A stretch of 64,000 bases of DNA, taken from NCBI GenBank assembly GCA_029262235.1, contig JAJCZU010000002.1:1-64000 (forward strand), given 5' to 3'. The first letter of the stretch is position 1; every line of letters begins with the position of its first letter. Below are positions 1 through 64,000 of this stretch, piece after piece. The position numbers and the translations under genes were made by a program. The notes below the pieces were generated by a model, which worked only from the letters and a program-made list of their open reading frames with translations, was not told the origin of the DNA and made no database searches. The stretch comes from Candidatus Eiseniibacteriota bacterium. Its GTDB lineage: Bacteria > Orphanbacterota > Orphanbacteria > Orphanbacterales > Orphanbacteraceae.

Positions 1-1
1 G

Positions 2-3000
2 CCGATCTTCAGATACTGCGATCTCTATGACAATACGCGCTACGAGTTGAATAACACGGAATCGAACCCGCTGGATGCACGTGAAAACTACTGGGGTGAT
101 ACAACGACAACGCGCATGAACGAGGGAGGAAACCCCAAGAACATTCCTGCAATACAGGACTTCTTCGACGTGCCTGGGAATGGGTTTGTCGACTATTCGA
201 ATTGGCAGCAGTTCTCGATTGGCTCCATCCGCTGGGACGGCGGAGGCGACGGAACCGCATGGGAGGACCCCCTCAACTGGGACCCGGATCGGCTGCCGGG
301 CATCGCTGATGACGTGATCATCCCGGCGATCGGTGACAACATCACGGTAGTGTCGGATACACTGGTGTTCCGTCTGACGATTGAAGAGGGCGCCACACCC
401 TGCTCGCTCTTCGTTACCGACACTCTTGGAGTGACAGATGGGCTCACAAACTCGGGCTACCTCTATGTAGACGAAAACGCGGCACTCGAGATTCTCGACG
501 GCAGCGTCTTCGCCAATGATTCTCTGGGAACTGTCGTGCTTGCGGGCGGTCATGTGATCGGCGACGGCTCATTCCGAAGCGACGGTGTCGTGCAGAAGAT
601 CGATCCGGGCGCGTTCCCGACCACGAGCCTGATCAGAATCGCGTTCTCCAACATCTTCGAGGACCCGGGCGATGGTTTCCTGACGGTGGACGAGGGGATC
701 CTGGAATTCGAGGACGCGTTCGTGAATAGCGGCTCCGTATTCGTGGCGCTTCCTGCGGAACTTAGGCTCGATCCGGGGGACGGCTTCCTGACGACGAACG
801 GCCGCTTTACGATCGACGAAGGCGGAACGCTGAATATCCCGGGCGCGGGTACGACGCTGCGCAACCTGATCGGCGGCACGTTTATCCTCGAGGGGGGCGA
901 CGTGATCGGCGCGGGCATTCTCGAGAACCTCGGTACGATGATCAAGCGCAACAACGGCGCACCGTCGACGTCGATTATTCAGACGCGCTTCTCAAACCTG
1001 TTCGACGATCCAGGCGACGGCTTCCTGACAGTCGGTGAAGGCGTGCTCTCGATTCAGGGCGATTTCCTGAACGAGGGAATCGTGAATGTTGACAGCGGAG
1101 CGGTGCTCGAGATCGCGCCGCCGTCGGCGCTCACGTCTGGCGGGGGCGAGGGTGAGGGCGGGGTCGCGAACGGATGGGTGAAGAACCTCTCTGGCATGGC
1201 CACGAACGATGCCGATGGCCGATTTACGGTGGCGGGAAGCACCTATGTCCGCTCCACGGCGTCGTTCACCAACGACGGCCTCTTCACGCTCGAATCGACG
1301 GGCGCGATCGCGAACGAAGGCACGTTCTTGCATCAGGAAAACGGAGTCCTCGAAGGCACGGGAACGTTTGACAACACGACGGGCAGCTTCACGGCGGACG
1401 GCGCGATCCGGCCGGGCGGTGCGCTCGGCGTTCTGAACTTCGCAGGCCCGTTCAGCCAGAGCGCGACGAGCGAGATCGAGATCGAGATCGGCGGCACGGT
1501 AGCCGGCGTTGACTACGACCAGGTCACGATTAACGGTCCGACCACACTCGACGGCGCAGTCTACGTTACGCTTGTGAATGGGTTCGAACCGCAGCTGGGC
1601 GACAGCTTCAGCGTGGTCACGATTGCGCCGGGGGCTTCGAAAACGAGCGCAGTGTTCGAGTGCTTCGGCGGCCTCGACGCGCCGGGCGGCATCACGCTCT
1701 ATCCGGTCGAGGGCCCGAACGTGCTGGCGTTCGTCGCGCGTGATACGAGCAACGGAAACACTCCGCCCGTAGCCGTTGACGATTTCGACAGCACGAACGC
1801 GGTGACCAAGATCACGCTCCCGGTTCTCGCGAACGATACGGACCCGGACACTCTCCAGGCGCTTCGCATCGCATCTTTGATTAAAACGGGCCTCGTCGGC
1901 AAGGCGCGCATCCTGCCCGGTGACATGACGATCCGTTACACGCCGAAAGTCGCGTTCACGGGCCGCGACACGCTTCGCTACACCGTGACGGATTGCGCAG
2001 GCGGCACTGACTCGGCGCTCGTAGTGATCGGTGTGGCGCGCGGGCCCGCGATCTGGAACGTGCCGGGCAACGCAGCGACGATCGCGGGCGGGCTTGCGCT
2101 TGCCTGGCCGGGTGACACAGTCGAAGTGGCGTCGGGCACATATAATGAGAGCGCGATCGCGTTGCTGCCGGGCGTCACGTTGCGTGGCAAGACAGGCGAT
2201 GCGCGCGATGTCGTGGTCGACGCCGGCGCTGTTGACCGCATCTTCCTCGCGGTCACGCTCGATTCCACCGCCGCGATTCAGTCGATGACGCTCAAGAACG
2301 GGAGCGCGGTGAACGGCGGCGCGATTCTGTGCGCCTCGTCGACCGTCCGGATCGAGAACTGCATCATCACAGCATGCACGGCATCCGGTTCGGGCGGCGG
2401 CATCCATGCCTCGAACGGCGCGCCGATCATCACGGGCACGCTCTTCCATGGCAATAATGCCGCGACCGGCGGCGGCATCTCGCTCCAGGCTTCGGATGCC
2501 CGCATCACGAACTGCACGTTCGTGAATGACACGGTGACAGTCAGCGGCGCCGCGCTCCAGATCGAGAACTCGTCGCCGCTCGTCGACCGCTCGATCCTCG
2601 CGTTCAACCTGGGGAGCGAAGCCGTCTCGTGCACGTCCTCCGCACCGCTGTTCTCGTGCACCGACATATACGGCAACGCGGGCGGTGACTGGACGGGCTG
2701 CATTGCAGGCCAGTCCGGCGTCTCGAACAACCTGGAGATCGACCCGTTCTTCTGCCAGCTCTCGGCTCCGACCGACCCGTATTCGATCGAGGCATCGTCG
2801 CCGTTCGCGAAGCCCGAGACTGTCCCGTGCGGCCTGATCGGCGCCCGACCGGCCGGATGCGCGATTGTCGACGTCACCACACCCGGCAACGTTCCGCTCA
2901 CCTATCGCCTGGACGCGAACCGCCCGAACCCGTTCAACCCGACGACAACGATCCGTTTCGCGCTTCCCCGTGCCGCACACGCGCGTCTCGAGATCTATGC

Positions 3001-3175
3001 CGTCAGCGGCCGTCGCGTCGCCACGCTCGTCGATACGCACATGAAAGCGGGCGAGTACGACGCGGTCTGGCACGGGCTCGATGCCCGCGGACGTTCGGTT
3101 GCCTCGGGCATCTACTTCGCGCGACTGACTGCCGGCGACTTCACGTCGGTTCGCAAGATGATCCTGATTCGATAA
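2..3175 (+). CDS. Secreted beta-helix protein with FlgD-like C-terminal sorting domain (5' truncated)
   Basis: The reading frame is open from the first codon at base 2, so the true start lies outside the window. Visible parts in order: a parallel beta-helix fragment, a long region of repeated D-P-G-D-G-F-L-T segments (three copies in the first third), a cadherin/Big-like module with P-V-A-V-D-D and L-A-N-D-T-D-P-D, a second right-handed beta-helix rich in N/G/I repeats, and a C-terminal FlgD-like Ig domain that begins NRPNPFNPTTTIRF and ends RKMILIR. This terminal domain is the type used in FCB-group bacteria for type IX-like secretion and surface anchoring. I infer a large surface or secreted adhesin, or a polysaccharide-binding protein. 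No catalytic residues were recognised. The next gene is 215 bp away, so no operon is implied. Confidence 0.85.
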   Translation, partial: PIFRYCDLYDNTRYELNNTESNPLDARENYWGDTTTTRMNEGGNPKNIPAIQDFFDVPGNGFVDYSNWQQFSIGSIRWDGGGDGTAWEDPLNWDPDRLPGIADDVIIPAIGDNITVVSDTLVFRLTIEEGATPCSLFVTDTLGVTDGLTNSGYLYVDENAALEILDGSVFANDSLGTVVLAGGHVIGDGSFRSDGVVQKIDPGAFPTTSLIRIAFSNIFEDPGDGFLTVDEGILEFEDAFVNSGSVFVALPAELRLDPGDGFLTTNGRFTIDEGGTLNIPGAGTTLRNLIGGTFILEGGDVIGAGILENLGTMIKRNNGAPSTSIIQTRFSNLFDDPGDGFLTVGEGVLSIQGDFLNEGIVNVDSGAVLEIAPPSALTSGGGEGEGGVANGWVKNLSGMATNDADGRFTVAGSTYVRSTASFTNDGLFTLESTGAIANEGTFLHQENGVLEGTGTFDNTTGSFTADGAIRPGGALGVLNFAGPFSQSATSEIEIEIGGTVAGVDYDQVTINGPTTLDGAVYVTLVNGFEPQLGDSFSVVTIAPGASKTSAVFECFGGLDAPGGITLYPVEGPNVLAFVARDTSNGNTPPVAVDDFDSTNAVTKITLPVLANDTDPDTLQALRIASLIKTGLVGKARILPGDMTIRYTPKVAFTGRDTLRYTVTDCAGGTDSALVVIGVARGPAIWNVPGNAATIAGGLALAWPGDTVEVASGTYNESAIALLPGVTLRGKTGDARDVVVDAGAVDRIFLAVTLDSTAAIQSMTLKNGSAVNGGAILCASSTVRIENCIITACTASGSGGGIHASNGAPIITGTLFHGNNAATGGGISLQASDARITNCTFVNDTVTVSGAALQIENSSPLVDRSILAFNLGSEAVSCTSSAPLFSCTDIYGNAGGDWTGCIAGQSGVSNNLEIDPFFCQLSAPTDPYSIEASSPFAKPETVPCGLIGARPAGCAIVDVTTPGNVPLTYRLDANRPNPFNPTTTIRFALPRAAHARLEIYAVSGRRVATLVDTHMKAGEYDAVWHGLDARGRSVASGIYFARLTAGDFTSVRKMILIR

Positions 3176-3180
3176 TCATT

Positions 3181-3212
3181 CGACTGCCCGACTGCCCGAC
3201 TGCCCGACTGCC
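3181..3212. repeat. 8-bp tandem repeat, four copies
   Basis: Four exact head-to-tail copies of CGACTGCC follow five bases after the exoprotein stop codon, and a C-rich stretch runs to about 3250. A minisatellite-like slippage tract with no visible coding role. Confidence 0.9.
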
Positions 3213-3390
3213 GCCCCACCCCGGGGCCGCCCCCGACCCCCACGCCCCACGCCTTCCGGCTCCGGGTTCCGCCGTCCGGCCGCTCTGATTTCCGGCCCGA
3301 CTCCGCTGGCCCGCATTCGCCTCCGCGTCTATACTGTGCGGACAGGATTCACCCCAATCGAAAACCAAACGCACGCAGGAGGCTTCTCAT

Positions 3391-4704
3391 ATGGCTCCGC
3401 CGATCATGAGCGATCATTTCCAGAACCGCAAACCGTCGCCGATTCGGGCCGCGCAGCTGCGTTATCTCGAACGCAAAGACGGCACGGAAGACGTGAACGT
3501 GGCGATCGGAAACGTATCGCTCCCGATGCACCCGGCGATGATCGCGCGCATGCGGGCGATCGGCGACGCGGGGAGCCCGTTCAAAGACGGCGTGGTTCGC
3601 TACACGCTGACGGCAGGCGCGGTGGAAACGCGGGCGGCGTTCCTGAACGTAATCGCCAGCAGCGGCTACGCGACCGACGGGCTGCACGTGCTGATCACGG
3701 ACGGCGGGAGCGCGGCGATGGAGATCGCCGAACTCGGCACGTCGGGCCCCGCGGGCGGATCACGCGGCCCGGTTCTGCTGATCGACGCGGCGTACACGAA
3801 TTACCAGGCGTTCGCGAAACGCATGGGGCGCGGTACGGTTTCGGTAACGCGCACGCTCGGCGATGACGGCAAGTTCTCGCTCCCGAGCATGGGCGAAATC
3901 GAAAAAACGATTCTGGAACACAAGCCGAGCGCGCTGGTGGTGATCCCGTTCGACAACCCGACCGGCCAGTTTTACGAGCAGGAGTCGATCGTGGAACTCG
4001 CGCGCCTCTGCGTGAAGCACGACATGTGGATCATCAGCGACGAAGCGTACCGCGAACTGCAGTACACGGGCGCGAAGGGCTCGAGTGTATGGGCGCTGAG
4101 CGAGAGCGATGTCCCCGGCATCACGGGGCGCCGCATCGGCATCGAAACGACAAGCAAAGTGTGGAACGCGTGCGGGCTCCGTGTCGGCGCGCTCGTGACC
4201 GACAACCTCGAGTTTCACAAGAAGTCGGTCGCGGAATACACGGCGAATCTCTGCGCGCCCGCGATCGCCCAGTGGATCTTTGCGGCGATCGCAGACGAGA
4301 GTCACGCGGATCTAAAGGCGTGGTACGCGAAACAGCGCGCGTACTATTCGAACATGCTCGTTTCGTTCACGAACGATCTGCGCGAGCGTCTGCCGGGCGT
4401 CATCGTTTCGTCGCCGGACGCCGCGATCTACTCGGTGGTGGACGTCCGCAATCTCGTGAGCCCCGAGTTCGATGCCATGGACTTCGTGCTGTTCTCGGCA
4501 AGCGAAGGCAAAGTGTCGATCGACGGGAAGGATCTCACGCTGCTTGTTGCGCCGCTCGCCGGCTTCTATCAGATGCCCGCGGGCAAGCCGAACCCCGGCC
4601 GCACGCAGATGAGAATCGCGTATGTGGAGCCGCCGGATCGCATGGCGATCGTTCCGAAGCTGTTCGCGGATCTCTTCAAGCAGTACATGGCGGCGAAAGG
4701 GTAG
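3391..4704 (+). CDS. PLP-dependent class I/II aminotransferase
   Basis: A 437-residue fold-type I aminotransferase. The AGGAGG Shine-Dalgarno about 8 bases before ATG 3391 fixes the start. Family motifs are all present: D188-N-P-T-G for substrate and cofactor contact, S-D217-E-A-Y220 for the PLP ring, and T-S-K256-V-W-N-A-C-G-L-R-V-G, in which K256 should form the internal aldimine. The protein should be cytoplasmic. The amino-group donor and acceptor cannot be named from sequence; aspartate- or LL-diaminopimelate-type enzymes share these motifs. It stands alone, with C-rich DNA upstream and a promoter-like stretch downstream. Confidence 0.88.
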   Translation: MAPPIMSDHFQNRKPSPIRAAQLRYLERKDGTEDVNVAIGNVSLPMHPAMIARMRAIGDAGSPFKDGVVRYTLTAGAVETRAAFLNVIASSGYATDGLHVLITDGGSAAMEIAELGTSGPAGGSRGPVLLIDAAYTNYQAFAKRMGRGTVSVTRTLGDDGKFSLPSMGEIEKTILEHKPSALVVIPFDNPTGQFYEQESIVELARLCVKHDMWIISDEAYRELQYTGAKGSSVWALSESDVPGITGRRIGIETTSKVWNACGLRVGALVTDNLEFHKKSVAEYTANLCAPAIAQWIFAAIADESHADLKAWYAKQRAYYSNMLVSFTNDLRERLPGVIVSSPDAAIYSVVDVRNLVSPEFDAMDFVLFSASEGKVSIDGKDLTLLVAPLAGFYQMPAGKPNPGRTQMRIAYVEPPDRMAIVPKLFADLFKQYMAAKG

Positions 4705-4726
4705 GGGCCACGGTCCTGACATGAGC

Positions 4727-4756
4727 TTGATCGTGACGGCTGGCGTACGGTACCAT
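4727..4756 (+). promoter_or_regulatory. Possible sigma-70-type promoter for the GT-C gene
   Basis: TTGATC (4727-4732), an 18-bp spacer and TACCAT (4751-4756). The -10-like hexamer lies exactly 8 bp before the in-frame TTG 4765 (GTG 4768), so a leaderless start is possible. Pattern match only. Confidence 0.25.
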
Positions 4757-4827
4757 CGATTGCGTTGGTGATCGAGGACGCAGCACTTCATCGGTCGACG
4801 CCAGGACGACACGGGATCGGGAACCGC

Positions 4828-6480
4828 ATGTGGCACAGTCTCGATACGCGATTGCCTGCGGCCTTGCTGATACTGGCAATCGCTTGCGGGATATTTCTGC
4901 GGGTCGACGGGATCTCCGACGCGTTCTTTTACGGCGACGAATACCACAGCATCGGCACCGCACAGTTACCCTGCTCCGAGATCGTAACCATCTTCGACGA
5001 CAAGGGGTCGCACGTCCCGCTTCCCCTCCTGCAGCACTTCTTCGCGAACCTTTTCGGCCCCTCCGTTTTCGTTTATCGCCTGGTCGCGATCATCCCGGGG
5101 ATCCTGGCGCTGCTCGTGTTTTATCCCGCGGCGAAGAGGCTCGTCGGCGAGGCGCCGGCGTGGATCGCCACGCTGGCCATGGCCACGAGCCCCCTGCTCA
5201 TTTTCTACTCCCGGTTCGCCCGTTCGTACGGCCTTGTCGTACTTCTGGGGCTTCTGCTGGTCATGCTCCTGCCGCGCGTTCTGGCGCCGGGTAAACGCTC
5301 CCTGCCCCTCGCGATTCTGGCCGCTCTGGTTGCGGGATTGATTCCGTACATTCATCTCTGCGGCATCGGTCTTGCGGGAGGCATCGGCATCGCCTGCCTG
5401 GTGCAGGCATGGAAGATCCACGGATCTCCCCGGGGCCTCGGTCTTCCGCTTGCGATTTTTGGCGCTGCCGCGCTGCTGACGCTTGTTCTCTACCTGCCGG
5501 TTCTTGATCCTCTGCGGGAATACATTGCCAAGGTGCCCGAGGATGAGCAGGCGCGGCCTCTCGGGATCCTCGGTATCTCCGACCTCCTTGCCGGCGGGCG
5601 CATTGCGGGAATGGTGATGCTGATTGCGCTGCCGGCGGCGACGGCCCTGCTCTATGTACGGAAGCACCCGGGCGCACTCTGGCTCACCGGCGCCGCATTC
5701 GGACCGGTGCTGACTCTGGCCGCCATGCGCCCCCACGGGATGGAGTACGCGTACGCACGTTACCTGCTGCCCGCTCTTCCGTTCCTGCTCATGATGCTTG
5801 CTTGGCTGCTCGTCGAGGCGCTCCCGCAAAGAAAGCAAACCGCGCGCGCGCCGCGGTGGCCCGCCGTCATTCTCGGAACGGCGCTCATTGCCGCGAACTT
5901 CATCACGGGGCCGCTGTCCCCCCGGATTCCGGACGACGGTCCTTACTCCAGCACTTATATCAGCATGAAGGAACTGCCCGCCTTCGACGAACCTTTCCCC
6001 GGAACGCCCGCGTTCTACAAGACCCTCGCGGAAGAAGAGACGGCGGTACGGATCATCGAGGCTCCGTCGCGCGCCCACAGGACGCTTCTGCTCTACCGCA
6101 ACTACTACATGCAGCACAGTAAGCGTACCGTTCTCGGTCGCCTGGGTTCGGAGGACAGAGTTCTCGACGGCCCGTATCTCGATCTGGATCTCATACAACC
6201 GTCTACTGAAAACGGCGCGGACTACCTGATCCTTCATATGGATGTCGCCCGCGAGGTGAACGACTACTGGGGATTCGTATTCGGTGAGTCCTGGCCCGGT
6301 CACGAAGTGCCGGGCGACGAGGGTTTCATGACGCGGCACAACCGAAGGAATCCCCCCGGCCTGGAACTGAAACAAAGAACAGCGGACATGGCTGTTGCCA
6401 TCCGCGAACGATTCGGCCTTCCGATCTTTCAGGATGACTACATTCGCGTCTGGGATATCCGCCGGTCATCCCGCGGGTAA
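4828..6480 (+). CDS. GT-C fold membrane glycosyltransferase (family 39/ArnT-like)
   Basis: A polytopic inner-membrane protein of about 550 residues. The first hydrophobic helix is followed by the loop F-F-Y-G-D-E-Y, the place where GT-C enzymes carry the acidic catalytic motif. At least eight further hydrophobic helices follow, then a soluble C-terminal periplasmic domain of about 170 residues. By family it should transfer a sugar from a polyprenyl-phosphate donor to a lipid or protein acceptor on the outer face. ATG 4828 was chosen because it places the first membrane helix at the N-terminus. In-frame TTG 4765 and GTG 4768 would add about 20 polar residues and have a promoter at leaderless distance. 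The downstream sulfatase-fold gene is in the same direction 93 bp away and may act on the same surface glycan. Confidence 0.72.
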   Translation: MWHSLDTRLPAALLILAIACGIFLRVDGISDAFFYGDEYHSIGTAQLPCSEIVTIFDDKGSHVPLPLLQHFFANLFGPSVFVYRLVAIIPGILALLVFYPAAKRLVGEAPAWIATLAMATSPLLIFYSRFARSYGLVVLLGLLLVMLLPRVLAPGKRSLPLAILAALVAGLIPYIHLCGIGLAGGIGIACLVQAWKIHGSPRGLGLPLAIFGAAALLTLVLYLPVLDPLREYIAKVPEDEQARPLGILGISDLLAGGRIAGMVMLIALPAATALLYVRKHPGALWLTGAAFGPVLTLAAMRPHGMEYAYARYLLPALPFLLMMLAWLLVEALPQRKQTARAPRWPAVILGTALIAANFITGPLSPRIPDDGPYSSTYISMKELPAFDEPFPGTPAFYKTLAEEETAVRIIEAPSRAHRTLLLYRNYYMQHSKRTVLGRLGSEDRVLDGPYLDLDLIQPSTENGADYLILHMDVAREVNDYWGFVFGESWPGHEVPGDEGFMTRHNRRNPPGLELKQRTADMAVAIRERFGLPIFQDDYIRVWDIRRSSRG

Positions 6481-6573
6481 GCGGGAAGCCTGAGCCTCGA
6501 TTGCTGTGGTACCATGCAAGCGAGCCTGCAATAGAGAGAGGGCACTGAACTGAAGCGCCGATCAGCATCCGAA

Positions 6574-8001
6574 GTGAGCAGACGCGATTTTCTGAAATGG
6601 GGAATCCTCGGATCCGTCGCCACGGGAATCGCGCCCGGTCTCCTCCTGTCGGGTTGTGGAAACCGGGGTCGCTCGAAACGTCCCCACGTGATCTTCATCA
6701 CCGTCGATACGCTGCGCGCCGATCATCTCGGCTGCTACGGCTATGCACATCCCACTTCGCCGAGCATCGACAGGTTCGCCTCTGGCGCGCGCCTGTTCGA
6801 AAACTGTCTGTCCCACGCGCCCGTGACATCCTCGAGCCTCGCCAGTCTTCTCAGCGGCTTCCTGCCGCATGAGACGAGGGTCTTCGCCAATTCCCCGCTC
6901 CCGCAGCAAGTGAGACTTCTCCCGGAGATCCTGAGTCCCGAAGGCTACGCGACAGTCGGCATCGTCAGTAACTACGTGCTCCGGAAGAAGAAGGGGTGGT
7001 TCGAAAAGTTCGACGTCTACGATGACGATATGGACAGTGCCGAGTCGATCAGGACGACGCCCGAACGAATCGCGGTCGACACGACCGACAGGGCGATTGA
7101 ACTGCTGCGCCGCCATTCCGAGGACCCGCTCTTCCTATGGGTCCACTATCAGGATCCCCACGGCCCCTATACTCCGCCCGATCGCTACGGTGAGTTGTTC
7201 GCGGGGACGACCGGGCAGAGCCGCACGCTGAACGTCAACGAATCCGTCAGTGGGTACGGGGGCATCCCTTCCTATCAGGCACTGGGCGAGCAGAGGGAAT
7301 TCGATCACTACGTTTCTCAATACGACGGCGAGATCAGATACCTGGACGACAATCTGGACCGGCTGTTCTCGGAACTGGTTCGGCTGGATATTTACGACGA
7401 CTCGCTGATCGTGTTCACCGCGGATCACGGCGAAGGAATGGGCGAGCACGATTACTACTTCGCGCACGGCGAGAACCTCGGCAACGGCCTCACGCACGTT
7501 CCGCTCATTATAAAGACGCCGCACTCTATAAAGACGCCGCGTTCTTCGCCCGGAAGAGAGACGGAGTTCGTACAGCACCTGGATGTAGTCCCCACGATAC
7601 TGAGTGCCCTCGCGATCGAAACCGATGCCAGGTTCCGGGGACTCGACCTGCTCGCTCCGCGACCGGGCACGCGCGAGATCTTCGCCGAACTGGAACTGCC
7701 CAAGAAATGGGCCCGGGACCCGGTCATGTTCTCGATTGTCGTCGATGGCATGAAGCTCGTGAGCCGCCCGACCAGGCCGGCCACGGAACAGGCGCAGCTC
7801 TTCAATCTCGAGTCCGACCCGCGGGAAGAGCACGACCTGATTAACGATCCGGCGTTTCGGAGTCGCGTGGAAGATCTGAGCGCCCGCCTGAAGCGTATTG
7901 CCGCCGAAGACAGACTGGCACTGGACATCGAGAGCACGCCCGAGAACCTGACCGACGAAGAAGTGAAGAACCTCAAGGCGCTTGGCTACATCAACAATTG
8001 A
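6574..8001 (+). CDS. Tat-exported sulfatase-fold lipoprotein (alkaline phosphatase superfamily)
   Basis: The N-terminus carries a clear twin-arginine motif, S-R-R-D-F-L-K, and a lipobox L-L-S-G-C28, so the protein should be folded in the cytoplasm, exported by Tat and lipidated. The metal-site motif F-I-T-V-D45-T46-L-R-A-D50-H-L-G is classic for sulfatases. The usual formylglycine signature C/S-x-P-x-R is absent: the aligned region reads A-P-V-T85-S-S-S-L-A-S-L-L, with Thr as the likely nucleophile, as in phosphotransferase members of the superfamily (LtaS, phosphoethanolamine transferases). T-A-D-H-G-E-G and H-G-E-N lie downstream as expected. I would therefore call it a phospho- or sulfo-hydrolase or transferase of unknown substrate. 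GTG 6574 was chosen because it starts right before the Tat motif. An 18-bp tandem duplication lies at about 7507-7542. Confidence 0.82.
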   Translation: MSRRDFLKWGILGSVATGIAPGLLLSGCGNRGRSKRPHVIFITVDTLRADHLGCYGYAHPTSPSIDRFASGARLFENCLSHAPVTSSSLASLLSGFLPHETRVFANSPLPQQVRLLPEILSPEGYATVGIVSNYVLRKKKGWFEKFDVYDDDMDSAESIRTTPERIAVDTTDRAIELLRRHSEDPLFLWVHYQDPHGPYTPPDRYGELFAGTTGQSRTLNVNESVSGYGGIPSYQALGEQREFDHYVSQYDGEIRYLDDNLDRLFSELVRLDIYDDSLIVFTADHGEGMGEHDYYFAHGENLGNGLTHVPLIIKTPHSIKTPRSSPGRETEFVQHLDVVPTILSALAIETDARFRGLDLLAPRPGTREIFAELELPKKWARDPVMFSIVVDGMKLVSRPTRPATEQAQLFNLESDPREEHDLINDPAFRSRVEDLSARLKRIAAEDRLALDIESTPENLTDEEVKNLKALGYINN

Positions 8002-8098
8002 GTAAGCGGTCTGGCGCACCAGGCACGGGAGATCATCCCTCGCATGACGCCTTTCTTCGTGGAAGTTCAAAATCGCAACCCGTACAATCCACGCACAC

Positions 8099-8184
8099 GG
8101 AGGGATGGCCGAGTGGTTTAAGGCGGCGGTCTTGAAAACCGTTAACCGAAAGGTTCGTGGGTTCGAATCCTACTCCCTCCGCCA
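8099..8184 (+). tRNA. tRNA-Ser (anticodon TGA)
   Basis: Acceptor GGAGGGA pairs with TCCCTCC, the discriminator is G and CCA is encoded (8182-8184). The anticodon loop is CTTGAAA. The long variable arm is typical of class II serine tRNA. Confidence 0.95.
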
Positions 8185-8218
8185 TCGCATTTCCTCTTGA
8201 GCCGGGAGGCACCGCGGC

Positions 8219-9085
8219 ATGCAGTCGATCGACAAGATCCTGGAATTCGAACTCTTTACGCTGGCCGGGACCGTCGTGAACGGCATGACGATCCTCGTCT
8301 TCGCTGTGATCCTGATTCTGGGCGCGGTGCTCGCGCGGATCGGCGAGCGGGCCGTGAAGCTCTTTCTTTCGCGACAGGGGGTCCGGCACGAAGGTTCGGT
8401 CGCCGCAACGGGGCGTCTCATCCATTACGCCATTCTCGCGATCGCCATGTCGACCGCGCTCCACGTTGTCGGCATCAATCTCACGGCGCTCTTCGCGGCG
8501 GGTGCGTTCTTCGCCGTCGCGATCGGCTTCGCGATGCAGAACATCACGCAGAACTTCGTTTCGGGCATCATTCTGCTCACGGAACAGACGATCAAGCCGG
8601 GCGACGTGCTCGAGGTCGACGGCAAGATGGTCAAAGTGAAACAGCTGGGCATTCGTTCGACCGTGGCCCGCACGCTCGACCAGGAAGACCTGATCATCCC
8701 GAACTCGGTGCTCGTTTCTTCGACCGTCAAGAATTACACACTGAAAGACAGCCTGTACCGGCTGCGCTCCATGGTCGGTGTTACGTACGATTCCGACATG
8801 AAGCGCGTACGAAGAGTGCTGGATGATACACTCCGGTCACTCGACTGGCGCGACAAGAGCCGTGATCCCATCATCACGATGAAGGAATTCGGATCGTCTT
8901 CGGTGGACTGGGAAGTTTCGGTGTTCATCACGAATCCGTTCGGCCAGCAGCAGATCCGGTCGAAGATGAACGAGGCGATCTGGTTCGCGCTCAAAGACGC
9001 CGGCATCGTGATCGCGTTCCCGCAGCTCGACCTGCACCTCGATGCGCCCGTAGTAAAGGCCATGCAGCACCGCGACGGGAGCTGA
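8219..9085 (+). CDS. MscS-family mechanosensitive ion channel
   Basis: A 288-residue small-conductance mechanosensitive channel of the inner membrane that releases solutes under hypo-osmotic shock. Three N-terminal hydrophobic helices are followed by the pore-lining helix and its exit, G-F-A-M-Q-N-I-T-Q-N-F-V-S-G, and then the beta domain with P-G-D-V-L-E-V and D-L-I-I-P-N-S, all hallmarks of MscS. Length is close to the E. coli protein (286). A GGGAGG sequence 12 bp upstream supports ATG 8219. The gene lies between two serine tRNAs. Confidence 0.92.
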   Translation: MQSIDKILEFELFTLAGTVVNGMTILVFAVILILGAVLARIGERAVKLFLSRQGVRHEGSVAATGRLIHYAILAIAMSTALHVVGINLTALFAAGAFFAVAIGFAMQNITQNFVSGIILLTEQTIKPGDVLEVDGKMVKVKQLGIRSTVARTLDQEDLIIPNSVLVSSTVKNYTLKDSLYRLRSMVGVTYDSDMKRVRRVLDDTLRSLDWRDKSRDPIITMKEFGSSSVDWEVSVFITNPFGQQQIRSKMNEAIWFALKDAGIVIAFPQLDLHLDAPVVKAMQHRDGS

Positions 9086-9173
9086 GCGCGCCCTCGGCGC
9101 TCCCGGCCGGCCTCGTCTGACCCAAACGCCGTCTTGACGCAACCGGGGCGCTTTGCCATCATGTACCCCTTGT

Positions 9174-9268
<95 letters not shown>

Positions 9269-9300
9269 GTTTCACCTCTCGCTTAGCCCGGAGCGTTCCG

Positions 9301-10305
9301 GTGAACGAAGCCCGCAGCTTCATACTTCCTTTCGTACTTCTCGGCCTCATCGTCGCGGTGGGTGCCGCCGGCTTCCAGATCATCGAAGGCCTCGATCCGG
9401 TCGCCGCTCTCTACATGACCCTCATTACAATGAGTACCGTCGGGTTCGGGGAAGTGGGCCACGCTTTCTCCGGGGCGGGTCGTGTCTTCACGATGGGCCT
9501 GATCGTGACGAGCGTTACGGTGGGCGCGTATTGTATCGGACTGATCATCGCATATATTGTAGAAGGCCGCCTGATACACGCGGTCAGGAGGCGACGCTTG
9601 ACGAAGAACATCGAATCGGCAAAGGGGCACGTGATCGTGTGCGGTGTCGGCCGGGCCGGGCGTGCCGCGCTGGCGGAGTTTCGCGCGAAGAACGAGGCGA
9701 CCGTTGCGATCGAAGCGAGTGAAGAGAGGGCCGAAGAGTGGCTGGAGCGCCACCCTGACGATCTCGTGCTCGTCGGGAACTGCACCGAAGAAGAGGTGCT
9801 CCAGGAGGCGGGCATCATGCGCGCGCGTTCCATCGTGTTCGCGGTGCCCGACACCGAAGCGATCATCGGCACGCTGACCGCGCGCACGATGAACCCGACC
9901 ATCATGATCGTGTGCCGGGCCGGGGCGGAAGAGACCGCGCGGAAGCTGAAGCACGCGGGCGCCGATCACATCATCCAGCCGCAGGCGATCGCGGGCGCGC
10001 GCATGGCGACGTTCGTCAGGTCGCCCGCGGTCGTCGAGTTCCTCGAATGCGCAATGCATCAGGAGGGGACGGAACTGCGCATGGAGGAGATCGAAGTGCC
10101 CGCCGGCTCGCGCCTGGACGGAATCAAGATCATGGAATCCGACATTCGCGATGTCTCCGGCGGAAGCGTGATCGGCATCAAGCGGGGGGAGGCAACGACC
10201 GTGAATCCCCCGCTGAAAACAGTCATGCAGGGGGGAGACACCCTCATCGTGCTCGGGGAGTCGCCGCGTCTTCGGGACTACCGGAATTCTCTCGGGAGGG
10301 CGTAG
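9301..10305 (+). CDS. Two-TM potassium channel with RCK (TrkA-N/TrkA-C) domain
   Basis: A 334-residue channel subunit of the inner membrane. Two membrane helices enclose a pore loop with the selectivity filter T46-V-G-F-G-E (canonical TVGYGD, so F and E replace Y and D). A Rossmann RCK domain follows with V-C-G-V-G-R-A-G-R-A-A, and then a C-terminal TrkA-C domain. Members of this family assemble as tetramers gated by ligands on the RCK ring. GTG 9301 has a GGAG about 8 bases upstream; an earlier in-frame start would lie inside the tRNA-Ser gene. No partner gene is seen. Ion specificity is inferred from the filter only. Confidence 0.9.
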   Translation: MNEARSFILPFVLLGLIVAVGAAGFQIIEGLDPVAALYMTLITMSTVGFGEVGHAFSGAGRVFTMGLIVTSVTVGAYCIGLIIAYIVEGRLIHAVRRRRLTKNIESAKGHVIVCGVGRAGRAALAEFRAKNEATVAIEASEERAEEWLERHPDDLVLVGNCTEEEVLQEAGIMRARSIVFAVPDTEAIIGTLTARTMNPTIMIVCRAGAEETARKLKHAGADHIIQPQAIAGARMATFVRSPAVVEFLECAMHQEGTELRMEEIEVPAGSRLDGIKIMESDIRDVSGGSVIGIKRGEATTVNPPLKTVMQGGDTLIVLGESPRLRDYRNSLGRA

Positions 10306-10409
10306 GGGCCGGGCTGCTCCCCGAACGGGCCGTTTGCTGCTGCGGCGCGCCCCCTTTTCGCTTGTCAGAACGCGTGGATTGGCCTACCTTTTTCTTCTGC
10401 ACACGATAT

Positions 10410-10483
10410 GCGCCCATAGCTCAATTGGATAGAGCGTCTGGCTACGGACCAGGAGGTTGGGGGTTCGAGTCCTCCTGGGCGTA
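10410..10483 (+). tRNA. tRNA-Arg (anticodon ACG)
   Basis: GCGCCCA pairs with TGGGCGT (the last pair is G-U), the D-arm is GCTC...GAGC, the anticodon loop is CTACGGA and the T-loop is TTCGAGT. The discriminator is A and CCA is not encoded. Confidence 0.93.
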
Positions 10484-10495
10484 TTTCTGCTTTTG

Positions 10496-10531
10496 CGCCC
10501 CTCGACGGAAATCGTCGGGGGGCGTTTTTTT
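10496..10531 (+). terminator. Rho-independent terminator after tRNA-Arg
   Basis: A 12-bp GC-rich stem (CGCCCCTCGACG with CGTCGGGGGGCG, one mismatch) and a 5-nt loop, followed by seven T residues. Confidence 0.88.
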
Positions 10532-10592
10532 GTATGCCGGGGGGAGATCGGGGCGGCGTCTCAAACGAAACGCGTATAAGGAGGAGCCGTTC

Positions 10593-12134
10593 ATGAAACC
10601 ACTATTCGACTTCGGGCCAGCCACGCCGATCGATACGGCCCATGCGGGGCAATCCCGTAAGATCCCGGTCGTCCCGATCCTGTTTCTGGGAATCGTGGCG
10701 CTGACGCTTGCATCTCCTGTCGCCGCCCTGCGGAGCGTTGATGAAGTGACGCTGACGAATCGCGGGGACGTCGGCGCCTCTTATCTCACACTCGACGACG
10801 CGGGCATCGCTCATATTACCTACGTATACGGCTCGGGCTTCGCCTGGGGAGACGGCCTCGGTTACGTCCAGGTCAACGATCTTACGATGCAGAACGAGGC
10901 CGAGTTTCTGCCCGGCAATGGTTTTATCTATTCCGGCGCGGCGCTTCCCGTTCCTCTGCCGGGCGGGGGGGCGGCGTTCTTTCATCATCAATGGTCGACT
11001 ACGCTCTACGAGCAGTTCTTCTTTACTACGGTGAACGATACGGGCGGGGCAGTGACGTCAAACATGGTGACGCCGGTCGGAGGTTGCACGAACACTGACG
11101 CGAACACCGGCGCGGTCGATCTCGGCGACAGCACCTACGCATTCGTCTACACGTCCTGCCGGGAAACGGGCGTCGATGACGTGCAGCGCAACAACCTCTT
11201 CTACACCCGCATGTCCGCGCAGGGACTCGAGCTCGTCCCCGACCGGGTCATCGACAGCAGTGGTACCGTGCGCCCGTCCTCGGAGACGGTAGTCGCCGGC
11301 GCGGGCGTCCTTCATGTGGCGTACATTGACTGGAGGAGCGGCAACGACTCCCTCTACTATCAGCAGATCGACTACGCCGGGAATGTCGTCGTGCCCGGCG
11401 GTGTCGTCCCCGGCTCGACGGGAAGCGCGAAGGACCCGCGCATGGTCCTCGACTCGTCGGGCGATCTGCACCTCTTCTGGCAGGATGACTCACTCAGTAC
11501 TGGCCGGCTCCACCACCTCGTCCTCGACGCTTCCGGCACCCCGCAGGGACCGTCCACGATCCTGGCCGAGTCGATGGAAGCGATTCGGACACCGAATCCC
11601 GTGATCGACCCCGAAGACGAGATCCATCTTGTGTGGAGGTCGGCCGGCTCGCTTCTGTATCAGAAGATCGCTGTATCGGGGGCGACGCTCGACGGACCGG
11701 ACACACTCGACATCGAGGCCGCGGCCTTTCTCCGTTCCGTCGCGATTGGCGAAAACGAAAACGTCCACCTCGTCTACACGGGCAGCAATCTCGACGCATA
11801 CTACGTGCGCTTCCCGACCGAGGTGGCAACCGGTGTCGCGGGCAGGCCGGCACTTCCTGTTGCGCCGCGTCTCGTGGCGAGCCCGAATCCGTTCAATCCC
11901 TCGACGACGATCCGGTTCGACAGTGGAAACGCGGGGCGCGTTGCGGTGGTCATCCACGACGTCGCCGGACGAACGGTTCGCACACTACGGGACGGATGGA
12001 CCATACCGGGCCCAAAGGCGATCCTTTGGGACGGACGCGATGATGCGGGTAATTCGGTACCGTCGGGAGCCTACTTCGCACGCGTTCGAGCGGATGGCCG
12101 GTACGCAACCAGCCGGCTCACGCTGGTTCGTTAA
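10593..12134 (+). CDS. Secreted beta-propeller-like protein with FlgD-like C-terminal sorting domain
   Basis: A protein of 513 residues. The N-terminus has a hydrophobic stretch (about residues 25-45) ending in S-P-V-A-A, a plausible Sec signal after an unusually long polar lead. The middle has repeated blocks of the type D-D-A-G-I-A-H-I-T-Y and D-S-S-G-D-L-H-L-F-W about 50 residues apart, resembling blades of a sialidase/BNR-like propeller. The last 85 residues form the FlgD-like domain, beginning A-S-P-N-P-F-N-P-S-T-T-I-R-F and ending S-R-L-T-L-V-R. ATG 10593 follows AAGGAGGAG. It is a surface or secreted protein of unknown ligand, related in export route to the proteins at 2-3175 and 55084-57462. 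Confidence 0.82.
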   Translation: MKPLFDFGPATPIDTAHAGQSRKIPVVPILFLGIVALTLASPVAALRSVDEVTLTNRGDVGASYLTLDDAGIAHITYVYGSGFAWGDGLGYVQVNDLTMQNEAEFLPGNGFIYSGAALPVPLPGGGAAFFHHQWSTTLYEQFFFTTVNDTGGAVTSNMVTPVGGCTNTDANTGAVDLGDSTYAFVYTSCRETGVDDVQRNNLFYTRMSAQGLELVPDRVIDSSGTVRPSSETVVAGAGVLHVAYIDWRSGNDSLYYQQIDYAGNVVVPGGVVPGSTGSAKDPRMVLDSSGDLHLFWQDDSLSTGRLHHLVLDASGTPQGPSTILAESMEAIRTPNPVIDPEDEIHLVWRSAGSLLYQKIAVSGATLDGPDTLDIEAAAFLRSVAIGENENVHLVYTGSNLDAYYVRFPTEVATGVAGRPALPVAPRLVASPNPFNPSTTIRFDSGNAGRVAVVIHDVAGRTVRTLRDGWTIPGPKAILWDGRDDAGNSVPSGAYFARVRADGRYATSRLTLVR

Positions 12135-12372
12135 TCGGGCCCGGCCCCCCCAGGCGTCCCCGATCATGAAGTCGTTCGTCTGTATCCGTTGCAGCGAGTT
12201 GTTGTTCGCGATTCTCTTCGTGTCGTCTCCTTGTTACAGGCGGGAACATAGAGGGCGTCGACACAATCAGCCGCAATCGATCGCCCGAACCCGACACGAA
12301 TGCCCCACTGCTTCAGGGGGCCGCTTTGTTCTTAGTGGAATATTCAATGAGAGATATAGACAGTGACGATCA
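12135..12372. other. Intergenic region without recognisable gene
   Basis: Lower-GC spacer between the exoprotein and the receiver-XRE regulator. No convincing reading frame, RNA gene or repeat seen. Confidence 0.6.
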
Positions 12373-12402
12373 TTGACGCCTCGGCCGTTTGTCCACTATA
12401 GT
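12373..12402 (+). promoter_or_regulatory. Putative promoter upstream of the receiver-XRE regulator
   Basis: TTGACG (12373-12378), an 18-bp spacer and TATAGT (12397-12402), about 140 bp before the start codon. Good consensus fit, but the long leader is unexplained. Confidence 0.4.
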
Positions 12403-12549
12403 TGTAACGTCCCTCGTCGCCTTCCAACAACAATGCACGACATTCGAGAGGGATTACTGACAAATCATGAAGGGCTGGACGCTCTGCTGATTCGGACAGG
12501 CCTCTGTCGACCGGCCGATCCCGCCCTGTAATTCAGCGGGAGGTTGTGG

Positions 12550-13203
12550 ATGGATGGCGTGACTCAGGATTTGGAGAGAGGGAGCAATCAATCTGTGAAT
12601 CATCTCACACCGGTCCGGATTCTCGTCATCGATGACGACGATCAGGTCGGAGCAATCTGTAAGAAGTATTTGAACCGCCAGGGCTATGACGTCACGACGA
12701 TTCAAAACCCGGGCGACGCGCTCGACGAGTTTCGGAAAGAGACGTATCAGATCGTCGTGCTCGATCTGATCCTGCCGCCTTACGACGGGCTCGAACTGCT
12801 GAAGGCGATCCGCAAGATCGATTCGGACGTCTGCGTGATTCTACTGACGGGACATCCGTCGCTGGAAACGGCGATCGAGGGTCTCAAGAATTACGGCGCA
12901 TTCGATTATCTGACGAAACCGATGGATCTCGAAAAGCTGGCGCTCGTGATTCAGAAGGGGATCCGGAAGCACGGTCTCGCGACCGATCCGGTGCAGCAGA
13001 TTACGAAAGAAGTGGGGCAGAGGATCCGCGCGATTCGCAAGGAGAAGAGCCTCACGATGCGTCAACTCTCGAAACGGATCGGCGTGTCGACGAGTCTGAT
13101 CTCGCAGATCGAACGCGGCGAAAGCTCTCCTTCGATTCCGACTCTCTACAAAGTATCGGTTGCCCTCGAAGCTCCGCTTTCGGAACTGTTCCAGGGATAC
13201 TAG
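12550..13203 (+). CDS. Response regulator: receiver domain fused to XRE-type HTH
   Basis: A 217-residue cytoplasmic regulator. Residues 22-140 form a CheY-like receiver with acidic residues D28-D31, phospho-acceptor D72 in V-L-D-L-I-L-P, T100 and K123. Residues 154-213 are a Cro/C1-type helix-turn-helix (L-S-K-R-I-G-V-S-T-S-L-I-S-Q-I-E-R-G). Most DNA-binding response regulators use OmpR, NarL or Fis domains, so the XRE output is unusual. A GGGAGG six bases before ATG 12550 supports this start over TTG 12544. No histidine kinase gene is adjacent. The following gene runs on the opposite strand and ends one base away. Confidence 0.9.
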   Translation: MDGVTQDLERGSNQSVNHLTPVRILVIDDDDQVGAICKKYLNRQGYDVTTIQNPGDALDEFRKETYQIVVLDLILPPYDGLELLKAIRKIDSDVCVILLTGHPSLETAIEGLKNYGAFDYLTKPMDLEKLALVIQKGIRKHGLATDPVQQITKEVGQRIRAIRKEKSLTMRQLSKRIGVSTSLISQIERGESSPSIPTLYKVSVALEAPLSELFQGY

Positions 13204-13204
13204 G

Positions 13205-14440
13205 CTACTCGAGAATCCAGATGTCGTACGTGCCGTTCCGGTTCGACGCAAACGCGATCTTGTCGCCCTGACGCGACCAGACGGGTTCGCGATCGCTTGC
13301 CGGGTTGGCGGCAAGCACGCGCTTCGTTCCGCTCGGCGGATGCACGACCCAGATGTCGAAGTTCGAATTCCGGTTGTAGGCCATGACCAGGAAGTCGCCG
13401 AGCCGCGAGTAATGCGGGTCCGTCTCCGCGAAGGCGGGATCGTTCGCACCGTTCACACTGGCGATCGTCACGTCCGGCGGCGTCACCGCCCAGATATCCC
13501 GGCTGATGTTCTGATTCGATTCGAACGCCAGGCGCTCTCCGTTCTTCCCGACCCAGACAGCAAGTGATTCCGCGCTGCTGACGGCCGTGAGCCGTTCCGG
13601 AGTGCCGTTCACGGCGCCGCCGAGCACGCCCACGGAATAGATGTTGGCATTGGCGTCGCGCTTCGAATGAAACGCGATCTGGTCGCCGCGGGGCGACCAC
13701 GCCGGCCCTTCGTCGCTCGATCCGTTCGTCGTGATCTGAGAGAGCGCGTCCGTCGAGCGGTTCACGGTCCAGATGTCCCAGTTCCCAGCCCGATCCGAGG
13801 CGAAACCGATATGCTGGCCGTCCGGCGACCAGGTCGGCGAGCGGTCTTCGTTCACGTTCGTCGTGATCTGCTCCGGCGTAATGCCGAGTTCGTCGATCAC
13901 GTAGATGTCGCGGTTCCCGACGTCGCCTTCTGACGTGTAGGCGATTTCGTTGCCGCCCGGAGACCAGGCGGGCTCGCGTTCCGTGTCGCTTCCGAATCCG
14001 ATCCAGCGGAGCGCGGGCTCACGCAGGTCGACATTCCGGGTCGCGGTAGACTTCTCGCCGCTGTTGTCGACCCCCTCGATTACAATGGCAAGGTCGAGCG
14101 AGGGATCGTAAAGCGCCGCCGGTATATAGAATGAGAACGGAATGGAAGGCGCGCCGAGCGCGCTCGTGGAGCTGTCGAGCATGACGCCGCCCGCGCTCAC
14201 GCGGACGATCGTGACGCTGTCGGAAGCGGCGACCGAGCCGGTCACGTAGAATCCGATGCCGGAAACCGACGCGCCGGCGAGCGGGGCCGTGATAAGAATG
14301 TTCGGGCCGCCGGCCCCGGGATCGACTACCTGGTTTTTGCTTCCGCAGCCGAAGCCGAGCGCGGCACCTGTCAGCAGGCAAAGGGCTGCGAATCCATGGA
14401 GGGCCCGCGTGCGTAGTCTTTCTTCGAAAAAGTGCATCAT
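13205..14440 (-). CDS. TolB-like (PD40) beta-propeller lipoprotein
   Basis: A protein of about 411 residues from the ATG at 14440, which has GGGAG and GGAG upstream. A hydrophobic segment ends in a lipobox G-F-G-C, so a lipoprotein is expected. An Ig-like region follows (P-L-A-G-A-S-V-S-G), then about six PD40 blades with the pattern W-S-P-x-G-x-x-I-A-F-x-S-x-R-x-G-x-x-D-I-W-x-V, as in the TolB propeller. Such propellers bind proteins or peptides in the periplasm. The binding partner is unknown. It is transcribed divergently from the glycosyltransferase run and convergently with the regulator. Confidence 0.87.
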   Translation of the reverse strand: MMHFFEERLRTRALHGFAALCLLTGAALGFGCGSKNQVVDPGAGGPNILITAPLAGASVSGIGFYVTGSVAASDSVTIVRVSAGGVMLDSSTSALGAPSIPFSFYIPAALYDPSLDLAIVIEGVDNSGEKSTATRNVDLREPALRWIGFGSDTEREPAWSPGGNEIAYTSEGDVGNRDIYVIDELGITPEQITTNVNEDRSPTWSPDGQHIGFASDRAGNWDIWTVNRSTDALSQITTNGSSDEGPAWSPRGDQIAFHSKRDANANIYSVGVLGGAVNGTPERLTAVSSAESLAVWVGKNGERLAFESNQNISRDIWAVTPPDVTIASVNGANDPAFAETDPHYSRLGDFLVMAYNRNSNFDIWVVHPPSGTKRVLAANPASDREPVWSRQGDKIAFASNRNGTYDIWILE

Positions 14441-14469
14441 TCTGCTCCGATTCTCCCTGTCCGTCGCAA

Positions 14470-14498
14470 TTGACAGCGTATGGCAGCCGGTGTAGGGT
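14470..14498 (+). promoter_or_regulatory. Putative promoter at leaderless distance before the TPR glycosyltransferase
   Basis: A perfect TTGACA (14470-14475), a 17-bp spacer and TAGGGT (14493-14498). GTG 14506 begins 7 bp after the -10, so the transcript may start at or next to the start codon. Confidence 0.4.
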
Positions 14499-14505
14499 GC
14501 GGCCC

Positions 14506-16548
14506 GTGCGACCGACATGGATCCTACTCCTCCTGCTCCTTATCGGCGGGGCTGCCCGCGTGGCTTACCTGGGCGGAATCATGAATTCCCCCGAGTACCA
14601 GAACCCCGTCCTGGATGCTGCATGGTATCACGGCCGCGCCCTTGCCTGGAGCGAAGGAGCGCCTCCGCGGGCCGAAGACGTGTTCCGGGCGCCGCTCTAT
14701 CCGATGTTTCTCGGAGCGCTCTACTCGCTCGGCGCCGAATGGCCGCTCGGGCCCCGTCTCGTCCAGTTCGGCCTCGGCCTTCTGAATCTTTTCCTTATCT
14801 ATTCTATCGGGCGCGCGGTCTTCGGATTGAGAACCGGCCTCATCGCGCTCGGCCTGGCCGTTCTCTACTATCCTTTCGTCTATTTCGAGGCGGAAACGCT
14901 CGTTACGACGCTGTTTCTGACGCTTATCCTCGCCGGCACCCGGATCGCGCTCGGCGCGCGCGGATACCCTGCCTGGCTCGCGGCCGGGCTCGTGTTCGGC
15001 CTGGCCACGATCACGCGGCCGACGCTGCTGGCGCTTTACCCGCTGCTCGTGCTCTGGGCGTGGATCGGAGAGCGGAAGGGGGGCGCGGGGCGGAAGGGGG
15101 GCGTGCGCGCGACAGGCGGATCGCGATGGATGCGCGCCGCGCTCTTCGGCGTCGCGCTGACTGTGCCGGTTGCTGCGGTCACGATTTATAATCAGGCGAT
15201 CTCCGGCGACCGTGTGCTGATCGCGTCCCAGGGCGGCGTCAACTTCTTCATCGGGAACAGCGCGACATCCGACGGCAAGACGGCGTTCGTGCCCGGTTGG
15301 CGCGACGTTTCGTACGAATCGAAGGAGTACGAAGACACGATGCTTCTCGCCGCGCGCAGCATCGCGGAGCGGGCGGCCGGCCGGGCGCTCAGCCCGAGCG
15401 AAATATCCTCGTACTGGTATGGTCTCGGCTGGAGCTGGATCCGGAGCGAGCCGCGCGCGTTTCTTGTGCTGCTCACGCATCGCGTTTATTTCTACTTCAA
15501 TCATATCGAGATTCCGAACAACCGTGAGATCGCGGAGTACGTGGGCGAGTACGCGCCGTGGATGCGCGCGCTCTTTCCGTTCGGCGCCGGGCTGCTGATC
15601 CCGCTCGGCATGGCGGGCCTGTTCGTGGCGGGAGGGTCGGCGCGCGGAAAGCGCCTGCTTCTCATCCTGCTCTTCGGGCAGGCGGCGCTCATCGTACTGT
15701 TCTTCGTCTGCGCGCGTTTTCGGATCCCGACCATGCCGTTCTGGATCGTGTTCGCGGCGCACACGATCGACAGCGCGGCAGCCCGTCCGCGCGCGTTTCC
15801 GTGGGCGCGTTCGGGCGCGATCGTCCTCGTATTCGCCGTGATCGCCTGGTCGCGTTTCTGGAACGTCGACGTGCCGGCCGACGCGTCCGCGCTCGCGTTC
15901 AACCGCGCCACTTCGTATATGGAGGTCGGGCGGTTTCATGAGGCCGAAGAGTACTATCGCAAGTCGATGGCGCTCGATACGACCGATCCGCGTCCGCACA
16001 TCAACCTGGCCGGAATTCTGGCGCAGCAGGGAAGAATTCCCGAAGCGGAAGATCTGCTGAAGCAGGCGCTCGTGATCGCGCCCGATTACGGCAGCTTCGT
16101 CTGGAACAATCTCGCGGGGCTGCAGATGATGCGCGGCGAGTATGAAGGGGCGGAAGCGTCGCTTGCCCGCTCGATCGCGGTCGATCCGCGCGACGCCGAC
16201 GTCTGGACGAACCTCGGGAACGTGCGCCTCCTGCGCGGTAACCCGGTCGATGCGCTGACCGCGTTTGACGAAGCCCTCGCGCGCGGAACCACGCTCGGCG
16301 CGCAGGCGGAGACCGGACGCGCGCGTGCGCTTCTGGCGATGGGCCGCACGGCAGACGCGCTCGCCGGCGCGCGCCAGGCTGCCACGCATTTCCCGAACGA
16401 GCCGAAAACGTGGGCGCTACTCTGGTTTACGGCGCGCGAAGCGGGAGACAGCGCCGCGATGAAGGAAGCGGCCGCACGGTACGCGCAGTTTGCGGGGCGC
16501 GAACCGGTCGAGGCGGACCTCCCGGGCGCCGGCGGCCGGTTATGGTAA
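14506..16548 (+). CDS. GT-C membrane glycosyltransferase with C-terminal TPR repeats
   Basis: A protein of about 680 residues. The N-terminal two thirds are polytopic (ten or more hydrophobic helices) with the early periplasmic loop V-L-D-A-A-W-Y-H-G and later E-D-V-F-R-A-P-L-Y-P, as in family 39 mannosyl/arabinosyl transferases. The last 220 residues hold about five tetratricopeptide repeats (for example A-x-N-L-A-x-I-L-A-Q-Q-G-R-I-P-E-A-E). This resembles TMTC-type proteins, in which a GT-C core is fused to TPRs for protein O-glycosylation. GTG 14506 places the first helix at the N-terminus; TTG 14470 is the alternative. The stop overlaps the next start by 7 nt. Confidence 0.8.
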   Translation: MRPTWILLLLLLIGGAARVAYLGGIMNSPEYQNPVLDAAWYHGRALAWSEGAPPRAEDVFRAPLYPMFLGALYSLGAEWPLGPRLVQFGLGLLNLFLIYSIGRAVFGLRTGLIALGLAVLYYPFVYFEAETLVTTLFLTLILAGTRIALGARGYPAWLAAGLVFGLATITRPTLLALYPLLVLWAWIGERKGGAGRKGGVRATGGSRWMRAALFGVALTVPVAAVTIYNQAISGDRVLIASQGGVNFFIGNSATSDGKTAFVPGWRDVSYESKEYEDTMLLAARSIAERAAGRALSPSEISSYWYGLGWSWIRSEPRAFLVLLTHRVYFYFNHIEIPNNREIAEYVGEYAPWMRALFPFGAGLLIPLGMAGLFVAGGSARGKRLLLILLFGQAALIVLFFVCARFRIPTMPFWIVFAAHTIDSAAARPRAFPWARSGAIVLVFAVIAWSRFWNVDVPADASALAFNRATSYMEVGRFHEAEEYYRKSMALDTTDPRPHINLAGILAQQGRIPEAEDLLKQALVIAPDYGSFVWNNLAGLQMMRGEYEGAEASLARSIAVDPRDADVWTNLGNVRLLRGNPVDALTAFDEALARGTTLGAQAETGRARALLAMGRTADALAGARQAATHFPNEPKTWALLWFTAREAGDSAAMKEAAARYAQFAGREPVEADLPGAGGRLW

Positions 16549-18248
16549 CGGCACTTCGCATCGCGCCTCCGTGGCTCGTCGGGCTCGCGTTCTTCGTGAT
16601 CTATCGTCTTTCCATCGCGCCCACCGTTGTGTTCGGAGACTCCGGCGAACTGCTGACGGCGTCGCGCGTGCTCGGCGTCGCCCATCCGCCCGGCTATCCG
16701 CTCTACACGCTGCTCGGCAACCTGGCGCTGCGCGCGGGCGGAGGCACGGCGCTCGCGATGAACACGCTCTCCGCGCTGCTGGCCGCGGCATCCGTGGGGC
16801 TCCTGTTCGCGATCGTGCGCCGTGCGACCGGGGCTCTGGCGCCCGCGCTCCTGGCCACGCTCGTTTTCGGATCGAGCCCCACCTGGTGGAGCGAATCGAT
16901 CATCACGGAAGTGTATCCCCTGTCGCTGCTTCTTCTGATTGCGGCCGCCGGAAGTGTGTACGCAAAAGACGCGCGCCTGTTTCTGCTCGGCGTCTATCTG
17001 CTCGGCCTCGGCGCCGCGCATCACCCGATCAACGTGTTCTACGGCGCGCCGCTTTTCGTGGTCGCCGCCCTGCGACTTCGCCGCGAGTCCATGAACATGC
17101 GTCTGGCCGCGCTCGCCCTGCTGCTCGGACCGCTCTCTCTTCTCGCGTATCTCAAACTGCGGGCCGCGAGCGACGCGCCCCTCGTCTGGAGCGCACTGGC
17201 CACGTGGGGCGACGTATGGAATCACTACATGCGCACGGGCTACGGCGATCTTCTCGCGGGCGACGGGAGCCCGCGCGGGATTTCGTTCCTCGCGAAAGGG
17301 CTGCTGCTCGGCCGTGTTCTGCGCGAAGAGCTGGCGCTCACGGCGCTTCTGCTCGCGAGTCTCGGTTTTCTCTGGGGCGCGTTCCGTACGTGGCGCCGAT
17401 CTCTCATCGCGGTCGTGACTTTCGCGCTCTTCCTCGGCGCCGTCATCCTGCCCGCGATCCTGACATGGGACGACACCGCGTTTTCGACGGCAAGCAATCG
17501 CGTATTTTTCATTCCCCTCGCCCTTCTCCTCGCCGTGCTCGCCGGATACGGGGCGCAGGTCCTGGGGCGCTTCCCTCGACTCGGCTGGCTTCCGTGGGCC
17601 GCCGTGCTGCTCGCCGCGGGCGGGATCGCGATCCGTTTCCCCGCGATCGACCAGCGCGGGAACTACGCCGCCGCCGACCTTGCCCGCGCGTTTCTGAATC
17701 CGCTGCCTCCCGAATCGAACCTGATCATTTCCGACGGCCAGATTCTGATGCCCGTTCTCTATTTACAGGCGGTCGAGGGCGTTCGTGCCGATATTGTGAT
17801 CGATGAGCCGAAGGGAATCTGGCGGAAGGAACCGTCGGGCGGCGCCCCTTACTTCACGAACAAAGAAACTGCCGAGGTCATGGCGAAGCGCGTATCGATC
17901 GCAGGAGAAACGGCACCCGTCATCGCCGTCCCGTTCGGTATGGGGTGGGGAGTCGGGACAGGCGACCGCGCGAAGGACGGCGATCCGTTCGCGATGACCG
18001 AAGTCGCGATCCGTTCGCTGCCCGATCACCGAATCCGCACCGCCGAACGCGAAGTCGTGTTCGCCTTTCATCTCCAGTACGCACGCGTCATGCAGGCGCG
18101 CGGGCGCCGGGATGCCGTGATTCGTCAGCTCGCGCTCGCGAAAATCTACGCCGGGAGCACGGACGGGGGAGAGGCCCTTCTCTCCGGTGTCGCGCGTGCG
18201 CTCGGCGTGAAGCCGGACGAAATCGAAAACAGGGAGCAGCAAAAATGA
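16542..18248 (+). CDS. DUF2723 family membrane protein (TMEM260-like)
   Basis: A 568-residue polytopic protein. The signature D-S-G-E-L-L-T-A and A-H-P-P-G-Y-P-L-Y-T-L-L-G in the first 65 residues is that of DUF2723, a GT-C-like family whose eukaryotic member TMEM260 is linked to protein O-mannosylation. The C-terminal 170 residues are soluble and probably periplasmic. The ATG overlaps the end of the TPR glycosyltransferase (ATGGTAA), so the two are translationally coupled and may act in one glycan pathway. The acceptor is unknown. Confidence 0.82.
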   Translation: MVTALRIAPPWLVGLAFFVIYRLSIAPTVVFGDSGELLTASRVLGVAHPPGYPLYTLLGNLALRAGGGTALAMNTLSALLAAASVGLLFAIVRRATGALAPALLATLVFGSSPTWWSESIITEVYPLSLLLLIAAAGSVYAKDARLFLLGVYLLGLGAAHHPINVFYGAPLFVVAALRLRRESMNMRLAALALLLGPLSLLAYLKLRAASDAPLVWSALATWGDVWNHYMRTGYGDLLAGDGSPRGISFLAKGLLLGRVLREELALTALLLASLGFLWGAFRTWRRSLIAVVTFALFLGAVILPAILTWDDTAFSTASNRVFFIPLALLLAVLAGYGAQVLGRFPRLGWLPWAAVLLAAGGIAIRFPAIDQRGNYAAADLARAFLNPLPPESNLIISDGQILMPVLYLQAVEGVRADIVIDEPKGIWRKEPSGGAPYFTNKETAEVMAKRVSIAGETAPVIAVPFGMGWGVGTGDRAKDGDPFAMTEVAIRSLPDHRIRTAEREVVFAFHLQYARVMQARGRRDAVIRQLALAKIYAGSTDGGEALLSGVARALGVKPDEIENREQQK

Positions 18249-20023
18249 ACGACTTGTCGACGCGCCTGGGGGTGCTTTCGGCCCTGTACATCCTGCTGCC
18301 TCTGGCGTGTGCGCACCATGCGCCGATCGAGAGCATTTCGGCGGTGAGGCCGCCCGCGACGCGCACGCATCTCCATGTGCACGCTCTCAGCAACCACAAC
18401 GGAGGCGAATTCCCCGCGTCGATCGGATTCCAGATGGATCAGGCGGAAGACATGGCGGGACCTGATTTCATCTGGTGGACGGAACACGAAGAAATCTTCC
18501 AGCAACTGAGCTGCCTCCGCCGGATGTCGTTCGGCTTCGAAGGGCTCGTCTGGCGCGATGCCCGGTCTCTCAGGCTGCCGGTGAATTCCTCGAAGAAGAT
18601 ATTCACGGGATGGACGGTCGAGCAGAGCGAAGGAGCGAGAGTCGAAGTGGTGGACGGCAGTCTCCAGGCCACGCTCCCGCGCGGCGCCTGGATTCGACTT
18701 CATCCCGTCGGTGCCAAGGGGCTCATTCGGTCGATCCATTACGCGCTTCCCGTCATGCTCCATCCACAGCTCGAGCTGTATGGAAAAGCCCGCGGCCCGC
18801 TTGCCGTCGAGAGTCATCACATGCTGTCGTTCGATGGCGCCGCCCGCGGGGTGATCGGCGCCGTTCCTGAATCGCAATCGTACGCGGTGCGCCGGACCGA
18901 CTGGAGCGCCGGGCCACTCATTCTCGCTGCAACACCGGCCGAGCAGACCGAGCATGGCAGCCGTTCCTGGCGTGACTGGTCGCTGCTTTTCGAAGCGACG
19001 GGCGATTCCGCCACATTGTTTCTCGACTCGGTCCTGACGAAGACCGCCCATTGTGACGCAGCGGAAACGTGGGAGCTCTATACGACGCTCATGAACGATC
19101 TGCGTGCGCTGCGGGGCGAGAAAAGCACGATCGGGGCGGAGTATCGCATGCGCGATCGCGAGTGGCATGTCTGCGCATTTCTCGGCGAGGATCTCGACGC
19201 GGAATTCCTGCAGCAGGATCATCGCAACCGCTATCCCGAATGGCGGCAGGAAGTCAGGAATCGTGGCGGACTCGTTTCACTGAGTCACGTGCTGGGCACC
19301 GTTCATCGAGACACGCCGGCGGGCGAAGTCGAGAGAAAGAGCATGCGCGACCGTGCGTTCACGACACTGATGGCGGGCGAGGATCCGTGCTACGGCGCTG
19401 ATCTGTTCGAAGTGGGTTATCCCATGCGCGGGGACGGGACCCTGGACGATTATCTTCTCATGTGGGACGCGATGGCCGCCTCCGGCAAGCCCATGGTCGG
19501 GATCGGCGTGACGGACGTGCACGGCAAACTCTGGGCGACGGACACCCAGCCCCGCGGCTGGGCTACCTGGATCTACGCCGGCGAAGATCCTGTGGCACTG
19601 CTTGGCGCCCTGTCGCGCGGGGAGGCGTACAGCGGCGAGATGGGGTCTTGGGACGGCGATCTCTGGCTCGAAGCGGACGGCGCCGGCATGGGAGGCCACT
19701 CGCTTCCCAGAGGCGGCGCCGTGGCCCGGCGCATTCGCCTGAGTGTCGCGCCGGGACTACCGGTCCCCGATCTCGTGCGATCCATCGCCGATGACCAGCG
19801 CTTTGCGGCGCAGGCGGGTTCCTCGATGGAACTCGTGGTCTTCCGGATCGGGCAGACTCTCGTTTCGCCTGACGATCTCGTATATATAGAAAAGAATCGT
19901 GCGATCGCGGCCAATGTCTGGTTCGATCTCGCACTGCCCGACTCCACCGTGGTTCGCGCCGTTGTCCGGAACCAGGCAGGCATTATCGTGGCCGCCACGA
20001 ACCCGGTCTACATCGGTATTTGA
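18245..20023 (+). CDS. PHP-like metallohydrolase lipoprotein (CehA/McbA-like)
   Basis: A 592-residue protein. The N-terminal signal ends L-P-L-A-C-A, a lipobox. The next segment, T-H-L-H-V-H-A-L-S-N-H-N, resembles the first metal-binding strand of PHP phosphoesterases, followed by W-W-T-E-H-E-E. Later V-S-L-S-H-V and G-V-T-D-V-H-G supply further putative metal ligands in the order typical of PHP barrels, and R-G-E-A-Y-S-G resembles the CehA/McbA group. A 300-residue insertion between the first motif and the rest probably forms an accessory domain. The start overlaps the previous stop (ATGA). Substrate unknown. Periplasmic or outer-membrane location is inferred. Confidence 0.65.
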   Translation: MNDLSTRLGVLSALYILLPLACAHHAPIESISAVRPPATRTHLHVHALSNHNGGEFPASIGFQMDQAEDMAGPDFIWWTEHEEIFQQLSCLRRMSFGFEGLVWRDARSLRLPVNSSKKIFTGWTVEQSEGARVEVVDGSLQATLPRGAWIRLHPVGAKGLIRSIHYALPVMLHPQLELYGKARGPLAVESHHMLSFDGAARGVIGAVPESQSYAVRRTDWSAGPLILAATPAEQTEHGSRSWRDWSLLFEATGDSATLFLDSVLTKTAHCDAAETWELYTTLMNDLRALRGEKSTIGAEYRMRDREWHVCAFLGEDLDAEFLQQDHRNRYPEWRQEVRNRGGLVSLSHVLGTVHRDTPAGEVERKSMRDRAFTTLMAGEDPCYGADLFEVGYPMRGDGTLDDYLLMWDAMAASGKPMVGIGVTDVHGKLWATDTQPRGWATWIYAGEDPVALLGALSRGEAYSGEMGSWDGDLWLEADGAGMGGHSLPRGGAVARRIRLSVAPGLPVPDLVRSIADDQRFAAQAGSSMELVVFRIGQTLVSPDDLVYIEKNRAIAANVWFDLALPDSTVVRAVVRNQAGIIVAATNPVYIGI

Positions 20024-20037
20024 AGAGGACGCAACCC

Positions 20038-20526
20038 ATGTTTCTTTCCGACAATCCCGACGAGCAGATCATGGCCTACGCGCTTCGCGAGGCGAAGAAA
20101 GCGGCCGAAGGAGGCGAAGTTCCCGTCGGCGCCGTGATCACGTTCGAAGGGCAGATTATCGGGCGCGGCCACAATCGCACCGAGTCGCTGAACGACCCCA
20201 CCGCTCACGCCGAAATCATCGCGATCGGCGCCGCCGCCGAGGCGATGGGCGACTGGCGGCTTCACGGCGCCACTCTCTATGTCACCCTCGAGCCCTGCTT
20301 CATGTGCGCCGGGGCCATCGTGCTCGCGCGCATCAGTCGTCTCGTGTTCGGGGCCACCGACCCGCGCGCCGGCGCCTGCGTTTCGCTCGCCGACGTTACG
20401 AACGACCCGCGCCTCGCGCACCAGGTCGAAGTCGTGCACGGCATCGGCGCGAACGAAGCCGTGCATGTGCTCCAGGAGTTCTTTGCGAAAAGGCGAAAGA
20501 GGGAGAGGGATGAGGGCTTAAAGTAA
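20038..20526 (+). CDS. tadA: tRNA adenosine(34) deaminase
   Basis: A 162-residue cytidine/deoxycytidylate deaminase fold that converts A34 to inosine in tRNA-Arg(ACG), and such a tRNA is present at 10410-10483. The zinc site is H57-A-E59 with P-C87-F-M-C90. The substrate motif N-D-P-T-A-H-A-E is typical of TadA rather than free-base deaminases. ATG 20038 follows AGAGGA by 8 bases. TTG 20020 would overlap the upstream gene's stop. It is the last gene of a tight same-strand run and is followed by a repeat-rich stretch. Confidence 0.93.
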   Translation: MFLSDNPDEQIMAYALREAKKAAEGGEVPVGAVITFEGQIIGRGHNRTESLNDPTAHAEIIAIGAAAEAMGDWRLHGATLYVTLEPCFMCAGAIVLARISRLVFGATDPRAGACVSLADVTNDPRLAHQVEVVHGIGANEAVHVLQEFFAKRRKRERDEGLK

Positions 20527-20562
20527 GAGTGCGAAGAGTGCGAAGAGTGCGAAGAGTGCGAA
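20527..20562. repeat. 9-bp tandem repeat, four copies
   Basis: GAGTGCGAA repeated four times without change, starting one base after the tadA stop codon. A degenerate fifth unit (GAGGGCGTG) follows. Confidence 0.92.
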
Positions 20563-20572
20563 GAGGGCGTGA

Positions 20573-20656
20573 GGCGGAAGGGGAACCCCTCGACCGCGAG
20601 TCCTGGCCAAATGGCCAAGTAAAGAGGCCTCGCGGTCGAGGGGAGCCCCTTCCGCC
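20573..20656. repeat. Long hairpin with TGGCCA-AA-TGGCCA core
   Basis: Two 28-nt arms (20573-20600 and 20629-20656) match in 26 of 28 positions as an inverted repeat. The 28-nt loop contains a second palindrome, TGGCCAAATGGCCA (20604-20617). The same 14-mer lies in the loop of a hairpin at 49846-49919. No coding potential and no T-tract, so a simple terminator is unlikely. It could be a structured RNA or a REP/MITE-like element. Confidence 0.8.
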
Positions 20657-20676
20657 CCCGCTCCTTCACGCTCCTG

Positions 20677-20775
20677 GGAGAAGGGCGAGGGAAGGGGAAG
20701 GCGAGAAGAGAGCGAGAATGAAGAAGAGAATGAAGAGTAGAAAGGAGAAGAGAAGAGGAGGCGAGCGAAAAGAGC
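20677..20775. other. Polypurine tract
   Basis: About 100 bp of nearly pure G/A on the plus strand, built of GAAG, GAGA and GAAGA units with few pyrimidines. Such tracts can form triplex DNA. No convincing gene in it. Confidence 0.75.
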
Positions 20776-20887
20776 GTGGCTTGCGGTTGCGGGATGCACA
20801 TGAGGGGCTTGCGTTCCCCTCTGGCGGACGGAACTTCAGGGAAGGCAATCGCTGGAATGCGTCAGGAAGAACTGGCTGACCCGAGAA

Positions 20888-20950
20888 ATGAGACCCCGCT
20901 TCACTGCGATGTCTCCTCACCCTCGCTCCCCGGTGGGCTGTCACACTTTC
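20888..20950 (-). repeat. tRNA-3'-end/terminator repeat, copy A (degenerate)
   Basis: Read on the minus strand: an acceptor-like CCGGGGAGC, a spacer, then a hairpin whose arms (20906-20915 and 20890-20899) have two mismatches. It aligns with copies B to E over about 45 bp. It begins about 40 nt after the stop of the lipoprotein gene at 20992-22197. No T-tract remains. Confidence 0.6.
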
Positions 20951-20991
20951 CGCAGGGATGGGAGCGCGAAGCAGTTCGGCTCCGCCCCTCG

Positions 20992-22197
20992 TCACGGTGT
21001 TATCTCTATCGAGGGTCTATATGCGCCAACGAGAAGATACTTGTTCTGCATTACAATCAGCTGCGAGTTTAGGGTGCGAACAGGGCGCTGCCCAACCGGA
21101 ACGGTACGCACGATCTGCCCATCCTCGGAATCCAGCACGAGGATCTCACCCCTGTCGCCCAAGGTCTCAGCCAGGATCGTGTGAATCCGATTCGCTACCA
21201 GGGTAGCGGCAACCACAGTTGAGTGGCCATTCCAGTCGGTTTCCAGCACCGTCGTCCACATTTCTTTCCCAGTGGCGCGATCGTAGAGAGTCACGACACT
21301 TTCATTTGTTGTACTGTACCGGGCGACCAGTACAGAAGTGGGCGCAAACTCCGAATACAACTCTACAAGAATGGTTTGTTTGAACTTCAACGCTGTAGTG
21401 GGCGGATAGAAACTGACTTCACTCTTCTCGGTCAGCGCGGAGTCGGTGTACGAGTAGGACTTTGCCACTACGATCGCAGGGTCCTCTTCTGTACCAACAA
21501 CGAGAATGCCTGAATCTTCAGGCCTTACATATTCCACTCTAGAAAACTGCGTCTGGAGATCGTCCAGAGGTTCGAATCTGTCTGAAGTGAACGCGGAAAC
21601 GTGAACATCGGGACCCAGGTGTGGTGTCCCGATTGCACGAACAACAAGATAAGACTCAGCGTCCACGCGCACCGGCCACGCCAGAGCTTCATTCTCGAAT
21701 CTGCCCAGCTCCGCGCCATCGCCGTTTATCACGAGGGAAGATCCACCGGCTCCTGATCTGCTGCTCCACCAATCGCCGAGAATCAAACAATTGCCATCGT
21801 CCGCAGCAGTCATCGCAGGATACTTAGGCCTGACGGGGGGAACATAAGTAAGCCGCTCGACACCCTCTTGCAGCACAACCCACTTGGCCGGACCGTCCTC
21901 CTTCCAATCCGGATTTGGATAGACGGCTATCACTGCGATTGATGATTGAGGGTCTGAAAGTAAGAATCCTGGATAGCCATACGCGGTTGCGCCGCTACGC
22001 ACGACCACCATTCCATCCGCCTGGATGCAGTGCAAACCCCACTCGTCTACGATTTTGAGAGCAGCGCGCAGAGGTTCGATTCTCTCGGGTTTGGCGATCG
22101 GCGGTGTCGATTCAGGGAGGAGTGTCTGGCAGACTACTGAACATGCTGGTGCGAGCAGGACAAGGCAAATGAGTGCTGGCAGACGTTTGACATGCAT
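20992..22197 (-). CDS. Secreted lipoprotein with PQQ-like propeller pattern, unknown function
   Basis: A 401-residue protein. The signal peptide ends L-L-A-P-A-C19-S, a lipobox. The remainder has repeating beta-strand blocks such as T-L-Y-D-R-A-T-G-K-E-M-W-T-T and L-V-L-D-S-E-D-G-Q-I-V-R-T, which resemble PQQ-type propeller blades. No catalytic motif is evident. Base composition is visibly lower in GC than the core genes of the window, which suggests transfer or a different selective history. No Shine-Dalgarno is seen; TATAGT (minus strand, 22209-22214) lies 11 bp before the ATG, so the leader should be very short. Followed on its own strand by repeat copy A. Confidence 0.72.
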   Translation of the reverse strand: MHVKRLPALICLVLLAPACSVVCQTLLPESTPPIAKPERIEPLRAALKIVDEWGLHCIQADGMVVVRSGATAYGYPGFLLSDPQSSIAVIAVYPNPDWKEDGPAKWVVLQEGVERLTYVPPVRPKYPAMTAADDGNCLILGDWWSSRSGAGGSSLVINGDGAELGRFENEALAWPVRVDAESYLVVRAIGTPHLGPDVHVSAFTSDRFEPLDDLQTQFSRVEYVRPEDSGILVVGTEEDPAIVVAKSYSYTDSALTEKSEVSFYPPTTALKFKQTILVELYSEFAPTSVLVARYSTTNESVVTLYDRATGKEMWTTVLETDWNGHSTVVAATLVANRIHTILAETLGDRGEILVLDSEDGQIVRTVPVGQRPVRTLNSQLIVMQNKYLLVGAYRPSIEITP

Positions 22198-22356
22198 AGC
22201 GTAGAATCACTATACCATCGGTTTCTGCTCAAGAGTCTCCGAGACAGTGAGCGTGTGAGTGATCTCCCTGCCATTTCCTCAGGAGGTGAGCTGAGAGCCC
22301 CCGATCACCACTCCCCTTTGGAGCATCATCCCCCCAGCATCGCCCACCATACGATA

Positions 22357-22442
22357 AGAGACCCCGCATCACTGCGAGGTCTCTCATACTCCGCTCCCCG
22401 GGCAGGACTCGAACCTGCGACCCAGCGGGGGGAGTCCTAAAT
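22357..22442 (-). repeat. tRNA-3'-end/terminator repeat, copy B
   Basis: On the minus strand: a T-arm (GCAGG, TTCGAGT, CCTGC) and acceptor strand CCGGGGA plus discriminator G, a short spacer, then a hairpin (22374-22384 with 22357-22367). Upstream of the T-arm the sequence no longer folds as a tRNA, so this is a partial tRNA and not a functional gene. The preceding ATTTAGGA could be an anticodon-loop remnant (leucine-like). Lies 60 nt after the stop of the gene at 22504-23292. Confidence 0.72.
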
Positions 22443-22503
22443 GCAAGTGAATCTGAAACTGGTAAGAGTAGTTCTGCGCCAGCGTCTAGATGTGAAACAA
22501 GCC

Positions 22504-23292
22504 TTACGATCCGATCGGCGGAGAAAGCACTTCGAACTCGTAGCATTCCGAAAGGGCAGACCAGTTGCCGGACTCGTCCGCGATACGAATGGCCACATTC
22601 CAGAGGCCCGGTTCGAGCACTCCAATCGGGCGGGACCAAGGATATCCATAGTTACTGTGCAGCTCCGACGAACCAGCCTGGAGCACGGACTCCGATTCCC
22701 AGGTCGACGAGTCGATCAAAGATCGGGAGTAGCGGACGTCCACATAAGTCGCTTTTCCACTGGAATCCAGGCTCTCACGAAACTGGACCAGGGACTCCCC
22801 GTTTCTCGTAATGACATCTTTGATTACAGGGGGGCCCGAAGATGTGATCTCAGGTACGGCGGAGACTACGACCACATTGGAAACAGGAGAGAGATTGCCG
22901 GCATCGTCAAAAGCTCTTATGCCGAATTCGTATTCCCGGTCCCTGTTCAGGTCGTCGATTCTGAATTCCTCACTCTCCCCGGATGATCTCGGAGTCGGGG
23001 CATTGGAAACAGACAATCCGCTGTCCCAGAGTTCTCCGGCAACGCCAGTCTCTCGATATCGGATTTCGTAAGAAGAGGCGATACCGACTTTTCCGTTGTC
23101 TCCGGTAGCGGTCCAGCGAAGGATCGCAGCCGTATTACCGATGCGCTCTGCGGACAGATCGAGGATCGCCTCCGGGGCGCTCGAATCCAGCCCCGAGGTT
23201 CCGGGCCCGACTACGGTTTGACTTCCATCGCCGCAACCCGAGAATGCTGCGATCGCACCCAACACAAGATATATCCCCCCAACCCTTCTCAT
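22504..23292 (-). CDS. Fibronectin type III lipoprotein
   Basis: A 262-residue protein from ATG 23292, which has GGGAG and AGGAAG upstream. Signal peptide with lipobox A-F-S-G-C, then a Ser/Gly-rich linker and a fibronectin type III domain (L-R-W-T-A-T-G-D-N-G and Y-E-I-R-Y-R, with R-A-F-D-D-A-G-N-L-S-P-V-S). A second beta-sandwich follows, ending W-N-V-A-I-R-I-A-D-E-S-G-N-W-S. Likely a surface-exposed binding protein. A longer reading frame begins at 23424 but lacks a signal peptide at its N-terminus. Lower GC than the core genes. Followed by repeat copy B. Confidence 0.8.
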   Translation of the reverse strand: MRRVGGIYLVLGAIAAFSGCGDGSQTVVGPGTSGLDSSAPEAILDLSAERIGNTAAILRWTATGDNGKVGIASSYEIRYRETGVAGELWDSGLSVSNAPTPRSSGESEEFRIDDLNRDREYEFGIRAFDDAGNLSPVSNVVVVSAVPEITSSGPPVIKDVITRNGESLVQFRESLDSSGKATYVDVRYSRSLIDSSTWESESVLQAGSSELHSNYGYPWSRPIGVLEPGLWNVAIRIADESGNWSALSECYEFEVLSPPIGS

Positions 23293-23544
23293 CTTCCTGA
23301 TTTCTCCCTTCCGACGTTCATGCCTCTTCGATAAGCCCTCTACTACGGGGTACGTAGCCCGGGGCCAAATCCCCCCAGTTTGAGCTTCTTTTCCTGTTAC
23401 GTTCATTCTCGTCACCTTTTGCAATTATTTTGCAGCCGTCTGACGGATCACGCACCATGACGCGCGTTCGGTAAGGGCGGCGGCTGCGGCGGGAATCCGC
23501 GATCTGGCTAGCCCTGCCGGATTTCGCCCGACACCGGGCAAGGC
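23293..23544. other. Gene-free spacer upstream of the FN3 lipoprotein
   Basis: About 250 bp between the FN3 lipoprotein start and repeat copy C. Nothing recognisable beyond the ribosome binding site next to 23292. Confidence 0.55.
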
Positions 23545-23603
23545 AAAAAAAAGACCCCGCATCACGGCGAGGTCTCTCCACTCTGGCTCCCGGGTTTAGG
23601 ACC
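23545..23603 (-). terminator. tRNA-3'-end/terminator repeat, copy C (apparently functional terminator)
   Basis: On the minus strand: CCCGGGAG plus CCA (the end of a tRNA), then a spacer and a hairpin (arms about 23565-23574 and 23552-23560) followed by eight T residues (23545-23552 as A on the plus strand). It lies about 10 nt after the stop of the gene at 23613 and should end that transcript. The spacer and hairpin match copies B and E closely. Confidence 0.78.
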
Positions 23604-23612
23604 GCTGACTGG

Positions 23613-24374
23613 CTAGCGAAAGCTCTGTTTGATTTCTCCCCAGGACCTGTGGGCCGATGCTTGAGGTACAGAGGTAGGCGCTACGATCTCCAGTTTGATG
23701 TCGTCTGCATAGTGACCATCGAATTCGACTCCCGCAAGATCGTTGTGAATGTTCTCGCGCGCGGAAATGAGAACGGACACATAGTCTGTACCAACCGGGA
23801 TCGTCCAATCCAGACTGATCGTTTCCCAGGTTCCGGGGTCCGCATCGGAGACGAGATCGACTGACGATTGGGCGATGAACGGTGGAGCGGTCGGGAAGTT
23901 GTCATTAAACTCGGTCAGGTCCCCCGCGTAAGCTCGAATATACAGTCTGAACTCGGTGTCGGTTTGCGAGTCACCGGTAACGCGGTTGCAAGAAGCCGTC
24001 AATCTCACGGTCGCGCCTGCGAGCGAAGTCGCTTCGACAAGCTGCCGCAGGTCGGACCCGATCGCGGCGCTTGCCTCCGGTGGATCCGGGTAGGTATACA
24101 GGAACCGCATCATCGTCATTCCTTCCAGTGGTGTAACCCCGTTCTCGTTTCCGACGAAAAGAGCCGGATCCGTGGCCCAGAGTCCGGTCGTGGAAGGAAA
24201 GAAGTGCTGCGGAGATCCGCTCTCGAAACCGCCGTTTACAAGCAGGTTCTGAGCCCCGACTGAGTAAGGGACAATCGCAGGCAGGAAAAGCAACGTGGTG
24301 GCGAAGCACAGGCGTAGCTGAGTGTTCGAAACATTCGGGATATTGATAGAATGTCTTTTGTGCAGGATCTGCAT
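23613..24374 (-). CDS. Secreted protein with CBM-like beta-sandwich and C-terminal SWGEIKQSFR motif
   Basis: A 253-residue protein with a Sec signal (hydrophobic stretch, cleavage near V-G-A-Q). The mature start N-L-L-V-N-G-G-F-E-S-G is the typical first strand of carbohydrate-binding-like sandwiches. Near the end, D-D-I-K-L-E-I-V closes the fold and a short linker leads to the terminal S-W-G-E-I-K-Q-S-F-R. The secreted protein at 57459-58028 ends in the similar S-W-S-D-L-K-S-L-F-R, so this may be a sorting or maturation tag. GGAGGAAG upstream supports ATG 24374. Lower GC than the core genes. Terminated by repeat copy C. Confidence 0.72.
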   Translation of the reverse strand: MQILHKRHSINIPNVSNTQLRLCFATTLLFLPAIVPYSVGAQNLLVNGGFESGSPQHFFPSTTGLWATDPALFVGNENGVTPLEGMTMMRFLYTYPDPPEASAAIGSDLRQLVEATSLAGATVRLTASCNRVTGDSQTDTEFRLYIRAYAGDLTEFNDNFPTAPPFIAQSSVDLVSDADPGTWETISLDWTIPVGTDYVSVLISARENIHNDLAGVEFDGHYADDIKLEIVAPTSVPQASAHRSWGEIKQSFR

Positions 24375-24431
24375 GACTCTTCCTCCGCTACGGGATTCTC
24401 CAGATATGCATATCCTGTTTGGACTGGAAGA

Positions 24432-24500
24432 AAATCTCCCCGCCTTACGACATGGGTCTCTCCACTCTGGCTCCCCGGGCAGGCTCCAACTCGCTGCCAG
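24432..24500 (-). repeat. tRNA-3'-end/terminator repeat, copy D (degenerate)
   Basis: On the minus strand: CCTGCCCGGGGAG plus CCA, the same GAGTGGAGAGACC spacer as copies C and E, then a hairpin whose second arm has diverged. The T-loop is altered. Lies upstream of the gene at 23613-24374. Confidence 0.65.
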
Positions 24501-24647
24501 GCGAGAGGCAACATAGCCAACCTGAGGTTGTCCTGATCAGTACAAGAAAATCAACGCTGGCTGTTTTCTTACCGCCGAAATGGCGGTCGAGAATTGGCCA
24601 ATCCGCATGTGTCGAATATCCCCTCACACGCCCCGCTCCACCCCAAC
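24501..24647. other. Short gene-free spacer between repeat copies D and E
   Basis: About 150 bp without a convincing gene. If the repeats are recombination sites this would be an empty or eroded unit. Confidence 0.5.
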
Positions 24648-24775
24648 AAAAAAAGGAGACCCCGCATCACTGCGAGGTCTCTCCACTCCGGCTCCCCGGG
24701 CAGGACTCGAACCGTTGCCCCGGCGGTTAACACCCACCAGCACAAGCGTTCCCAATTCCTCACTTCGCGATGAAA
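24648..24775 (-). repeat. tRNA-Asn-like pseudogene with terminator, copy E
   Basis: The fullest copy. On the minus strand, a D-loop-like AATTGGGAACGC, an anticodon-like TGTTAAC (GTT, asparagine), a T-loop GGTTCGAGTCC, acceptor CCGGGGA, discriminator G and CC, then the common spacer and a 10-bp hairpin (24672-24681 with 24656-24665) ending in seven T residues. The 5' acceptor strand TCCCCGG is missing and the anticodon stem is poor, so it is read as a tRNA-Asn relic. Identical spacer and hairpin sequences recur in copies B and C. Confidence 0.7.
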
Positions 24776-24777
24776 GC

Positions 24778-24858
24778 CTGAGCGGGTGGCGCGCCGGACG
24801 GGGACCCCTGCCGAGCTTGCCGAGGCAGGGGTGTCGCGGCGCGACAGGACCCGCTCAG
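24778..24858. repeat. Long imperfect GC-rich hairpin downstream of arcC
   Basis: Outer arms CTGAGCGGGT and ACCCGCTCAG pair perfectly. Inner segments around CGCGCCG/CGGCGCG and ACCCCTGCC/GGCAGGGGT also pair, with an 11-nt loop at 24813-24823. It begins 20 bp after the arcC stop codon on the minus strand and lacks a T-tract. Confidence 0.75.
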
Positions 24859-24877
24859 CTCGCTTTCCAAACGCGGC

Positions 24878-25837
24878 TCAGTTGTCTTTCACAATGCGCG
24901 TGCCTGCGTTCCCGGCGATCGCTTCGAGTACGTGGATGTGGTCGGTGATGAGCACGCTCTGGCCGCCTTCTTCGATGAACGCGACGGCGGACTCGACCTT
25001 GGGGCCCATGCTGCCGGCGGGGAACTGCTCGTCGGCGAGATGCTTCCTGGCTTCGGACACGGTCATTTCGCGCACGCCGCGTTCGTTCTCGGTGCCGAAG
25101 TCGAGTTTCACTTCGTCGACGGCGGTGAGAATGATCAGTTTGGCGGCGTTGATTCGTTTGGCAATGAGGCGCGAGGAACGATCTTTGTCGATGACGGCTT
25201 CGATGCCGAAGAGCTCGCCTTCTTCGTTGCGACAGACGGGGATTCCGCCGCCGCCGCCGGTGATCACGACGGTCCCGGTGCGCAGGAGCAGCATGACGTC
25301 TTCTTTCTCTACGACGTCGATCGGTACGGGCGATGGGACGACTCGTCGCCAGCCGCGGCCGACGTCTTCGCGCATCTGCCATCCGCGTTCGGCGATGAGG
25401 TTCGCGACCTGGTCGGCACGGAAGAACGGGCCGACGAACTTCGTGGGGTTCTGAAATGCCGGGTCTTTCGCGTCGACTTCGACCATCATGAGCATGCAGC
25501 ATGCGCTCGCGTCGGATTTGCGCCGCCGCAGCTTGTTCCAGAGCACGCGCTCGATCATGTAGCCGAGGCCGCCCTGGATGTCGGCGCCCATGACGTCGAG
25601 CGGCAGGATGGGCGCCTGCTCTTTCGCGACTTCGACGCGGATCATCTGATTCCCGACCTGCGGGCCGTTGCCGTGAGTCAGGAGTACTTCGAAGCCCTGC
25701 TCCACGAGATCCGCGACGCATTCGAGCGACCGTTCGAGATTGGCGTAGTCTTCCTCGACGGTGCCGGTCTCGCCCACCTGTGTGATCGCGTTTCCGCCGA
25801 GAGCGACCACGACCCTGTTTTCTTTACGATCCGACAT
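24878..25837 (-). CDS. arcC: Carbamate kinase
   Basis: A 319-residue amino-acid-kinase-fold enzyme that interconverts carbamoyl phosphate and ADP with carbamate and ATP, usually in the arginine deiminase route. Diagnostic motifs in order: V-A-L-G-G-N-A near residue 11, T-H-G-N-G-P-Q-V-G near residue 55, G-G-G-G-I-P-V near residue 200 and A-G-S-M-G-P-K-V near residue 280. Length is standard (about 310). No arginine deiminase or ornithine carbamoyltransferase gene lies in the window, so it may act in allantoin or cyanate breakdown or in nucleotide metabolism. A GGAG about 9 bases upstream supports ATG 25837. Confidence 0.95.
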   Translation of the reverse strand: MSDRKENRVVVALGGNAITQVGETGTVEEDYANLERSLECVADLVEQGFEVLLTHGNGPQVGNQMIRVEVAKEQAPILPLDVMGADIQGGLGYMIERVLWNKLRRRKSDASACCMLMMVEVDAKDPAFQNPTKFVGPFFRADQVANLIAERGWQMREDVGRGWRRVVPSPVPIDVVEKEDVMLLLRTGTVVITGGGGGIPVCRNEEGELFGIEAVIDKDRSSRLIAKRINAAKLIILTAVDEVKLDFGTENERGVREMTVSEARKHLADEQFPAGSMGPKVESAVAFIEEGGQSVLITDHIHVLEAIAGNAGTRIVKDN

Positions 25838-26128
25838 CAGTATGCTCCGGTAGTCCGTTCAATGTGGTTCGGGAAGAGCCCGATGATGCGTGGAAACGGG
25901 GCGAATTGTCCAGCGGAATGGGACGGGTTCCACCGCATGCGCCCCATGCAGTATAGTGGTCGCTTGCCCGGCTGGCTCGCGTCGCAGGCTGCTCCGCAGG
26001 GGCAGGGGGCGACTGCGGCCATTACTTATCTACCCGCCGGCTCGGCATGCCTGTGCTTGGAGCAGCTGCAGCATGGGCATGCTGTTGCCGGTTTTTGTCC
26101 CGCGCACGGCGCGACTGCAAGGAACGTG

Positions 26129-27865
26129 ATGAACAACAAGTCACTGGATGCCGCCTGGATCCGAGAGCAGATCATCGGCGTGAATGCCACGTTTGAATCT
26201 CCATTCGGCGAAAGGCTGATGACGTACTGTGATTACACGGCATCGGGACGGTGTCTGCAGTTCGTTGAATCCTATCTGCAGAGCCTGCAGAGAATCTACG
26301 CCAACACGCACACGGAAGACGATTTCACGGGGCGCAGCATGAGTCAGCTGCTGCACGAGGCGGAAGAGTCGATCAAGAAGTCCGTCAACGCGGGACCGAA
26401 CGGACGCATCATCGCTTCGGGCACGGGCGCCACGGCGGCCATCTATAAACTGCAGCAGCTCATCGGCGTCGCACTGCCGCCGGCGACCCGCCAGAATATC
26501 GGCGCCATGCTTGCCGGATCTGAGCAGAACGGCGCGGGCGTGGCGATCGAGGAACTGTTCGAAAAATCCCAGCCGGTGGTCTTCGTCGGCCCCTACGAAC
26601 ACCACTCGAACGAGATTTCCTGGCGTGAATCGCTCGCGACGACCGTTGAAGTGCGTATGGACGAGAATGGAAGTATCGACCTGGAACATCTCGAGGAGCT
26701 GCTCCGGGATCCCGCCTGGCAGGGCCGGCTACGCGTCGGCAGTTTTTCCGCCGCGTCGAATGTCACCGGAATGCGTTCCGACGTGCGCGGGATCGCGAGC
26801 CTGCTGCACAGGTACGACGCGCTGGCCTGTTTCGATTTTGCGGCCTGCGCTCCTTATGTCGCGATCGACATGAATCCCGAGCCGGAGGGCGACGAAGACC
26901 CTTCGATCGATGCGGTCTTTCTTTCTCCGCACAAGTTCCTGGGGGGTCCCGGCGCCAGCGGCGTGCTGGTTTTCAACGAGCGAATCTACCATCGGGAACT
27001 GCCGCCCAGCGTCAGCGGCGGGGGAACGGTCGACTATGTGGGCCTGGACGGGCAGGACTTTATCCGCGATATCGAAGAGCGTGAGAAAGCCGGCACGCCC
27101 GGCGTTCTGCAGACGCTCAAGGCGGGGCTGGTCTTCCAGATCAAAGATCGCGTGGGCGTGGAGTTCATCAGCAGGAGAGAGCACGAACTGACCGCGCGCG
27201 CATTCGGCAGGTGGAACGAGGATCCGCATATTGAAATGCTCGGCAATCCGGATGCCGGTCGACGTGTCGGGATTCTCTCCTTTAACATCAAATGTGCGCC
27301 CGGCGGTTATCTGCACCACAAATTCGTGACGGCACTGCTGAACGACCTGTTCGGCATTCAGTCACGTGCCGGTTGTTCCTGCGCCGGGCCCTACGGACAC
27401 AGGCTTCTGGGGATCGACCGGCACACTTCGGAGCGTTTCCGTGGCGTCGTAAAGCAGGGGCACTGCGGCATGAAGCCGGGCTGGTGTCGCGTCGGTCTGC
27501 ACTGGGTCATGGACGATGCGGAGGCAGACTTCGTGATTGACGCCGTCCTGTTCATCGCCAGTCACGGTCACCGGTTCCTGCCGCTCTATGATTTCGACCT
27601 GAAGACGGGGACCTGGACGCACAGGCAGGCAACGACCGCGTGCAGCGCGTTCTCGCTGGACGCTGCCCTGAACGGCGACGTGGCGGATTCTGCCGCGCTG
27701 ACACTTGCCGCGCGCAAGCGTTTTTACGATCGCTCTATGAGTGAAGCGATGCGCCTGGCCCGGGAACCCGACAGCGAAACTGCCGTGCCGCTCGAAACGC
27801 TCGGCGGCGAGCTCGGTGAGCTGCAGTTTTTCGCACTGCCGGCCCGGGCCACGGATCAGAACTGA
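26129..27865 (+). CDS. Class V aminotransferase / cysteine desulfurase-like PLP enzyme
   Basis: A 578-residue fold-type I PLP enzyme. Visible motifs: T-Y-C-D-Y-T-A-S-G-R at the N-terminus, A-S-G-T-G-A-T-A-A-I for phosphate binding, H-H-S-N for the PLP ring, D-F-A-A and S-P-H-K269-F-L-G-G-P-G with the Schiff-base lysine, and R-A-G-C-S-C-A-G-P-Y-G-H, a Cys-rich loop shared by a large uncharacterised branch of class V enzymes. The extra C-terminal 120 residues are absent from SufS/NifS. Whether it is a desulfurase is uncertain. AAGGAA precedes ATG 26129. It converges with the radical SAM gene: the two stops are 2 bp apart. Confidence 0.83.
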   Translation: MNNKSLDAAWIREQIIGVNATFESPFGERLMTYCDYTASGRCLQFVESYLQSLQRIYANTHTEDDFTGRSMSQLLHEAEESIKKSVNAGPNGRIIASGTGATAAIYKLQQLIGVALPPATRQNIGAMLAGSEQNGAGVAIEELFEKSQPVVFVGPYEHHSNEISWRESLATTVEVRMDENGSIDLEHLEELLRDPAWQGRLRVGSFSAASNVTGMRSDVRGIASLLHRYDALACFDFAACAPYVAIDMNPEPEGDEDPSIDAVFLSPHKFLGGPGASGVLVFNERIYHRELPPSVSGGGTVDYVGLDGQDFIRDIEEREKAGTPGVLQTLKAGLVFQIKDRVGVEFISRREHELTARAFGRWNEDPHIEMLGNPDAGRRVGILSFNIKCAPGGYLHHKFVTALLNDLFGIQSRAGCSCAGPYGHRLLGIDRHTSERFRGVVKQGHCGMKPGWCRVGLHWVMDDAEADFVIDAVLFIASHGHRFLPLYDFDLKTGTWTHRQATTACSAFSLDAALNGDVADSAALTLAARKRFYDRSMSEAMRLAREPDSETAVPLETLGGELGELQFFALPARATDQN

Positions 27866-27867
27866 CG

Positions 27868-29133
27868 CTACCGGGAAGCCGCCCCGGCTTTTACCAGAAA
27901 ATCGAGCAGGCCGGGCTGCGCCAGCCCGGCAGCCGAATCGTCACCCCCGCCGACCATTGCCAGCAGTTTCTGCATCTCCGACGTCATCATGCCCTCGCGC
28001 GGAGCGACGGGAAAGCGATCGCGATAGCGGTGTGTCGTCTTCATGAAGGCGCACGCGAAATCGGGCATACGGTCGGGGTCCCGATTGCCGGGAATGTTTC
28101 CGATCGACATCGGGCATATTCCGCAACGATCGACGTATTCGCACTCCCCGCATTTTCCATACGAAGAGTATTTGTTCTCCTTCGCGTGAAACATCCCGGT
28201 CTTGCGGCTGGCATCCGGGTACGCGGCGAGACCGGTCTCGAAATCCCCGCCGTCGATCGGCCCGATGCTCATGGAATCGATCTGCTCCTTGAGCCAGGCG
28301 GAACGAAAACGCTGGTACGAACCCGCGAACGTGATGCACCCGTGGGTATCGCCGTTCACGTCGACCGCGACGCCGCGACCGAAGGGAGCGCCACACATCG
28401 GAATCGACTCCTTGCTCCGTTCCTTCTGTTTACTTCCCTTCCCGCCGAAGAGTGCGAGTGGCATCTGTCCGGTCCTGCGGAAATGCTTCACGCACAAATC
28501 GAATACGACCTTCATCATGCGATCGAGTTTCGCGATGTCGTCCACCTGCCACTGCGGCGCGTAGTTGACAGGCGCGACCGCAATGTGCGGAACGCCCTTC
28601 TCGAGAAAGTACGCAATGGAGTCGGGAAGGAACTCGATCGTTTCGGGCGTGATCGTGATCGCGATGCGGAGATCGTGTGTTCCGCGCCCCGATTCGTGAG
28701 CGCTCATGCGATCGAGCAGACCGTCGAGCGCGTGAAACGAGTTCCTGCGCCTCAGATCCTGCATCGCGGGAACGCCGTCGAAGCTGAGCTGGATTTCGAA
28801 TCGATGATGAACGAGAAACGCGAGGATCTCGTCTGTCAGAAGGAGACCGTTCGTACTGACGGAATACGCGGCGCTTCGACCCGGTTCCAGCTTGTCTTCC
28901 ACATAGGCAACGGCCTTCTGGAGAAGCGGGAATTCGAGAAGAGGCTCGCCTCCCCAGAATCCGACGCGGATGCTTTGTGACTCGGAGGCGAGCAATCGGT
29001 CGAGTGCGGACCGCATCGTGCCCCACGCCATTTCGCCCGACTTCTTGTCGTTCTGATAGCAGTAACCGCATCGCAGATTGCACTCTGATGTCAGAATCAG
29101 ATCGATCGAACGAAGCGCGGCAGTCGTCGCCAT
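27868..29133 (-). CDS. Radical SAM/SPASM peptide maturase-like enzyme
   Basis: A 421-residue enzyme. The radical SAM cluster motif is C18-N-L-R-C22-G-Y-C25, followed by G-F-W-G-G-E-P and S-V-S-T-N-G. The C-terminal half has the seven-cysteine SPASM pattern: C247, C266, then C328-x2-C331-x5-C337-x2-C340, and C361, expected to hold two auxiliary 4Fe-4S clusters. Radical SAM-SPASM enzymes typically modify ribosomal peptides (thioether or carbon-carbon crosslinks) or act as sulfatase maturases. Its ATG is one base after the stop of an 88-residue Cys/Pro-rich peptide gene, so the peptide is the probable substrate. A role for the sulfatase at 6574-8001 is unlikely because that protein lacks the Cys/Ser target motif. 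Confidence 0.9.
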   Translation of the reverse strand: MATTAALRSIDLILTSECNLRCGYCYQNDKKSGEMAWGTMRSALDRLLASESQSIRVGFWGGEPLLEFPLLQKAVAYVEDKLEPGRSAAYSVSTNGLLLTDEILAFLVHHRFEIQLSFDGVPAMQDLRRRNSFHALDGLLDRMSAHESGRGTHDLRIAITITPETIEFLPDSIAYFLEKGVPHIAVAPVNYAPQWQVDDIAKLDRMMKVVFDLCVKHFRRTGQMPLALFGGKGSKQKERSKESIPMCGAPFGRGVAVDVNGDTHGCITFAGSYQRFRSAWLKEQIDSMSIGPIDGGDFETGLAAYPDASRKTGMFHAKENKYSSYGKCGECEYVDRCGICPMSIGNIPGNRDPDRMPDFACAFMKTTHRYRDRFPVAPREGMMTSEMQKLLAMVGGGDDSAAGLAQPGLLDFLVKAGAASR

Positions 29134-29134
29134 C

Positions 29135-29401
29135 TCAGGAACTCGAAGGGTCGATGGGCGAACACACGTTTCCGACCAGCGGCTCGCACATTCCCTGCGT
29201 GAGAACGGGGATCGGAGGACATTCGGGAATCGGCATCGGACCGATCGTGATCCTGAGCGTTTCGACGATCGGGTTGTCGTCGGTCAGATCGATGTCCTGT
29301 GCGGGATCGAGGGTGTTCAGAAAGTCGAGCGCTTCATCGAGTTGATTACGCAGACACTGGAAGGCCCGTTTCGCATCCTTCACGCTGATCGTCCGGCTCA
29401 T
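29135..29401 (-). CDS. Candidate RiPP precursor peptide (88 aa, Cys/Pro-rich C-terminus)
   Basis: A strong AGGAGGT precedes the ATG at 29401. Residues 1-40 look like a helical leader (S-V-K-D-A-K-R-A-F-Q-C-L-R-N-Q-L-D-E-A-L). The C-terminal third is rich in proline and holds three cysteines in the series P-E-C61-P-P-I-P, G-M-C72-E-P and N-V-C80-S-P, ending S-S-S. C16 is the only other cysteine. There is no signal peptide and no known domain. It starts 12 bp after the kinase stop codon, and its own stop is followed after one base by the radical SAM ATG. This placement and the Cys-rich tail suggest a ribosomally made, post-translationally modified peptide. Modification type and cleavage site are not predictable from sequence. 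Confidence 0.75.
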   Translation of the reverse strand: MSRTISVKDAKRAFQCLRNQLDEALDFLNTLDPAQDIDLTDDNPIVETLRITIGPMPIPECPPIPVLTQGMCEPLVGNVCSPIDPSSS

Positions 29402-29413
29402 GTCACATACCTC

Positions 29414-32122
29414 CTAGTAGGGTTGCTTTGTGGTTTTGAGAACCCACACATCTCCCTGCGGATTCTCGCGCTCATAGACGACGAACCTGCCGTCGCTCGA
29501 GAGATCGAAGTAACCGGCGGCATCGCTTCCGCCGAAAGTCAGTGCCACATTCTGCAGGTGCTGGTCATCCTGGTCGTTCCGCGCCTCCTGGTCGTCCTGC
29601 AAGTCCTGGTCGCCCGGCGCCGCCGCAATCCGTCGCAGGCTCATCGTTTCGCCTTCCCAGAGGCCGCTGATCAGCAGGCTTTCGTCGTCTGGTGCCCATC
29701 TCTTTCGCTGCGCCCCGTTCGACGCGGGAATCTCACGGGCGTTCCCGCCATCGGCGTTGACCGTCCAGGCGGAGTATCCGTTCTGCGTCGACACGCTGAA
29801 GGCGACCCGGGAACCGTCGCGGGCCCAGACCGGATCGAACGCGCTGAGACCGGCGGGGGAAAGGGGCTCGCAATCCGCGGTGCGCGCGCCGTCCTTCACA
29901 GGGGCGGTGTAGATCCGCGGGGAACCGTCGCGATCCGAAAGAAACGCAATGCGCGTGCCGTCGGGTGACCAGGCGGGATGGGCGTCGAGGCCGTCGTGCT
30001 CCGTGAGTCGCGCGGGGCGCCCCCCGTGTGCGGGGACGATCCAGATATCCCGCTTGCCGGCGTCCACGCGGAAGTAGGCGATCCAGCGCCCGTCGGGGGA
30101 GAACACGGCCTGCGACGAAACTCCCGATTGCTCGAGCAGCGGACGGGGGGGCCCGCTCGGCTGCAAGTCTTCGAGGGGCTGGACCCAGAGCGTGGCGTGG
30201 TTGCCGCGTCCCCAGGCGGTGAACACGATCTGATCCAGAGAGGGGGAGAAGGCGGGGGCCCGCCCGAGAGTAAGCCCGGGGATCGCGCGCTCGTCGCCGG
30301 TCTGAAGATCGTGAATGACGATTTCGTGGCGCGACGTGCCCGTTGCGTACGCAAGGCATCGGCCGTCCTTCGACACGTTCGGGTGATGCTCGAAACCGCT
30401 GCCGAGCGTGACGCGCTGCACGCGGCCGTCCTTGACGCGCACTCTCCAGATCGAGAGTGGCCCGGCTCGATAAGACGTAAAGTAAATATGCTGCTGGTTG
30501 GCCGACCAGGCAGGATCGCAGTCCCAGCCGGCAGTCTCCGTCACCGAAGCGGGGGCGCCTCCGGCAACGGGCACGATGCGCAGTTCTCCCCATTCGGAGT
30601 AGCAGATCGAGGCGCCGTCGGGCGACCATGCGGGCTGCGCATGATCACGCAATGTTTCCTCTGTCAACCATCGCCACTCTTCCAGGTTCTCGAGGTTCGC
30701 GATCAGAATGCGCTTGTAGGTCGCGGGGGGAGTGAGCCTGGCGAATGCGATCCATCGGCCGTCGGGCGAAAGGGCGGGGTCCGTGGCGCTTTCGATCATG
30801 AGAGTGGCTTCGCCGCCGAGGGGTCCGGTCTTCCAGATGCAGTCGGATCCGGTCCGATCGGACACGAACAGGATACCTGCTCCGTCCTGCAGCCATACGG
30901 GACTCCGGTCCGTCGCGGGATCCCGCGTTACGACGAGCGGCTCGCCTCCATTCAGGTCGGAGATCAGCACATCGAGGTTCCCGTTGACGTTCGACGTGAA
31001 CGCCAGACGCTCGCCGTCCGGCGAAAGCACGGGCTCTCCTTCCCACCAGGCCGTGCGCGTGATGGGGATCGGATCCCCTTCGGGAAGACGATCGGGATCG
31101 CGAATCACAATCCAGGTGAAGGTGGCCGCGATGAGCGCGACCGAAACGAGGCCGAACACGAGCGGCAGCGTCCGGTAGGCAGGTTCGGGCACGGGCGTGA
31201 TCCCGTGGTCGGTGTTGTACTCGTCGGCTTCAAGCCGGCGCTGGAGCGAGCGCAGGTCGACGAGTAGATCCGCGGCTGACTGATAGCGTTCCTTCGCGCG
31301 CTTCTGCAGAAGCTTCTGCACGATGCGGTCGAGTTCGCCGGGAATGCCGGACGCATAGCGCGAAAGAGGGTCGGGCACCTGGTGCAGAATCGCCTCGAGC
31401 AGAACGGCGCCTTCCGTTCTCTGTGCGAAAGGGGCGGTTCCCGTGCACATTTCATAGATGACCGCACCGAGGGCATACAGGTCGCTTCGTTCGTCCGCTG
31501 TCTTGCCAAGGGCCTGCTCGGGGGGCATGTAGTGCGGCGTCCCCATCGCCGCTCCCTTCTCGGTCAGCGTGGTGGTCTGGCCGGAGGTGTGGGCGTGGTC
31601 CCCCTTGCGCTCGATGGTGCGCGAGAGTCCGAAGTCGCTCAGCATCGGGCATCGGTCGTCGCCCAGCAGAATGTTGCGCGGGTTCACGTCGCGATGAAGC
31701 ACGCCTTCCCTGTGTGCGTAGTCGATCGCGTTGGCGAGTTGAGTGGCGAGCTGGATCGCTTCGAGCGGGGGGAGTTTGCCGCGATGAAGCAGAAGATCGC
31801 TCAGGTTCTCGCCCTTGATCAGCGGCATGACGAGGCAGGGGAGGCCCGCGTGTTCGAAGGAGTCGAGAACGGGAACGATATTGCGGTGCGCCAGACGGGA
31901 TGCGTTTTTGATCTCGCGGAGAAAGCGCTTGCGTGCGCGCGGATGTTCCGCAAGGTCCGCCCAGGGAAATTTGAGGGCGACATTGCGGTCCATTCTCGAG
32001 TCATGCGCCCGGAAGACGACGCCCATGCCGCCGTGACCCAGCTCATCGCGAATCTCGTACGGACCAACCGTGTCACCAGGATGGACCGGAGATTCGTGGT
32101 TACGATCTCCATTGGGGGACAT
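29414..32122 (-). CDS. Membrane Ser/Thr protein kinase with extracytoplasmic TolB-like propeller
   Basis: A 902-residue Hanks-type kinase. Residues 20-295 are the kinase domain: P-loop G-H-G-G-M-G-V-V (29-36), K51, catalytic loop H143-R-D-V-N-P-R-N150, D163-F-G and P-P-E. The lysine of H-R-D-L-K-P is replaced by asparagine, a variant also seen in other bacterial kinases. One membrane helix follows at about 320-341. The remaining 550 residues form ten or more PD40 blades (W-S-P-D-G-x-x-I-A-F) outside the cytoplasm. The family pattern is a sensor kinase whose propeller binds an external ligand. It is the first gene of a three-gene operon with the peptide and the radical SAM enzyme. No Shine-Dalgarno is present and TATACT lies 7 bp before the ATG. 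Confidence 0.92.
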   Translation of the reverse strand: MSPNGDRNHESPVHPGDTVGPYEIRDELGHGGMGVVFRAHDSRMDRNVALKFPWADLAEHPRARKRFLREIKNASRLAHRNIVPVLDSFEHAGLPCLVMPLIKGENLSDLLLHRGKLPPLEAIQLATQLANAIDYAHREGVLHRDVNPRNILLGDDRCPMLSDFGLSRTIERKGDHAHTSGQTTTLTEKGAAMGTPHYMPPEQALGKTADERSDLYALGAVIYEMCTGTAPFAQRTEGAVLLEAILHQVPDPLSRYASGIPGELDRIVQKLLQKRAKERYQSAADLLVDLRSLQRRLEADEYNTDHGITPVPEPAYRTLPLVFGLVSVALIAATFTWIVIRDPDRLPEGDPIPITRTAWWEGEPVLSPDGERLAFTSNVNGNLDVLISDLNGGEPLVVTRDPATDRSPVWLQDGAGILFVSDRTGSDCIWKTGPLGGEATLMIESATDPALSPDGRWIAFARLTPPATYKRILIANLENLEEWRWLTEETLRDHAQPAWSPDGASICYSEWGELRIVPVAGGAPASVTETAGWDCDPAWSANQQHIYFTSYRAGPLSIWRVRVKDGRVQRVTLGSGFEHHPNVSKDGRCLAYATGTSRHEIVIHDLQTGDERAIPGLTLGRAPAFSPSLDQIVFTAWGRGNHATLWVQPLEDLQPSGPPRPLLEQSGVSSQAVFSPDGRWIAYFRVDAGKRDIWIVPAHGGRPARLTEHDGLDAHPAWSPDGTRIAFLSDRDGSPRIYTAPVKDGARTADCEPLSPAGLSAFDPVWARDGSRVAFSVSTQNGYSAWTVNADGGNAREIPASNGAQRKRWAPDDESLLISGLWEGETMSLRRIAAAPGDQDLQDDQEARNDQDDQHLQNVALTFGGSDAAGYFDLSSDGRFVVYERENPQGDVWVLKTTKQPY

Positions 32123-32129
32123 AATGCGA

Positions 32130-32135
32130 AGTATA
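32130..32135 (-). promoter_or_regulatory. Putative -10 element of the kinase-peptide-radical SAM operon
   Basis: TATACT on the minus strand, 7 bp before the kinase ATG at 32122. No convincing -35 and no ribosome binding site, so a leaderless transcript is likely. Confidence 0.42.
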
Positions 32136-32302
32136 GCAGGTCGTTATGGAGTCGAATAGGGGAAGCTGACGCTTCGTTTCGAGTGCAGTTTCCGCCCCGA
32201 TCTTCGCGGTCGCGCCCGGCTCGGAATATACAGGAGAATTCGCCCAACTCGCCCCCATTCCGGGGGTTGCGCGAACCCCGCCCGCCCTGTAATGTTTGCG
32301 AC

Positions 32303-32392
32303 GGAGAGATGCCAGAGCGGTTGAATGGGGCGGTCTCGAAAACCGTTGTCGGGGTAACTCGACCGGGGGTTCGAATCCCCCTCTCTCCGCCA
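32303..32392 (+). tRNA. tRNA-Ser (anticodon CGA)
   Basis: GGAGAGA pairs with TCTCTCC, the discriminator is G and CCA is encoded. The anticodon loop is CTCGAAA, with a class II variable arm. Confidence 0.95.
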
Positions 32393-32414
32393 CATGCAAC
32401 CGTTTGCAATCGTC

Positions 32415-32504
32415 GGAGAGATGCGAGAGTGGCTGAATCGGCGTGCCTGGAAAGCACGTGTAGGGGTAACTCTACCGAGGGTTCGAATCCCTCTCTCTCC
32501 GCCA
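32415..32504 (+). tRNA. tRNA-Ser (anticodon GGA)
   Basis: GGAGAGA pairs with TCTCTCC, the discriminator is G and CCA is encoded. The anticodon loop is CTGGAAA. It lies 22 bp after tRNA-Ser(CGA), which it resembles closely. Confidence 0.95.
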
Positions 32505-32520
32505 GTACATAGTCGATTGT

Positions 32521-32596
32521 GGGGATGTAGCTCAGATGGGAGAGCGCTGCCTTCGCAAGGCAGAGGCCGGCGGTTCGATCCCGCCCATCTCCACCA
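32521..32596 (+). tRNA. tRNA-Ala (anticodon CGC)
   Basis: GGGGATG pairs with CATCTCC (one G-U), D-arm GCTC...GAGC, anticodon loop TTCGCAA on a 5-bp stem, T-loop TTCGATC, discriminator A and encoded CCA. Confidence 0.93.
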
Positions 32597-32609
32597 CTTT
32601 TCTTGATAG

Positions 32610-32876
32610 AGTCGTGCTAGACGGGGAGTTAGCGGTGCCCTGAACCCGCAATCCGCTCCAGCGGGGTTGAATTCCTCCTTTCGGCCCGTCCAATCGAATG
32701 CCGGGAACGCCGTGAGGCACTGATGGCCAGGTCCCGCGCGACAGGTTTCTGTGAACCCCGTCAGGACCGGAAGGTAGCAGCGGTAAGCAGCAATTCCTGT
32801 GCGCCGCGGGTATGCTTGGTCGGAGTCTCGATAGCGATCTACGATTCGCGCGGTCGGGACAACGGGAGGTGCACGG
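32610..32876 (+). ncRNA. ffs: Signal recognition particle RNA, large bacterial type
   Basis: The apical SRP54-binding loop is unmistakable: GTCAGGACCGGAAGGTAGCAGC around 32760-32780. Upstream, GTGCTAGACGGGGAG, AGCGGTGCCC and CCGCAATCCGCT (32613-32660) match the Alu domain of the Bacillus-type large SRP RNA, and the 3' end GAGGTGCACGG pairs with the 5' GTCGTGC. A T-rich stretch follows at 32877-32887 and probably ends transcription. Length of about 267 nt is close to the 270 nt of Bacillus and far from the 114 nt of 4.5S RNA. dnaX starts about 30 bp later. End positions are approximate to a few bases. Confidence 0.88.
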
Positions 32877-32907
32877 CTTTTTCTTTCACCGGTGGGGGGT
32901 GCGTGTC

Positions 32908-34740
32908 GTGAGTTATCTCGTCCTCGCTCGAAAATGGCGCCCCCAGTCGTTCGCGGATCTCGTCGGGCAGGAGCACGTGGCCCGCACACTCGCGAACGCG
33001 ATCGACCAGGACCGCGTTGCCCATGCGTATCTCTTCGCGGGGCCGCGCGGCGTCGGCAAAACCACTTCCGCCCGCATTCTTGCCATGTGTCTCAACTGCG
33101 AAAAGGGCCCGACGGCGAAGCCGTGCGGGAAGTGCGAAGTGTGCGCCGACATCCAGAGCGGTCGCTCGCTCGACGTGATCGAAATCGACGGCGCGTCGAA
33201 CCGCGGCATCGACGAGATCCGTGACCTGCGCGAAAGTGTGCGCTACATGGCGAGCTCGGGCAAGCGCAAGGTCTACATCATCGATGAAGTGCACATGCTT
33301 ACCACGGAAGCGTTCAACGCGCTTCTGAAGACGCTCGAAGAGCCCCCGGCGCACGTCGTATTCGTATTCGCGACGACGCGCGCGACGAAAGTCCCCGCGA
33401 CCATTCTCTCCCGCACGATTCGGTTCGAGTTCCGGCGCATCACCACCGAAGACATCGTGAAGCGTCTGCAGACCGTGCTGAACGGCGAGGGGATGAAGGC
33501 CGACAAGAAGGCGCTTCATCTTGTTGCGCGAGCCGCGGACGGCGGCATGCGCGATGCGCTTTCATTATTAGAACAGGTGCGCTCGTACGGCGGCGACAAG
33601 CTCGAGGCGGCGCAGGTGGAAGAAGCGCTCGGACTCGTCGACGAAGAACTGCTCTTCGCGGTTTCGAGCGCGGCGCGCGACACGGATATTCCCGGCGTCA
33701 TGGACGCGATTCAGACGCTTGTCGAGAACGGCGGCGACCCGAGCGACTTTCTGCTCGCGCTCGAAGAGCACTTCCGGCATCTGCTGGTCGGGCGCGTTTC
33801 GAAGGACCCGGGGCGATTGATCGAATCGACGAACGAAACGATCGCGCGTTACAAGGAAGAGGCGAAAGCGTTCGATCCGGACGACCTCGTGCGCATGTTG
33901 AGCCTGCTCGGCGAAGGGGGGCGCGATCTTCGCAATTCACCGCGTCCCCGGCTCGTGCTCGAGATGCTGCTGCTTCGGCTCGTGCGTATGGAGTCGACGG
34001 TGTCGATCGGGAAGCTGCTGCATCAGCTCGAAACGGGGGGCGCGGTTTCCGATGCGCACTTCCGCGCGGAAACGCCGGGCGCTTCTTCGCCGGCATCTGC
34101 CGGTGCTTCTTCGCCGGCGCGCGGTGCCGGGAGCATACGTGCCACGCAAAGCGCGCCCGCAGGCAACACGCCCGCCCCGAACCAGGAAGCGCCGGCGACT
34201 CCGACCGCGAAGCCGGGGCCGAAGCCGAAACCGAAATCGAATGACGCGGGGAGTGACGCGCCAAAGGCCGAGCGCCTGCTCGCGACGCCCGCGACACCGG
34301 CCGAGCCGAAACGCGAGATCGCGACGCCGGTGCAGGATACTGAGCCCGCGCCGCTGACGGGGCAGGCGAAGGCGCCTGCGGGGCAGGCGAAGAAGGACGC
34401 GATCGACGGTCGCTGGCCCGACTTTCTCGGGCACCTCAGCACGGACAATCCGATGATCGCGTCGCTGCTGCACGGATCGATCGCGCACGAACGCGCGGGC
34501 GACCTCGTCGAGATCCTGTTCCCGCGCGATCAGATGTTCCAGAAGGACCAGGTGTTCGATCCGGCGAACGTGAGCGTTCTCGAAACGGTGTTCGAAAGTT
34601 TCTTCGCACGCAAAGTAAGCTTCAAGGGCAAGATCGGCGAACACGTCGGCGACGCGAATCATCTCCGCAAGGAGAAACTGAAACAGGACCCCCGTATCGA
34701 CCGCATTCTCGACATGCTGGACGGCGAGATCAGCGGTTAG
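32908..34740 (+). CDS. dnaX: DNA polymerase III subunit gamma/tau
   Basis: A 610-residue clamp-loader ATPase. The start is GTG 32908 (S-Y-L-V-L-A-R-K-W-R-P-Q-S-F is the usual N-terminus); an earlier in-frame start would lie within the SRP RNA gene. Walker A G-P-R-G-V-G-K-T is at 45-52, the zinc module includes C64, C73, C76 and C79, followed by Walker B I-I-D-E-V-H-M-L and sensor 1. A long Ala/Pro/Lys-rich linker (about 385-510) precedes a C-terminal domain of about 95 residues that would contact the polymerase. No A-rich slippery sequence was seen, so a separate gamma form by frameshifting is not supported. Heads the ybaB-recR run. Confidence 0.95.
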   Translation: MSYLVLARKWRPQSFADLVGQEHVARTLANAIDQDRVAHAYLFAGPRGVGKTTSARILAMCLNCEKGPTAKPCGKCEVCADIQSGRSLDVIEIDGASNRGIDEIRDLRESVRYMASSGKRKVYIIDEVHMLTTEAFNALLKTLEEPPAHVVFVFATTRATKVPATILSRTIRFEFRRITTEDIVKRLQTVLNGEGMKADKKALHLVARAADGGMRDALSLLEQVRSYGGDKLEAAQVEEALGLVDEELLFAVSSAARDTDIPGVMDAIQTLVENGGDPSDFLLALEEHFRHLLVGRVSKDPGRLIESTNETIARYKEEAKAFDPDDLVRMLSLLGEGGRDLRNSPRPRLVLEMLLLRLVRMESTVSIGKLLHQLETGGAVSDAHFRAETPGASSPASAGASSPARGAGSIRATQSAPAGNTPAPNQEAPATPTAKPGPKPKPKSNDAGSDAPKAERLLATPATPAEPKREIATPVQDTEPAPLTGQAKAPAGQAKKDAIDGRWPDFLGHLSTDNPMIASLLHGSIAHERAGDLVEILFPRDQMFQKDQVFDPANVSVLETVFESFFARKVSFKGKIGEHVGDANHLRKEKLKQDPRIDRILDMLDGEISG

Positions 34741-34759
34741 AGTTCGATAAGGAGACGAC

Positions 34760-35077
34760 ATGAAAGACATGATGGGCCTCATGAAGCAGGCGAAGCAGAT
34801 GCAGAGCAAGATGGCGAAGATCCAGGAGGAACTCGCCGAGCGCACGGTGGAGGCGACGGCCGGCGGCGGCGCCGTAAAGGTGATCGCCACGGGGAAGCAG
34901 GAGATCGTGGAAATCACGATCTCGCCTGAAGTCGTCGACTCGGACGACGTCGAAATGCTGCAGGATCTCGTGACGGCGGCCGTAAATGAAGCGCTCCGCG
35001 CCGCGGCAGACATGGCTCAGAAGGAAATGGCGAAAGTCACGGGCGGCCTCGGTGGCGGACTCGGCGGACTATTCTAA
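34760..35077 (+). CDS. ybaB: YbaB/EbfC family nucleoid-associated protein
   Basis: A 105-residue protein of the usual family length. M-K-Q-A-K-Q-M-Q-S-K-M-A-K-I-Q-E-E-L is the N-terminal helix, followed by the conserved three-stranded sheet (V-K-V-I-A-T-G-K-Q-E-I-V-E-I-T-I) and a glycine-rich tail. Homologues are DNA-binding dimers encoded between dnaX and recR, exactly as here. AAGGAGA precedes ATG 34760. Confidence 0.95.
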   Translation: MKDMMGLMKQAKQMQSKMAKIQEELAERTVEATAGGGAVKVIATGKQEIVEITISPEVVDSDDVEMLQDLVTAAVNEALRAAADMAQKEMAKVTGGLGGGLGGLF

Positions 35078-35082
35078 ACAAG

Positions 35083-35688
35083 ATGACTGTGTTTCAGGCA
35101 CCATCGCTCGAGAGCCTCGTCTCCGAGCTCACGAAACTCCCGGGAGTCGGGAAGAAGTCGGCGATGCGCATTGCGTTTCACCTGCTTCGCTCCCCGCGCG
35201 AGGAGGTCGACGCGCTCGCCGCGTATCTCGTGGACGTGAAGGAGAAGATCGACCTTTGCACGGTCTGCGGAAACTACACGGAGACCGAACCGTGTGAGCT
35301 CTGCAAAGATCCGCGCCGTGACGGCCGCATCATCTGCGTGGTCGAACAGCCGAGCGACGTATTTCTGATCGAATCGACAGGCGAGTTCCGGGGGCGCTAT
35401 CATGTGCTTCACGGCGCTCTCTCTCCGATCGAAGGGATCCGTCCCGAGTCGCTCAAAATCGGCGAACTCGTCGCGCGCCTGCAGGACGGTGAAGTACAGG
35501 AAGTCATTCTGGCGACGAACCCGACCGTCGAGGGAGACGCCACGGCCTTTTACATTGGCGAGACGATCAAGGAAAGGAATGTCAACGTGAGCAGAATCGC
35601 GCGTGGCATTCCGATGGGAGGGGAGCTCGAGTTCTCCGACCAACTGACACTCGCGCGCGCTCTGAAAGGGAGACGCGGCCTCGAATAA
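35083..35688 (+). CDS. recR: Recombination protein RecR
   Basis: A 201-residue protein of normal length. HhH region K-L-P-G-V-G-K-K-S-A, zinc finger C-T-V-C-G-N with E-P-C-E-L-C, then a Toprim domain with C-V-V-E-Q-P-S-D and A-T-N-P-T-V-E-G-D-A-T. RecR acts with RecO (and RecF) to load RecA on gapped DNA. It follows ybaB by 5 bp. Confidence 0.97.
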   Translation: MTVFQAPSLESLVSELTKLPGVGKKSAMRIAFHLLRSPREEVDALAAYLVDVKEKIDLCTVCGNYTETEPCELCKDPRRDGRIICVVEQPSDVFLIESTGEFRGRYHVLHGALSPIEGIRPESLKIGELVARLQDGEVQEVILATNPTVEGDATAFYIGETIKERNVNVSRIARGIPMGGELEFSDQLTLARALKGRRGLE

Positions 35689-35694
35689 CGCCGC

Positions 35695-36288
35695 ATGAAT
35701 CTACCTAACCAACTTACCGTGTCGCGCATCATCCTGAGCCCCGTGTTCATGGTTTTGCTGCTGAACGAGAGCTTCTGGTCGCGCTTCGCGGCACTGCTCG
35801 TTTTCATCATCGCCTCGCTGACCGACCTCTATGACGGCTACCTCGCGCGCAAAACCGGCGTCATCACGAACTTCGGCAAGTTCATGGATCCGCTGGCGGA
35901 CAAGCTGCTTGTCAGCATGGCGCTCATTTCGTTCATCGCCCTCGGCCTCGACTACATTATCGCGTGGATGGTCGTCTGCATCGTGGCGCGCGACTTCCTG
36001 ATCACGGGCCTCCGCACGGTGGCGGCGTATCGCGGGCTCGTGATTCCGGCCAGCGGCGCGGCGAAATGGAAGACCGTGCTGCAGATGGTGCTCATCATCG
36101 TGACGCAGGTGCACATTCTACTGCAGATGGCGCAGGTCAAATTCGGCACGCCGCTGCTCCTCATCGGCGAAGACGCGTTCGAACCTGTCATCCTCGGCAT
36201 TCTTATCGTGACTACATTGCAGACATTAGCGACGGGTCTCAGTTATCTTCTGTCGAACCGCGCATTCATCAAGCGGGTCATGAGCTGA
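35695..36288 (+). CDS. pgsA: CDP-diacylglycerol-glycerol-3-phosphate 3-phosphatidyltransferase
   Basis: A 197-residue integral membrane enzyme that makes phosphatidylglycerol phosphate. The CDP-alcohol phosphotransferase signature D-L-Y-D-G-Y-L-A-R, then G-K-F-M-D-P-L-A-D-K, is complete. About five hydrophobic helices. pgpA, the next gene, encodes the enzyme for the following step, so two successive steps of phosphatidylglycerol synthesis are adjacent. Confidence 0.95.
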   Translation: MNLPNQLTVSRIILSPVFMVLLLNESFWSRFAALLVFIIASLTDLYDGYLARKTGVITNFGKFMDPLADKLLVSMALISFIALGLDYIIAWMVVCIVARDFLITGLRTVAAYRGLVIPASGAAKWKTVLQMVLIIVTQVHILLQMAQVKFGTPLLLIGEDAFEPVILGILIVTTLQTLATGLSYLLSNRAFIKRVMS

Positions 36289-36315
36289 CGAAGCGGGCCG
36301 AACGAAAGCGAAGCG

Positions 36316-36816
36316 ATGCACGAACGACAGACGGAATCGTGGGGCGACCGCGTCACACGCTGGATTTACGCCGCCGGCCCCTCCGGACTCGCGCCGATCG
36401 CGCCGGGCACGTTCGGCACATTCACAGCCTGCATTCTGCTGGCGCTTCCCGGGCGCGTACCGGGCATTCCCGCGTGGTCGCTGCCGTTCGGGCTGATCGC
36501 ATTCGCCATCGTGCTGATCGTGGGCGTCTGGGCGTCGGCGAAAGCCGAAGTAATTCACGGCAAGGACCCGGGCATCGTCGTGATCGACGAAGTCGCGGGC
36601 ATGATCGTGACGATCCTCGCGCTCCCGAACTCAGGGCCGGCCCTGATCTTCGGCTTCTTCCTCTTTCGCGCCATGGACATCTTGAAACCATGGCCGGTGC
36701 GCAAGCTCGAAAGCCTGCCGCGCGGCTGGGGCGTGATGCTCGACGACGTGCTGGCGGGGGTGTACGCGAACGTGCTGCTCCGCGTGGCGCTCATGCTCTG
36801 GGAACGGGTGGCATGA
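36316..36816 (+). CDS. pgpA: Phosphatidylglycerophosphatase A
   Basis: A 166-residue membrane phosphatase converting phosphatidylglycerol phosphate to phosphatidylglycerol. Family motifs P-I-A-P-G-T-F-G-T, D-P-G-I-V-V-I-D-E-V-A-G and F-R-x-x-D-I-L-K-P-W-P are present. Its stop overlaps the cinA start (ATGA). Confidence 0.95.
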   Translation: MHERQTESWGDRVTRWIYAAGPSGLAPIAPGTFGTFTACILLALPGRVPGIPAWSLPFGLIAFAIVLIVGVWASAKAEVIHGKDPGIVVIDEVAGMIVTILALPNSGPALIFGFFLFRAMDILKPWPVRKLESLPRGWGVMLDDVLAGVYANVLLRVALMLWERVA

Positions 36817-38081
36817 CGACCTCTCCGAGGCCGATCACAACGGCCGCGGTCATTACGATCGGCGACGAGATTCTGTCGGGGCAGACCGTCGACACGAACT
36901 TTACCTATCTGGCGAAGGCGCTGCACTCGGCGGGCGTGATCGTCAACTCCCACCTGACGATTACGGACGAGGAAGAACGGATCGTCGAGGCGATCGCGCG
37001 GGAGTCTTCGCGCGTGGACCTCATCGTGACGACCGGCGGACTCGGGATCACGAGCGACGACTGCACGCGCCCGGCGCTGGCCCGGCTCACGGGGCGCGAC
37101 CTCGTGAGCGATCCGGAGCTCCTCGGCGAAATCGAGGTTTTCTTTCGCGACCGTAAAATCCGGATGCCCGCGATGAACGCCGCGCAGGCGGCCCTCCCCG
37201 AAGGCGCTCAAAAGATCATGAACCGGGCCGGCCTGGCGCCCGGCATCCATATCACATGGAACGATTGCGAGATCCTGTCGTTCCCCGGCGTTCCGGGCGA
37301 ACTGCGGGCGCTGACCAGAGACGGTCTGCTCCCGCTCGTCGAGGCGCGGAACGGCCCGGCCGAGGTGCTGCTCGAGCGCTCGCTCAGCACCTGGGGGAAG
37401 GGCGAATCCCAGGTCGCCCGCGCTCTCCAGGGCTGGGAACGCGCGAACCCGGATATCAAGATCGCGTATCTTCCCGAATCGCGCGGCGTGACGCTCCGGA
37501 TTCGGGCGCGGAGGCCCTCCCGCCCCGTTTCATCGCAAGATCTGGACCTCGCGGCCCGTGACATCGCCGACCAGCTCGGCGACCTCGTGTATTCGACCCG
37601 GAACGAGGAACTCGACGAAGTCGTCGGTTATCTGCTGATCCTCTATAAGAAAACAGTGGCAACGGCCGAATCGTTGACTGGGGGGCGGCTTGCGGACTAC
37701 CTGACCTCCCGTGGCGGAAGCAGCCGGTATTTTCGAGGCGGTTTCGTCCCGTATCAGGCCGAAGCGAAGGTGCGTGACCTCGGCGTTCCGCGCGAGCTGA
37801 TCGAAGCACACGGCACCGTATCGCACGAAGTCGCGCGGGCTATGGCCGAGGCGGCGCGCATGCGTACGGGCGCGGATTACGGAATCTCGCTCACGGGCGT
37901 TGCCGGGCCCGAAGCGATCGAGGGGAAGCCGGTCGGTCTCGTCTACTGCGCCCTGGCGTCCTCGCAGGGGACGGACGTGCGCGACTGGAATCTTCCGGGC
38001 GATCGAAATCGAATCAAGGACCGCGCCGCACGAGGCGCGATCAATCAATTGCGTCTGGCGCTCATCAGGGCGGGAGGGTAG
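36813..38081 (+). CDS. cinA: CinA-like protein (COG1058 domain plus nicotinamide-nucleotide amidase domain)
   Basis: A 422-residue two-domain protein. The N-terminal MoCF-like part has I-T-I-G-D-E-I-L-S-G-Q-T-V-D-T-N and T-T-G-G-L-G-I-T-S-D-D. The C-terminal PncC part has A-E-S-L-T-G-G-R-L and the G-V-A-G-P region. In characterised homologues it repairs pyridine nucleotides by deamidating NMN and hydrolysing ADP-ribose-type compounds. Translationally coupled to pgpA by ATGA, and followed by thpR after 5 bp. Clustering of cinA, thpR and recA is common in bacteria, and recA lies 2.3 kb downstream. Confidence 0.94.
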   Translation: MTTSPRPITTAAVITIGDEILSGQTVDTNFTYLAKALHSAGVIVNSHLTITDEEERIVEAIARESSRVDLIVTTGGLGITSDDCTRPALARLTGRDLVSDPELLGEIEVFFRDRKIRMPAMNAAQAALPEGAQKIMNRAGLAPGIHITWNDCEILSFPGVPGELRALTRDGLLPLVEARNGPAEVLLERSLSTWGKGESQVARALQGWERANPDIKIAYLPESRGVTLRIRARRPSRPVSSQDLDLAARDIADQLGDLVYSTRNEELDEVVGYLLILYKKTVATAESLTGGRLADYLTSRGGSSRYFRGGFVPYQAEAKVRDLGVPRELIEAHGTVSHEVARAMAEAARMRTGADYGISLTGVAGPEAIEGKPVGLVYCALASSQGTDVRDWNLPGDRNRIKDRAARGAINQLRLALIRAGG

Positions 38082-38086
38082 GGGGC

Positions 38087-38647
38087 GTGCGGCTTTTCTT
38101 CGCAGTCGGACTCGGCGAGAGCGCCTTCGAAGGGGTTGCACCCGTCGTCGAGCGTATCCCCGGCCGGGATCTGCTTGCCGTGCGCTGGGTTCGTCCCGCC
38201 ACGTATCACATGACGATCCGCTTTCTCGGCGACATCGAAGAAGAGAACCTCGCGGCGCTCGAATCTGCCGGGGAGCGCGCTTCGCGCCGCGTGAATCCGT
38301 TTACGGCCTCGCTGGGCGCTCCCGGCGTCTTTCCCGACCGCGAAAATCCCAAAGTGCTCTGGTTCGGTCTGAAGGAAGGGGCGGACGGGATTCTCGCGCT
38401 GGCCACGGCCGTAAACGGCGAACTCGCCCTTGCGCTGGCGCTCCCGGACGAAGAGAAGTTTCACCCGCACGTTACGATCGGGCGCACGAAGTCCCCGCTG
38501 GATGCCGGCGCCACGCACGATTTCATGATGCTGCCGGGGCCCGCCGTTTCGTGGGCCGTGAGCGAACTGCAGCTGGTCGAGAGTGAAATGACTAACGAGG
38601 GGCCGCGCTATCGGGTGCGGAAGGCGTTTCCCCTGGCCCCCGCTTGA
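38087..38647 (+). CDS. thpR: RNA 2',3'-cyclic phosphodiesterase (2H family)
   Basis: A 186-residue 2H phosphoesterase with both catalytic H-x-T motifs, Y-H-M-T-I-R-F-L-G near residue 41 and H-P-H-V-T-I-G-R near residue 126. It hydrolyses 2',3'-cyclic phosphate RNA ends and was earlier called 2'-5' RNA ligase. GTG 38087 is 5 bp after the cinA stop. The 3' end overlaps the opposing lipoprotein gene by 56 bp. Confidence 0.94.
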   Translation: MRLFFAVGLGESAFEGVAPVVERIPGRDLLAVRWVRPATYHMTIRFLGDIEEENLAALESAGERASRRVNPFTASLGAPGVFPDRENPKVLWFGLKEGADGILALATAVNGELALALALPDEEKFHPHVTIGRTKSPLDAGATHDFMMLPGPAVSWAVSELQLVESEMTNEGPRYRVRKAFPLAPA

Positions 38648-39167
38648 TTCTCGCCCGGATGCTGTCCGCCATCACCTTCGCCTGAAATCCCATGGGATCT
38701 TCTTCCGTCATGATGTGATGCGACATCAGGAAGACGCCGAATTTCACGAACGAGTCGTGCGTCAGCGAATCGATCTTGCCCGCCTCGTACAGCGCGTGAT
38801 GCTCCGACGCGATCGGCTTCAGGCCGCTTACGATCATGCGGATGTTGTTGTAGACCTGCTCCTTGCGTTCTTTCCGGATCCTCTCGATGAGCAATTCGTA
38901 CTTCGCCAGCAGCCGCTCCCCCTCATGCCCGGTCGTGAGCTTCACGGCCTTCTCAGGATTGATCGTGGTCGGCACCGGTCCCACGCGTTTCGGTGCGGGG
39001 GTGTTCTCGTCCCCGGCAGCCGTTGCCGCCCCGGCACTCGTTGCCGCGTCGGGCGCCGGCTGTGTGGCCTCCGTGGCGCCGGGCTCAGGCGCGCTCTCGT
39101 TCGCGTCGCGGCATCCCGCGGCTGCGCTCACGATCAGCAGGCAGATGATGATCCATGGATTACGCAT
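38592..39167 (-). CDS. Lipoprotein of unknown function
   Basis: A 191-residue protein. The signal peptide ends S-A-A-A-G-C19, a lipobox. An Ala/Pro/Thr-rich linker (about 20-65) precedes a helical domain with K-Y-E-L-L-I-E-R-I-R-K-E-R and F-M-S-H-H-I-M-T-E-E-D-P-M. No known family recognised. The C-terminus overlaps thpR by 56 bp in antiparallel fashion; codon use looks normal for the window, and the lipobox supports a real gene. Function unknown. Confidence 0.75.
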   Translation of the reverse strand: MRNPWIIICLLIVSAAAGCRDANESAPEPGATEATQPAPDAATSAGAATAAGDENTPAPKRVGPVPTTINPEKAVKLTTGHEGERLLAKYELLIERIRKERKEQVYNNIRMIVSGLKPIASEHHALYEAGKIDSLTHDSFVKFGVFLMSHHIMTEEDPMGFQAKVMADSIRARIKRGPGETPSAPDSAAPR

Positions 39168-39195
39168 GCGCCGAATCTAACAAACATGGGGGCAT

Positions 39196-39229
39196 AAAAA
39201 AAAGGGCGATCCCGAAGGACCGCCCTTTT
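39196..39229 (-). terminator. Rho-independent terminator of the dockerin-like gene
   Basis: Stem AAAAGGGCG / CGCCCTTTT with an inner CC/GG pair. On the minus strand it is followed by eight T residues, 20 nt after the stop at 39250. Confidence 0.92.
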
Positions 39230-39249
39230 CTCGCAGAGTCGATTGCTGT

Positions 39250-39915
39250 TTACGGGCAGGCGCCGAGAACAGCGGCCGGAACCACGTCACCCGCGCACGA
39301 AGCGCCGGCATTCAGGTCCGGAAGATACTGGAACGTGTCGAAGAAGTTCACGTTGCCGTCGCAGGTCAGGTCACCGCAATAGCCGGTGCCCGCATTGAGC
39401 TGCGGAAGGTAGATGAACGTATCGAAGAAGTTGATACCGCCGTTGCCGTTGAAGTCCGTGGACTTCATGCAGACCGACGTCGTGTCGCTGCAGAGCACGA
39501 CTTCCGGAGCCGCGCATTCGGCAGTGACGGACCACTGCAGTTCGAGACGACCGCAGCCGCCGCCCTGGAGTTTGAATTCCGCGGCACCGTTGGCGTTCGT
39601 CGTGGCGTTCAGCGTGAGGGCGCCGGCGGCGCTTCCACAAAGGAACATGCCGTTGGCGGCATCGGCCGTGGCCGAGACGTCAAGGCGAACATCGCAGGTA
39701 TCGAGCGGATCGCCGAGAGCGTTGTTGACCGTAACACGAATACACAGCGTGTCTTTCGTGCCGCCCGGGCTCCAGATACCATCGGCATCGGCGCACGAGG
39801 CACCCTTGATTTCAAACAGGCAGACCGAGTTGGCCGGCGACGGAAGAGTAGCTTGAGCGGAACCGGCGACCAGCATACATGCAGCTGCCACCAGCAGGAA
39901 CGAAAGCTTCCTCAT
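39250..39915 (-). CDS. Secreted protein with C-terminal dockerin-like repeat pair
   Basis: A 221-residue protein. ATG 39915 follows AAGGAGG. Sec signal M-R-K-L-S-F-L-L-V-A-A-A, cleavage near S-A-Q-A. The middle is a cysteine-rich beta domain (about 30-155). The end holds two EF-hand-like loops, D-F-N-G-N-G-G-I-N-F-F-D and D-L-T-C-D-G-N-V-N-F-F-D, each followed by T-F-x-Y-L-P-x-L-N-A-G, spaced as in type I dockerins. Dockerins bind cohesins with calcium. Cohesin-like modules occur in the proteins at 55084 and 57459. A binding partner is inferred and not shown. Confidence 0.8.
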   Translation of the reverse strand: MRKLSFLLVAAACMLVAGSAQATLPSPANSVCLFEIKGASCADADGIWSPGGTKDTLCIRVTVNNALGDPLDTCDVRLDVSATADAANGMFLCGSAAGALTLNATTNANGAAEFKLQGGGCGRLELQWSVTAECAAPEVVLCSDTTSVCMKSTDFNGNGGINFFDTFIYLPQLNAGTGYCGDLTCDGNVNFFDTFQYLPDLNAGASCAGDVVPAAVLGACP

Positions 39916-39938
39916 GAAATGAATCCTCCTTACGGGTA

Positions 39939-39986
39939 GGTTACCCCAAAACAAGTGTTGTCTGGCTGGCTCCATTCGGGGTAACC
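39939..39986. promoter_or_regulatory. 9-bp perfect inverted repeat upstream of the dockerin-like gene
   Basis: GGTTACCCC (39939-39947) and GGGGTAACC (39978-39986) separated by 30 bp, immediately upstream of the ribosome binding site. It could be an operator or a leader hairpin. Confidence 0.45.
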
Positions 39987-40310
39987 ACTGCCCCACGCCT
40001 CGCCTGTTCACTGGGAGAGCGAACGGGGTCGGCAGAGCCAGAATGTGTCCACTAGCGTGCCATTCTCCGATAAACGTCGGACCATGCAGCGCCTTCACGC
40101 ATCACGTTCCGAGCCTCACTAGCCCTAGTGGGAGAATGGTCACAATTCAGTGGGAGCAACGTGATTGTAACATCTTATACGGACCGGGTCCACCCGTTTT
40201 GGACGCGGGATGGACACTTTCTATCCGCATGACGAATATTTTCCAGATATCTTGATTCTAGCAGAAATCGCGGGGTAATGCCGAAAATCGCCACTCTCGG
40301 CCCGGACCTC
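39987..40310. other. Intergenic region between the dockerin-like gene and recA
   Basis: No gene seen. Contains the small palindrome CACTAGCCCTAGTG (40117-40130) and an AT-richer stretch near 40230-40275. No recognisable LexA box of the E. coli or Bacillus type. Confidence 0.5.
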
Positions 40311-40339
40311 TTGGTGTTCGGTACCCCTCCTGCTATAAT
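40311..40339 (+). promoter_or_regulatory. recA promoter
   Basis: TTGGTG (40311-40316), a 17-bp spacer and a perfect TATAAT (40334-40339), 58 bp before the recA ATG. Confidence 0.7.
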
Positions 40340-40397
40340 CCGGCCGATTCTTGGGGCTTGTCTAGGGTGGATGACGTCAAGAAAGGAATCAACAGGA

Positions 40398-41516
40398 ATG
40401 GCCAGGACGAGCAAGCCGAAAGCGCCGAAAAAGACCATGGGGTACGGGGAAGACCCGAAAACCCTCGCTTCCACGCTTTCGCAGATTGAAAAGCAGTACG
40501 GCAAGGGATCCATCATGCGTCTCGGTGATGGATCGATTAAACAGAAAGTGGACGTGATCCCGACGGGGTCGCTTTCGCTCGATATCGCACTCGGCGCCGG
40601 CGGTATGCCGCGAGGCCGCATATGCGAAATCTACGGTCCCGAGTCCTCGGGCAAGACGACGCTGATCCTGCATATAATTGCAGAGGCGCAGCGGCGCGGC
40701 GGGATGGCCGCGTTCATCGACGCGGAACATGCCCTCGATCCGGTCTACGCGCGCGCTCTCGGTGTCGACATCGACGCGCTGCTCGTATCGCAGCCCGACA
40801 ACGGCGAGCAGGCGCTCGAAATCGCGGAGATGCTCGTGCGCTCCGGTTCGATCGACGTCGTCGCCATCGACTCGGTGGCGGCGCTCGTGCCGCGCGCGGA
40901 GATCGAAGGCGAAATGGGCGACTCGCACGTCGGACTGCAGGCCCGGCTCATGAGCCAGGCGCTGCGCAAACTGACGGGCATCACTTCGAAGTCCAAAACG
41001 TCCATCATTTTTTCGAATCAGATCCGGCTCAAAATCGGCGTCATGTTCGGGAATCCCGAAACGACGACCGGTGGAAACGCGCTCAAGTTCTATTCGTCCG
41101 TGCGCCTCGATATCCGGCGAATCGCGTCGATCAAGAACGGCGATCAGATTGTCGGCAACCGCACGAAGGTGAAGGTCGTCAAGAACAAGATCGCGCCGCC
41201 TTTCCGTCTGGCCGAATTCGACATCATGTACGGCGAGGGCATTTCGCGTGAAGGCGACCTCGTCGATCTCGGCGTCGAACACGAAATCATCGCGAAGTCC
41301 GGTACGTGGCTTTCGTACGGTGAAGAACGAATCGGCCAGGGCCGTGAGAACGCGAAGCGTTTCCTGCGCGACTATCCCGAAGTCGCGGCGAACATCGAGC
41401 GGATGATCCGTGAAAAGGTGGGACTCGACGAAAGTCCCGAGGCGTCTGCAACAGAGGCGCCCGCAAAAGAGGCGGACAAGCCAGCCGATGAGCCAGTTAC
41501 AGCCAAGGACGAGTGA
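40398..41516 (+). CDS. recA: Recombinase RecA
   Basis: A 372-residue recombinase that forms filaments on single-stranded DNA. Walker [10 protein letters not shown] at 80-88, [23 protein letters not shown], and loop L2 with [13 protein letters not shown]. The C-terminal tail is Glu/Ala/Lys-rich, as is common. ATG 40398 matches the usual RecA N-terminus. The 3' end overlaps alaS by 29 bp. Confidence 0.98.
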
Positions 41517-44118
41517 CGAACTCCGGGCGCTCTTTCTCGACTTTTTCCGCGAGAAGGATCATCCCGTTCTGCCCGGTTCGCCGCTCGCGCCCCACGACGA
41601 CCCCACACTGCTGTTCACGACGGCCGGCATGGTGCAGTTCAAGCCGTACTATGTCGCGAAAGGGTCGATCCCGTACACGCGCGCTGCGACCGTGCAGCCG
41701 TGCTTCCGCGCGAGTGATCTTGAAAGCGTAGGCCGCACGGCGCGTCATCAGACGTTCTTCGAAATGCTCGGCAACTTCTCGTTCGGTGATTACTTCAAGG
41801 AAGAAGCGATAGCGTGGGCGTGGGAGTTTTCGGTCGAAAGGCTGAAGCTCCCCGCCGACCGCATTATCGTGACCGTCTTCGAAGATGACGACGAGGCGTG
41901 GGACATCTGGGAGAAGAAGATCGGCGTCGATCCGAAACGGATCGCGCGCCGCGGAGCGAAGGACAATTACTGGGGCCCCGCGGGTGACAGCGGACCGTGC
42001 GGTCCCTGCTCCGAACTTCACATCGACCTGCGCGACGACCGTTCGGTCCCGTACGATCTTGACGCGGACGGCGACAAGATTCTCGAATACTGGAACCTCG
42101 TCTTTCCCCAGTTCGACGCGCAGCCCGACGGCACGAAGATGCCGCTTCGGAACCGCGGTATCGACACGGGGATGGGACTCGAACGCCTGTCGCTGATCAT
42201 GCAGGGCGTGCAGAGCAACTACGAAACCGATCTCTTTATTCCGATCATGGAGACCGTACGCGGGTTCGCGAAGGGTGTCGACACCACGAAAGGTGACGGG
42301 CTCGTCGCCACGCGCGTGATGGCCGACCATGCCCGCGCGCTCGTGTTCGCGATCAACGAGGGGATTCTGCCGGGGAACGAAGGGCGTGGCTACGTGCTGC
42401 GACGAATCCTGCGGCGATCCCTGCTGCGCGCGAATCATTTAGGCATCAGTGATCTCGTTCTCGCGCCGATCGCGTCTTCGGTGATCGATCGCATGCAGAC
42501 CGCGTATCCCGATCTCGCGAAGAACCGCCCCCGCATTCTCGAAACGGTGAAGGCCGAAGAAGAACGTTTTCGCAAGACGCTCGAACAGGGCCTCGAGCTG
42601 TTCAAACGCGTGGCGGGCGATCTGAAGAAGCGGGGCGGCAAACGACTGGCGGGCGAAGAGATCTTCAAGCTCTACGATACGTACGGATTCCCCGTCGAGA
42701 TTACGGAAGAGATGGCCGAATCCGAAGGGATCGAACTCGATCGCGCCGGTTTCGAAGCGGCGATGGAGGAACAGCGCGGCCGTTCGCGCTGGACGGTGGA
42801 AGGCAGCAGCGATGACGACGTCGACTGGTCGGACGTCAAGTCCACGTTCACGGGCTACGAGCACGACACGGCCGACACCGAAATCGTGGCGCTCGTGAAA
42901 GACGGCAAACGCGTGCAGGAACTGACGGGCGAGGGGCTCGTGGTTCTCGGCGAATCGCCCTTCTACGCCGAAAGCGGCGGCCAGGTCGGCGACACGGGCG
43001 AGCTCGACGCGGGCGGCGACCCTGTCTTCTTCGTGACGAATACGACGAAAGGGGGCGACGACGGCATCCCGGTGCTGGCCGGCAAAGCGGCCGACGGCGA
43101 GATCATGCGCGTCGGCGACGCCGTCTTTGCGCGCGTCGATACGGAGCGCCGCGACGCCATCAAGCGCAATCATACGGCGACGCATCTGCTGCATCGCGCG
43201 CTGCGCGACAAGCTCGGCACGCACGTGCATCAGGCGGGTTCGCTCGTGGCGCCCGACCGCCTGCGCTTCGACTTCGTGCACCATTCGCGCACGGGCCCGG
43301 ATGAGCTGGCCGAGATCGAGGCGGTCGTGAACCGAAAGATCATCGAGAACATTCCGCATGACGTTAAAGTCGTTTCGTTCGCGGACGCGCAGAAGGCGGG
43401 TGCGATGGCGCTCTTCGGCGAGAAGTACGGTGACCGCGTGCGCATGGTGGCGTTCAGCGAGTACAGCGTAGAACTTTGCGGGGGGACGCACGTAGACGGC
43501 ACCGGCGAAATCGGCACGTTTCTGATTACGTCGGAAGGGGCCGTCGGCTCCGGCATCCGGCGCGTGGAAGCGATTACGGGTGAGGCGGCGTACAGGAAAG
43601 TGCGCGAAGACCGCACGGCGCTCGAGGGTGTCGCGCAACTGCTGCGCACCGTGCCGGCGGAAGTGCCCGCGCGGGTCGAGGCGATGCAGTCGCAGCTCGT
43701 GAAGCTCGAAAAGGAAATCGAAAAGGCGAGGCAGTCCGTCGCGGGCGACCAGCTCGGCGCGCTGCTCGACCAGGCAACCGACGTCGAGGGCGTGCGTGTT
43801 GTCGCCACGGAATTCGAAGGCGACGTGCCGACTCTTCGCGGCATCGTCGATCAGTTTCAGCAGGCGAAGGGCGAAGTCGTCGCCGTACTCGGCGCCCGCA
43901 CGAACGGGAAGGCCGTCCTCGTGGCCGGCGTGAGCCCTGCCGCGGTCAAACGCGGACTGAAAGCCGGCCAGATCATCGGCGAAGTCGCGAGCCTCGTCGG
44001 CGGCCGCGGCGGCGGCAAGCCGGCGTTCGCCCAGGCGGGCGGCCCGAACGCGGGGGCGCTCGAATCCGCGCTCGCGCAGGTGGCCGGCATCGTCAAAAGC
44101 GCGCTCGAGGGCTCATAA
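41488..44118 (+). CDS. alaS: Alanine-tRNA ligase
   Basis: An 876-residue synthetase of usual length. N-terminal catalytic core with [20 protein letters not shown] and [17 protein letters not shown], editing domain with H-T-A-T-H-L-L-H and C-G-G-T-H, and a C-terminal DHHA1 domain with G-G-R-G-G-G-K. It charges tRNA-Ala, of which tRNA-Ala(CGC) is in the window. ATG 41488 lies inside recA, giving a 29-bp overlap and likely translational coupling. Confidence 0.97.
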
Positions 44119-44888
44119 TGAAGCCATGGGACTCGATACTCGCCGCATCGGCCCGGGAGGGTGGCGCGGCTTTTCTCCCGCTGATCGATCAGGAGCGCGT
44201 GGAGCCTGCCGATTGCAGAGCTTTCGCGCAGACACTGACGGAAGCCGGAGCCGACGGCATCCTCGTCGGCTCGAGCTTCTGCATCGCGGACCGTCTTGAC
44301 GGCGTGGTCCGCGAACTGAAGCGGGGGACCGATCTCCCCATCATTCTGTTCCCCGGTAATGCTCATCATGTTTCGCGTCACGCCGACGCCATCCTTTTTC
44401 TCACTTTGCTGTCCGGCCGCAATCCGCAGTATCTCGCGGAAGAGCAGGTGCGCGCCGCGCCGCGTGTGCGCGAGGCCGAGATCGAACCGATCGCCACGGC
44501 GTATCTGCTGGTCGGCGGCAGCGGCTCGCGTACGGTGCATTTCGTTTCGGGGTCGCCGCCGATTCCCGGCGACCGCCCGGAAATCGCGATGGCGCACGCG
44601 CTGGCCGCGGAATATATGGGGATGCGCGCCGTGTATCTCGAAGCGGGGAGCGGTGCCGATGCGCCGGTGCCGCCCGCGGTCATTCGCAAGGTGCGCGACT
44701 ACGTTTCGATCCCCGTGATCGCCGGCGGCGGCATTCGCACGCCCGAGCAGGCGGCTGCCGCGCGCGATGCGGGCGCCCATGTCGTCGTGATCGGCCACAC
44801 ATTCGAAGAGGACGCGTCGCCCGCACGCCTGCGCGCATTCGCCGACGCCCTGCATGGCCCTTCGATCCCCACTTCCGCGGGAGACTGA
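44118..44888 (+). CDS. Geranylgeranylglyceryl/heptaprenylglyceryl phosphate synthase family
   Basis: A 256-residue TIM-barrel prenyltransferase of the PcrB/GGGPS family. G-A-D-G-I-L-V-G-S-S near the N-terminus, L-F-P-G-N-A-H-H-V-S-R-H-A-D-A, L-L-S-G-R-N-P-Q-Y, Y-L-E-A-G-S-G-A and I-A-G-G-G-I-R-T correspond to the glycerol-1-phosphate and phosphate sites. The family forms the first ether bond of archaeal lipids; FCB-group bacteria carry a related group II form. No glycerol-1-phosphate dehydrogenase is in the window. The ATG shares its A with the alaS stop (TAATG), so the genes are coupled. Confidence 0.88.
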   Translation: MKPWDSILAASAREGGAAFLPLIDQERVEPADCRAFAQTLTEAGADGILVGSSFCIADRLDGVVRELKRGTDLPIILFPGNAHHVSRHADAILFLTLLSGRNPQYLAEEQVRAAPRVREAEIEPIATAYLLVGGSGSRTVHFVSGSPPIPGDRPEIAMAHALAAEYMGMRAVYLEAGSGADAPVPPAVIRKVRDYVSIPVIAGGGIRTPEQAAAARDAGAHVVVIGHTFEEDASPARLRAFADALHGPSIPTSAGD

Positions 44889-44890
44889 CG

Positions 44891-45754
44891 TTGCGGATTC
44901 TGATCACAGGCGGCCGCGGGATGCTCGGCAGCGCGCTTTACCGGCTTGCGCCCGGGGGCGTGACGCCGGAGCCCGTCGGCCATTACGAACTCGACGTGGC
45001 GAGCGAAGTTTCCGTGCGCGCGGCGATCACCGAGCGGGAGCCCGACGCGGTGATTCACGCGGCCGCATGGACGGCGGTCGACGAATGCGAGAGCGATGTG
45101 GAGCGCGCCTTTCGCGTGAACGCCGACGGCCCGAAGTTTCTGGCGCGCGAAACGGCGAAGCGCGGCATCCGTCTCGTTCATATCAGTACGGACTTCGTTT
45201 TCGATGGCGTGAAGCGCACGCCTTACCTCGAAAGTGATGCGACCGATCCGCTCTCGGTGTACGGGCGATCGAAGCAGGCGGGCGAAGAGAACGTCTTGCG
45301 ATCGAATCCGGACGCCCTGATTGTGCGAACGTCGTGGACGTTCGGTCGCGAGGGGGACGGCGATTTCGTGCGCAGCATTCTGGGTGCCGTCAGAAACGGC
45401 GTGGCCTTGCGCGTCGTGACCGATCAGGTGGGATCGCCGACCTATGTGGACGATCTGGCCGAAGCGATTTACGCGCTGCTGCGGACCGATGAAGCCGGCG
45501 TTCTGCATCTTGCGAACACGGGCGAGACCGATCGCTATCATTTCGCGCGGGCGGTTCTCGACGGATCGGGCTACCCCAACGTGCCGATCGAAGCGATCGA
45601 GTCGGCCGCACTGAAACTGCCGGCGCCGCGCCCCGCGTACTCGACGCTCGGGAGCGAGCGGCTGCCGATTTCGTCGCTGGCGCCGCTGCGCGACTGGCGC
45701 TCGGCCCTTCATGCACGACTCACGGCGGGGCCCGCCGGGGGGAGAGAGTACTGA
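44891..45754 (+). CDS. rfbD: dTDP-4-dehydrorhamnose reductase
   Basis: A 287-residue extended SDR enzyme that makes dTDP-L-rhamnose. NADPH motif T-G-G-R-G-M-L-G, then V-D-E-C-E-S-D, H-I-S-T-D-F-V-F-D-G and the active-site Y-G-R-S-K. Starts with TTG 44891, two bases after the upstream stop. rfbA, rfbB and rfbC are not in the window. It opens the polysaccharide segment that continues to 49.8 kb. Confidence 0.92.
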   Translation: MRILITGGRGMLGSALYRLAPGGVTPEPVGHYELDVASEVSVRAAITEREPDAVIHAAAWTAVDECESDVERAFRVNADGPKFLARETAKRGIRLVHISTDFVFDGVKRTPYLESDATDPLSVYGRSKQAGEENVLRSNPDALIVRTSWTFGREGDGDFVRSILGAVRNGVALRVVTDQVGSPTYVDDLAEAIYALLRTDEAGVLHLANTGETDRYHFARAVLDGSGYPNVPIEAIESAALKLPAPRPAYSTLGSERLPISSLAPLRDWRSALHARLTAGPAGGREY

Positions 45755-46317
45755 TGCGATTTGAAGACGCGATGCGGGAGCGCGAAGCCGTACTGGCGAA
45801 AACGCGCGAGAAGCTGGCCGGCGCGTTCGAACATGTGGCCGACGTCGTCGTCGAGGCGATCCGCAGCGGCCGCAAGATCTACTTCTTCGGGAACGGAGGG
45901 AGCGCCGCGGACGCGCAGCATCTCGCCACGGAACTCATCGATCGTTTGATCTTGAATCGCGCGCCGCTCCCGGCGCTCGCGCTTACCACGAACACATCGC
46001 TCCTTACGTCGATTTCGAACGACAAAGCCTTCGCGCAGGTCTTCTCGCGCCAGGTCGAGGCGTACGCGCGTCCCGGCGACATTCTCGTCGGCATTTCGAC
46101 TTCGGGCGGATCCGAGAACGTGCTCGAAGCGTTTCGCGCCGGCCGCGCGATCGGCACCGTGAACGTCGGCTTCTGCGGCGCGAAAGGGTGGAAGGACGGC
46201 GCGGAGGTCGACCACCCGCTCGCCGTCCCCTCGGAAGACACGCAGCTCATTCAGGAAGTGCACATCGGCCTCGGCCACCTCCTCTGCTTCGCGATCGAGG
46301 ATCGCCTTTTCGCCTGA
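45754..46317 (+). CDS. gmhA: SIS-domain phosphoheptose isomerase
   Basis: A 187-residue SIS protein with F-F-G-N-G-G-S-A-A-D-A-Q-H-L-A-T-E-L and G-I-S-T-S-G-G-S-E-N-V, the hallmarks of sedoheptulose-7-phosphate isomerase, the first step to ADP-heptose for LPS. The related DiaA replication factor shares the fold, but the sugar-gene context favours GmhA. Overlaps the rfbD stop by one base. Confidence 0.87.
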   Translation: MRFEDAMREREAVLAKTREKLAGAFEHVADVVVEAIRSGRKIYFFGNGGSAADAQHLATELIDRLILNRAPLPALALTTNTSLLTSISNDKAFAQVFSRQVEAYARPGDILVGISTSGGSENVLEAFRAGRAIGTVNVGFCGAKGWKDGAEVDHPLAVPSEDTQLIQEVHIGLGHLLCFAIEDRLFA

Positions 46318-46318
46318 C

Positions 46319-48625
46319 ATGACACCCCCGGGCAAACAGAGCGAGTTCGCCGGCGCCGACATCATCTGTCTCGCGTCGGGTAACTGGGACGCCGAGCTCT
46401 GGACGAACTCGCAACATCTCATGAGCCGGCTCGCGAAGGATCATCGCGTGCTGTTCGTCGAGTCGCTCGGGCTGCGCACGCCGGGCCCGAGCCGTCGCGA
46501 CGTGCTCCGCGTGGCCGGGCGCATCGTGAACTTCTTCCGAGGGGTGCGGTCGCCGCGCCCGAACCTCTACGTGCACTCTCCGCTCGCCATTCCGCTTTAC
46601 CGGTTCGCGTGGGCGAGGCGCTTCAACTTCTATCTGCTCAGGAGATCGCTTCGCCGCATCGCGAATCATCTCGACATGAAGGACCCGATCCTCTGGACGT
46701 TTCTTCCGACGGCCAGCAATCTCGTGGGCCATCTCGGTGAACGGCTCTGTATCTATCACTGCGTCGATGAATACCGCGCGAATCCCGGCGTGCCCGCCGA
46801 TACCATCGACCAGCTCGAACGCGATCTTCTGCGCCACGCGGACTACGTGTTCACGACGTCGCAGGGGCTGTACGACAGCAAGCGGCGCTACAATCCGAAC
46901 ACGCACTATCTCCCGAACGTGGCCGACTACGAACATTTCCGGCTCGCACGCGATCCCGCCACCGTGGTGCCGCGGGAAGTCGAGCGACTCGAAGGCCCCG
47001 TGATCGGATTCGTCGGCGCGGTCAGTCATTACAAAATCGATTTCGATCTCATCGCCCATGTTGCCGAGGCGCGGCCCGACTGGAATCTCGTGCTGATCGG
47101 GCCCGTTCTGTCCGGGGAGAATCAGGGGAGGTTCGACCGGATCGCCGCGATGCCGAACGTGCACATGCTCGGGGTGAGGCCGTACGACACGCTGCCCGGC
47201 TACATCAAGGGCTTCGACGTGTGCATGATTCCGTTCGCGATCAACGCAACGACGAAGAACGTCTTTCCGATGAAGTTTCACGAATATCTCGCAACGGGGA
47301 AGCCGGTTGTCGTGATCGAACTGCCCTCGCTCAAAGACTTCCGCGACTACTGCTTCTCCGCGCGGGGCCCCGACGCGTTCGTGGCCGCGATCGAAGACGC
47401 GCTCGTCATGCCGCAGGCGCGCCCGCAGGTGCCGGACGAGATCGCCGCGGCCAACACATGGGAGTCGCGCATCGCCTCGATCGGCGCGATCGTCGAGGCG
47501 CCGCGCCGCACCAGACAGGTGCCGTCCCCCGTGCGCCGCCGCATCGGAATCGACGTGCGCAAGATTCACGACTACGGCATCGGCCGCTACATTCGAAATC
47601 TGATCGACGAGATCGCCGTCATCGATACTGACAACGACTATGTTCTCTTTCAGGGAGAGACCGAGCCGGTCGTCGACGCCGCGAATTTCGAGATGCGTTA
47701 CGAGCGTTCCCCGAAGTATTCCGTGCGCGAGCACCTGTCGCTTCCGGTCCAGATGAAACGCGCGCGTCTCGACCTGTTTCACTCGCCGCACTACGTGCTT
47801 CCGGTCGTGCGCCCGTGCCCCGCTGTCGTCACGATTCACGATCTCATTCATCTCAAGTATCCGCCGTCGCGGGCGGCCGCGCTCTACGCGCGCGTCATGC
47901 TGCGGGCGGCCACTCGCTCCGCGCAGGCGATCATCACCGTCTCGCACGCGTCGAAGGCCGATATCGTCGATCTGCTCGACGTTCCGCCCGAACGCGTTCA
48001 TGTCGTGTACAACGCCGTCGAGCCGCGCTTCGGCTCCTGCGATCGCGAGACTGCGCGCGAAGAAGTGCGCGAGCGTTTCGGTGTTGCGCGACCGTACGTT
48101 CTCTGCGTCTCGAACTTCCTTCGCCACAAGAACCTCGAGCGGCTTCTCGCGGCCTTCCAGATGCTGCGGAACGAAGGGAGCGAGTTCGATCTCGTGATCG
48201 TGGGCGGGGCCGCCGATCAGTGGCCCGCGCTCGGAGAATTCGTGCGAAACGAGGGGCTGCAGGAACACGTTCACTTCCCGGGCTACGTGAAGGACGAGGA
48301 CCTCCCCCGGCTCTATGCCGCCGCCACCCTCTTCGTATTTCCTTCACTATATGAAGGGTTCGGCCTCCCGCCGCTCGAAGCCATGGCCTGCGGAACACAG
48401 GTGGTCGTGGCCGATACGCCCTCCCAGCGTGAGATCGTCGGAGACTCCGGGATCTATGTGGACCCGCGGAGCGTCGCCGCCATCGCCGCGGGAATGCGCG
48501 AAGCGCTCGCGATCGAAGATCCCGCCGCCAGCCGACTTGCGGGCATCGAACGCGCGCGGGAATTCTGCTGGAAGGAAACCGCGGAACAAACGCTCGCGAT
48601 CTATCGCGAGGTGATGAACCGATGA
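46319..48625 (+). CDS. Fusion of two GT-B glycosyltransferases
   Basis: A 768-residue protein with two complete GT-B folds in tandem. Residues 1-400 resemble TuaH-like transferases (C-L-A-S-G-N-W-D-A-E-L-W and a donor-site P-M-K-F-H-E-Y-L-A-T-G-K-P-V). Residues 405-768 form a second family 4 enzyme with G-I-G-R-Y-I-R-N-L and the donor motif P-S-L-Y-E-G-F-G-L-P-P-L-E-A-M-A-C-G. A fusion suggests two sequential sugar transfers in one polysaccharide. Cytoplasmic face of the inner membrane is inferred. The ATG is one base after the gmhA stop, and the end overlaps the next gene (ATGA). Confidence 0.85.
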   Translation: MTPPGKQSEFAGADIICLASGNWDAELWTNSQHLMSRLAKDHRVLFVESLGLRTPGPSRRDVLRVAGRIVNFFRGVRSPRPNLYVHSPLAIPLYRFAWARRFNFYLLRRSLRRIANHLDMKDPILWTFLPTASNLVGHLGERLCIYHCVDEYRANPGVPADTIDQLERDLLRHADYVFTTSQGLYDSKRRYNPNTHYLPNVADYEHFRLARDPATVVPREVERLEGPVIGFVGAVSHYKIDFDLIAHVAEARPDWNLVLIGPVLSGENQGRFDRIAAMPNVHMLGVRPYDTLPGYIKGFDVCMIPFAINATTKNVFPMKFHEYLATGKPVVVIELPSLKDFRDYCFSARGPDAFVAAIEDALVMPQARPQVPDEIAAANTWESRIASIGAIVEAPRRTRQVPSPVRRRIGIDVRKIHDYGIGRYIRNLIDEIAVIDTDNDYVLFQGETEPVVDAANFEMRYERSPKYSVREHLSLPVQMKRARLDLFHSPHYVLPVVRPCPAVVTIHDLIHLKYPPSRAAALYARVMLRAATRSAQAIITVSHASKADIVDLLDVPPERVHVVYNAVEPRFGSCDRETAREEVRERFGVARPYVLCVSNFLRHKNLERLLAAFQMLRNEGSEFDLVIVGGAADQWPALGEFVRNEGLQEHVHFPGYVKDEDLPRLYAAATLFVFPSLYEGFGLPPLEAMACGTQVVVADTPSQREIVGDSGIYVDPRSVAAIAAGMREALAIEDPAASRLAGIERAREFCWKETAEQTLAIYREVMNR

Positions 48626-49767
48626 GCGCGCCCGCGGACCGTTCCCGTTCACCGCAGCCGTTCGAGGGGCGGCCCGTCGCGATCGTGCACGACTGGCTGA
48701 CCGGAATGCGCGGCGGCGAGTGGGTGCTGGACGCTCTCTGCGAGCTCTTGCCGCATGCCGAGATTCACACGCTCGTTCACGTACCCGGTAAGCTCAATCC
48801 GCGCATCGAAGCGATGACGATTCATACATCGAAGATCGATCGCCTTCCCGGTGCCCATCGAAAGCATCAGCCCTATCTGCCGTTCTTCCCGCGTGCCGTC
48901 GAAGCGTTCGATCTCTCCCGCTTCGATTTCGTGATTTCCACCAGTCACTGCATTGCGAAAGGGGCCCGGGCCCGGCCCGGCGCCCGACATGTCTGTTACT
49001 GCCACACGCCCATGCGCTACGTCTGGACGTTCTACGATCAGTACTTTCGAAACGAACGCACCGGATTTCTGACCCGCACGCTCATGCCCCCGATCGCGTC
49101 GTACCTGCGCAAATGGGACAAGCGCACCGCGCATCGCGTGGACCGCTATCTCGCGAACTCCCGGCATGTCGCCGCCCGCATTCGCTCGATCTACGAGCGC
49201 GAGTCCGAAGTCGTGCATCCGCCCGTCGACACGATCCGGTTCCGCTGGGATGCGCCCCGCGACGACTTTCTGCTCATGGTGACCGCGCTCGTCCCGTACA
49301 AACGCGCCGATCTCGCCGTGCGCGTCTGCACCGAGCGCGGTCTCCCCCTCGTCATAGCCGGCCGCGGCCCCGAAGAAGAACACCTGCGCGCACTCGCCGG
49401 CCCGACCGTCGAGTTTCGCGGCTGGGTGAGTGATGACGAGATCGCCGATCTCTACGCCCGCGCCCGGGCCCTCGTCTTCCCCGGCGAGGAGGACTTCGGC
49501 ATCGTGCCCCTCGAAGCCATGGCCAGCGGATGCCCCGTGATCGCCTATGCCCGTGGCGGCGCCCTCGAAACCGTTGTCGACGGCCGCGACGCCCCGACCG
49601 GCCTCTTCTTTCGCGACCAGACCCCCGAGTCGCTTGCGGGCGCTCTTGATCGCCTCGAAACCGCCGTTTTCGACCCGGCGACCCTTCGTGCCCACGCCGA
49701 GCGCTTCGACCGCACGGTCTTCCTCGCGCGAATGAATGAGATTTTGAGGGAGGAGGAGGGGCGCTGA
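48622..49767 (+). CDS. Family 4 glycosyltransferase (WbaZ-like)
   Basis: A 381-residue GT-B enzyme. N-terminal V-A-I-V-H-D-W-L-T-G-M-R-G-G-E, C-Y-C-H-T-P-M-R-Y-V-W and the donor site F-P-G-E-E-D-F-G-I-V-P-L-E-A-M-A-S-G match a mannosyltransferase-like branch of family 4 used in O-antigen or exopolysaccharide synthesis. Sugar specificity is not predictable. Last gene before the 0.56-kb repeat region. Confidence 0.88.
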   Translation: MSAPADRSRSPQPFEGRPVAIVHDWLTGMRGGEWVLDALCELLPHAEIHTLVHVPGKLNPRIEAMTIHTSKIDRLPGAHRKHQPYLPFFPRAVEAFDLSRFDFVISTSHCIAKGARARPGARHVCYCHTPMRYVWTFYDQYFRNERTGFLTRTLMPPIASYLRKWDKRTAHRVDRYLANSRHVAARIRSIYERESEVVHPPVDTIRFRWDAPRDDFLLMVTALVPYKRADLAVRVCTERGLPLVIAGRGPEEEHLRALAGPTVEFRGWVSDDEIADLYARARALVFPGEEDFGIVPLEAMASGCPVIAYARGGALETVVDGRDAPTGLFFRDQTPESLAGALDRLETAVFDPATLRAHAERFDRTVFLARMNEILREEEGR

Positions 49768-49845
49768 CCCATCACCAAACACGGAATTCAAGGCAGGCCA
49801 AAGGACTCGGCCCTCCCTCTGCCGCTCGACCTGGCAAGGTCGCAG

Positions 49846-49919
49846 AGCCCCGTTCCTTCCGCCCGCTCGATCTGGCCAAATGGCCACTACGGAGATCTCG
49901 CGGGCTCCAGGAAGGGGCT
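49846..49919. repeat. Long hairpin with TGGCCA-AA-TGGCCA core, second copy
   Basis: Arms 49846-49873 and 49893-49919 pair imperfectly. Outer AGCCCC/GGGGCT, then TTCC/GGAA, GCCCGC/GCGGGC and GATCT/AGATC. The centre carries the same 14-mer (49873-49886) as the hairpin at 20573-20656. Confidence 0.72.
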
Positions 49920-50106
49920 TGCTCCCGCGTGAGGAAGGAGGAGGCAGCGTGGCGATGGGGGCGTTTCCTGCTTGTTTGCCCCTTCGACGGCCCGCGCCGA
50001 CCTGGCCACATTCCCTTCCTCTCGCTCAATCTGGTCCGGGTCCGGAGCCGAAACAGCCCCTTGCTGTTGCCGCGAGGCCTCCTTCCGGGTTCCTCACGCG
50101 GGAGCA
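49920..50106. repeat. 17-bp perfect inverted repeat with 153-bp spacing
   Basis: The segment at 49920-49936 is the exact reverse complement of 50090-50106, and similarity continues outside (GGAGG/CCTCC). It lies between the two TGGCCA-core hairpins. No protein-coding signal was found between the arms. Confidence 0.75.
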
Positions 50107-50168
50107 GGCCTCTTTCTGGAGCCGGCTCTTGGGGGCGAGCCGCCCCTTGCCGTTGCCGCGAGGCCTCC
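50056..50168. repeat. 27-bp direct repeat, two copies 86 bp apart
   Basis: Copies at 50056-50082 and 50142-50168 differ at one base (T or C at position 10). Both end in CCGCGAGGCCTCC, and CCGCGAGGCCTC also occurs on the minus strand of the hairpin at 20573-20656. Confidence 0.8.
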
Positions 50169-50238
50169 GTGGTGGCCAGTTGGCCAGGTCGAGCGCATAG
50201 GCAAGGGGCGGCTTGGCCCCAAAGAAGAGCAAGGCTCC
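50118..50238. repeat. Long hairpin with TGGCCA-GT-TGGCCA core, third copy
   Basis: Arms 50118-50151 and 50200-50238 pair over GGAGCC/GGCTCC, GCTCTT/AAGAGC and AGCCGCCCCTTGCC/GGCAAGGGGCGGCT, with a small bulge. The loop contains TGGCCAGTTGGCCA (50173-50186). Same architecture as the hairpins at 20573 and 49846. Confidence 0.75.
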
Positions 50239-50331
50239 TAGGAAACGGGGCTCGCGACTCTCCTTGCGGAGCCCGGCCCGCTTCCGTACACTTGCCGTTT
50301 GGAATAAACACCGCAGGGAGCCGATCGAAGG

Positions 50332-51729
50332 ATGCACAGGAAGGGACCATTGACGCTCGCGTTTCTCGCCCTGGTGGGCGACTACGCCGCGGTATCGGCG
50401 GGACTCTTCCTGGCGTTCTGGGTGCGGTTCGCGTCGGGCTGGTTCGCGGCGCCGCTGGGTGTGCCGTCGTTCGAGCTGTACCGTCCGGCGCTGCTGCTCG
50501 CGGCGCTCGGCTGGACGGCGATCTACGTTTCTTACGGACTCTACGATCCGGCGCGCGGCCTCAGGCGACAGGACGAGATCCTGCTTGTGCTGAAAGGCAC
50601 GGTTTTCGCGGCGATCTTTCTGATGGCGGCGGGCTTCCTGTATCGCGAAGTTTCGTTCTCACGTCTCTACTTCGTGCTCGCGATGTCGCTCGGCTTCGGT
50701 TCGGTCATCACGATGCGCATGGCCCAGCGCCGGTTGCGCCGAATGTTTCGCCGGCGCGGTTTCGGCGTGCAGCGCATCCTGCTGGTCGGCAGCGGCGCGC
50801 TCGGTCTCGCGGTACGGGAGCGCATCGACCGGAACCCGGACTTCGGCTACGAACTGGCGGGCGTCGTAACGGAAGACGGCGGCGCGACGGAGGGAGGGCA
50901 TCCGGCGTTCGGCTCGTGGGCGGAACTCCCGGCGCTGGTCGTGAAGCATGACATCGATCGCATTTTCATCGCGCTTCCGGAGGCACCGGAAGAAGCGGTC
51001 GCCCGGATCGTGCGCAGCTGCCAGCATCTCCCGGTTCAGTTCGAAGTGGTGCCGGATCTTTTCGGCCGCATGAACGAACGGATGCGTCTCACTGAAATGG
51101 ACGGCATCCCGCTCCTGGGGGTCAAAGGCTTCCCGCTCGAGTCATGGAACCGCTTCATGAAGCGCACGTTCGACATCCTGGTGGCCGCTGTGCTGCTGGC
51201 GGTGTTCGCCCCGATCGGGCTGGCGATCGCCGTTTTGATCCGGCTCGACTCGCGCGGCCCGATTCTCTACAGGCAGATCAGGCTGGGTCGCGACGGCCGC
51301 ATTTTCCGCATCCACAAGTTCCGGTCGATGCAGGAGGGCGCCGAGGCGTCGACGGGGCCGGTATGGTCTTCGGCGGGGGACTCACGAACCACGCGGATCG
51401 GGTCGATCCTAAGACGAACGAGTCTGGATGAGCTGCCGCAGCTCTGGAACGTGCTGAAGGGGGATATGTCCCTTGTCGGACCGCGCCCGGAGCGGCCGCA
51501 TTTCGTCCGGCAGTTCGGAGAGCGGATCCCGCGCTATTTCGATCGTCATCGCGTCAAGTCGGGCATGACGGGCTGGGCGCAGGTGAACGGCCTCCGTGGG
51601 AATACGTCGGTCGAGGAGAGAACGCGTTATGACGTATTTTATGTCGAGAACTGGTCGCTCTTCTTCGACGTCAAGATCCTGCTGCTGACGCTGCGGCATG
51701 TCGTGAAGCACGCGGCGGAATCGAAATAG
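50332..51729 (+). CDS. Polyprenyl-phosphate sugar-1-phosphate transferase (WcaJ/WbaP type)
   Basis: A 465-residue membrane enzyme. Four N-terminal hydrophobic helices, a Rossmann-like middle (I-L-L-V-G-S-G-A-L-G), then the bacterial sugar transferase domain with K-R-T-F-D-I-L-V-A-A, H-K-F-R-S-M-Q, R-T-S-L-D-E-L-P-Q-L-W-N-V-L-K-G-D-M-S-L-V-G-P-R-P and R-H-R-V-K-S-G-M-T-G-W-A-Q-V-N-G-L-R-G. It transfers a hexose-1-phosphate to undecaprenyl phosphate and so starts a repeat unit, probably for the polysaccharide built by the upstream glycosyltransferases. GGGAG upstream supports ATG 50332. Confidence 0.93.
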   Translation: MHRKGPLTLAFLALVGDYAAVSAGLFLAFWVRFASGWFAAPLGVPSFELYRPALLLAALGWTAIYVSYGLYDPARGLRRQDEILLVLKGTVFAAIFLMAAGFLYREVSFSRLYFVLAMSLGFGSVITMRMAQRRLRRMFRRRGFGVQRILLVGSGALGLAVRERIDRNPDFGYELAGVVTEDGGATEGGHPAFGSWAELPALVVKHDIDRIFIALPEAPEEAVARIVRSCQHLPVQFEVVPDLFGRMNERMRLTEMDGIPLLGVKGFPLESWNRFMKRTFDILVAAVLLAVFAPIGLAIAVLIRLDSRGPILYRQIRLGRDGRIFRIHKFRSMQEGAEASTGPVWSSAGDSRTTRIGSILRRTSLDELPQLWNVLKGDMSLVGPRPERPHFVRQFGERIPRYFDRHRVKSGMTGWAQVNGLRGNTSVEERTRYDVFYVENWSLFFDVKILLLTLRHVVKHAAESK

Positions 51730-51807
51730 GGTGATCAGACGCCTTGCGCCCCCCGGGGCCTCGGGGCTACGATGAGCCGGACATTCGTCCCCAGGAAAGG
51801 GTGAGAT

Positions 51808-52167
51808 TTGAAGAACGTATTGATGATCCTCTTCTGCGTTTCGCTCGGCGCCATCGGCCAGCTCACGCTGAAGCACGGCATGAACTCGGTCGGCGCCATC
51901 ACGAAGACCGGCGCGATCATGAAAGTGTTCGGTGCGTTCTCGAACCCGTTCGTGCTCGCCGGCTTCGTGCTCTACGGTTTCTCCGCACTCGTCTGGATGA
52001 TCGTGCTCTCGCGCGTCGAAGTGAGCTGGGCGTACCCCATGGTAAGCATCAGCTACGTCATCGTGATGGCCGCATCCTATTTCCTCTTTCAGGAAGACGT
52101 GGATCTCGCGCGGATCATGGGAACGCTGATCATCTGCGTCGGTGTCTTCCTGGTCGCCCGCTCGTAA
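51808..52167 (+). CDS. Small EamA/SMR-like membrane transporter
   Basis: A 119-residue protein with four hydrophobic helices, the size of SMR and ArnE-type proteins. G-Q-L-T-L-K-H-G-M near the N-terminus and V-S-W-A-Y-P-M-V-S-I in the third helix fit the EamA/SMR superfamily, whose members in glycan loci can act as lipid-linked sugar flippases. TTG 51808 follows AGGAAAGG. The three-base gap to udk suggests co-transcription. The substrate is inferred from context only. Confidence 0.75.
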   Translation: MKNVLMILFCVSLGAIGQLTLKHGMNSVGAITKTGAIMKVFGAFSNPFVLAGFVLYGFSALVWMIVLSRVEVSWAYPMVSISYVIVMAASYFLFQEDVDLARIMGTLIICVGVFLVARS

Positions 52168-52170
52168 TCG

Positions 52171-52800
52171 GTGACTTCTCCTGTCGTCATCGGTCTTGCC
52201 GGCGGGAGCGGCTCCGGGAAGACGACCCTCGCGCTTCGCATCGCGCACGAGCTGCGCGGCGAAAGCGTGGCGGTGCTCTCCCACGACGCCTACTATCTCG
52301 ACCGCTCGGACCTTTCGATGGAAGAGCGCGTCAAGATCAACTACGACCATCCTTCGGCCTTCGATAACGATCTCGTCCTGCAACATCTCGCAATGCTCCT
52401 GGCCGGGGAGGCGATCGAGCGCCCCGTGTACTCGTTCGTCGAACACACGCGCGAAAAAGATACGCTGCGGCTCGAGCCCGCCCACGTGCTGCTGTTCGAG
52501 GGGATCCTGGTGCTCGAAAGCGAGAAGCTGCGGTCGAAGATGGACGCGCGAATCTTCGTCGACTGTGACGAGGACGAGCGCCTGATCCGGCGGCTGCGAC
52601 GCGATGTCCGCGACCGCGGGCGCGAGATCGACGCGGCCGTGAAGCAGTATCTGAAGACGGTGAAACCGATGCACCAGCAGTTCGTGGAGCCTTCGAAGCG
52701 TTACGCGGACCTCATCGTGCCGCGCGGCGGGCACAATCAGGTCGCGATCGACCTCATGCTCGACCATGTGCGCGCGATTCTCGGAAGGGGCAAAGCATGA
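52171..52800 (+). CDS. udk: Uridine kinase
   Basis: A 209-residue P-loop kinase with G-G-S-G-S-G-K-T-T near residue 11, D-H-P-S-A-F-D-N-D and V-Y-S-F near residue 86, and a basic R-R-L-R-R-D lid. Normal length for Udk. It phosphorylates uridine and cytidine. Starts with GTG 52171. Its stop overlaps the next start (ATGA), coupling it to the UbiA-family gene. A phosphoribulokinase-like role is possible but the uridine-kinase motifs fit better. Confidence 0.88.
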   Translation: MTSPVVIGLAGGSGSGKTTLALRIAHELRGESVAVLSHDAYYLDRSDLSMEERVKINYDHPSAFDNDLVLQHLAMLLAGEAIERPVYSFVEHTREKDTLRLEPAHVLLFEGILVLESEKLRSKMDARIFVDCDEDERLIRRLRRDVRDRGREIDAAVKQYLKTVKPMHQQFVEPSKRYADLIVPRGGHNQVAIDLMLDHVRAILGRGKA

Positions 52801-53687
52801 TCGGCGCATTCTTTCAGTCGTGCCGGCCGCGTGAATGGACGAAGAACGTCCTCGTGTTTGCGGCGCTCGTTTTCTCGAATCATCTATTCGATCAGAGCTA
52901 CTTTCTGCGATCGCTTGCGGCGTTTTTTCTGTTTTCGTTCACGGCGTCTTCGATTTATTTATTGAACGATCTCGCGGATCGCGAAAAGGACCGCGCGCAT
53001 CCGAAGAAGAAGAACCGGCCGATCGCGTCGGGGCGCCTGCCCGTCGGCGCGGCGCGCGCCGGGATCGCGCTGCTTGCCGTGCCGTCGTTCCTCGCCGGCT
53101 TTTATCTGAGCCCCGAGTTCGGCATCGCGCTCGCAATCTACTTCGCGATCAACGTGGCGTATTCGTACAAGCTGAAGAACAGCGTCATCATCGACGTGCT
53201 CATCATCTCGCTCGGCTTTCTGATTCGCGCGATCGCGGGCGTCGAGGCGCTTCGCTCGATCGACCCGGCCGTCGTGCTTTCGCCGTGGCTTCTCGTCTGC
53301 ACGTTCTTTGCGTCGCTCTTTCTCGCGGTCGGCAAACGGCGCGCCGAACTCATGCTGCTCGAAGGGGGCGCCGGTTCGCACCGGGCGTCGCTCATGAAGT
53401 ACTCGCTCCCGCTGACCGACCTCATCATGTCGGTGACCGTCGGCGCCACCGTGCTTTCGTACGCCCTCTATACGATCTGGCCCGACACGGTCGCCAAGTT
53501 CGGGACCGACCGCCTGATCTACACCGTGCCGTTCGTGGCGTACGGCCTCTTCCGGTACTGCTATCTGGTCTTTCAGAAGGGGAAGGGCGGGAATCCGGCC
53601 GAAGCGCTCCTCGCGGACCGCCCGATGGGCGTCAATATCCTGCTCTGGCTCGGCGCGGTGCTTGCCATTCTCTATGTTCACGGCTAG
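52797..53687 (+). CDS. UbiA-family prenyltransferase, decaprenyl-phosphate phosphoribosyltransferase-like
   Basis: A 296-residue polytopic protein. The first motif is L-L-N-D-L-A-D-R-E-K-D-R-A-H-P-K-K-K-N-R-P-I. The N-D-x-x-D-x-x-x-D-x-x-H-P signature and the following R-P-I-A-S-G are typical of the branch that includes mycobacterial Rv3806c, which links phosphoribose to decaprenyl phosphate for arabinan synthesis. A polyprenyl-phosphate pentose donor would suit the nearby GT-C and polysaccharide genes. Substrate is inferred from family resemblance. Confidence 0.82.
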   Translation: MIGAFFQSCRPREWTKNVLVFAALVFSNHLFDQSYFLRSLAAFFLFSFTASSIYLLNDLADREKDRAHPKKKNRPIASGRLPVGAARAGIALLAVPSFLAGFYLSPEFGIALAIYFAINVAYSYKLKNSVIIDVLIISLGFLIRAIAGVEALRSIDPAVVLSPWLLVCTFFASLFLAVGKRRAELMLLEGGAGSHRASLMKYSLPLTDLIMSVTVGATVLSYALYTIWPDTVAKFGTDRLIYTVPFVAYGLFRYCYLVFQKGKGGNPAEALLADRPMGVNILLWLGAVLAILYVHG

Positions 53688-53696
53688 CCTGACGGC

Positions 53697-54602
53697 ATGC
53701 TGCGCTATCGCTCCCACGCCAAGATCAATCTCTTCCTCGAAGTAGGCGCGCTCCGCGACGACGGCTTTCACGAAATCCGCACTACGATGCAGACGGTTTC
53801 GCTTGCGGACGAGTTGACGTTCGAGCGGGCGGGTGCGGGCGTGGTCACGGTGACTTGTGACGCGCCCGACATTCCGGGGGGCGAAGAGAATCTCGTGCAT
53901 CGCGCGGCCGTGCTGCTGCGCGCGCACGCAGGCGACGCTTCTCTTGGCGCGCGCATTCACATCGCGAAGCGTGTGCCCGCGGGCGCGGGGCTCGGCGGCG
54001 GTTCGTCGAACGCGGCGTGCGCACTCATCGCCCTTTCCAAACTCTGGCATCTCGAAACGAATGAACGAACGTTCATTCAGCTCGCCGCGAAACTCGGTTC
54101 CGATGTTCCGTTCTTTTTATATGGAGGGGCCGCGCACTGCACCGGAAGAGGCGAAAGGGTTTTCCCGCAGCCGTCACTGAGTGAGTCGCACGCGTTTCTG
54201 CTCGTCACTCCGAACGTTCATGTCAGTAGTGCATTTGCTTATAACGAGTTAGATCGATTCCGGTTGACAAGCGGATTCACCGCTCCTAAGATGGGCCCAC
54301 CCGAGGAGGACATGCCCGGGCCGGGCGCTCTTGTGAAGCGTCTTTACAACAGTTTCGACGAAGTCGTGCTGCCCGCTTTCCCCATCATCCGCGATGTAAA
54401 GTCGCGCATGGCAGGACACTGTTCGTCGCACGTTATCTTGAGTGGAAGTGGATCCTCTCTGTTCGGTGTGTTGGCTCCGCCGGGTGTTGAGAGGGACTTC
54501 GCCAGCGAGTTCGCGGATTGCCGCCTCGCGCAAGTGGTCCATCCGACGGATCACGGAATCGTTTTGATTCCGCCCGTTGCAGAAGACGAACCCGGGGGGT
54601 AA
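53697..54602 (+). CDS. ispE: 4-diphosphocytidyl-2-C-methyl-D-erythritol kinase
   Basis: A 301-residue GHMP kinase of the non-mevalonate isoprenoid pathway. A-K-I-N-L-F-L-E at the N-terminus, P-A-G-A-G-L-G-G-G-S-S-N-A-A for ATP binding and L-S-G-S-G-S-S-L-F-G near the end are the family motifs. The product feeds polyprenyl phosphate synthesis, consistent with its neighbours. Followed by spoVG after 3 bp, a gene order seen in many bacteria. Confidence 0.95.
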   Translation: MLRYRSHAKINLFLEVGALRDDGFHEIRTTMQTVSLADELTFERAGAGVVTVTCDAPDIPGGEENLVHRAAVLLRAHAGDASLGARIHIAKRVPAGAGLGGGSSNAACALIALSKLWHLETNERTFIQLAAKLGSDVPFFLYGGAAHCTGRGERVFPQPSLSESHAFLLVTPNVHVSSAFAYNELDRFRLTSGFTAPKMGPPEEDMPGPGALVKRLYNSFDEVVLPAFPIIRDVKSRMAGHCSSHVILSGSGSSLFGVLAPPGVERDFASEFADCRLAQVVHPTDHGIVLIPPVAEDEPGG

Positions 54603-54605
54603 GCG

Positions 54606-54890
54606 ATGGATATCACCGAAGTCAGGGTCACAATCCGGCCCGACGACAAGCTCAAGGCGTTTGCCAGCATCACATTTGATCACTGCTTCGTTATTCGAGG
54701 TCTCAAGGTGATCGAAGGGAATAAAGGTCTCTTCGTCGCGATGCCCAGCCGGCGTCGGCCCGACGGCACCTTCCAGGATATCGCGCACCCGATCAACGCG
54801 CCCATGCGCGAGGAGATCGAAAGCCGCGTCATCTCGCAATACCTCGAAGAAGCCGGCGGGGCCGAGGAGATGACCCAGTCCGCCGTTTGA
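54606..54890 (+). CDS. spoVG: SpoVG family regulator
   Basis: A 94-residue protein of the usual SpoVG size. I-T-E-V-R-V, L-K-A-F-A-S-I-T-F-D, F-V-I-R-G-L-K-V-I-E-G and A-M-P-S-R-R are the conserved blocks. SpoVG binds nucleic acid and regulates varied genes in bacteria. The family adds a DNA/RNA-binding regulator, probably co-transcribed with ispE. Confidence 0.95.
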   Translation: MDITEVRVTIRPDDKLKAFASITFDHCFVIRGLKVIEGNKGLFVAMPSRRRPDGTFQDIAHPINAPMREEIESRVISQYLEEAGGAEEMTQSAV

Positions 54891-54922
54891 TCGTGGCACG
54901 CACACAGCCCGCAATCACATCT

Positions 54923-54994
54923 TGGGGCGTAGCCAAGCGGTAAGGCACCGGGTTTTGGTCCCGGCATGCGCAGGTTCGAATCCTGCCGCCCCAG
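54923..54994 (+). tRNA. tRNA-Gln (anticodon TTG)
   Basis: TGGGGCG pairs with CGCCCCA, with a D-loop, the anticodon loop TTTTGGT and the T-loop TTCGAAT. Discriminator G, CCA not encoded. Confidence 0.94.
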
Positions 54995-55045
54995 TATTTT
55001 GCCCTCTTCGTGCTCCTTAGTCGGTTCACCGCCTGACATCCTATC

Positions 55046-55075
55046 TTGACAGTTAAGTGTTATATATGGTATAGG
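55046..55075 (+). promoter_or_regulatory. Promoter of the subtilase gene, leaderless geometry
   Basis: TTGACA (55046-55051), an 18-bp AT-rich spacer and TATAGG (55070-55075), 8 bp before ATG 55084. No Shine-Dalgarno sequence is present. Confidence 0.55.
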
Positions 55076-55083
55076 TTGGTGTT

Positions 55084-57462
55084 ATGAAGAGCGTGCTGAC
55101 ACTGTCTGATGCTCATTCCTCTCATTGTGCGAAACAAAACGCCCACGTTTTCCTTTCTCTCCTACTCTTTACTTTACTTCGCGTGATGCCATTGCAGGCG
55201 AGTTTGATCGTTGTCGATGTCGACGGCGATCACTCAAACGGCCCGGACACGCTGACAGCGGAAACGGGGGACACCCTCACACTTGATGTTTGGATTCTCG
55301 CCGTCGATTCGATGCACGCTTTTGGTATTACTCTCGGAGATTCTTCCGGCGCAACGCGCTGGGTGCCCGAAGCGGCGTCGGCGGTCTACTCCACGCCCGG
55401 CTCGTGGAGCGATGTCGCGGTTCAGACGGACAGCGACAGCTCGATTATCGTTCTGCAATCAACCGATTTTGGTCTGGACACCCATATTGCTTCCCCGAGC
55501 AAATTGGCCACAGTCCGCTTTACTGTATCTTCGTTGGATTCCTGTCTTCGAATTGTGGTTAATCTTGCTGAATCCGGGTGGTTCGAAGTATCGCTCGGAG
55601 ATTCCGCTTTCGATGCGTTCGAGGGGCCGGTCTTTTGCTCGGGGGAAGAGTCGGCCGGCGCCGGAGGCGGGGAGTCGGAAGGCAGCGAGGGAAATGAAGA
55701 AGAGAGCCCGGAAGAGAAGCCGTCATTCCTCGGCCGATACGACTGCTATGAGGAGCTGATCGAGGTCATGTTCGCCCCGGAATCCCGTGTCCGGATGCGA
55801 AACGGGGCGCTGGTGGATTTGTCCGCGCGGAACGCTCTGAATGACCTGGAAACTGTCACCGAGAAGGCGGGGGAAGTGACCTGGAGGCGCTTCTCATCCG
55901 TACCGGAAAGCCGCTTCGATGAGCTCAAAGAGGTCGGAGAGAGCCGGTCCGGCAAGTCGCTCTACAATATGAACAATATCTACATCATGAGGATACCGGC
56001 GTCAGCGGACGAATGGCAGCTATGTCTTGATCTCGAGAAGTTACCCGGTGTGTTGCGCGCGCGGCCACTGCCGGACATGCCGCTCGATCAGGCATGCAGC
56101 GTTCCCTTGTATGATTCCTTGCAAGTCTATCTCGACTCGGCGGGATCGACCCCGACGGGCATCGACGCGGAGTATGCGTGGACGCAGCCTGGGGGGGATG
56201 GAAGCAATGTCACCGTTTGTGTTGTTGAAAAACGGTTCTACTGGGAACACGAAGACCTGACAAGAGTCGATTCCGCATCCGAAGTGAATCCTGACGCTTG
56301 GAAGGGGCCATCTTGGCCAGTATGGATCTCGGATCAGCATGCGACGCAAGTTGCCGGAATCGTGGTGGGCGACAGCAACAGTTTTGGTGTCACGGGAATA
56401 GCTCATGGTGCCACCTTTCGATCAGCCATCACGTCCACGGACGTTGGGGGCCCAGTGCCATTTAACTATATACCCTCCGCGCTTGCTGCCGCGGCTGCAT
56501 CACTCACCGCCGGAGATGTAATCTCCGTTTCCATCGCGGTCGAGTATGGTGGTATGCCAAGTGTCCTACTCCCCGTCGAATGGCACGGCGATGCGTATCC
56601 CGACTCCCAGTCCTTGAACTCTGCGCGAGTAGCTATAGAAACCGCTGTTGCGAATCGTATCAATGTTGTATTGGCTGCAGGAAATACGTCTGCGAACATC
56701 GATAGTCTGCCATGGCTCGAGGACTCCGGTGCGATCATTGTCGGGGCAGGTGGCAGTAGTGATGGCGGAGATACGGAATTCTGTCCGCAAGGTGATCTAC
56801 AGCGCTGTAATGGAGGCGCTCAGTCAGGCTCGAATTATGGAGATTCCGTTGATGTGCAAGGAATCGGAAAGCTAGTGGTTACGACTGGCAAGGGTGATTT
56901 CGACTCTTCCGGCGGCAAGTCCTGCTATTTCTCAGGCGACTTCAACGGAACTTCCAGCGCTACTCCTATGGTGGCTGGCGCCGTCGCGAACATCGTTTCT
57001 TATTGGAAAGAGAATATCTCGCCTGTTCCCCCTCAGCCTAGGCAGATCCGCGAACTTCTGATTCGCACCGGTACCGCTCAGATCAACCCAGAGACCGGAC
57101 ATATCGGGCCACGACCGGATTTGAAGAGTGCCTTGGGGGAGATTACAGCGACCTCTGTCAGCTTGGGCGAAGCTGAGACTGTCAAACGCGTGACGGGGCT
57201 ACGGATTGCTCCGAATCCGGGAAACCCCAAGACTCGAATTACGTTCATGTTGAACATCGCAATGGATGTCATTGTGACTATTCATGATGTTCAAGGACGG
57301 ACCGTAACGACTCTCCTGGACCGGAGACTCGGTGCTGGAGAGCACAGTGTTGAATGGGATGGGCGCGACACCACAGGCCGTAGTGCAGCATCCGGTATCT
57401 ATTTTTGCCAGTTGCGATTCGGAGGACGCGTCGAGAGCGAAAGGATGGTCTTGCTGAGATGA
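55084..57462 (+). CDS. Secreted subtilase-fold protein with cohesin-like N-terminus and FlgD-like C-terminal domain
   Basis: A 792-residue protein. A Sec signal ends near L-Q-A-S. Residues 40-185 look cohesin-like (V-D-V-D-G-D-H-S-N-G-P-D then T-G-D-T-L-T-L-D-V-W). A Glu/Gly/Ser-rich linker precedes an I9-like pro-region (about 215-345), then the S8 domain: E382 in V-C-V-V-E-K-R-F-Y-W-E-H-E-D-L where subtilisins have Asp, H419 in D-Q-H-A-T-Q-V-A-G, N534 in A-A-G-N-T-S, and S624 in G-T-S-S-A-T-P. The last 85 residues are a FlgD-like sorting domain ending R-M-V-L-L-R. The Asp-to-Glu change may alter or abolish catalysis. Lower GC than core genes. Coupled by ATGA to the next gene. Confidence 0.85.
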   Translation: MKSVLTLSDAHSSHCAKQNAHVFLSLLLFTLLRVMPLQASLIVVDVDGDHSNGPDTLTAETGDTLTLDVWILAVDSMHAFGITLGDSSGATRWVPEAASAVYSTPGSWSDVAVQTDSDSSIIVLQSTDFGLDTHIASPSKLATVRFTVSSLDSCLRIVVNLAESGWFEVSLGDSAFDAFEGPVFCSGEESAGAGGGESEGSEGNEEESPEEKPSFLGRYDCYEELIEVMFAPESRVRMRNGALVDLSARNALNDLETVTEKAGEVTWRRFSSVPESRFDELKEVGESRSGKSLYNMNNIYIMRIPASADEWQLCLDLEKLPGVLRARPLPDMPLDQACSVPLYDSLQVYLDSAGSTPTGIDAEYAWTQPGGDGSNVTVCVVEKRFYWEHEDLTRVDSASEVNPDAWKGPSWPVWISDQHATQVAGIVVGDSNSFGVTGIAHGATFRSAITSTDVGGPVPFNYIPSALAAAAASLTAGDVISVSIAVEYGGMPSVLLPVEWHGDAYPDSQSLNSARVAIETAVANRINVVLAAGNTSANIDSLPWLEDSGAIIVGAGGSSDGGDTEFCPQGDLQRCNGGAQSGSNYGDSVDVQGIGKLVVTTGKGDFDSSGGKSCYFSGDFNGTSSATPMVAGAVANIVSYWKENISPVPPQPRQIRELLIRTGTAQINPETGHIGPRPDLKSALGEITATSVSLGEAETVKRVTGLRIAPNPGNPKTRITFMLNIAMDVIVTIHDVQGRTVTTLLDRRLGAGEHSVEWDGRDTTGRSAASGIYFCQLRFGGRVESERMVLLR

Positions 57463-58028
57463 ATCCTCTAGTCCGAGTAGTCCTGATTGCTTGTGTGAGC
57501 GCCAATTGCACCTTCGCCTTCGCCGATTCCCTCTTTGTCGAACTTGACATCGACGGAATCGTTGGCAACGGTCCCGACTGCGATACGTTCCACGTCGGAG
57601 AGTTGATTGACGTGGACATTTGGTTTCGTGGCGAGCGCCTTTTGATTGGTGGCGCCGTGCGACTGTGCTACAGCAGTAATCCATCCGGCCCGTCTCTGAC
57701 CAACTTCGGTTTTCAGTTCAATGTTCCGAGCTCCTGGGGGACGGACGTCCAACCCCCGTCGGGCAGCTGTTTCGCGAATCAATACTCTGCGACGTCCGGC
57801 TTTCCTCTGTTTCCGATTGCCCTGGATTGGAAGTGGGGAACGAACGCATACCTGGCGATCGGAAACTCGACGTGCATTTTCACTGTTGACCCTCCGGCAA
57901 GCGGATGGGCCGATACATTGGGCGTTTCCGGACTGTTCGATTCCGTCGTCACGGCGAAAGTGGTAGTGATCGGCGCGACGGCAACGGAGTCGGCGAGTTG
58001 GTCCGATCTGAAGAGTCTCTTTCGCTAG
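57459..58028 (+). CDS. Secreted cohesin-like protein with C-terminal SWSDLKSLFR motif
   Basis: A 189-residue protein. A Sec signal is cleaved near F-A-F-A-D. The mature start L-D-I-D-G-I-V-G-N-G-P-D and V-G-E-L-I-D-V-D-I-W-F-R-G mirror the first module of the upstream subtilase, so both carry related cohesin-like sandwiches. There is no FlgD-like domain. The protein ends S-W-S-D-L-K-S-L-F-R, similar to the end of the secreted protein at 23613-24374. The ATG overlaps the subtilase stop, so the two are made together and may form one surface complex. Confidence 0.75.
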   Translation: MNPLVRVVLIACVSANCTFAFADSLFVELDIDGIVGNGPDCDTFHVGELIDVDIWFRGERLLIGGAVRLCYSSNPSGPSLTNFGFQFNVPSSWGTDVQPPSGSCFANQYSATSGFPLFPIALDWKWGTNAYLAIGNSTCIFTVDPPASGWADTLGVSGLFDSVVTAKVVVIGATATESASWSDLKSLFR

Positions 58029-58055
58029 AGGCCCGCACACCCCCTGTTCTTTTCC

Positions 58056-58084
58056 TTGACCCCCTCACAAGCCATTCCTATACT
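58056..58084 (+). promoter_or_regulatory. prs promoter
   Basis: TTGACC (58056-58061), a 17-bp spacer and TATACT (58079-58084), 47 bp before the prs ATG. Confidence 0.7.
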
Positions 58085-58131
58085 TGTCTTTCTGTGGTTT
58101 TCCGGGCCCATGCGGCCCTCGGAGCGAGGAC

Positions 58132-59064
58132 ATGGCCGGAAGTTGCAAAGTATTCCCGGGAGGCGCCCACCCGAAACTCGCGAAGGATATCGCGCGTTCG
58201 ATGGGTATCTCGTTGGGAGCAGTGGATATACGGCGTTTCGCCGATGGCGAGGTATTCGTCAAGATCGGGGAGAACGCCCGCGGGGTCGACGCCTTCGTCG
58301 TCCAGCCGACGTTCGCTCCGGCTGAGAACCTGCTGACGCTTCTTATAATGATAGACGCGCTGAAGCGCGCTTCGGCCCGGCGGGTCACGGCCGTGATCCC
58401 GTATTTCGGCTATGCGCGCCAGGATCGCAAAGACCGCCCCCGTGTGGCGATCTCGGCGAAGCTGTGCGCGAACCTGATCGCGGTGGCGGGCGCGGACCGC
58501 GTGCTGACGATGGACCTGCATTCGAGCCAGATCCAGGGGTTCTTCGATATCCCGCTCGACCACCTGTACGCGGCGCCGGTGCTGATCGAGCATTGCGTGA
58601 ACCGCGGGATCAAGGATCTTGTGGTGGTGGCGCCGGATATCGGCAGCGTGAAGATGGCGCGCGCGTACGCGAAGCGCCTCGACGCGGGCCTGGCGATCAT
58701 CGACAAGCGCCGCCCGGAGCCGAACGTGGCCGAGGTGTATCACGTGATCGGCGAGGTCGAAGGCAAGAACGTCTTCATCGTCGACGACCTGATCGACACG
58801 GCGGGAACGATCGTGGCCGCGGCGAAACGGCTCAAGGCCGACGGCGCGCGCGACATCTACGTGGCGTGCACGCACCCGGTGCTCTCGGGCCCGGCGATCG
58901 ACCGGCTGAACGAGTCGGATATCAAGGAAGTGATCGTGACGGATACGATTCCGCTCACGGCAAAATGTGACAAAATACGAGTACTGTCCGTGGCGGGTCT
59001 GCTCGGCGAAGCAATCCAGCGTATTCACCGTGAAGAATCGGTGAGTTCGCTTTTCGTCGACTAA
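58132..59064 (+). CDS. prs: Ribose-phosphate pyrophosphokinase
   Basis: A 310-residue PRPP synthase of usual length. G-G-A-H-P-K-L-A, F-A-D-G-E-V-F-V, Y-F-G-Y-A-R-Q-D-R-K for ATP, M-D-L-H-S-S-Q-I-Q-G-F-F and the PRPP loop V-D-D-L-I-D-T-A-G-T are all present. Supplies PRPP for nucleotides and, in this window, possibly for the UbiA-type phosphoribosyltransferase. GGAGCGAGG precedes ATG 58132. Heads the prs-rplY-pth run. Confidence 0.97.
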   Translation: MAGSCKVFPGGAHPKLAKDIARSMGISLGAVDIRRFADGEVFVKIGENARGVDAFVVQPTFAPAENLLTLLIMIDALKRASARRVTAVIPYFGYARQDRKDRPRVAISAKLCANLIAVAGADRVLTMDLHSSQIQGFFDIPLDHLYAAPVLIEHCVNRGIKDLVVVAPDIGSVKMARAYAKRLDAGLAIIDKRRPEPNVAEVYHVIGEVEGKNVFIVDDLIDTAGTIVAAAKRLKADGARDIYVACTHPVLSGPAIDRLNESDIKEVIVTDTIPLTAKCDKIRVLSVAGLLGEAIQRIHREESVSSLFVD

Positions 59065-59107
59065 GACAGCCTCCAGTTACGGGGCGGACGCCCCGGGAGT
59101 GAATACG

Positions 59108-59767
59108 ATGCAAATAGTGGAACTGCAGGCGGCGCCCCGAAGCCGCACGAGAAAAAGCGAAGTCAAAGCCTCACGCCGCGCCGGCACCGTACCCGCCGTC
59201 ATGTACGGCTCGGGCAAGCCGGCCACGCTTCTCGCGATCGACGAGAAGATGCTGCGCACGATGATCCAGGAATCGCACGGTACGACCCTGCTTCTGGATG
59301 TACTGGTCGAAGGCAAGAGCAACGGCAAAGCGGTGATTCGAAACGTGCAGCGCCACCCCGTCACGCGCGCGCTCCTTCACTGCGACCTGCTCGAGGTCAA
59401 CCTCGAACGCCAGTACACGGTTTCGATTCCGATTCATTTCGAAGGAGACCCGATCGGCGTTCGCACGTTCGGCGGCATCCTGCAGGAAACGATTCGCGAA
59501 ATCGAAATCAAGTGCCGCCCGATGGACATTCCGGAGGCGTACACGATCGACGTCACGAATCTGAGCCTCGGCGAATCGCTTCACGTGTCCGACATCCGGA
59601 AGCACGGCGATGAAGAGTTCCTCACCCCGAGCGACGTGCAGATCGTCGCCGTGATTCAGCCGATGCTCGAAGAAGAGCCGGAAGAGGCGGCAGAGGGCGA
59701 AGTGCCGGAAGTCGGCGAAGTCGGCAAGGAAGACGAAGACTCGGACGAAGAAAAGTCGGACGACTAG
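59108..59767 (+). CDS. rplY: 50S ribosomal protein L25 (CTC form)
   Basis: A 219-residue L25/CTC protein. The N-terminal 5S-rRNA-binding domain (A-S-R-R-A-G-T-V-P-A-V-M-Y-G) is followed by the beta-barrel TL5 domain and an acidic Glu/Asp-rich tail. ATG 59108 follows GGGAG by 8 bases. Located between prs and pth as in many bacteria. Confidence 0.95.
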   Translation: MQIVELQAAPRSRTRKSEVKASRRAGTVPAVMYGSGKPATLLAIDEKMLRTMIQESHGTTLLLDVLVEGKSNGKAVIRNVQRHPVTRALLHCDLLEVNLERQYTVSIPIHFEGDPIGVRTFGGILQETIREIEIKCRPMDIPEAYTIDVTNLSLGESLHVSDIRKHGDEEFLTPSDVQIVAVIQPMLEEEPEEAAEGEVPEVGEVGKEDEDSDEEKSDD

Positions 59768-59782
59768 TAGAGGTTTCGGAGC

Positions 59783-60364
59783 ATGCTGGCCGTTATCGGC
59801 CTTGGGAACGTCGGCAGCGAATACGACGACACGAGGCACAACATCGGATTTCGTGTCGTCGATGAGCTCGCGGGAGACGACGTGGCCTTCGAGCGCCGCG
59901 TGAACTATCTGTGTCACGGCGTGCGGATCACGGGTCGCAAGGTGCTCCTCGTCAAGCCGACGACGTATATGAATTTGAGCGGTGACGCCGTGAAGCGGGT
60001 CGCCCGCGAGCACAAGCTGGCTCCTGACCAGACGCTCGTGCTTTCAGACGATATTCACCTTCCGCTCGGACGTCTCCGGATTCGGAAATCCGGGAGCGAC
60101 GGCGGGCAGAAGGGCCTTGCCTCGATTATCGAGACTACAGGCACAAATCAATTCCCGAGGCTGCGTCTGGGTGTAGGCGCGCCTCCTGACAATGCAGATT
60201 GGGCCGACTATGTTCTGCGGCCCTTCGATGACGACGAACGGGAACTCGTCGATGACATGGTGACCCGGGCGCGCGATTGCGTGCGCACGTGGGTCCACGG
60301 CGGCATCGGCCGCGCCATGGAACGGCACAACCGTTCGCCCAATGAAGAACCCAAGAAAGGCTAG
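59783..60364 (+). CDS. pth: Peptidyl-tRNA hydrolase
   Basis: A 193-residue enzyme that frees peptidyl-tRNA released from stalled ribosomes. G-L-G-N-V-G-S-E-Y-D-D-T-R-H-N-I-G-F carries the conserved Asn and catalytic His; K-P-T-T-Y-M-N-L-S-G and L-S-D-D-I-H-L-P-L-G-R-L-R-I-R supply the other active-site residues. Confidence 0.96.
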   Translation: MLAVIGLGNVGSEYDDTRHNIGFRVVDELAGDDVAFERRVNYLCHGVRITGRKVLLVKPTTYMNLSGDAVKRVAREHKLAPDQTLVLSDDIHLPLGRLRIRKSGSDGGQKGLASIIETTGTNQFPRLRLGVGAPPDNADWADYVLRPFDDDERELVDDMVTRARDCVRTWVHGGIGRAMERHNRSPNEEPKKG

Positions 60365-60367
60365 ATT

Positions 60368-62401
<2,034 letters not shown>

Positions 62402-62417
62402 GAAGGAGATTCGGATT

Positions 62418-62975
62418 TTGGGCCTTTACGAAACCATGCTGATCCTCAGCAACAAGCTCGAACCGGGCGTGATTGAAGAGGAACTCGAGAAAATCAATAC
62501 GTTCATCGAATCGAACGGCGGCTCGACGCACAACATCGAGAAAGTCGGACGTCGTCCGCTCGCCTACGAAATCGATGGGCATCGCGATGGCTTCTATGCG
62601 GTGGTCTACTACAATCACGACCCCGCACAGATCGCGCCGTTCCAGCGCTCGCTTCGTCTGAACGAATCCGTGATTCGCCATAACGTGATTCGTATCGACA
62701 AGTTTCCGGAAGTTCCGTGTGGACTCTTCTCGGATACGCGGCAGGCGCCGGAAGAACCGTCACGCGGCCGTTACGGTCGTGACCGTGATGGTGGTCGTGA
62801 TTCGTACCAGGGACGCCGGCCGGGACCATCCTCACCTCCGCCCGCCGCTGCCCCGAAACCGGAAGCCCCCGCGACGCCCGCACCCGCTCCGGCCGCCGCT
62901 CCGCAAGAGGCGGACAGCGCGCCGGCAGTGGACACGGCTCCGGCCGGCGACTCTCCGGAGACGCAGGCCGAGTAG
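62418..62975 (+). CDS. rpsF: 30S ribosomal protein S6 with long Pro/Ala-rich tail
   Basis: A 185-residue protein. The first 95 residues are a standard S6 fold (Y-E-T-M-L-I-L, G-R-R-P-L-A-Y-E-I). The remaining 90 residues are an Arg/Gly then Pro/Ala/Glu-rich tail not found in the ~100-residue common form. TTG 62418 follows AAGGAGA. First gene of the rpsF-ssb-rpsR cluster. Confidence 0.94.
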   Translation: MGLYETMLILSNKLEPGVIEEELEKINTFIESNGGSTHNIEKVGRRPLAYEIDGHRDGFYAVVYYNHDPAQIAPFQRSLRLNESVIRHNVIRIDKFPEVPCGLFSDTRQAPEEPSRGRYGRDRDGGRDSYQGRRPGPSSPPPAAAPKPEAPATPAPAPAAAPQEADSAPAVDTAPAGDSPETQAE

Positions 62976-62996
62976 CAATACGCCAAGGAGGATGAA

Positions 62997-63458
62997 ATGG
63001 CGGAAGTGCGGTTACCTACGCTGAACAAGGTCATGTTGACGGGGCGCCTTACGCGCGACCCGGAAACGCGGTACACCCCGTCGGGGGCGGCCGTCTGCAA
63101 CATGGGAATCGCCGTCAACCGGCGGTTTCGTGGATCGTCGGGTGAGTGGCAGGAAGAAGTCTGCTACATCAACGTCGTCGCGTGGTCGAAACTCGCGGAA
63201 CGACTCGGCGAAACCTTGAAGAAGGGAAGCGCCGTCATGGTCGAAGGACGGCTGCAGAGCCGTTCGTGGGAGACCAAGGACGGACAGAAGCGCAATACGA
63301 TCGAAGTGAACGCGCTCAGCGTGCAGAGCCTCGACAAGCGCTCCGGTGGATATGAAGGTGGTGGCGGAGGCTACGACGGCGGTGGATCGTCGGATTCCGT
63401 GCCCGAACCGCCGCCCGCCGATGGATTCGGCGATGCCGAGGATGAAGTTCCGTTTTAG
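62997..63458 (+). CDS. ssb: Single-stranded DNA-binding protein
   Basis: A 153-residue OB-fold protein. L-N-K-V-M-L-T-G-R-L-T-R-D-P-E and F-x-G-S-S-G-E-W-Q-E-E mark the SSB fold, then a glycine-rich linker and the acidic tip D-E-V-P-F that recruits partner proteins. AAGGAGG precedes ATG 62997. Confidence 0.96.
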   Translation: MAEVRLPTLNKVMLTGRLTRDPETRYTPSGAAVCNMGIAVNRRFRGSSGEWQEEVCYINVVAWSKLAERLGETLKKGSAVMVEGRLQSRSWETKDGQKRNTIEVNALSVQSLDKRSGGYEGGGGGYDGGGSSDSVPEPPPADGFGDAEDEVPF

Positions 63459-63552
63459 ACTTCATCGTCAGACAGTATAAAACAGGGTTGCTCCGTGCCC
63501 GGTCATGGGGCTGCAGCGCAAGCTGTGTCCGTAACTCATAAGGAGAATCGTC

Positions 63553-63786
63553 GTGGCTAGAAGGTTCGACGACAGAAAAGACCGCCGGCGTCCGCGCCGT
63601 GTCCCGCTCGAAAAAGGCAAAGAGATCGACTACAAGGACGAGCGTCTCATGCGCCGTTTCATTACGGACCGTGGGAAGATCGTTCCTCGTCGTATCTGCC
63701 GTCTTTCGGCAAAGGATATGCGTCAGGTGACGCGTGCCATCAAGCGTGCGCGTGAAATGGCCATCATTCCTTACGTCGGCGAGTAG
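63553..63786 (+). CDS. rpsR: 30S ribosomal protein S18
   Basis: A 77-residue protein with [21 protein letters not shown] and [14 protein letters not shown], the S18 signature. GTG 63553 follows AAGGAGA. S18 binds S6 in the 30S platform. Confidence 0.96.
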
Positions 63787-63793
63787 CGCCCGC

Positions 63794-64000
63794 GTGGGAG
63801 GAGAGACCTCCGCCGAACGGTCCGGACCGAACGTGATCCTTTTCGCGATCGCGGCCGCGGGTCTTCTGGTCGCAACCGGAAGCCCTTCGATCTTCGAGCT
63901 GGCTGGCCGGCTTCTGGCGCCGGTTGCGTTGATCGTGCTCTTTCGTATAGGGCCGGTTCACGCAATCGGCGCCGCCATGGCCGGATGTCTCCTCCTCTTG
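63794..64000 (+). CDS. Membrane protein downstream of rpsR, 3' truncated (possible DUF2232/YybS-like)
   Basis: The frame is open from GTG 63794 to the last base, 69 codons. After about 13 polar residues come two hydrophobic segments (V-I-L-F-A-I-A-A-A-G-L-L-V-A and L-L-A-P-V-A-L-I-V-L-F). A DUF2232 membrane protein commonly lies between rpsR and rplI, so that identity is plausible from position, but the visible part is too short to confirm it. The start is uncertain because no good ribosome binding site precedes it. Confidence 0.6.
   Translation, partial: MGGETSAERSGPNVILFAIAAAGLLVATGSPSIFELAGRLLAPVALIVLFRIGPVHAIGAAMAGCLLLL

Follow-up and report, generated by a model that had tools for sequence, protein, structure and literature searches.

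A kinase-linked radical SAM/SPASM module with a candidate precursor peptide, conserved in at least four bacterial phyla

The locus raises the question of whether a membrane Ser/Thr kinase, a small cysteine-containing peptide and a radical SAM (rSAM)/SPASM enzyme, encoded side by side, form a real functional unit or merely a chance arrangement. To answer it, a 64,000-nucleotide stretch of a Candidatus Eiseniibacteriota bacterium genome (contig JAJCZU010000002.1, positions 1 to 64,000, assembly GCA_029262235.1; hereafter the window) has been analyzed in silico and compared with related loci. The layout described in the original prediction has been confirmed. Its interpretation, a new peptide maturation system tied to a kinase, is supported in part: the three genes are a repeatedly inherited unit, whereas modification of the peptide and its link to the kinase remain inferences.

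The three genes of the locus

All three genes are located on the minus strand, successively kinase (29414-32122), peptide (29135-29401) and enzyme (27868-29133), with gaps of 12 bp and 1 bp. The enzyme gene lies just outside the interval 29135-32122 assigned to the system in the original prediction. The kinase, a protein of 902 residues, possesses a Hanks-type kinase domain at residues 22-281 (31280-32059; Pkinase, 1.6e-43), in which the characteristic elements have been identified: (i) the Gly loop GHGGMG at residue 29; (ii) VALK at residue 48; (iii) HRDVNPRN at residue 143, where the usual Lys of HRDxKPxN is replaced by Asn; (iv) DFG at residue 163. A single predicted transmembrane stretch, found as the hydropathy maximum, covers residues 320-340 (31103-31165), and it is followed by a PD40/TolB-like propeller at about residues 345-902 (29417-31090), with eight PD40 stretches (4.2e-48). 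The propeller is predicted to lie outside the cytoplasm, the side being inferred from the single transmembrane stretch.

The 88-residue candidate precursor peptide is preceded by a perfect AGGAGG Shine-Dalgarno sequence (29410-29415), which overlaps the kinase stop codon and lies 8 nt before the ATG, while the enzyme starts one base after the stop of the peptide. The peptide has four cysteines, one more than the three originally reported. The additional C16 lies in a predicted N-terminal helix (residues 7-29, 29315-29383; pLDDT about 90), whereas C61, C72 and C80 are found in a low-confidence, Cys/Pro-rich tail (residues 55-88, 29138-29239), the candidate core, each in a C-x-P motif (CPP, CEP and CSP, respectively). 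The enzyme of 421 residues has a radical SAM domain (Pfam Radical_SAM, 3.4e-11) with the CxxxCxxC motif at residues 18-25 (C18, C22, C25; 29059-29082) and a C-terminal SPASM region with seven cysteines (247, 266, 328, 331, 337, 340 and 361; 28051-28395), the number expected for two auxiliary clusters. The motif and all seven cysteines are invariant in 20 sequences.

No signal peptide has been found, and, in agreement with the original prediction, no transporter or protease is adjacent in the window. The family Peptidase_M64 is absent from the whole genome, although an M64 metallopeptidase follows the enzyme in four relatives. With only 4 of 22 loci carrying it, M64 as a fixed fourth gene has been rejected. 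An adjacent exporter pair has been seen in one relative only, 68 bp upstream of the kinase (locus L023; L-numbers denote loci and G-numbers genomes). A leader protease and an exporter, which are not a strict requirement of RiPP systems, are thus missing beside the window genes.

Conservation of the module and of its kinase

A direct sequence search with the peptide returned only itself, in its own genome and in its phylum, as it diverges too fast, and relatives were therefore found through the enzyme. The enzyme was detected in 3 of 7 genomes of the phylum of the window, in a Vicinamibacteria MAG, in 2 of 379 genomes outside the phylum, then in 3 of 20 genomes in the phylum of one of these and in 1 of 5 in the phylum of the other, and in 12 of 396 Acidobacteriota, or 13 with a better profile, the sample outside Acidobacteriota being thin. 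In all 22 loci found with this enzyme subfamily (20 genomes, at least four phyla), the enzyme is preceded on the same strand by a PD40-propeller Ser/Thr kinase and, between them, by a small Cys-containing ORF. The identity of the enzymes to that of the window is 28-47% for the 21 loci compared, which indicates old conservation of gene order and not recent copying. The 22 enzymes form a clade with 100/100 support against the sister loci. It had been suggested beforehand that a lack of joint conservation, or of purifying selection on the small ORF, would speak for a chance arrangement; the three genes are conserved together, and the small ORFs of the sister clade are under purifying selection (dN/dS 0.11-0.53), no pair within the clade of the window being close enough for that calculation.

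The kinase is a distinct subfamily that goes with the enzyme. In a search of 17 genomes with the window kinase, the module kinase is the best full-length match in every genome with the module (360-730 bits), although 3-53 other kinases match at 1e-40. The exception is genome G004, where an orphan paralogue, with no such enzyme in its neighbourhood, has an equal or slightly higher score (728 against 711 bits). Other kinases fall to about 310 bits or less, almost all by the kinase domain alone, apart from a contig-end fragment in G393 (386 bits). Four genomes of the same family without the enzyme have only kinase-domain matches (1e-42 to 1e-62). The distances between enzymes and between kinases correlate (Mantel r 0.39, 3 of 5000 permutations); however, the two trees agree only in part, in several groups but not for L006, which is placed differently. 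As a control, 20 other rSAM/SPASM loci of Acidobacteriota, the next in rank, have a kinase within about 5 kb in only 2 cases.

The sister enzymes (146-210 bits, below the 418 bits and over of the module, with L123 at 288) were intended as an outgroup without the kinase. Nevertheless, all 15 loci inspected are adjacent to a large signalling protein: a kinase-TPR protein convergent with the enzyme (seven loci), a Reg_prop/Y_Y_Y propeller protein with a C-terminal kinase divergent from it (three), or a TPR protein directly upstream, in the place of the kinase, with a probable DNA-binding end (five). The N-terminus of the latter reads like a helix-turn-helix by eye, while Pfam finds only TPR or FlgO; the receptors scanned with Pfam were those of L124, L125, L128, L131, L133 and L136. 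Twelve of the 15 loci have a small Cys-containing ORF directly before the enzyme. What stays constant is therefore peptide and enzyme, and what changes is the attached receptor. The layout, which was not recognized in the original prediction as one already known, is a recurrent theme. Such exchange makes a plain biosynthetic cluster with an accidental kinase unlikely and fits a signalling role for the product.

The related alternative, an ordinary RiPP natural product or bacteriocin whose production is regulated by a kinase that never meets the peptide, is considered unlikely. The exchange of the sensor type in the sister clade would fit it, and rSAM RiPP clusters next to quorum-sensing genes have been described in streptococci (PMC11002830). 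However, most loci have no exporter, immunity gene or dedicated protease, and the kinase is the first gene of the same operon and co-diverges with the enzyme rather than being a generic regulator. In the streptococcal systems the regulator is a cytoplasmic Rgg and not a transmembrane Ser/Thr kinase, and the enzyme families are different.

Candidate precursor peptide and enzyme class

In every locus the slot between kinase and enzyme holds an ATG-started ORF of 68-137 residues, nearly always with a GGAG-type Shine-Dalgarno sequence and always with at least one Cys, some having one only. Neither Pfam nor NCBIfam assigns a family to any of the 22 peptides, and their identity to the window peptide in the full alignment is 14-29%. 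A 26-residue helical block, scored with the own locus of each peptide left out, lies above all 252 control windows from real proteins in 11 of 22 peptides and above at least 94% of them in 17 of 22, whereas 5 of 22 lack a recognisable block. It is worth noting that the starting blocks were chosen by eye, which favours the 15 peptides used; of the seven not used, four still exceed 95% of the controls. The block is usually N-terminal, but lies after the Cys/Pro part in L009, L017, L018 and L023. Pro is enriched at position +2 (13 seen, 3.9 expected) and +3 (11 seen, 4.0 expected) from Cys. L008 has a perfect tandem repeat, with two copies of GTVRWYGGCPPP, and L016 has two tandem peptides. The CPP motif shows only weak clustering on the enzyme tree (21 of 500 shuffles as low) and none on the kinase tree. 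These features, a leader-like part shared by most and a hypervariable core, give the look of a genetically linked precursor peptide. The possibility that the small ORF is a spurious frame or an unrelated gene, suggested by the very low identity between peptides, is remote in view of the filled slot in 22 of 22 loci, the shared block and the purifying selection in the sister loci.

The enzyme belongs to the peptide- or protein-modifying rSAM/SPASM group, in a subfamily without a curated name. The PapB ranthipeptide maturase (NF047865; freyrasin, precursor PapA) is likewise an rSAM/SPASM enzyme with a small Cys-containing peptide. Its model is the best hit, in number and significance, for all 20 complete sequences, but the window enzyme scores 143.8 bits against a cut-off of 340 and thereby falls outside the family, and a membrane kinase is always present in the loci described here. 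The Cys-X3-Asp/Glu pattern of PapB substrates (PMC9413430) occurs once in the window peptide (C80-S-P-I-D84) and is not a shared pattern in the relatives. The predicted structure (pLDDT 86.6) is nearest to CteB (5why, E 8e-16), ChlB and anSME. In common with the CteB/SCIFF (thermocellin) system, there is a seven-Cys SPASM region; however, the identity is 19%, no six-Cys SCIFF peptide is present, and the enzyme starts almost at its rSAM core, so that the N-terminal leader-binding domain possessed by CteB is lacking. Formylglycine formation as in anSME (C-x-P-x-R) was considered because of the C-x-P motifs and rejected, since no Arg follows in the window and C-x-P is not universal. Tyramine excision by a splicease (XYG motif) was likewise rejected, as WYGG occurs in L008 only.

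Two further systems have been compared. The TOMM kinase/cyclase fusion (TIGR03903) also places a Ser/Thr kinase domain in a peptide-modification cluster, but it matches the window kinase domain only, at 128.1 bits against a cut-off of 705.75, and involves a cyclase fusion and azole chemistry, without a radical SAM enzyme or propeller. In quinohemoprotein amine dehydrogenase maturation, the rSAM/SPASM enzyme QhpD acts on a small Cys-rich partner of a beta-propeller protein. By analogy, the small protein described here could be a subunit cross-linked by the enzyme and packed onto the kinase propeller, and the QhpD-type model TIGR03906 does match all 20 enzymes over the rSAM core. This reading is very unlikely: the match covers only residues 4-130 and is far below the cut-off (101 against 453 bits), no dehydrogenase genes are present here, the peptides diverge far more than kinase or enzyme although a subunit should be conserved, and the sister clade mostly has TPR instead of a propeller.

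A possible receptor kinase with its own encoded peptide

The best explanation, held with moderate confidence, is a RiPP-like maturation pair, related to PapB/CteB but outside those families, coupled to its own receptor-type kinase. The analysis establishes the conserved unit and its age, the reality of the small, fast-diverging gene, the class of the enzyme and the association of the kinase subfamily with it. The identity of the peptide as substrate is well supported, whereas the modification itself, its chemistry, binding and signalling are inferred, and export and phosphorylation are hypothetical. In this view, the three proteins are made from one operon, the peptide at a higher level because of its strong Shine-Dalgarno sequence. 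The enzyme would bind the helical part of the peptide and modify the Cys/Pro-rich part, most likely by forming thioether links from the cysteines in the manner of PapB and CteB, which is the default guess; ranthipeptides as a class are defined by a thioether from Cys to a non-alpha carbon. The mature peptide would then be the partner of the kinase, most likely a ligand read by the external propeller, so that the cytoplasmic kinase domain signals when the peptide is present. The missing route to the outside is the main weakness of this model, and a shared operon does not prove ligand and receptor.

Alternatively, the modified peptide may stay in the cytoplasm as a target or regulator of the kinase domain, the kinase being set by an unrelated outside signal and either phosphorylating the peptide or being held by it. 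The absence of an export signal or transporter in the window supports this reading, as does the sister clade, where the propeller is replaced by TPR and the kinase by a probable DNA-binding end while peptide and enzyme stay, so that the outside propeller is not the constant feature. It is nevertheless regarded as unlikely, since the propeller is predicted outside, the hypervariable, Cys/Pro-rich core fits a secreted or ligand-like product better than a conserved regulator, and the M64 peptidases, found beside four modules, look like lipoproteins in L008 and L016, which points outward.

Full-text literature searches returned no description of such a module, which is weak evidence of novelty because coverage was partial and left out subscription journals and preprints. 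The parts are of known kinds, while the obligate tie to transmembrane kinases appears to be new. The broadest reading, which is doubtful on present evidence, would be a widespread bacterial signalling family in which a transmembrane Ser/Thr kinase is paired in its operon with a peptide ligand made active, through post-translational cross-linking, by a radical SAM enzyme, with relatives in which the same peptide/enzyme pair is plugged into TPR kinases, propeller kinases or DNA-binding receptors.

To our knowledge, no ligands of bacterial Hanks-type kinases with external propellers are known, although some genomes examined here hold dozens of such kinases. A kinase subfamily that always travels with its own candidate ligand and the enzyme that matures it would make that question directly testable. 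The module also provides a new, clearly bounded rSAM/SPASM subfamily with paired candidate substrates, including one whose core is duplicated, which is a convenient handle for working out the chemistry.

Genes adjacent to the module

In the analyzed window, the gene of the radical SAM enzyme is convergent with a class V aminotransferase gene (26300-27865; PF00266, 1.4e-33), located only 2 bp away and not seen in the related loci. Three tRNA genes and a large SRP RNA (32303-32876) are located on the plus strand, upstream of and divergent from the module, and a dnaX-like ORF overlaps the annotated 3' end of the SRP RNA at its first in-frame start. In four modules of related loci, metalloproteases of the M64 family (IgA peptidase) are encoded directly after the enzyme (L006:8490-9782, L008:8766-10544, L016:4721-6595 and L038:4866-6926). 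These proteins are lipoprotein-like in L008 and L016, whereas the family is absent from the window genome. In locus L023, two ABC exporter-like genes (1391-5312) end 68 bp upstream of the module kinase, and this is the only locus with a transporter next to the module on the same strand.

Variation of the kinase

The catalytic loop of the window kinase (31671-31696) reads HRDVNPRN, with Asn in place of the Lys usual in HRDxKPxN. The L008 kinase has HRDINPRN, while L006 possesses the usual HRDLKPGN. An orphan close paralogue of the module kinase, without enzyme or peptide, has been identified in genome G004 (contig C46, 230063-232699; locus L079:6043-8712), followed by a sorting-signal type surface protein.

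Peptides and sister enzyme loci

The L008 peptide (7167-7454) contains two perfect copies of GTVRWYGGCPPP, apparently a duplicated core. In the peptides of L009, L017, L018 and L023 the helical block lies C-terminal to the Cys/Pro part, and the order of the leader-like and core parts is thereby reversed or doubled. The sister radical SAM clade of Acidobacteriota (loci L124-L138) also sits beside signalling proteins, which represent three architectures: kinase-TPR, Reg_prop/Y_Y_Y-kinase and probable HTH-TPR. In 12 of these 15 loci there is a small ORF ending in a Cys motif.
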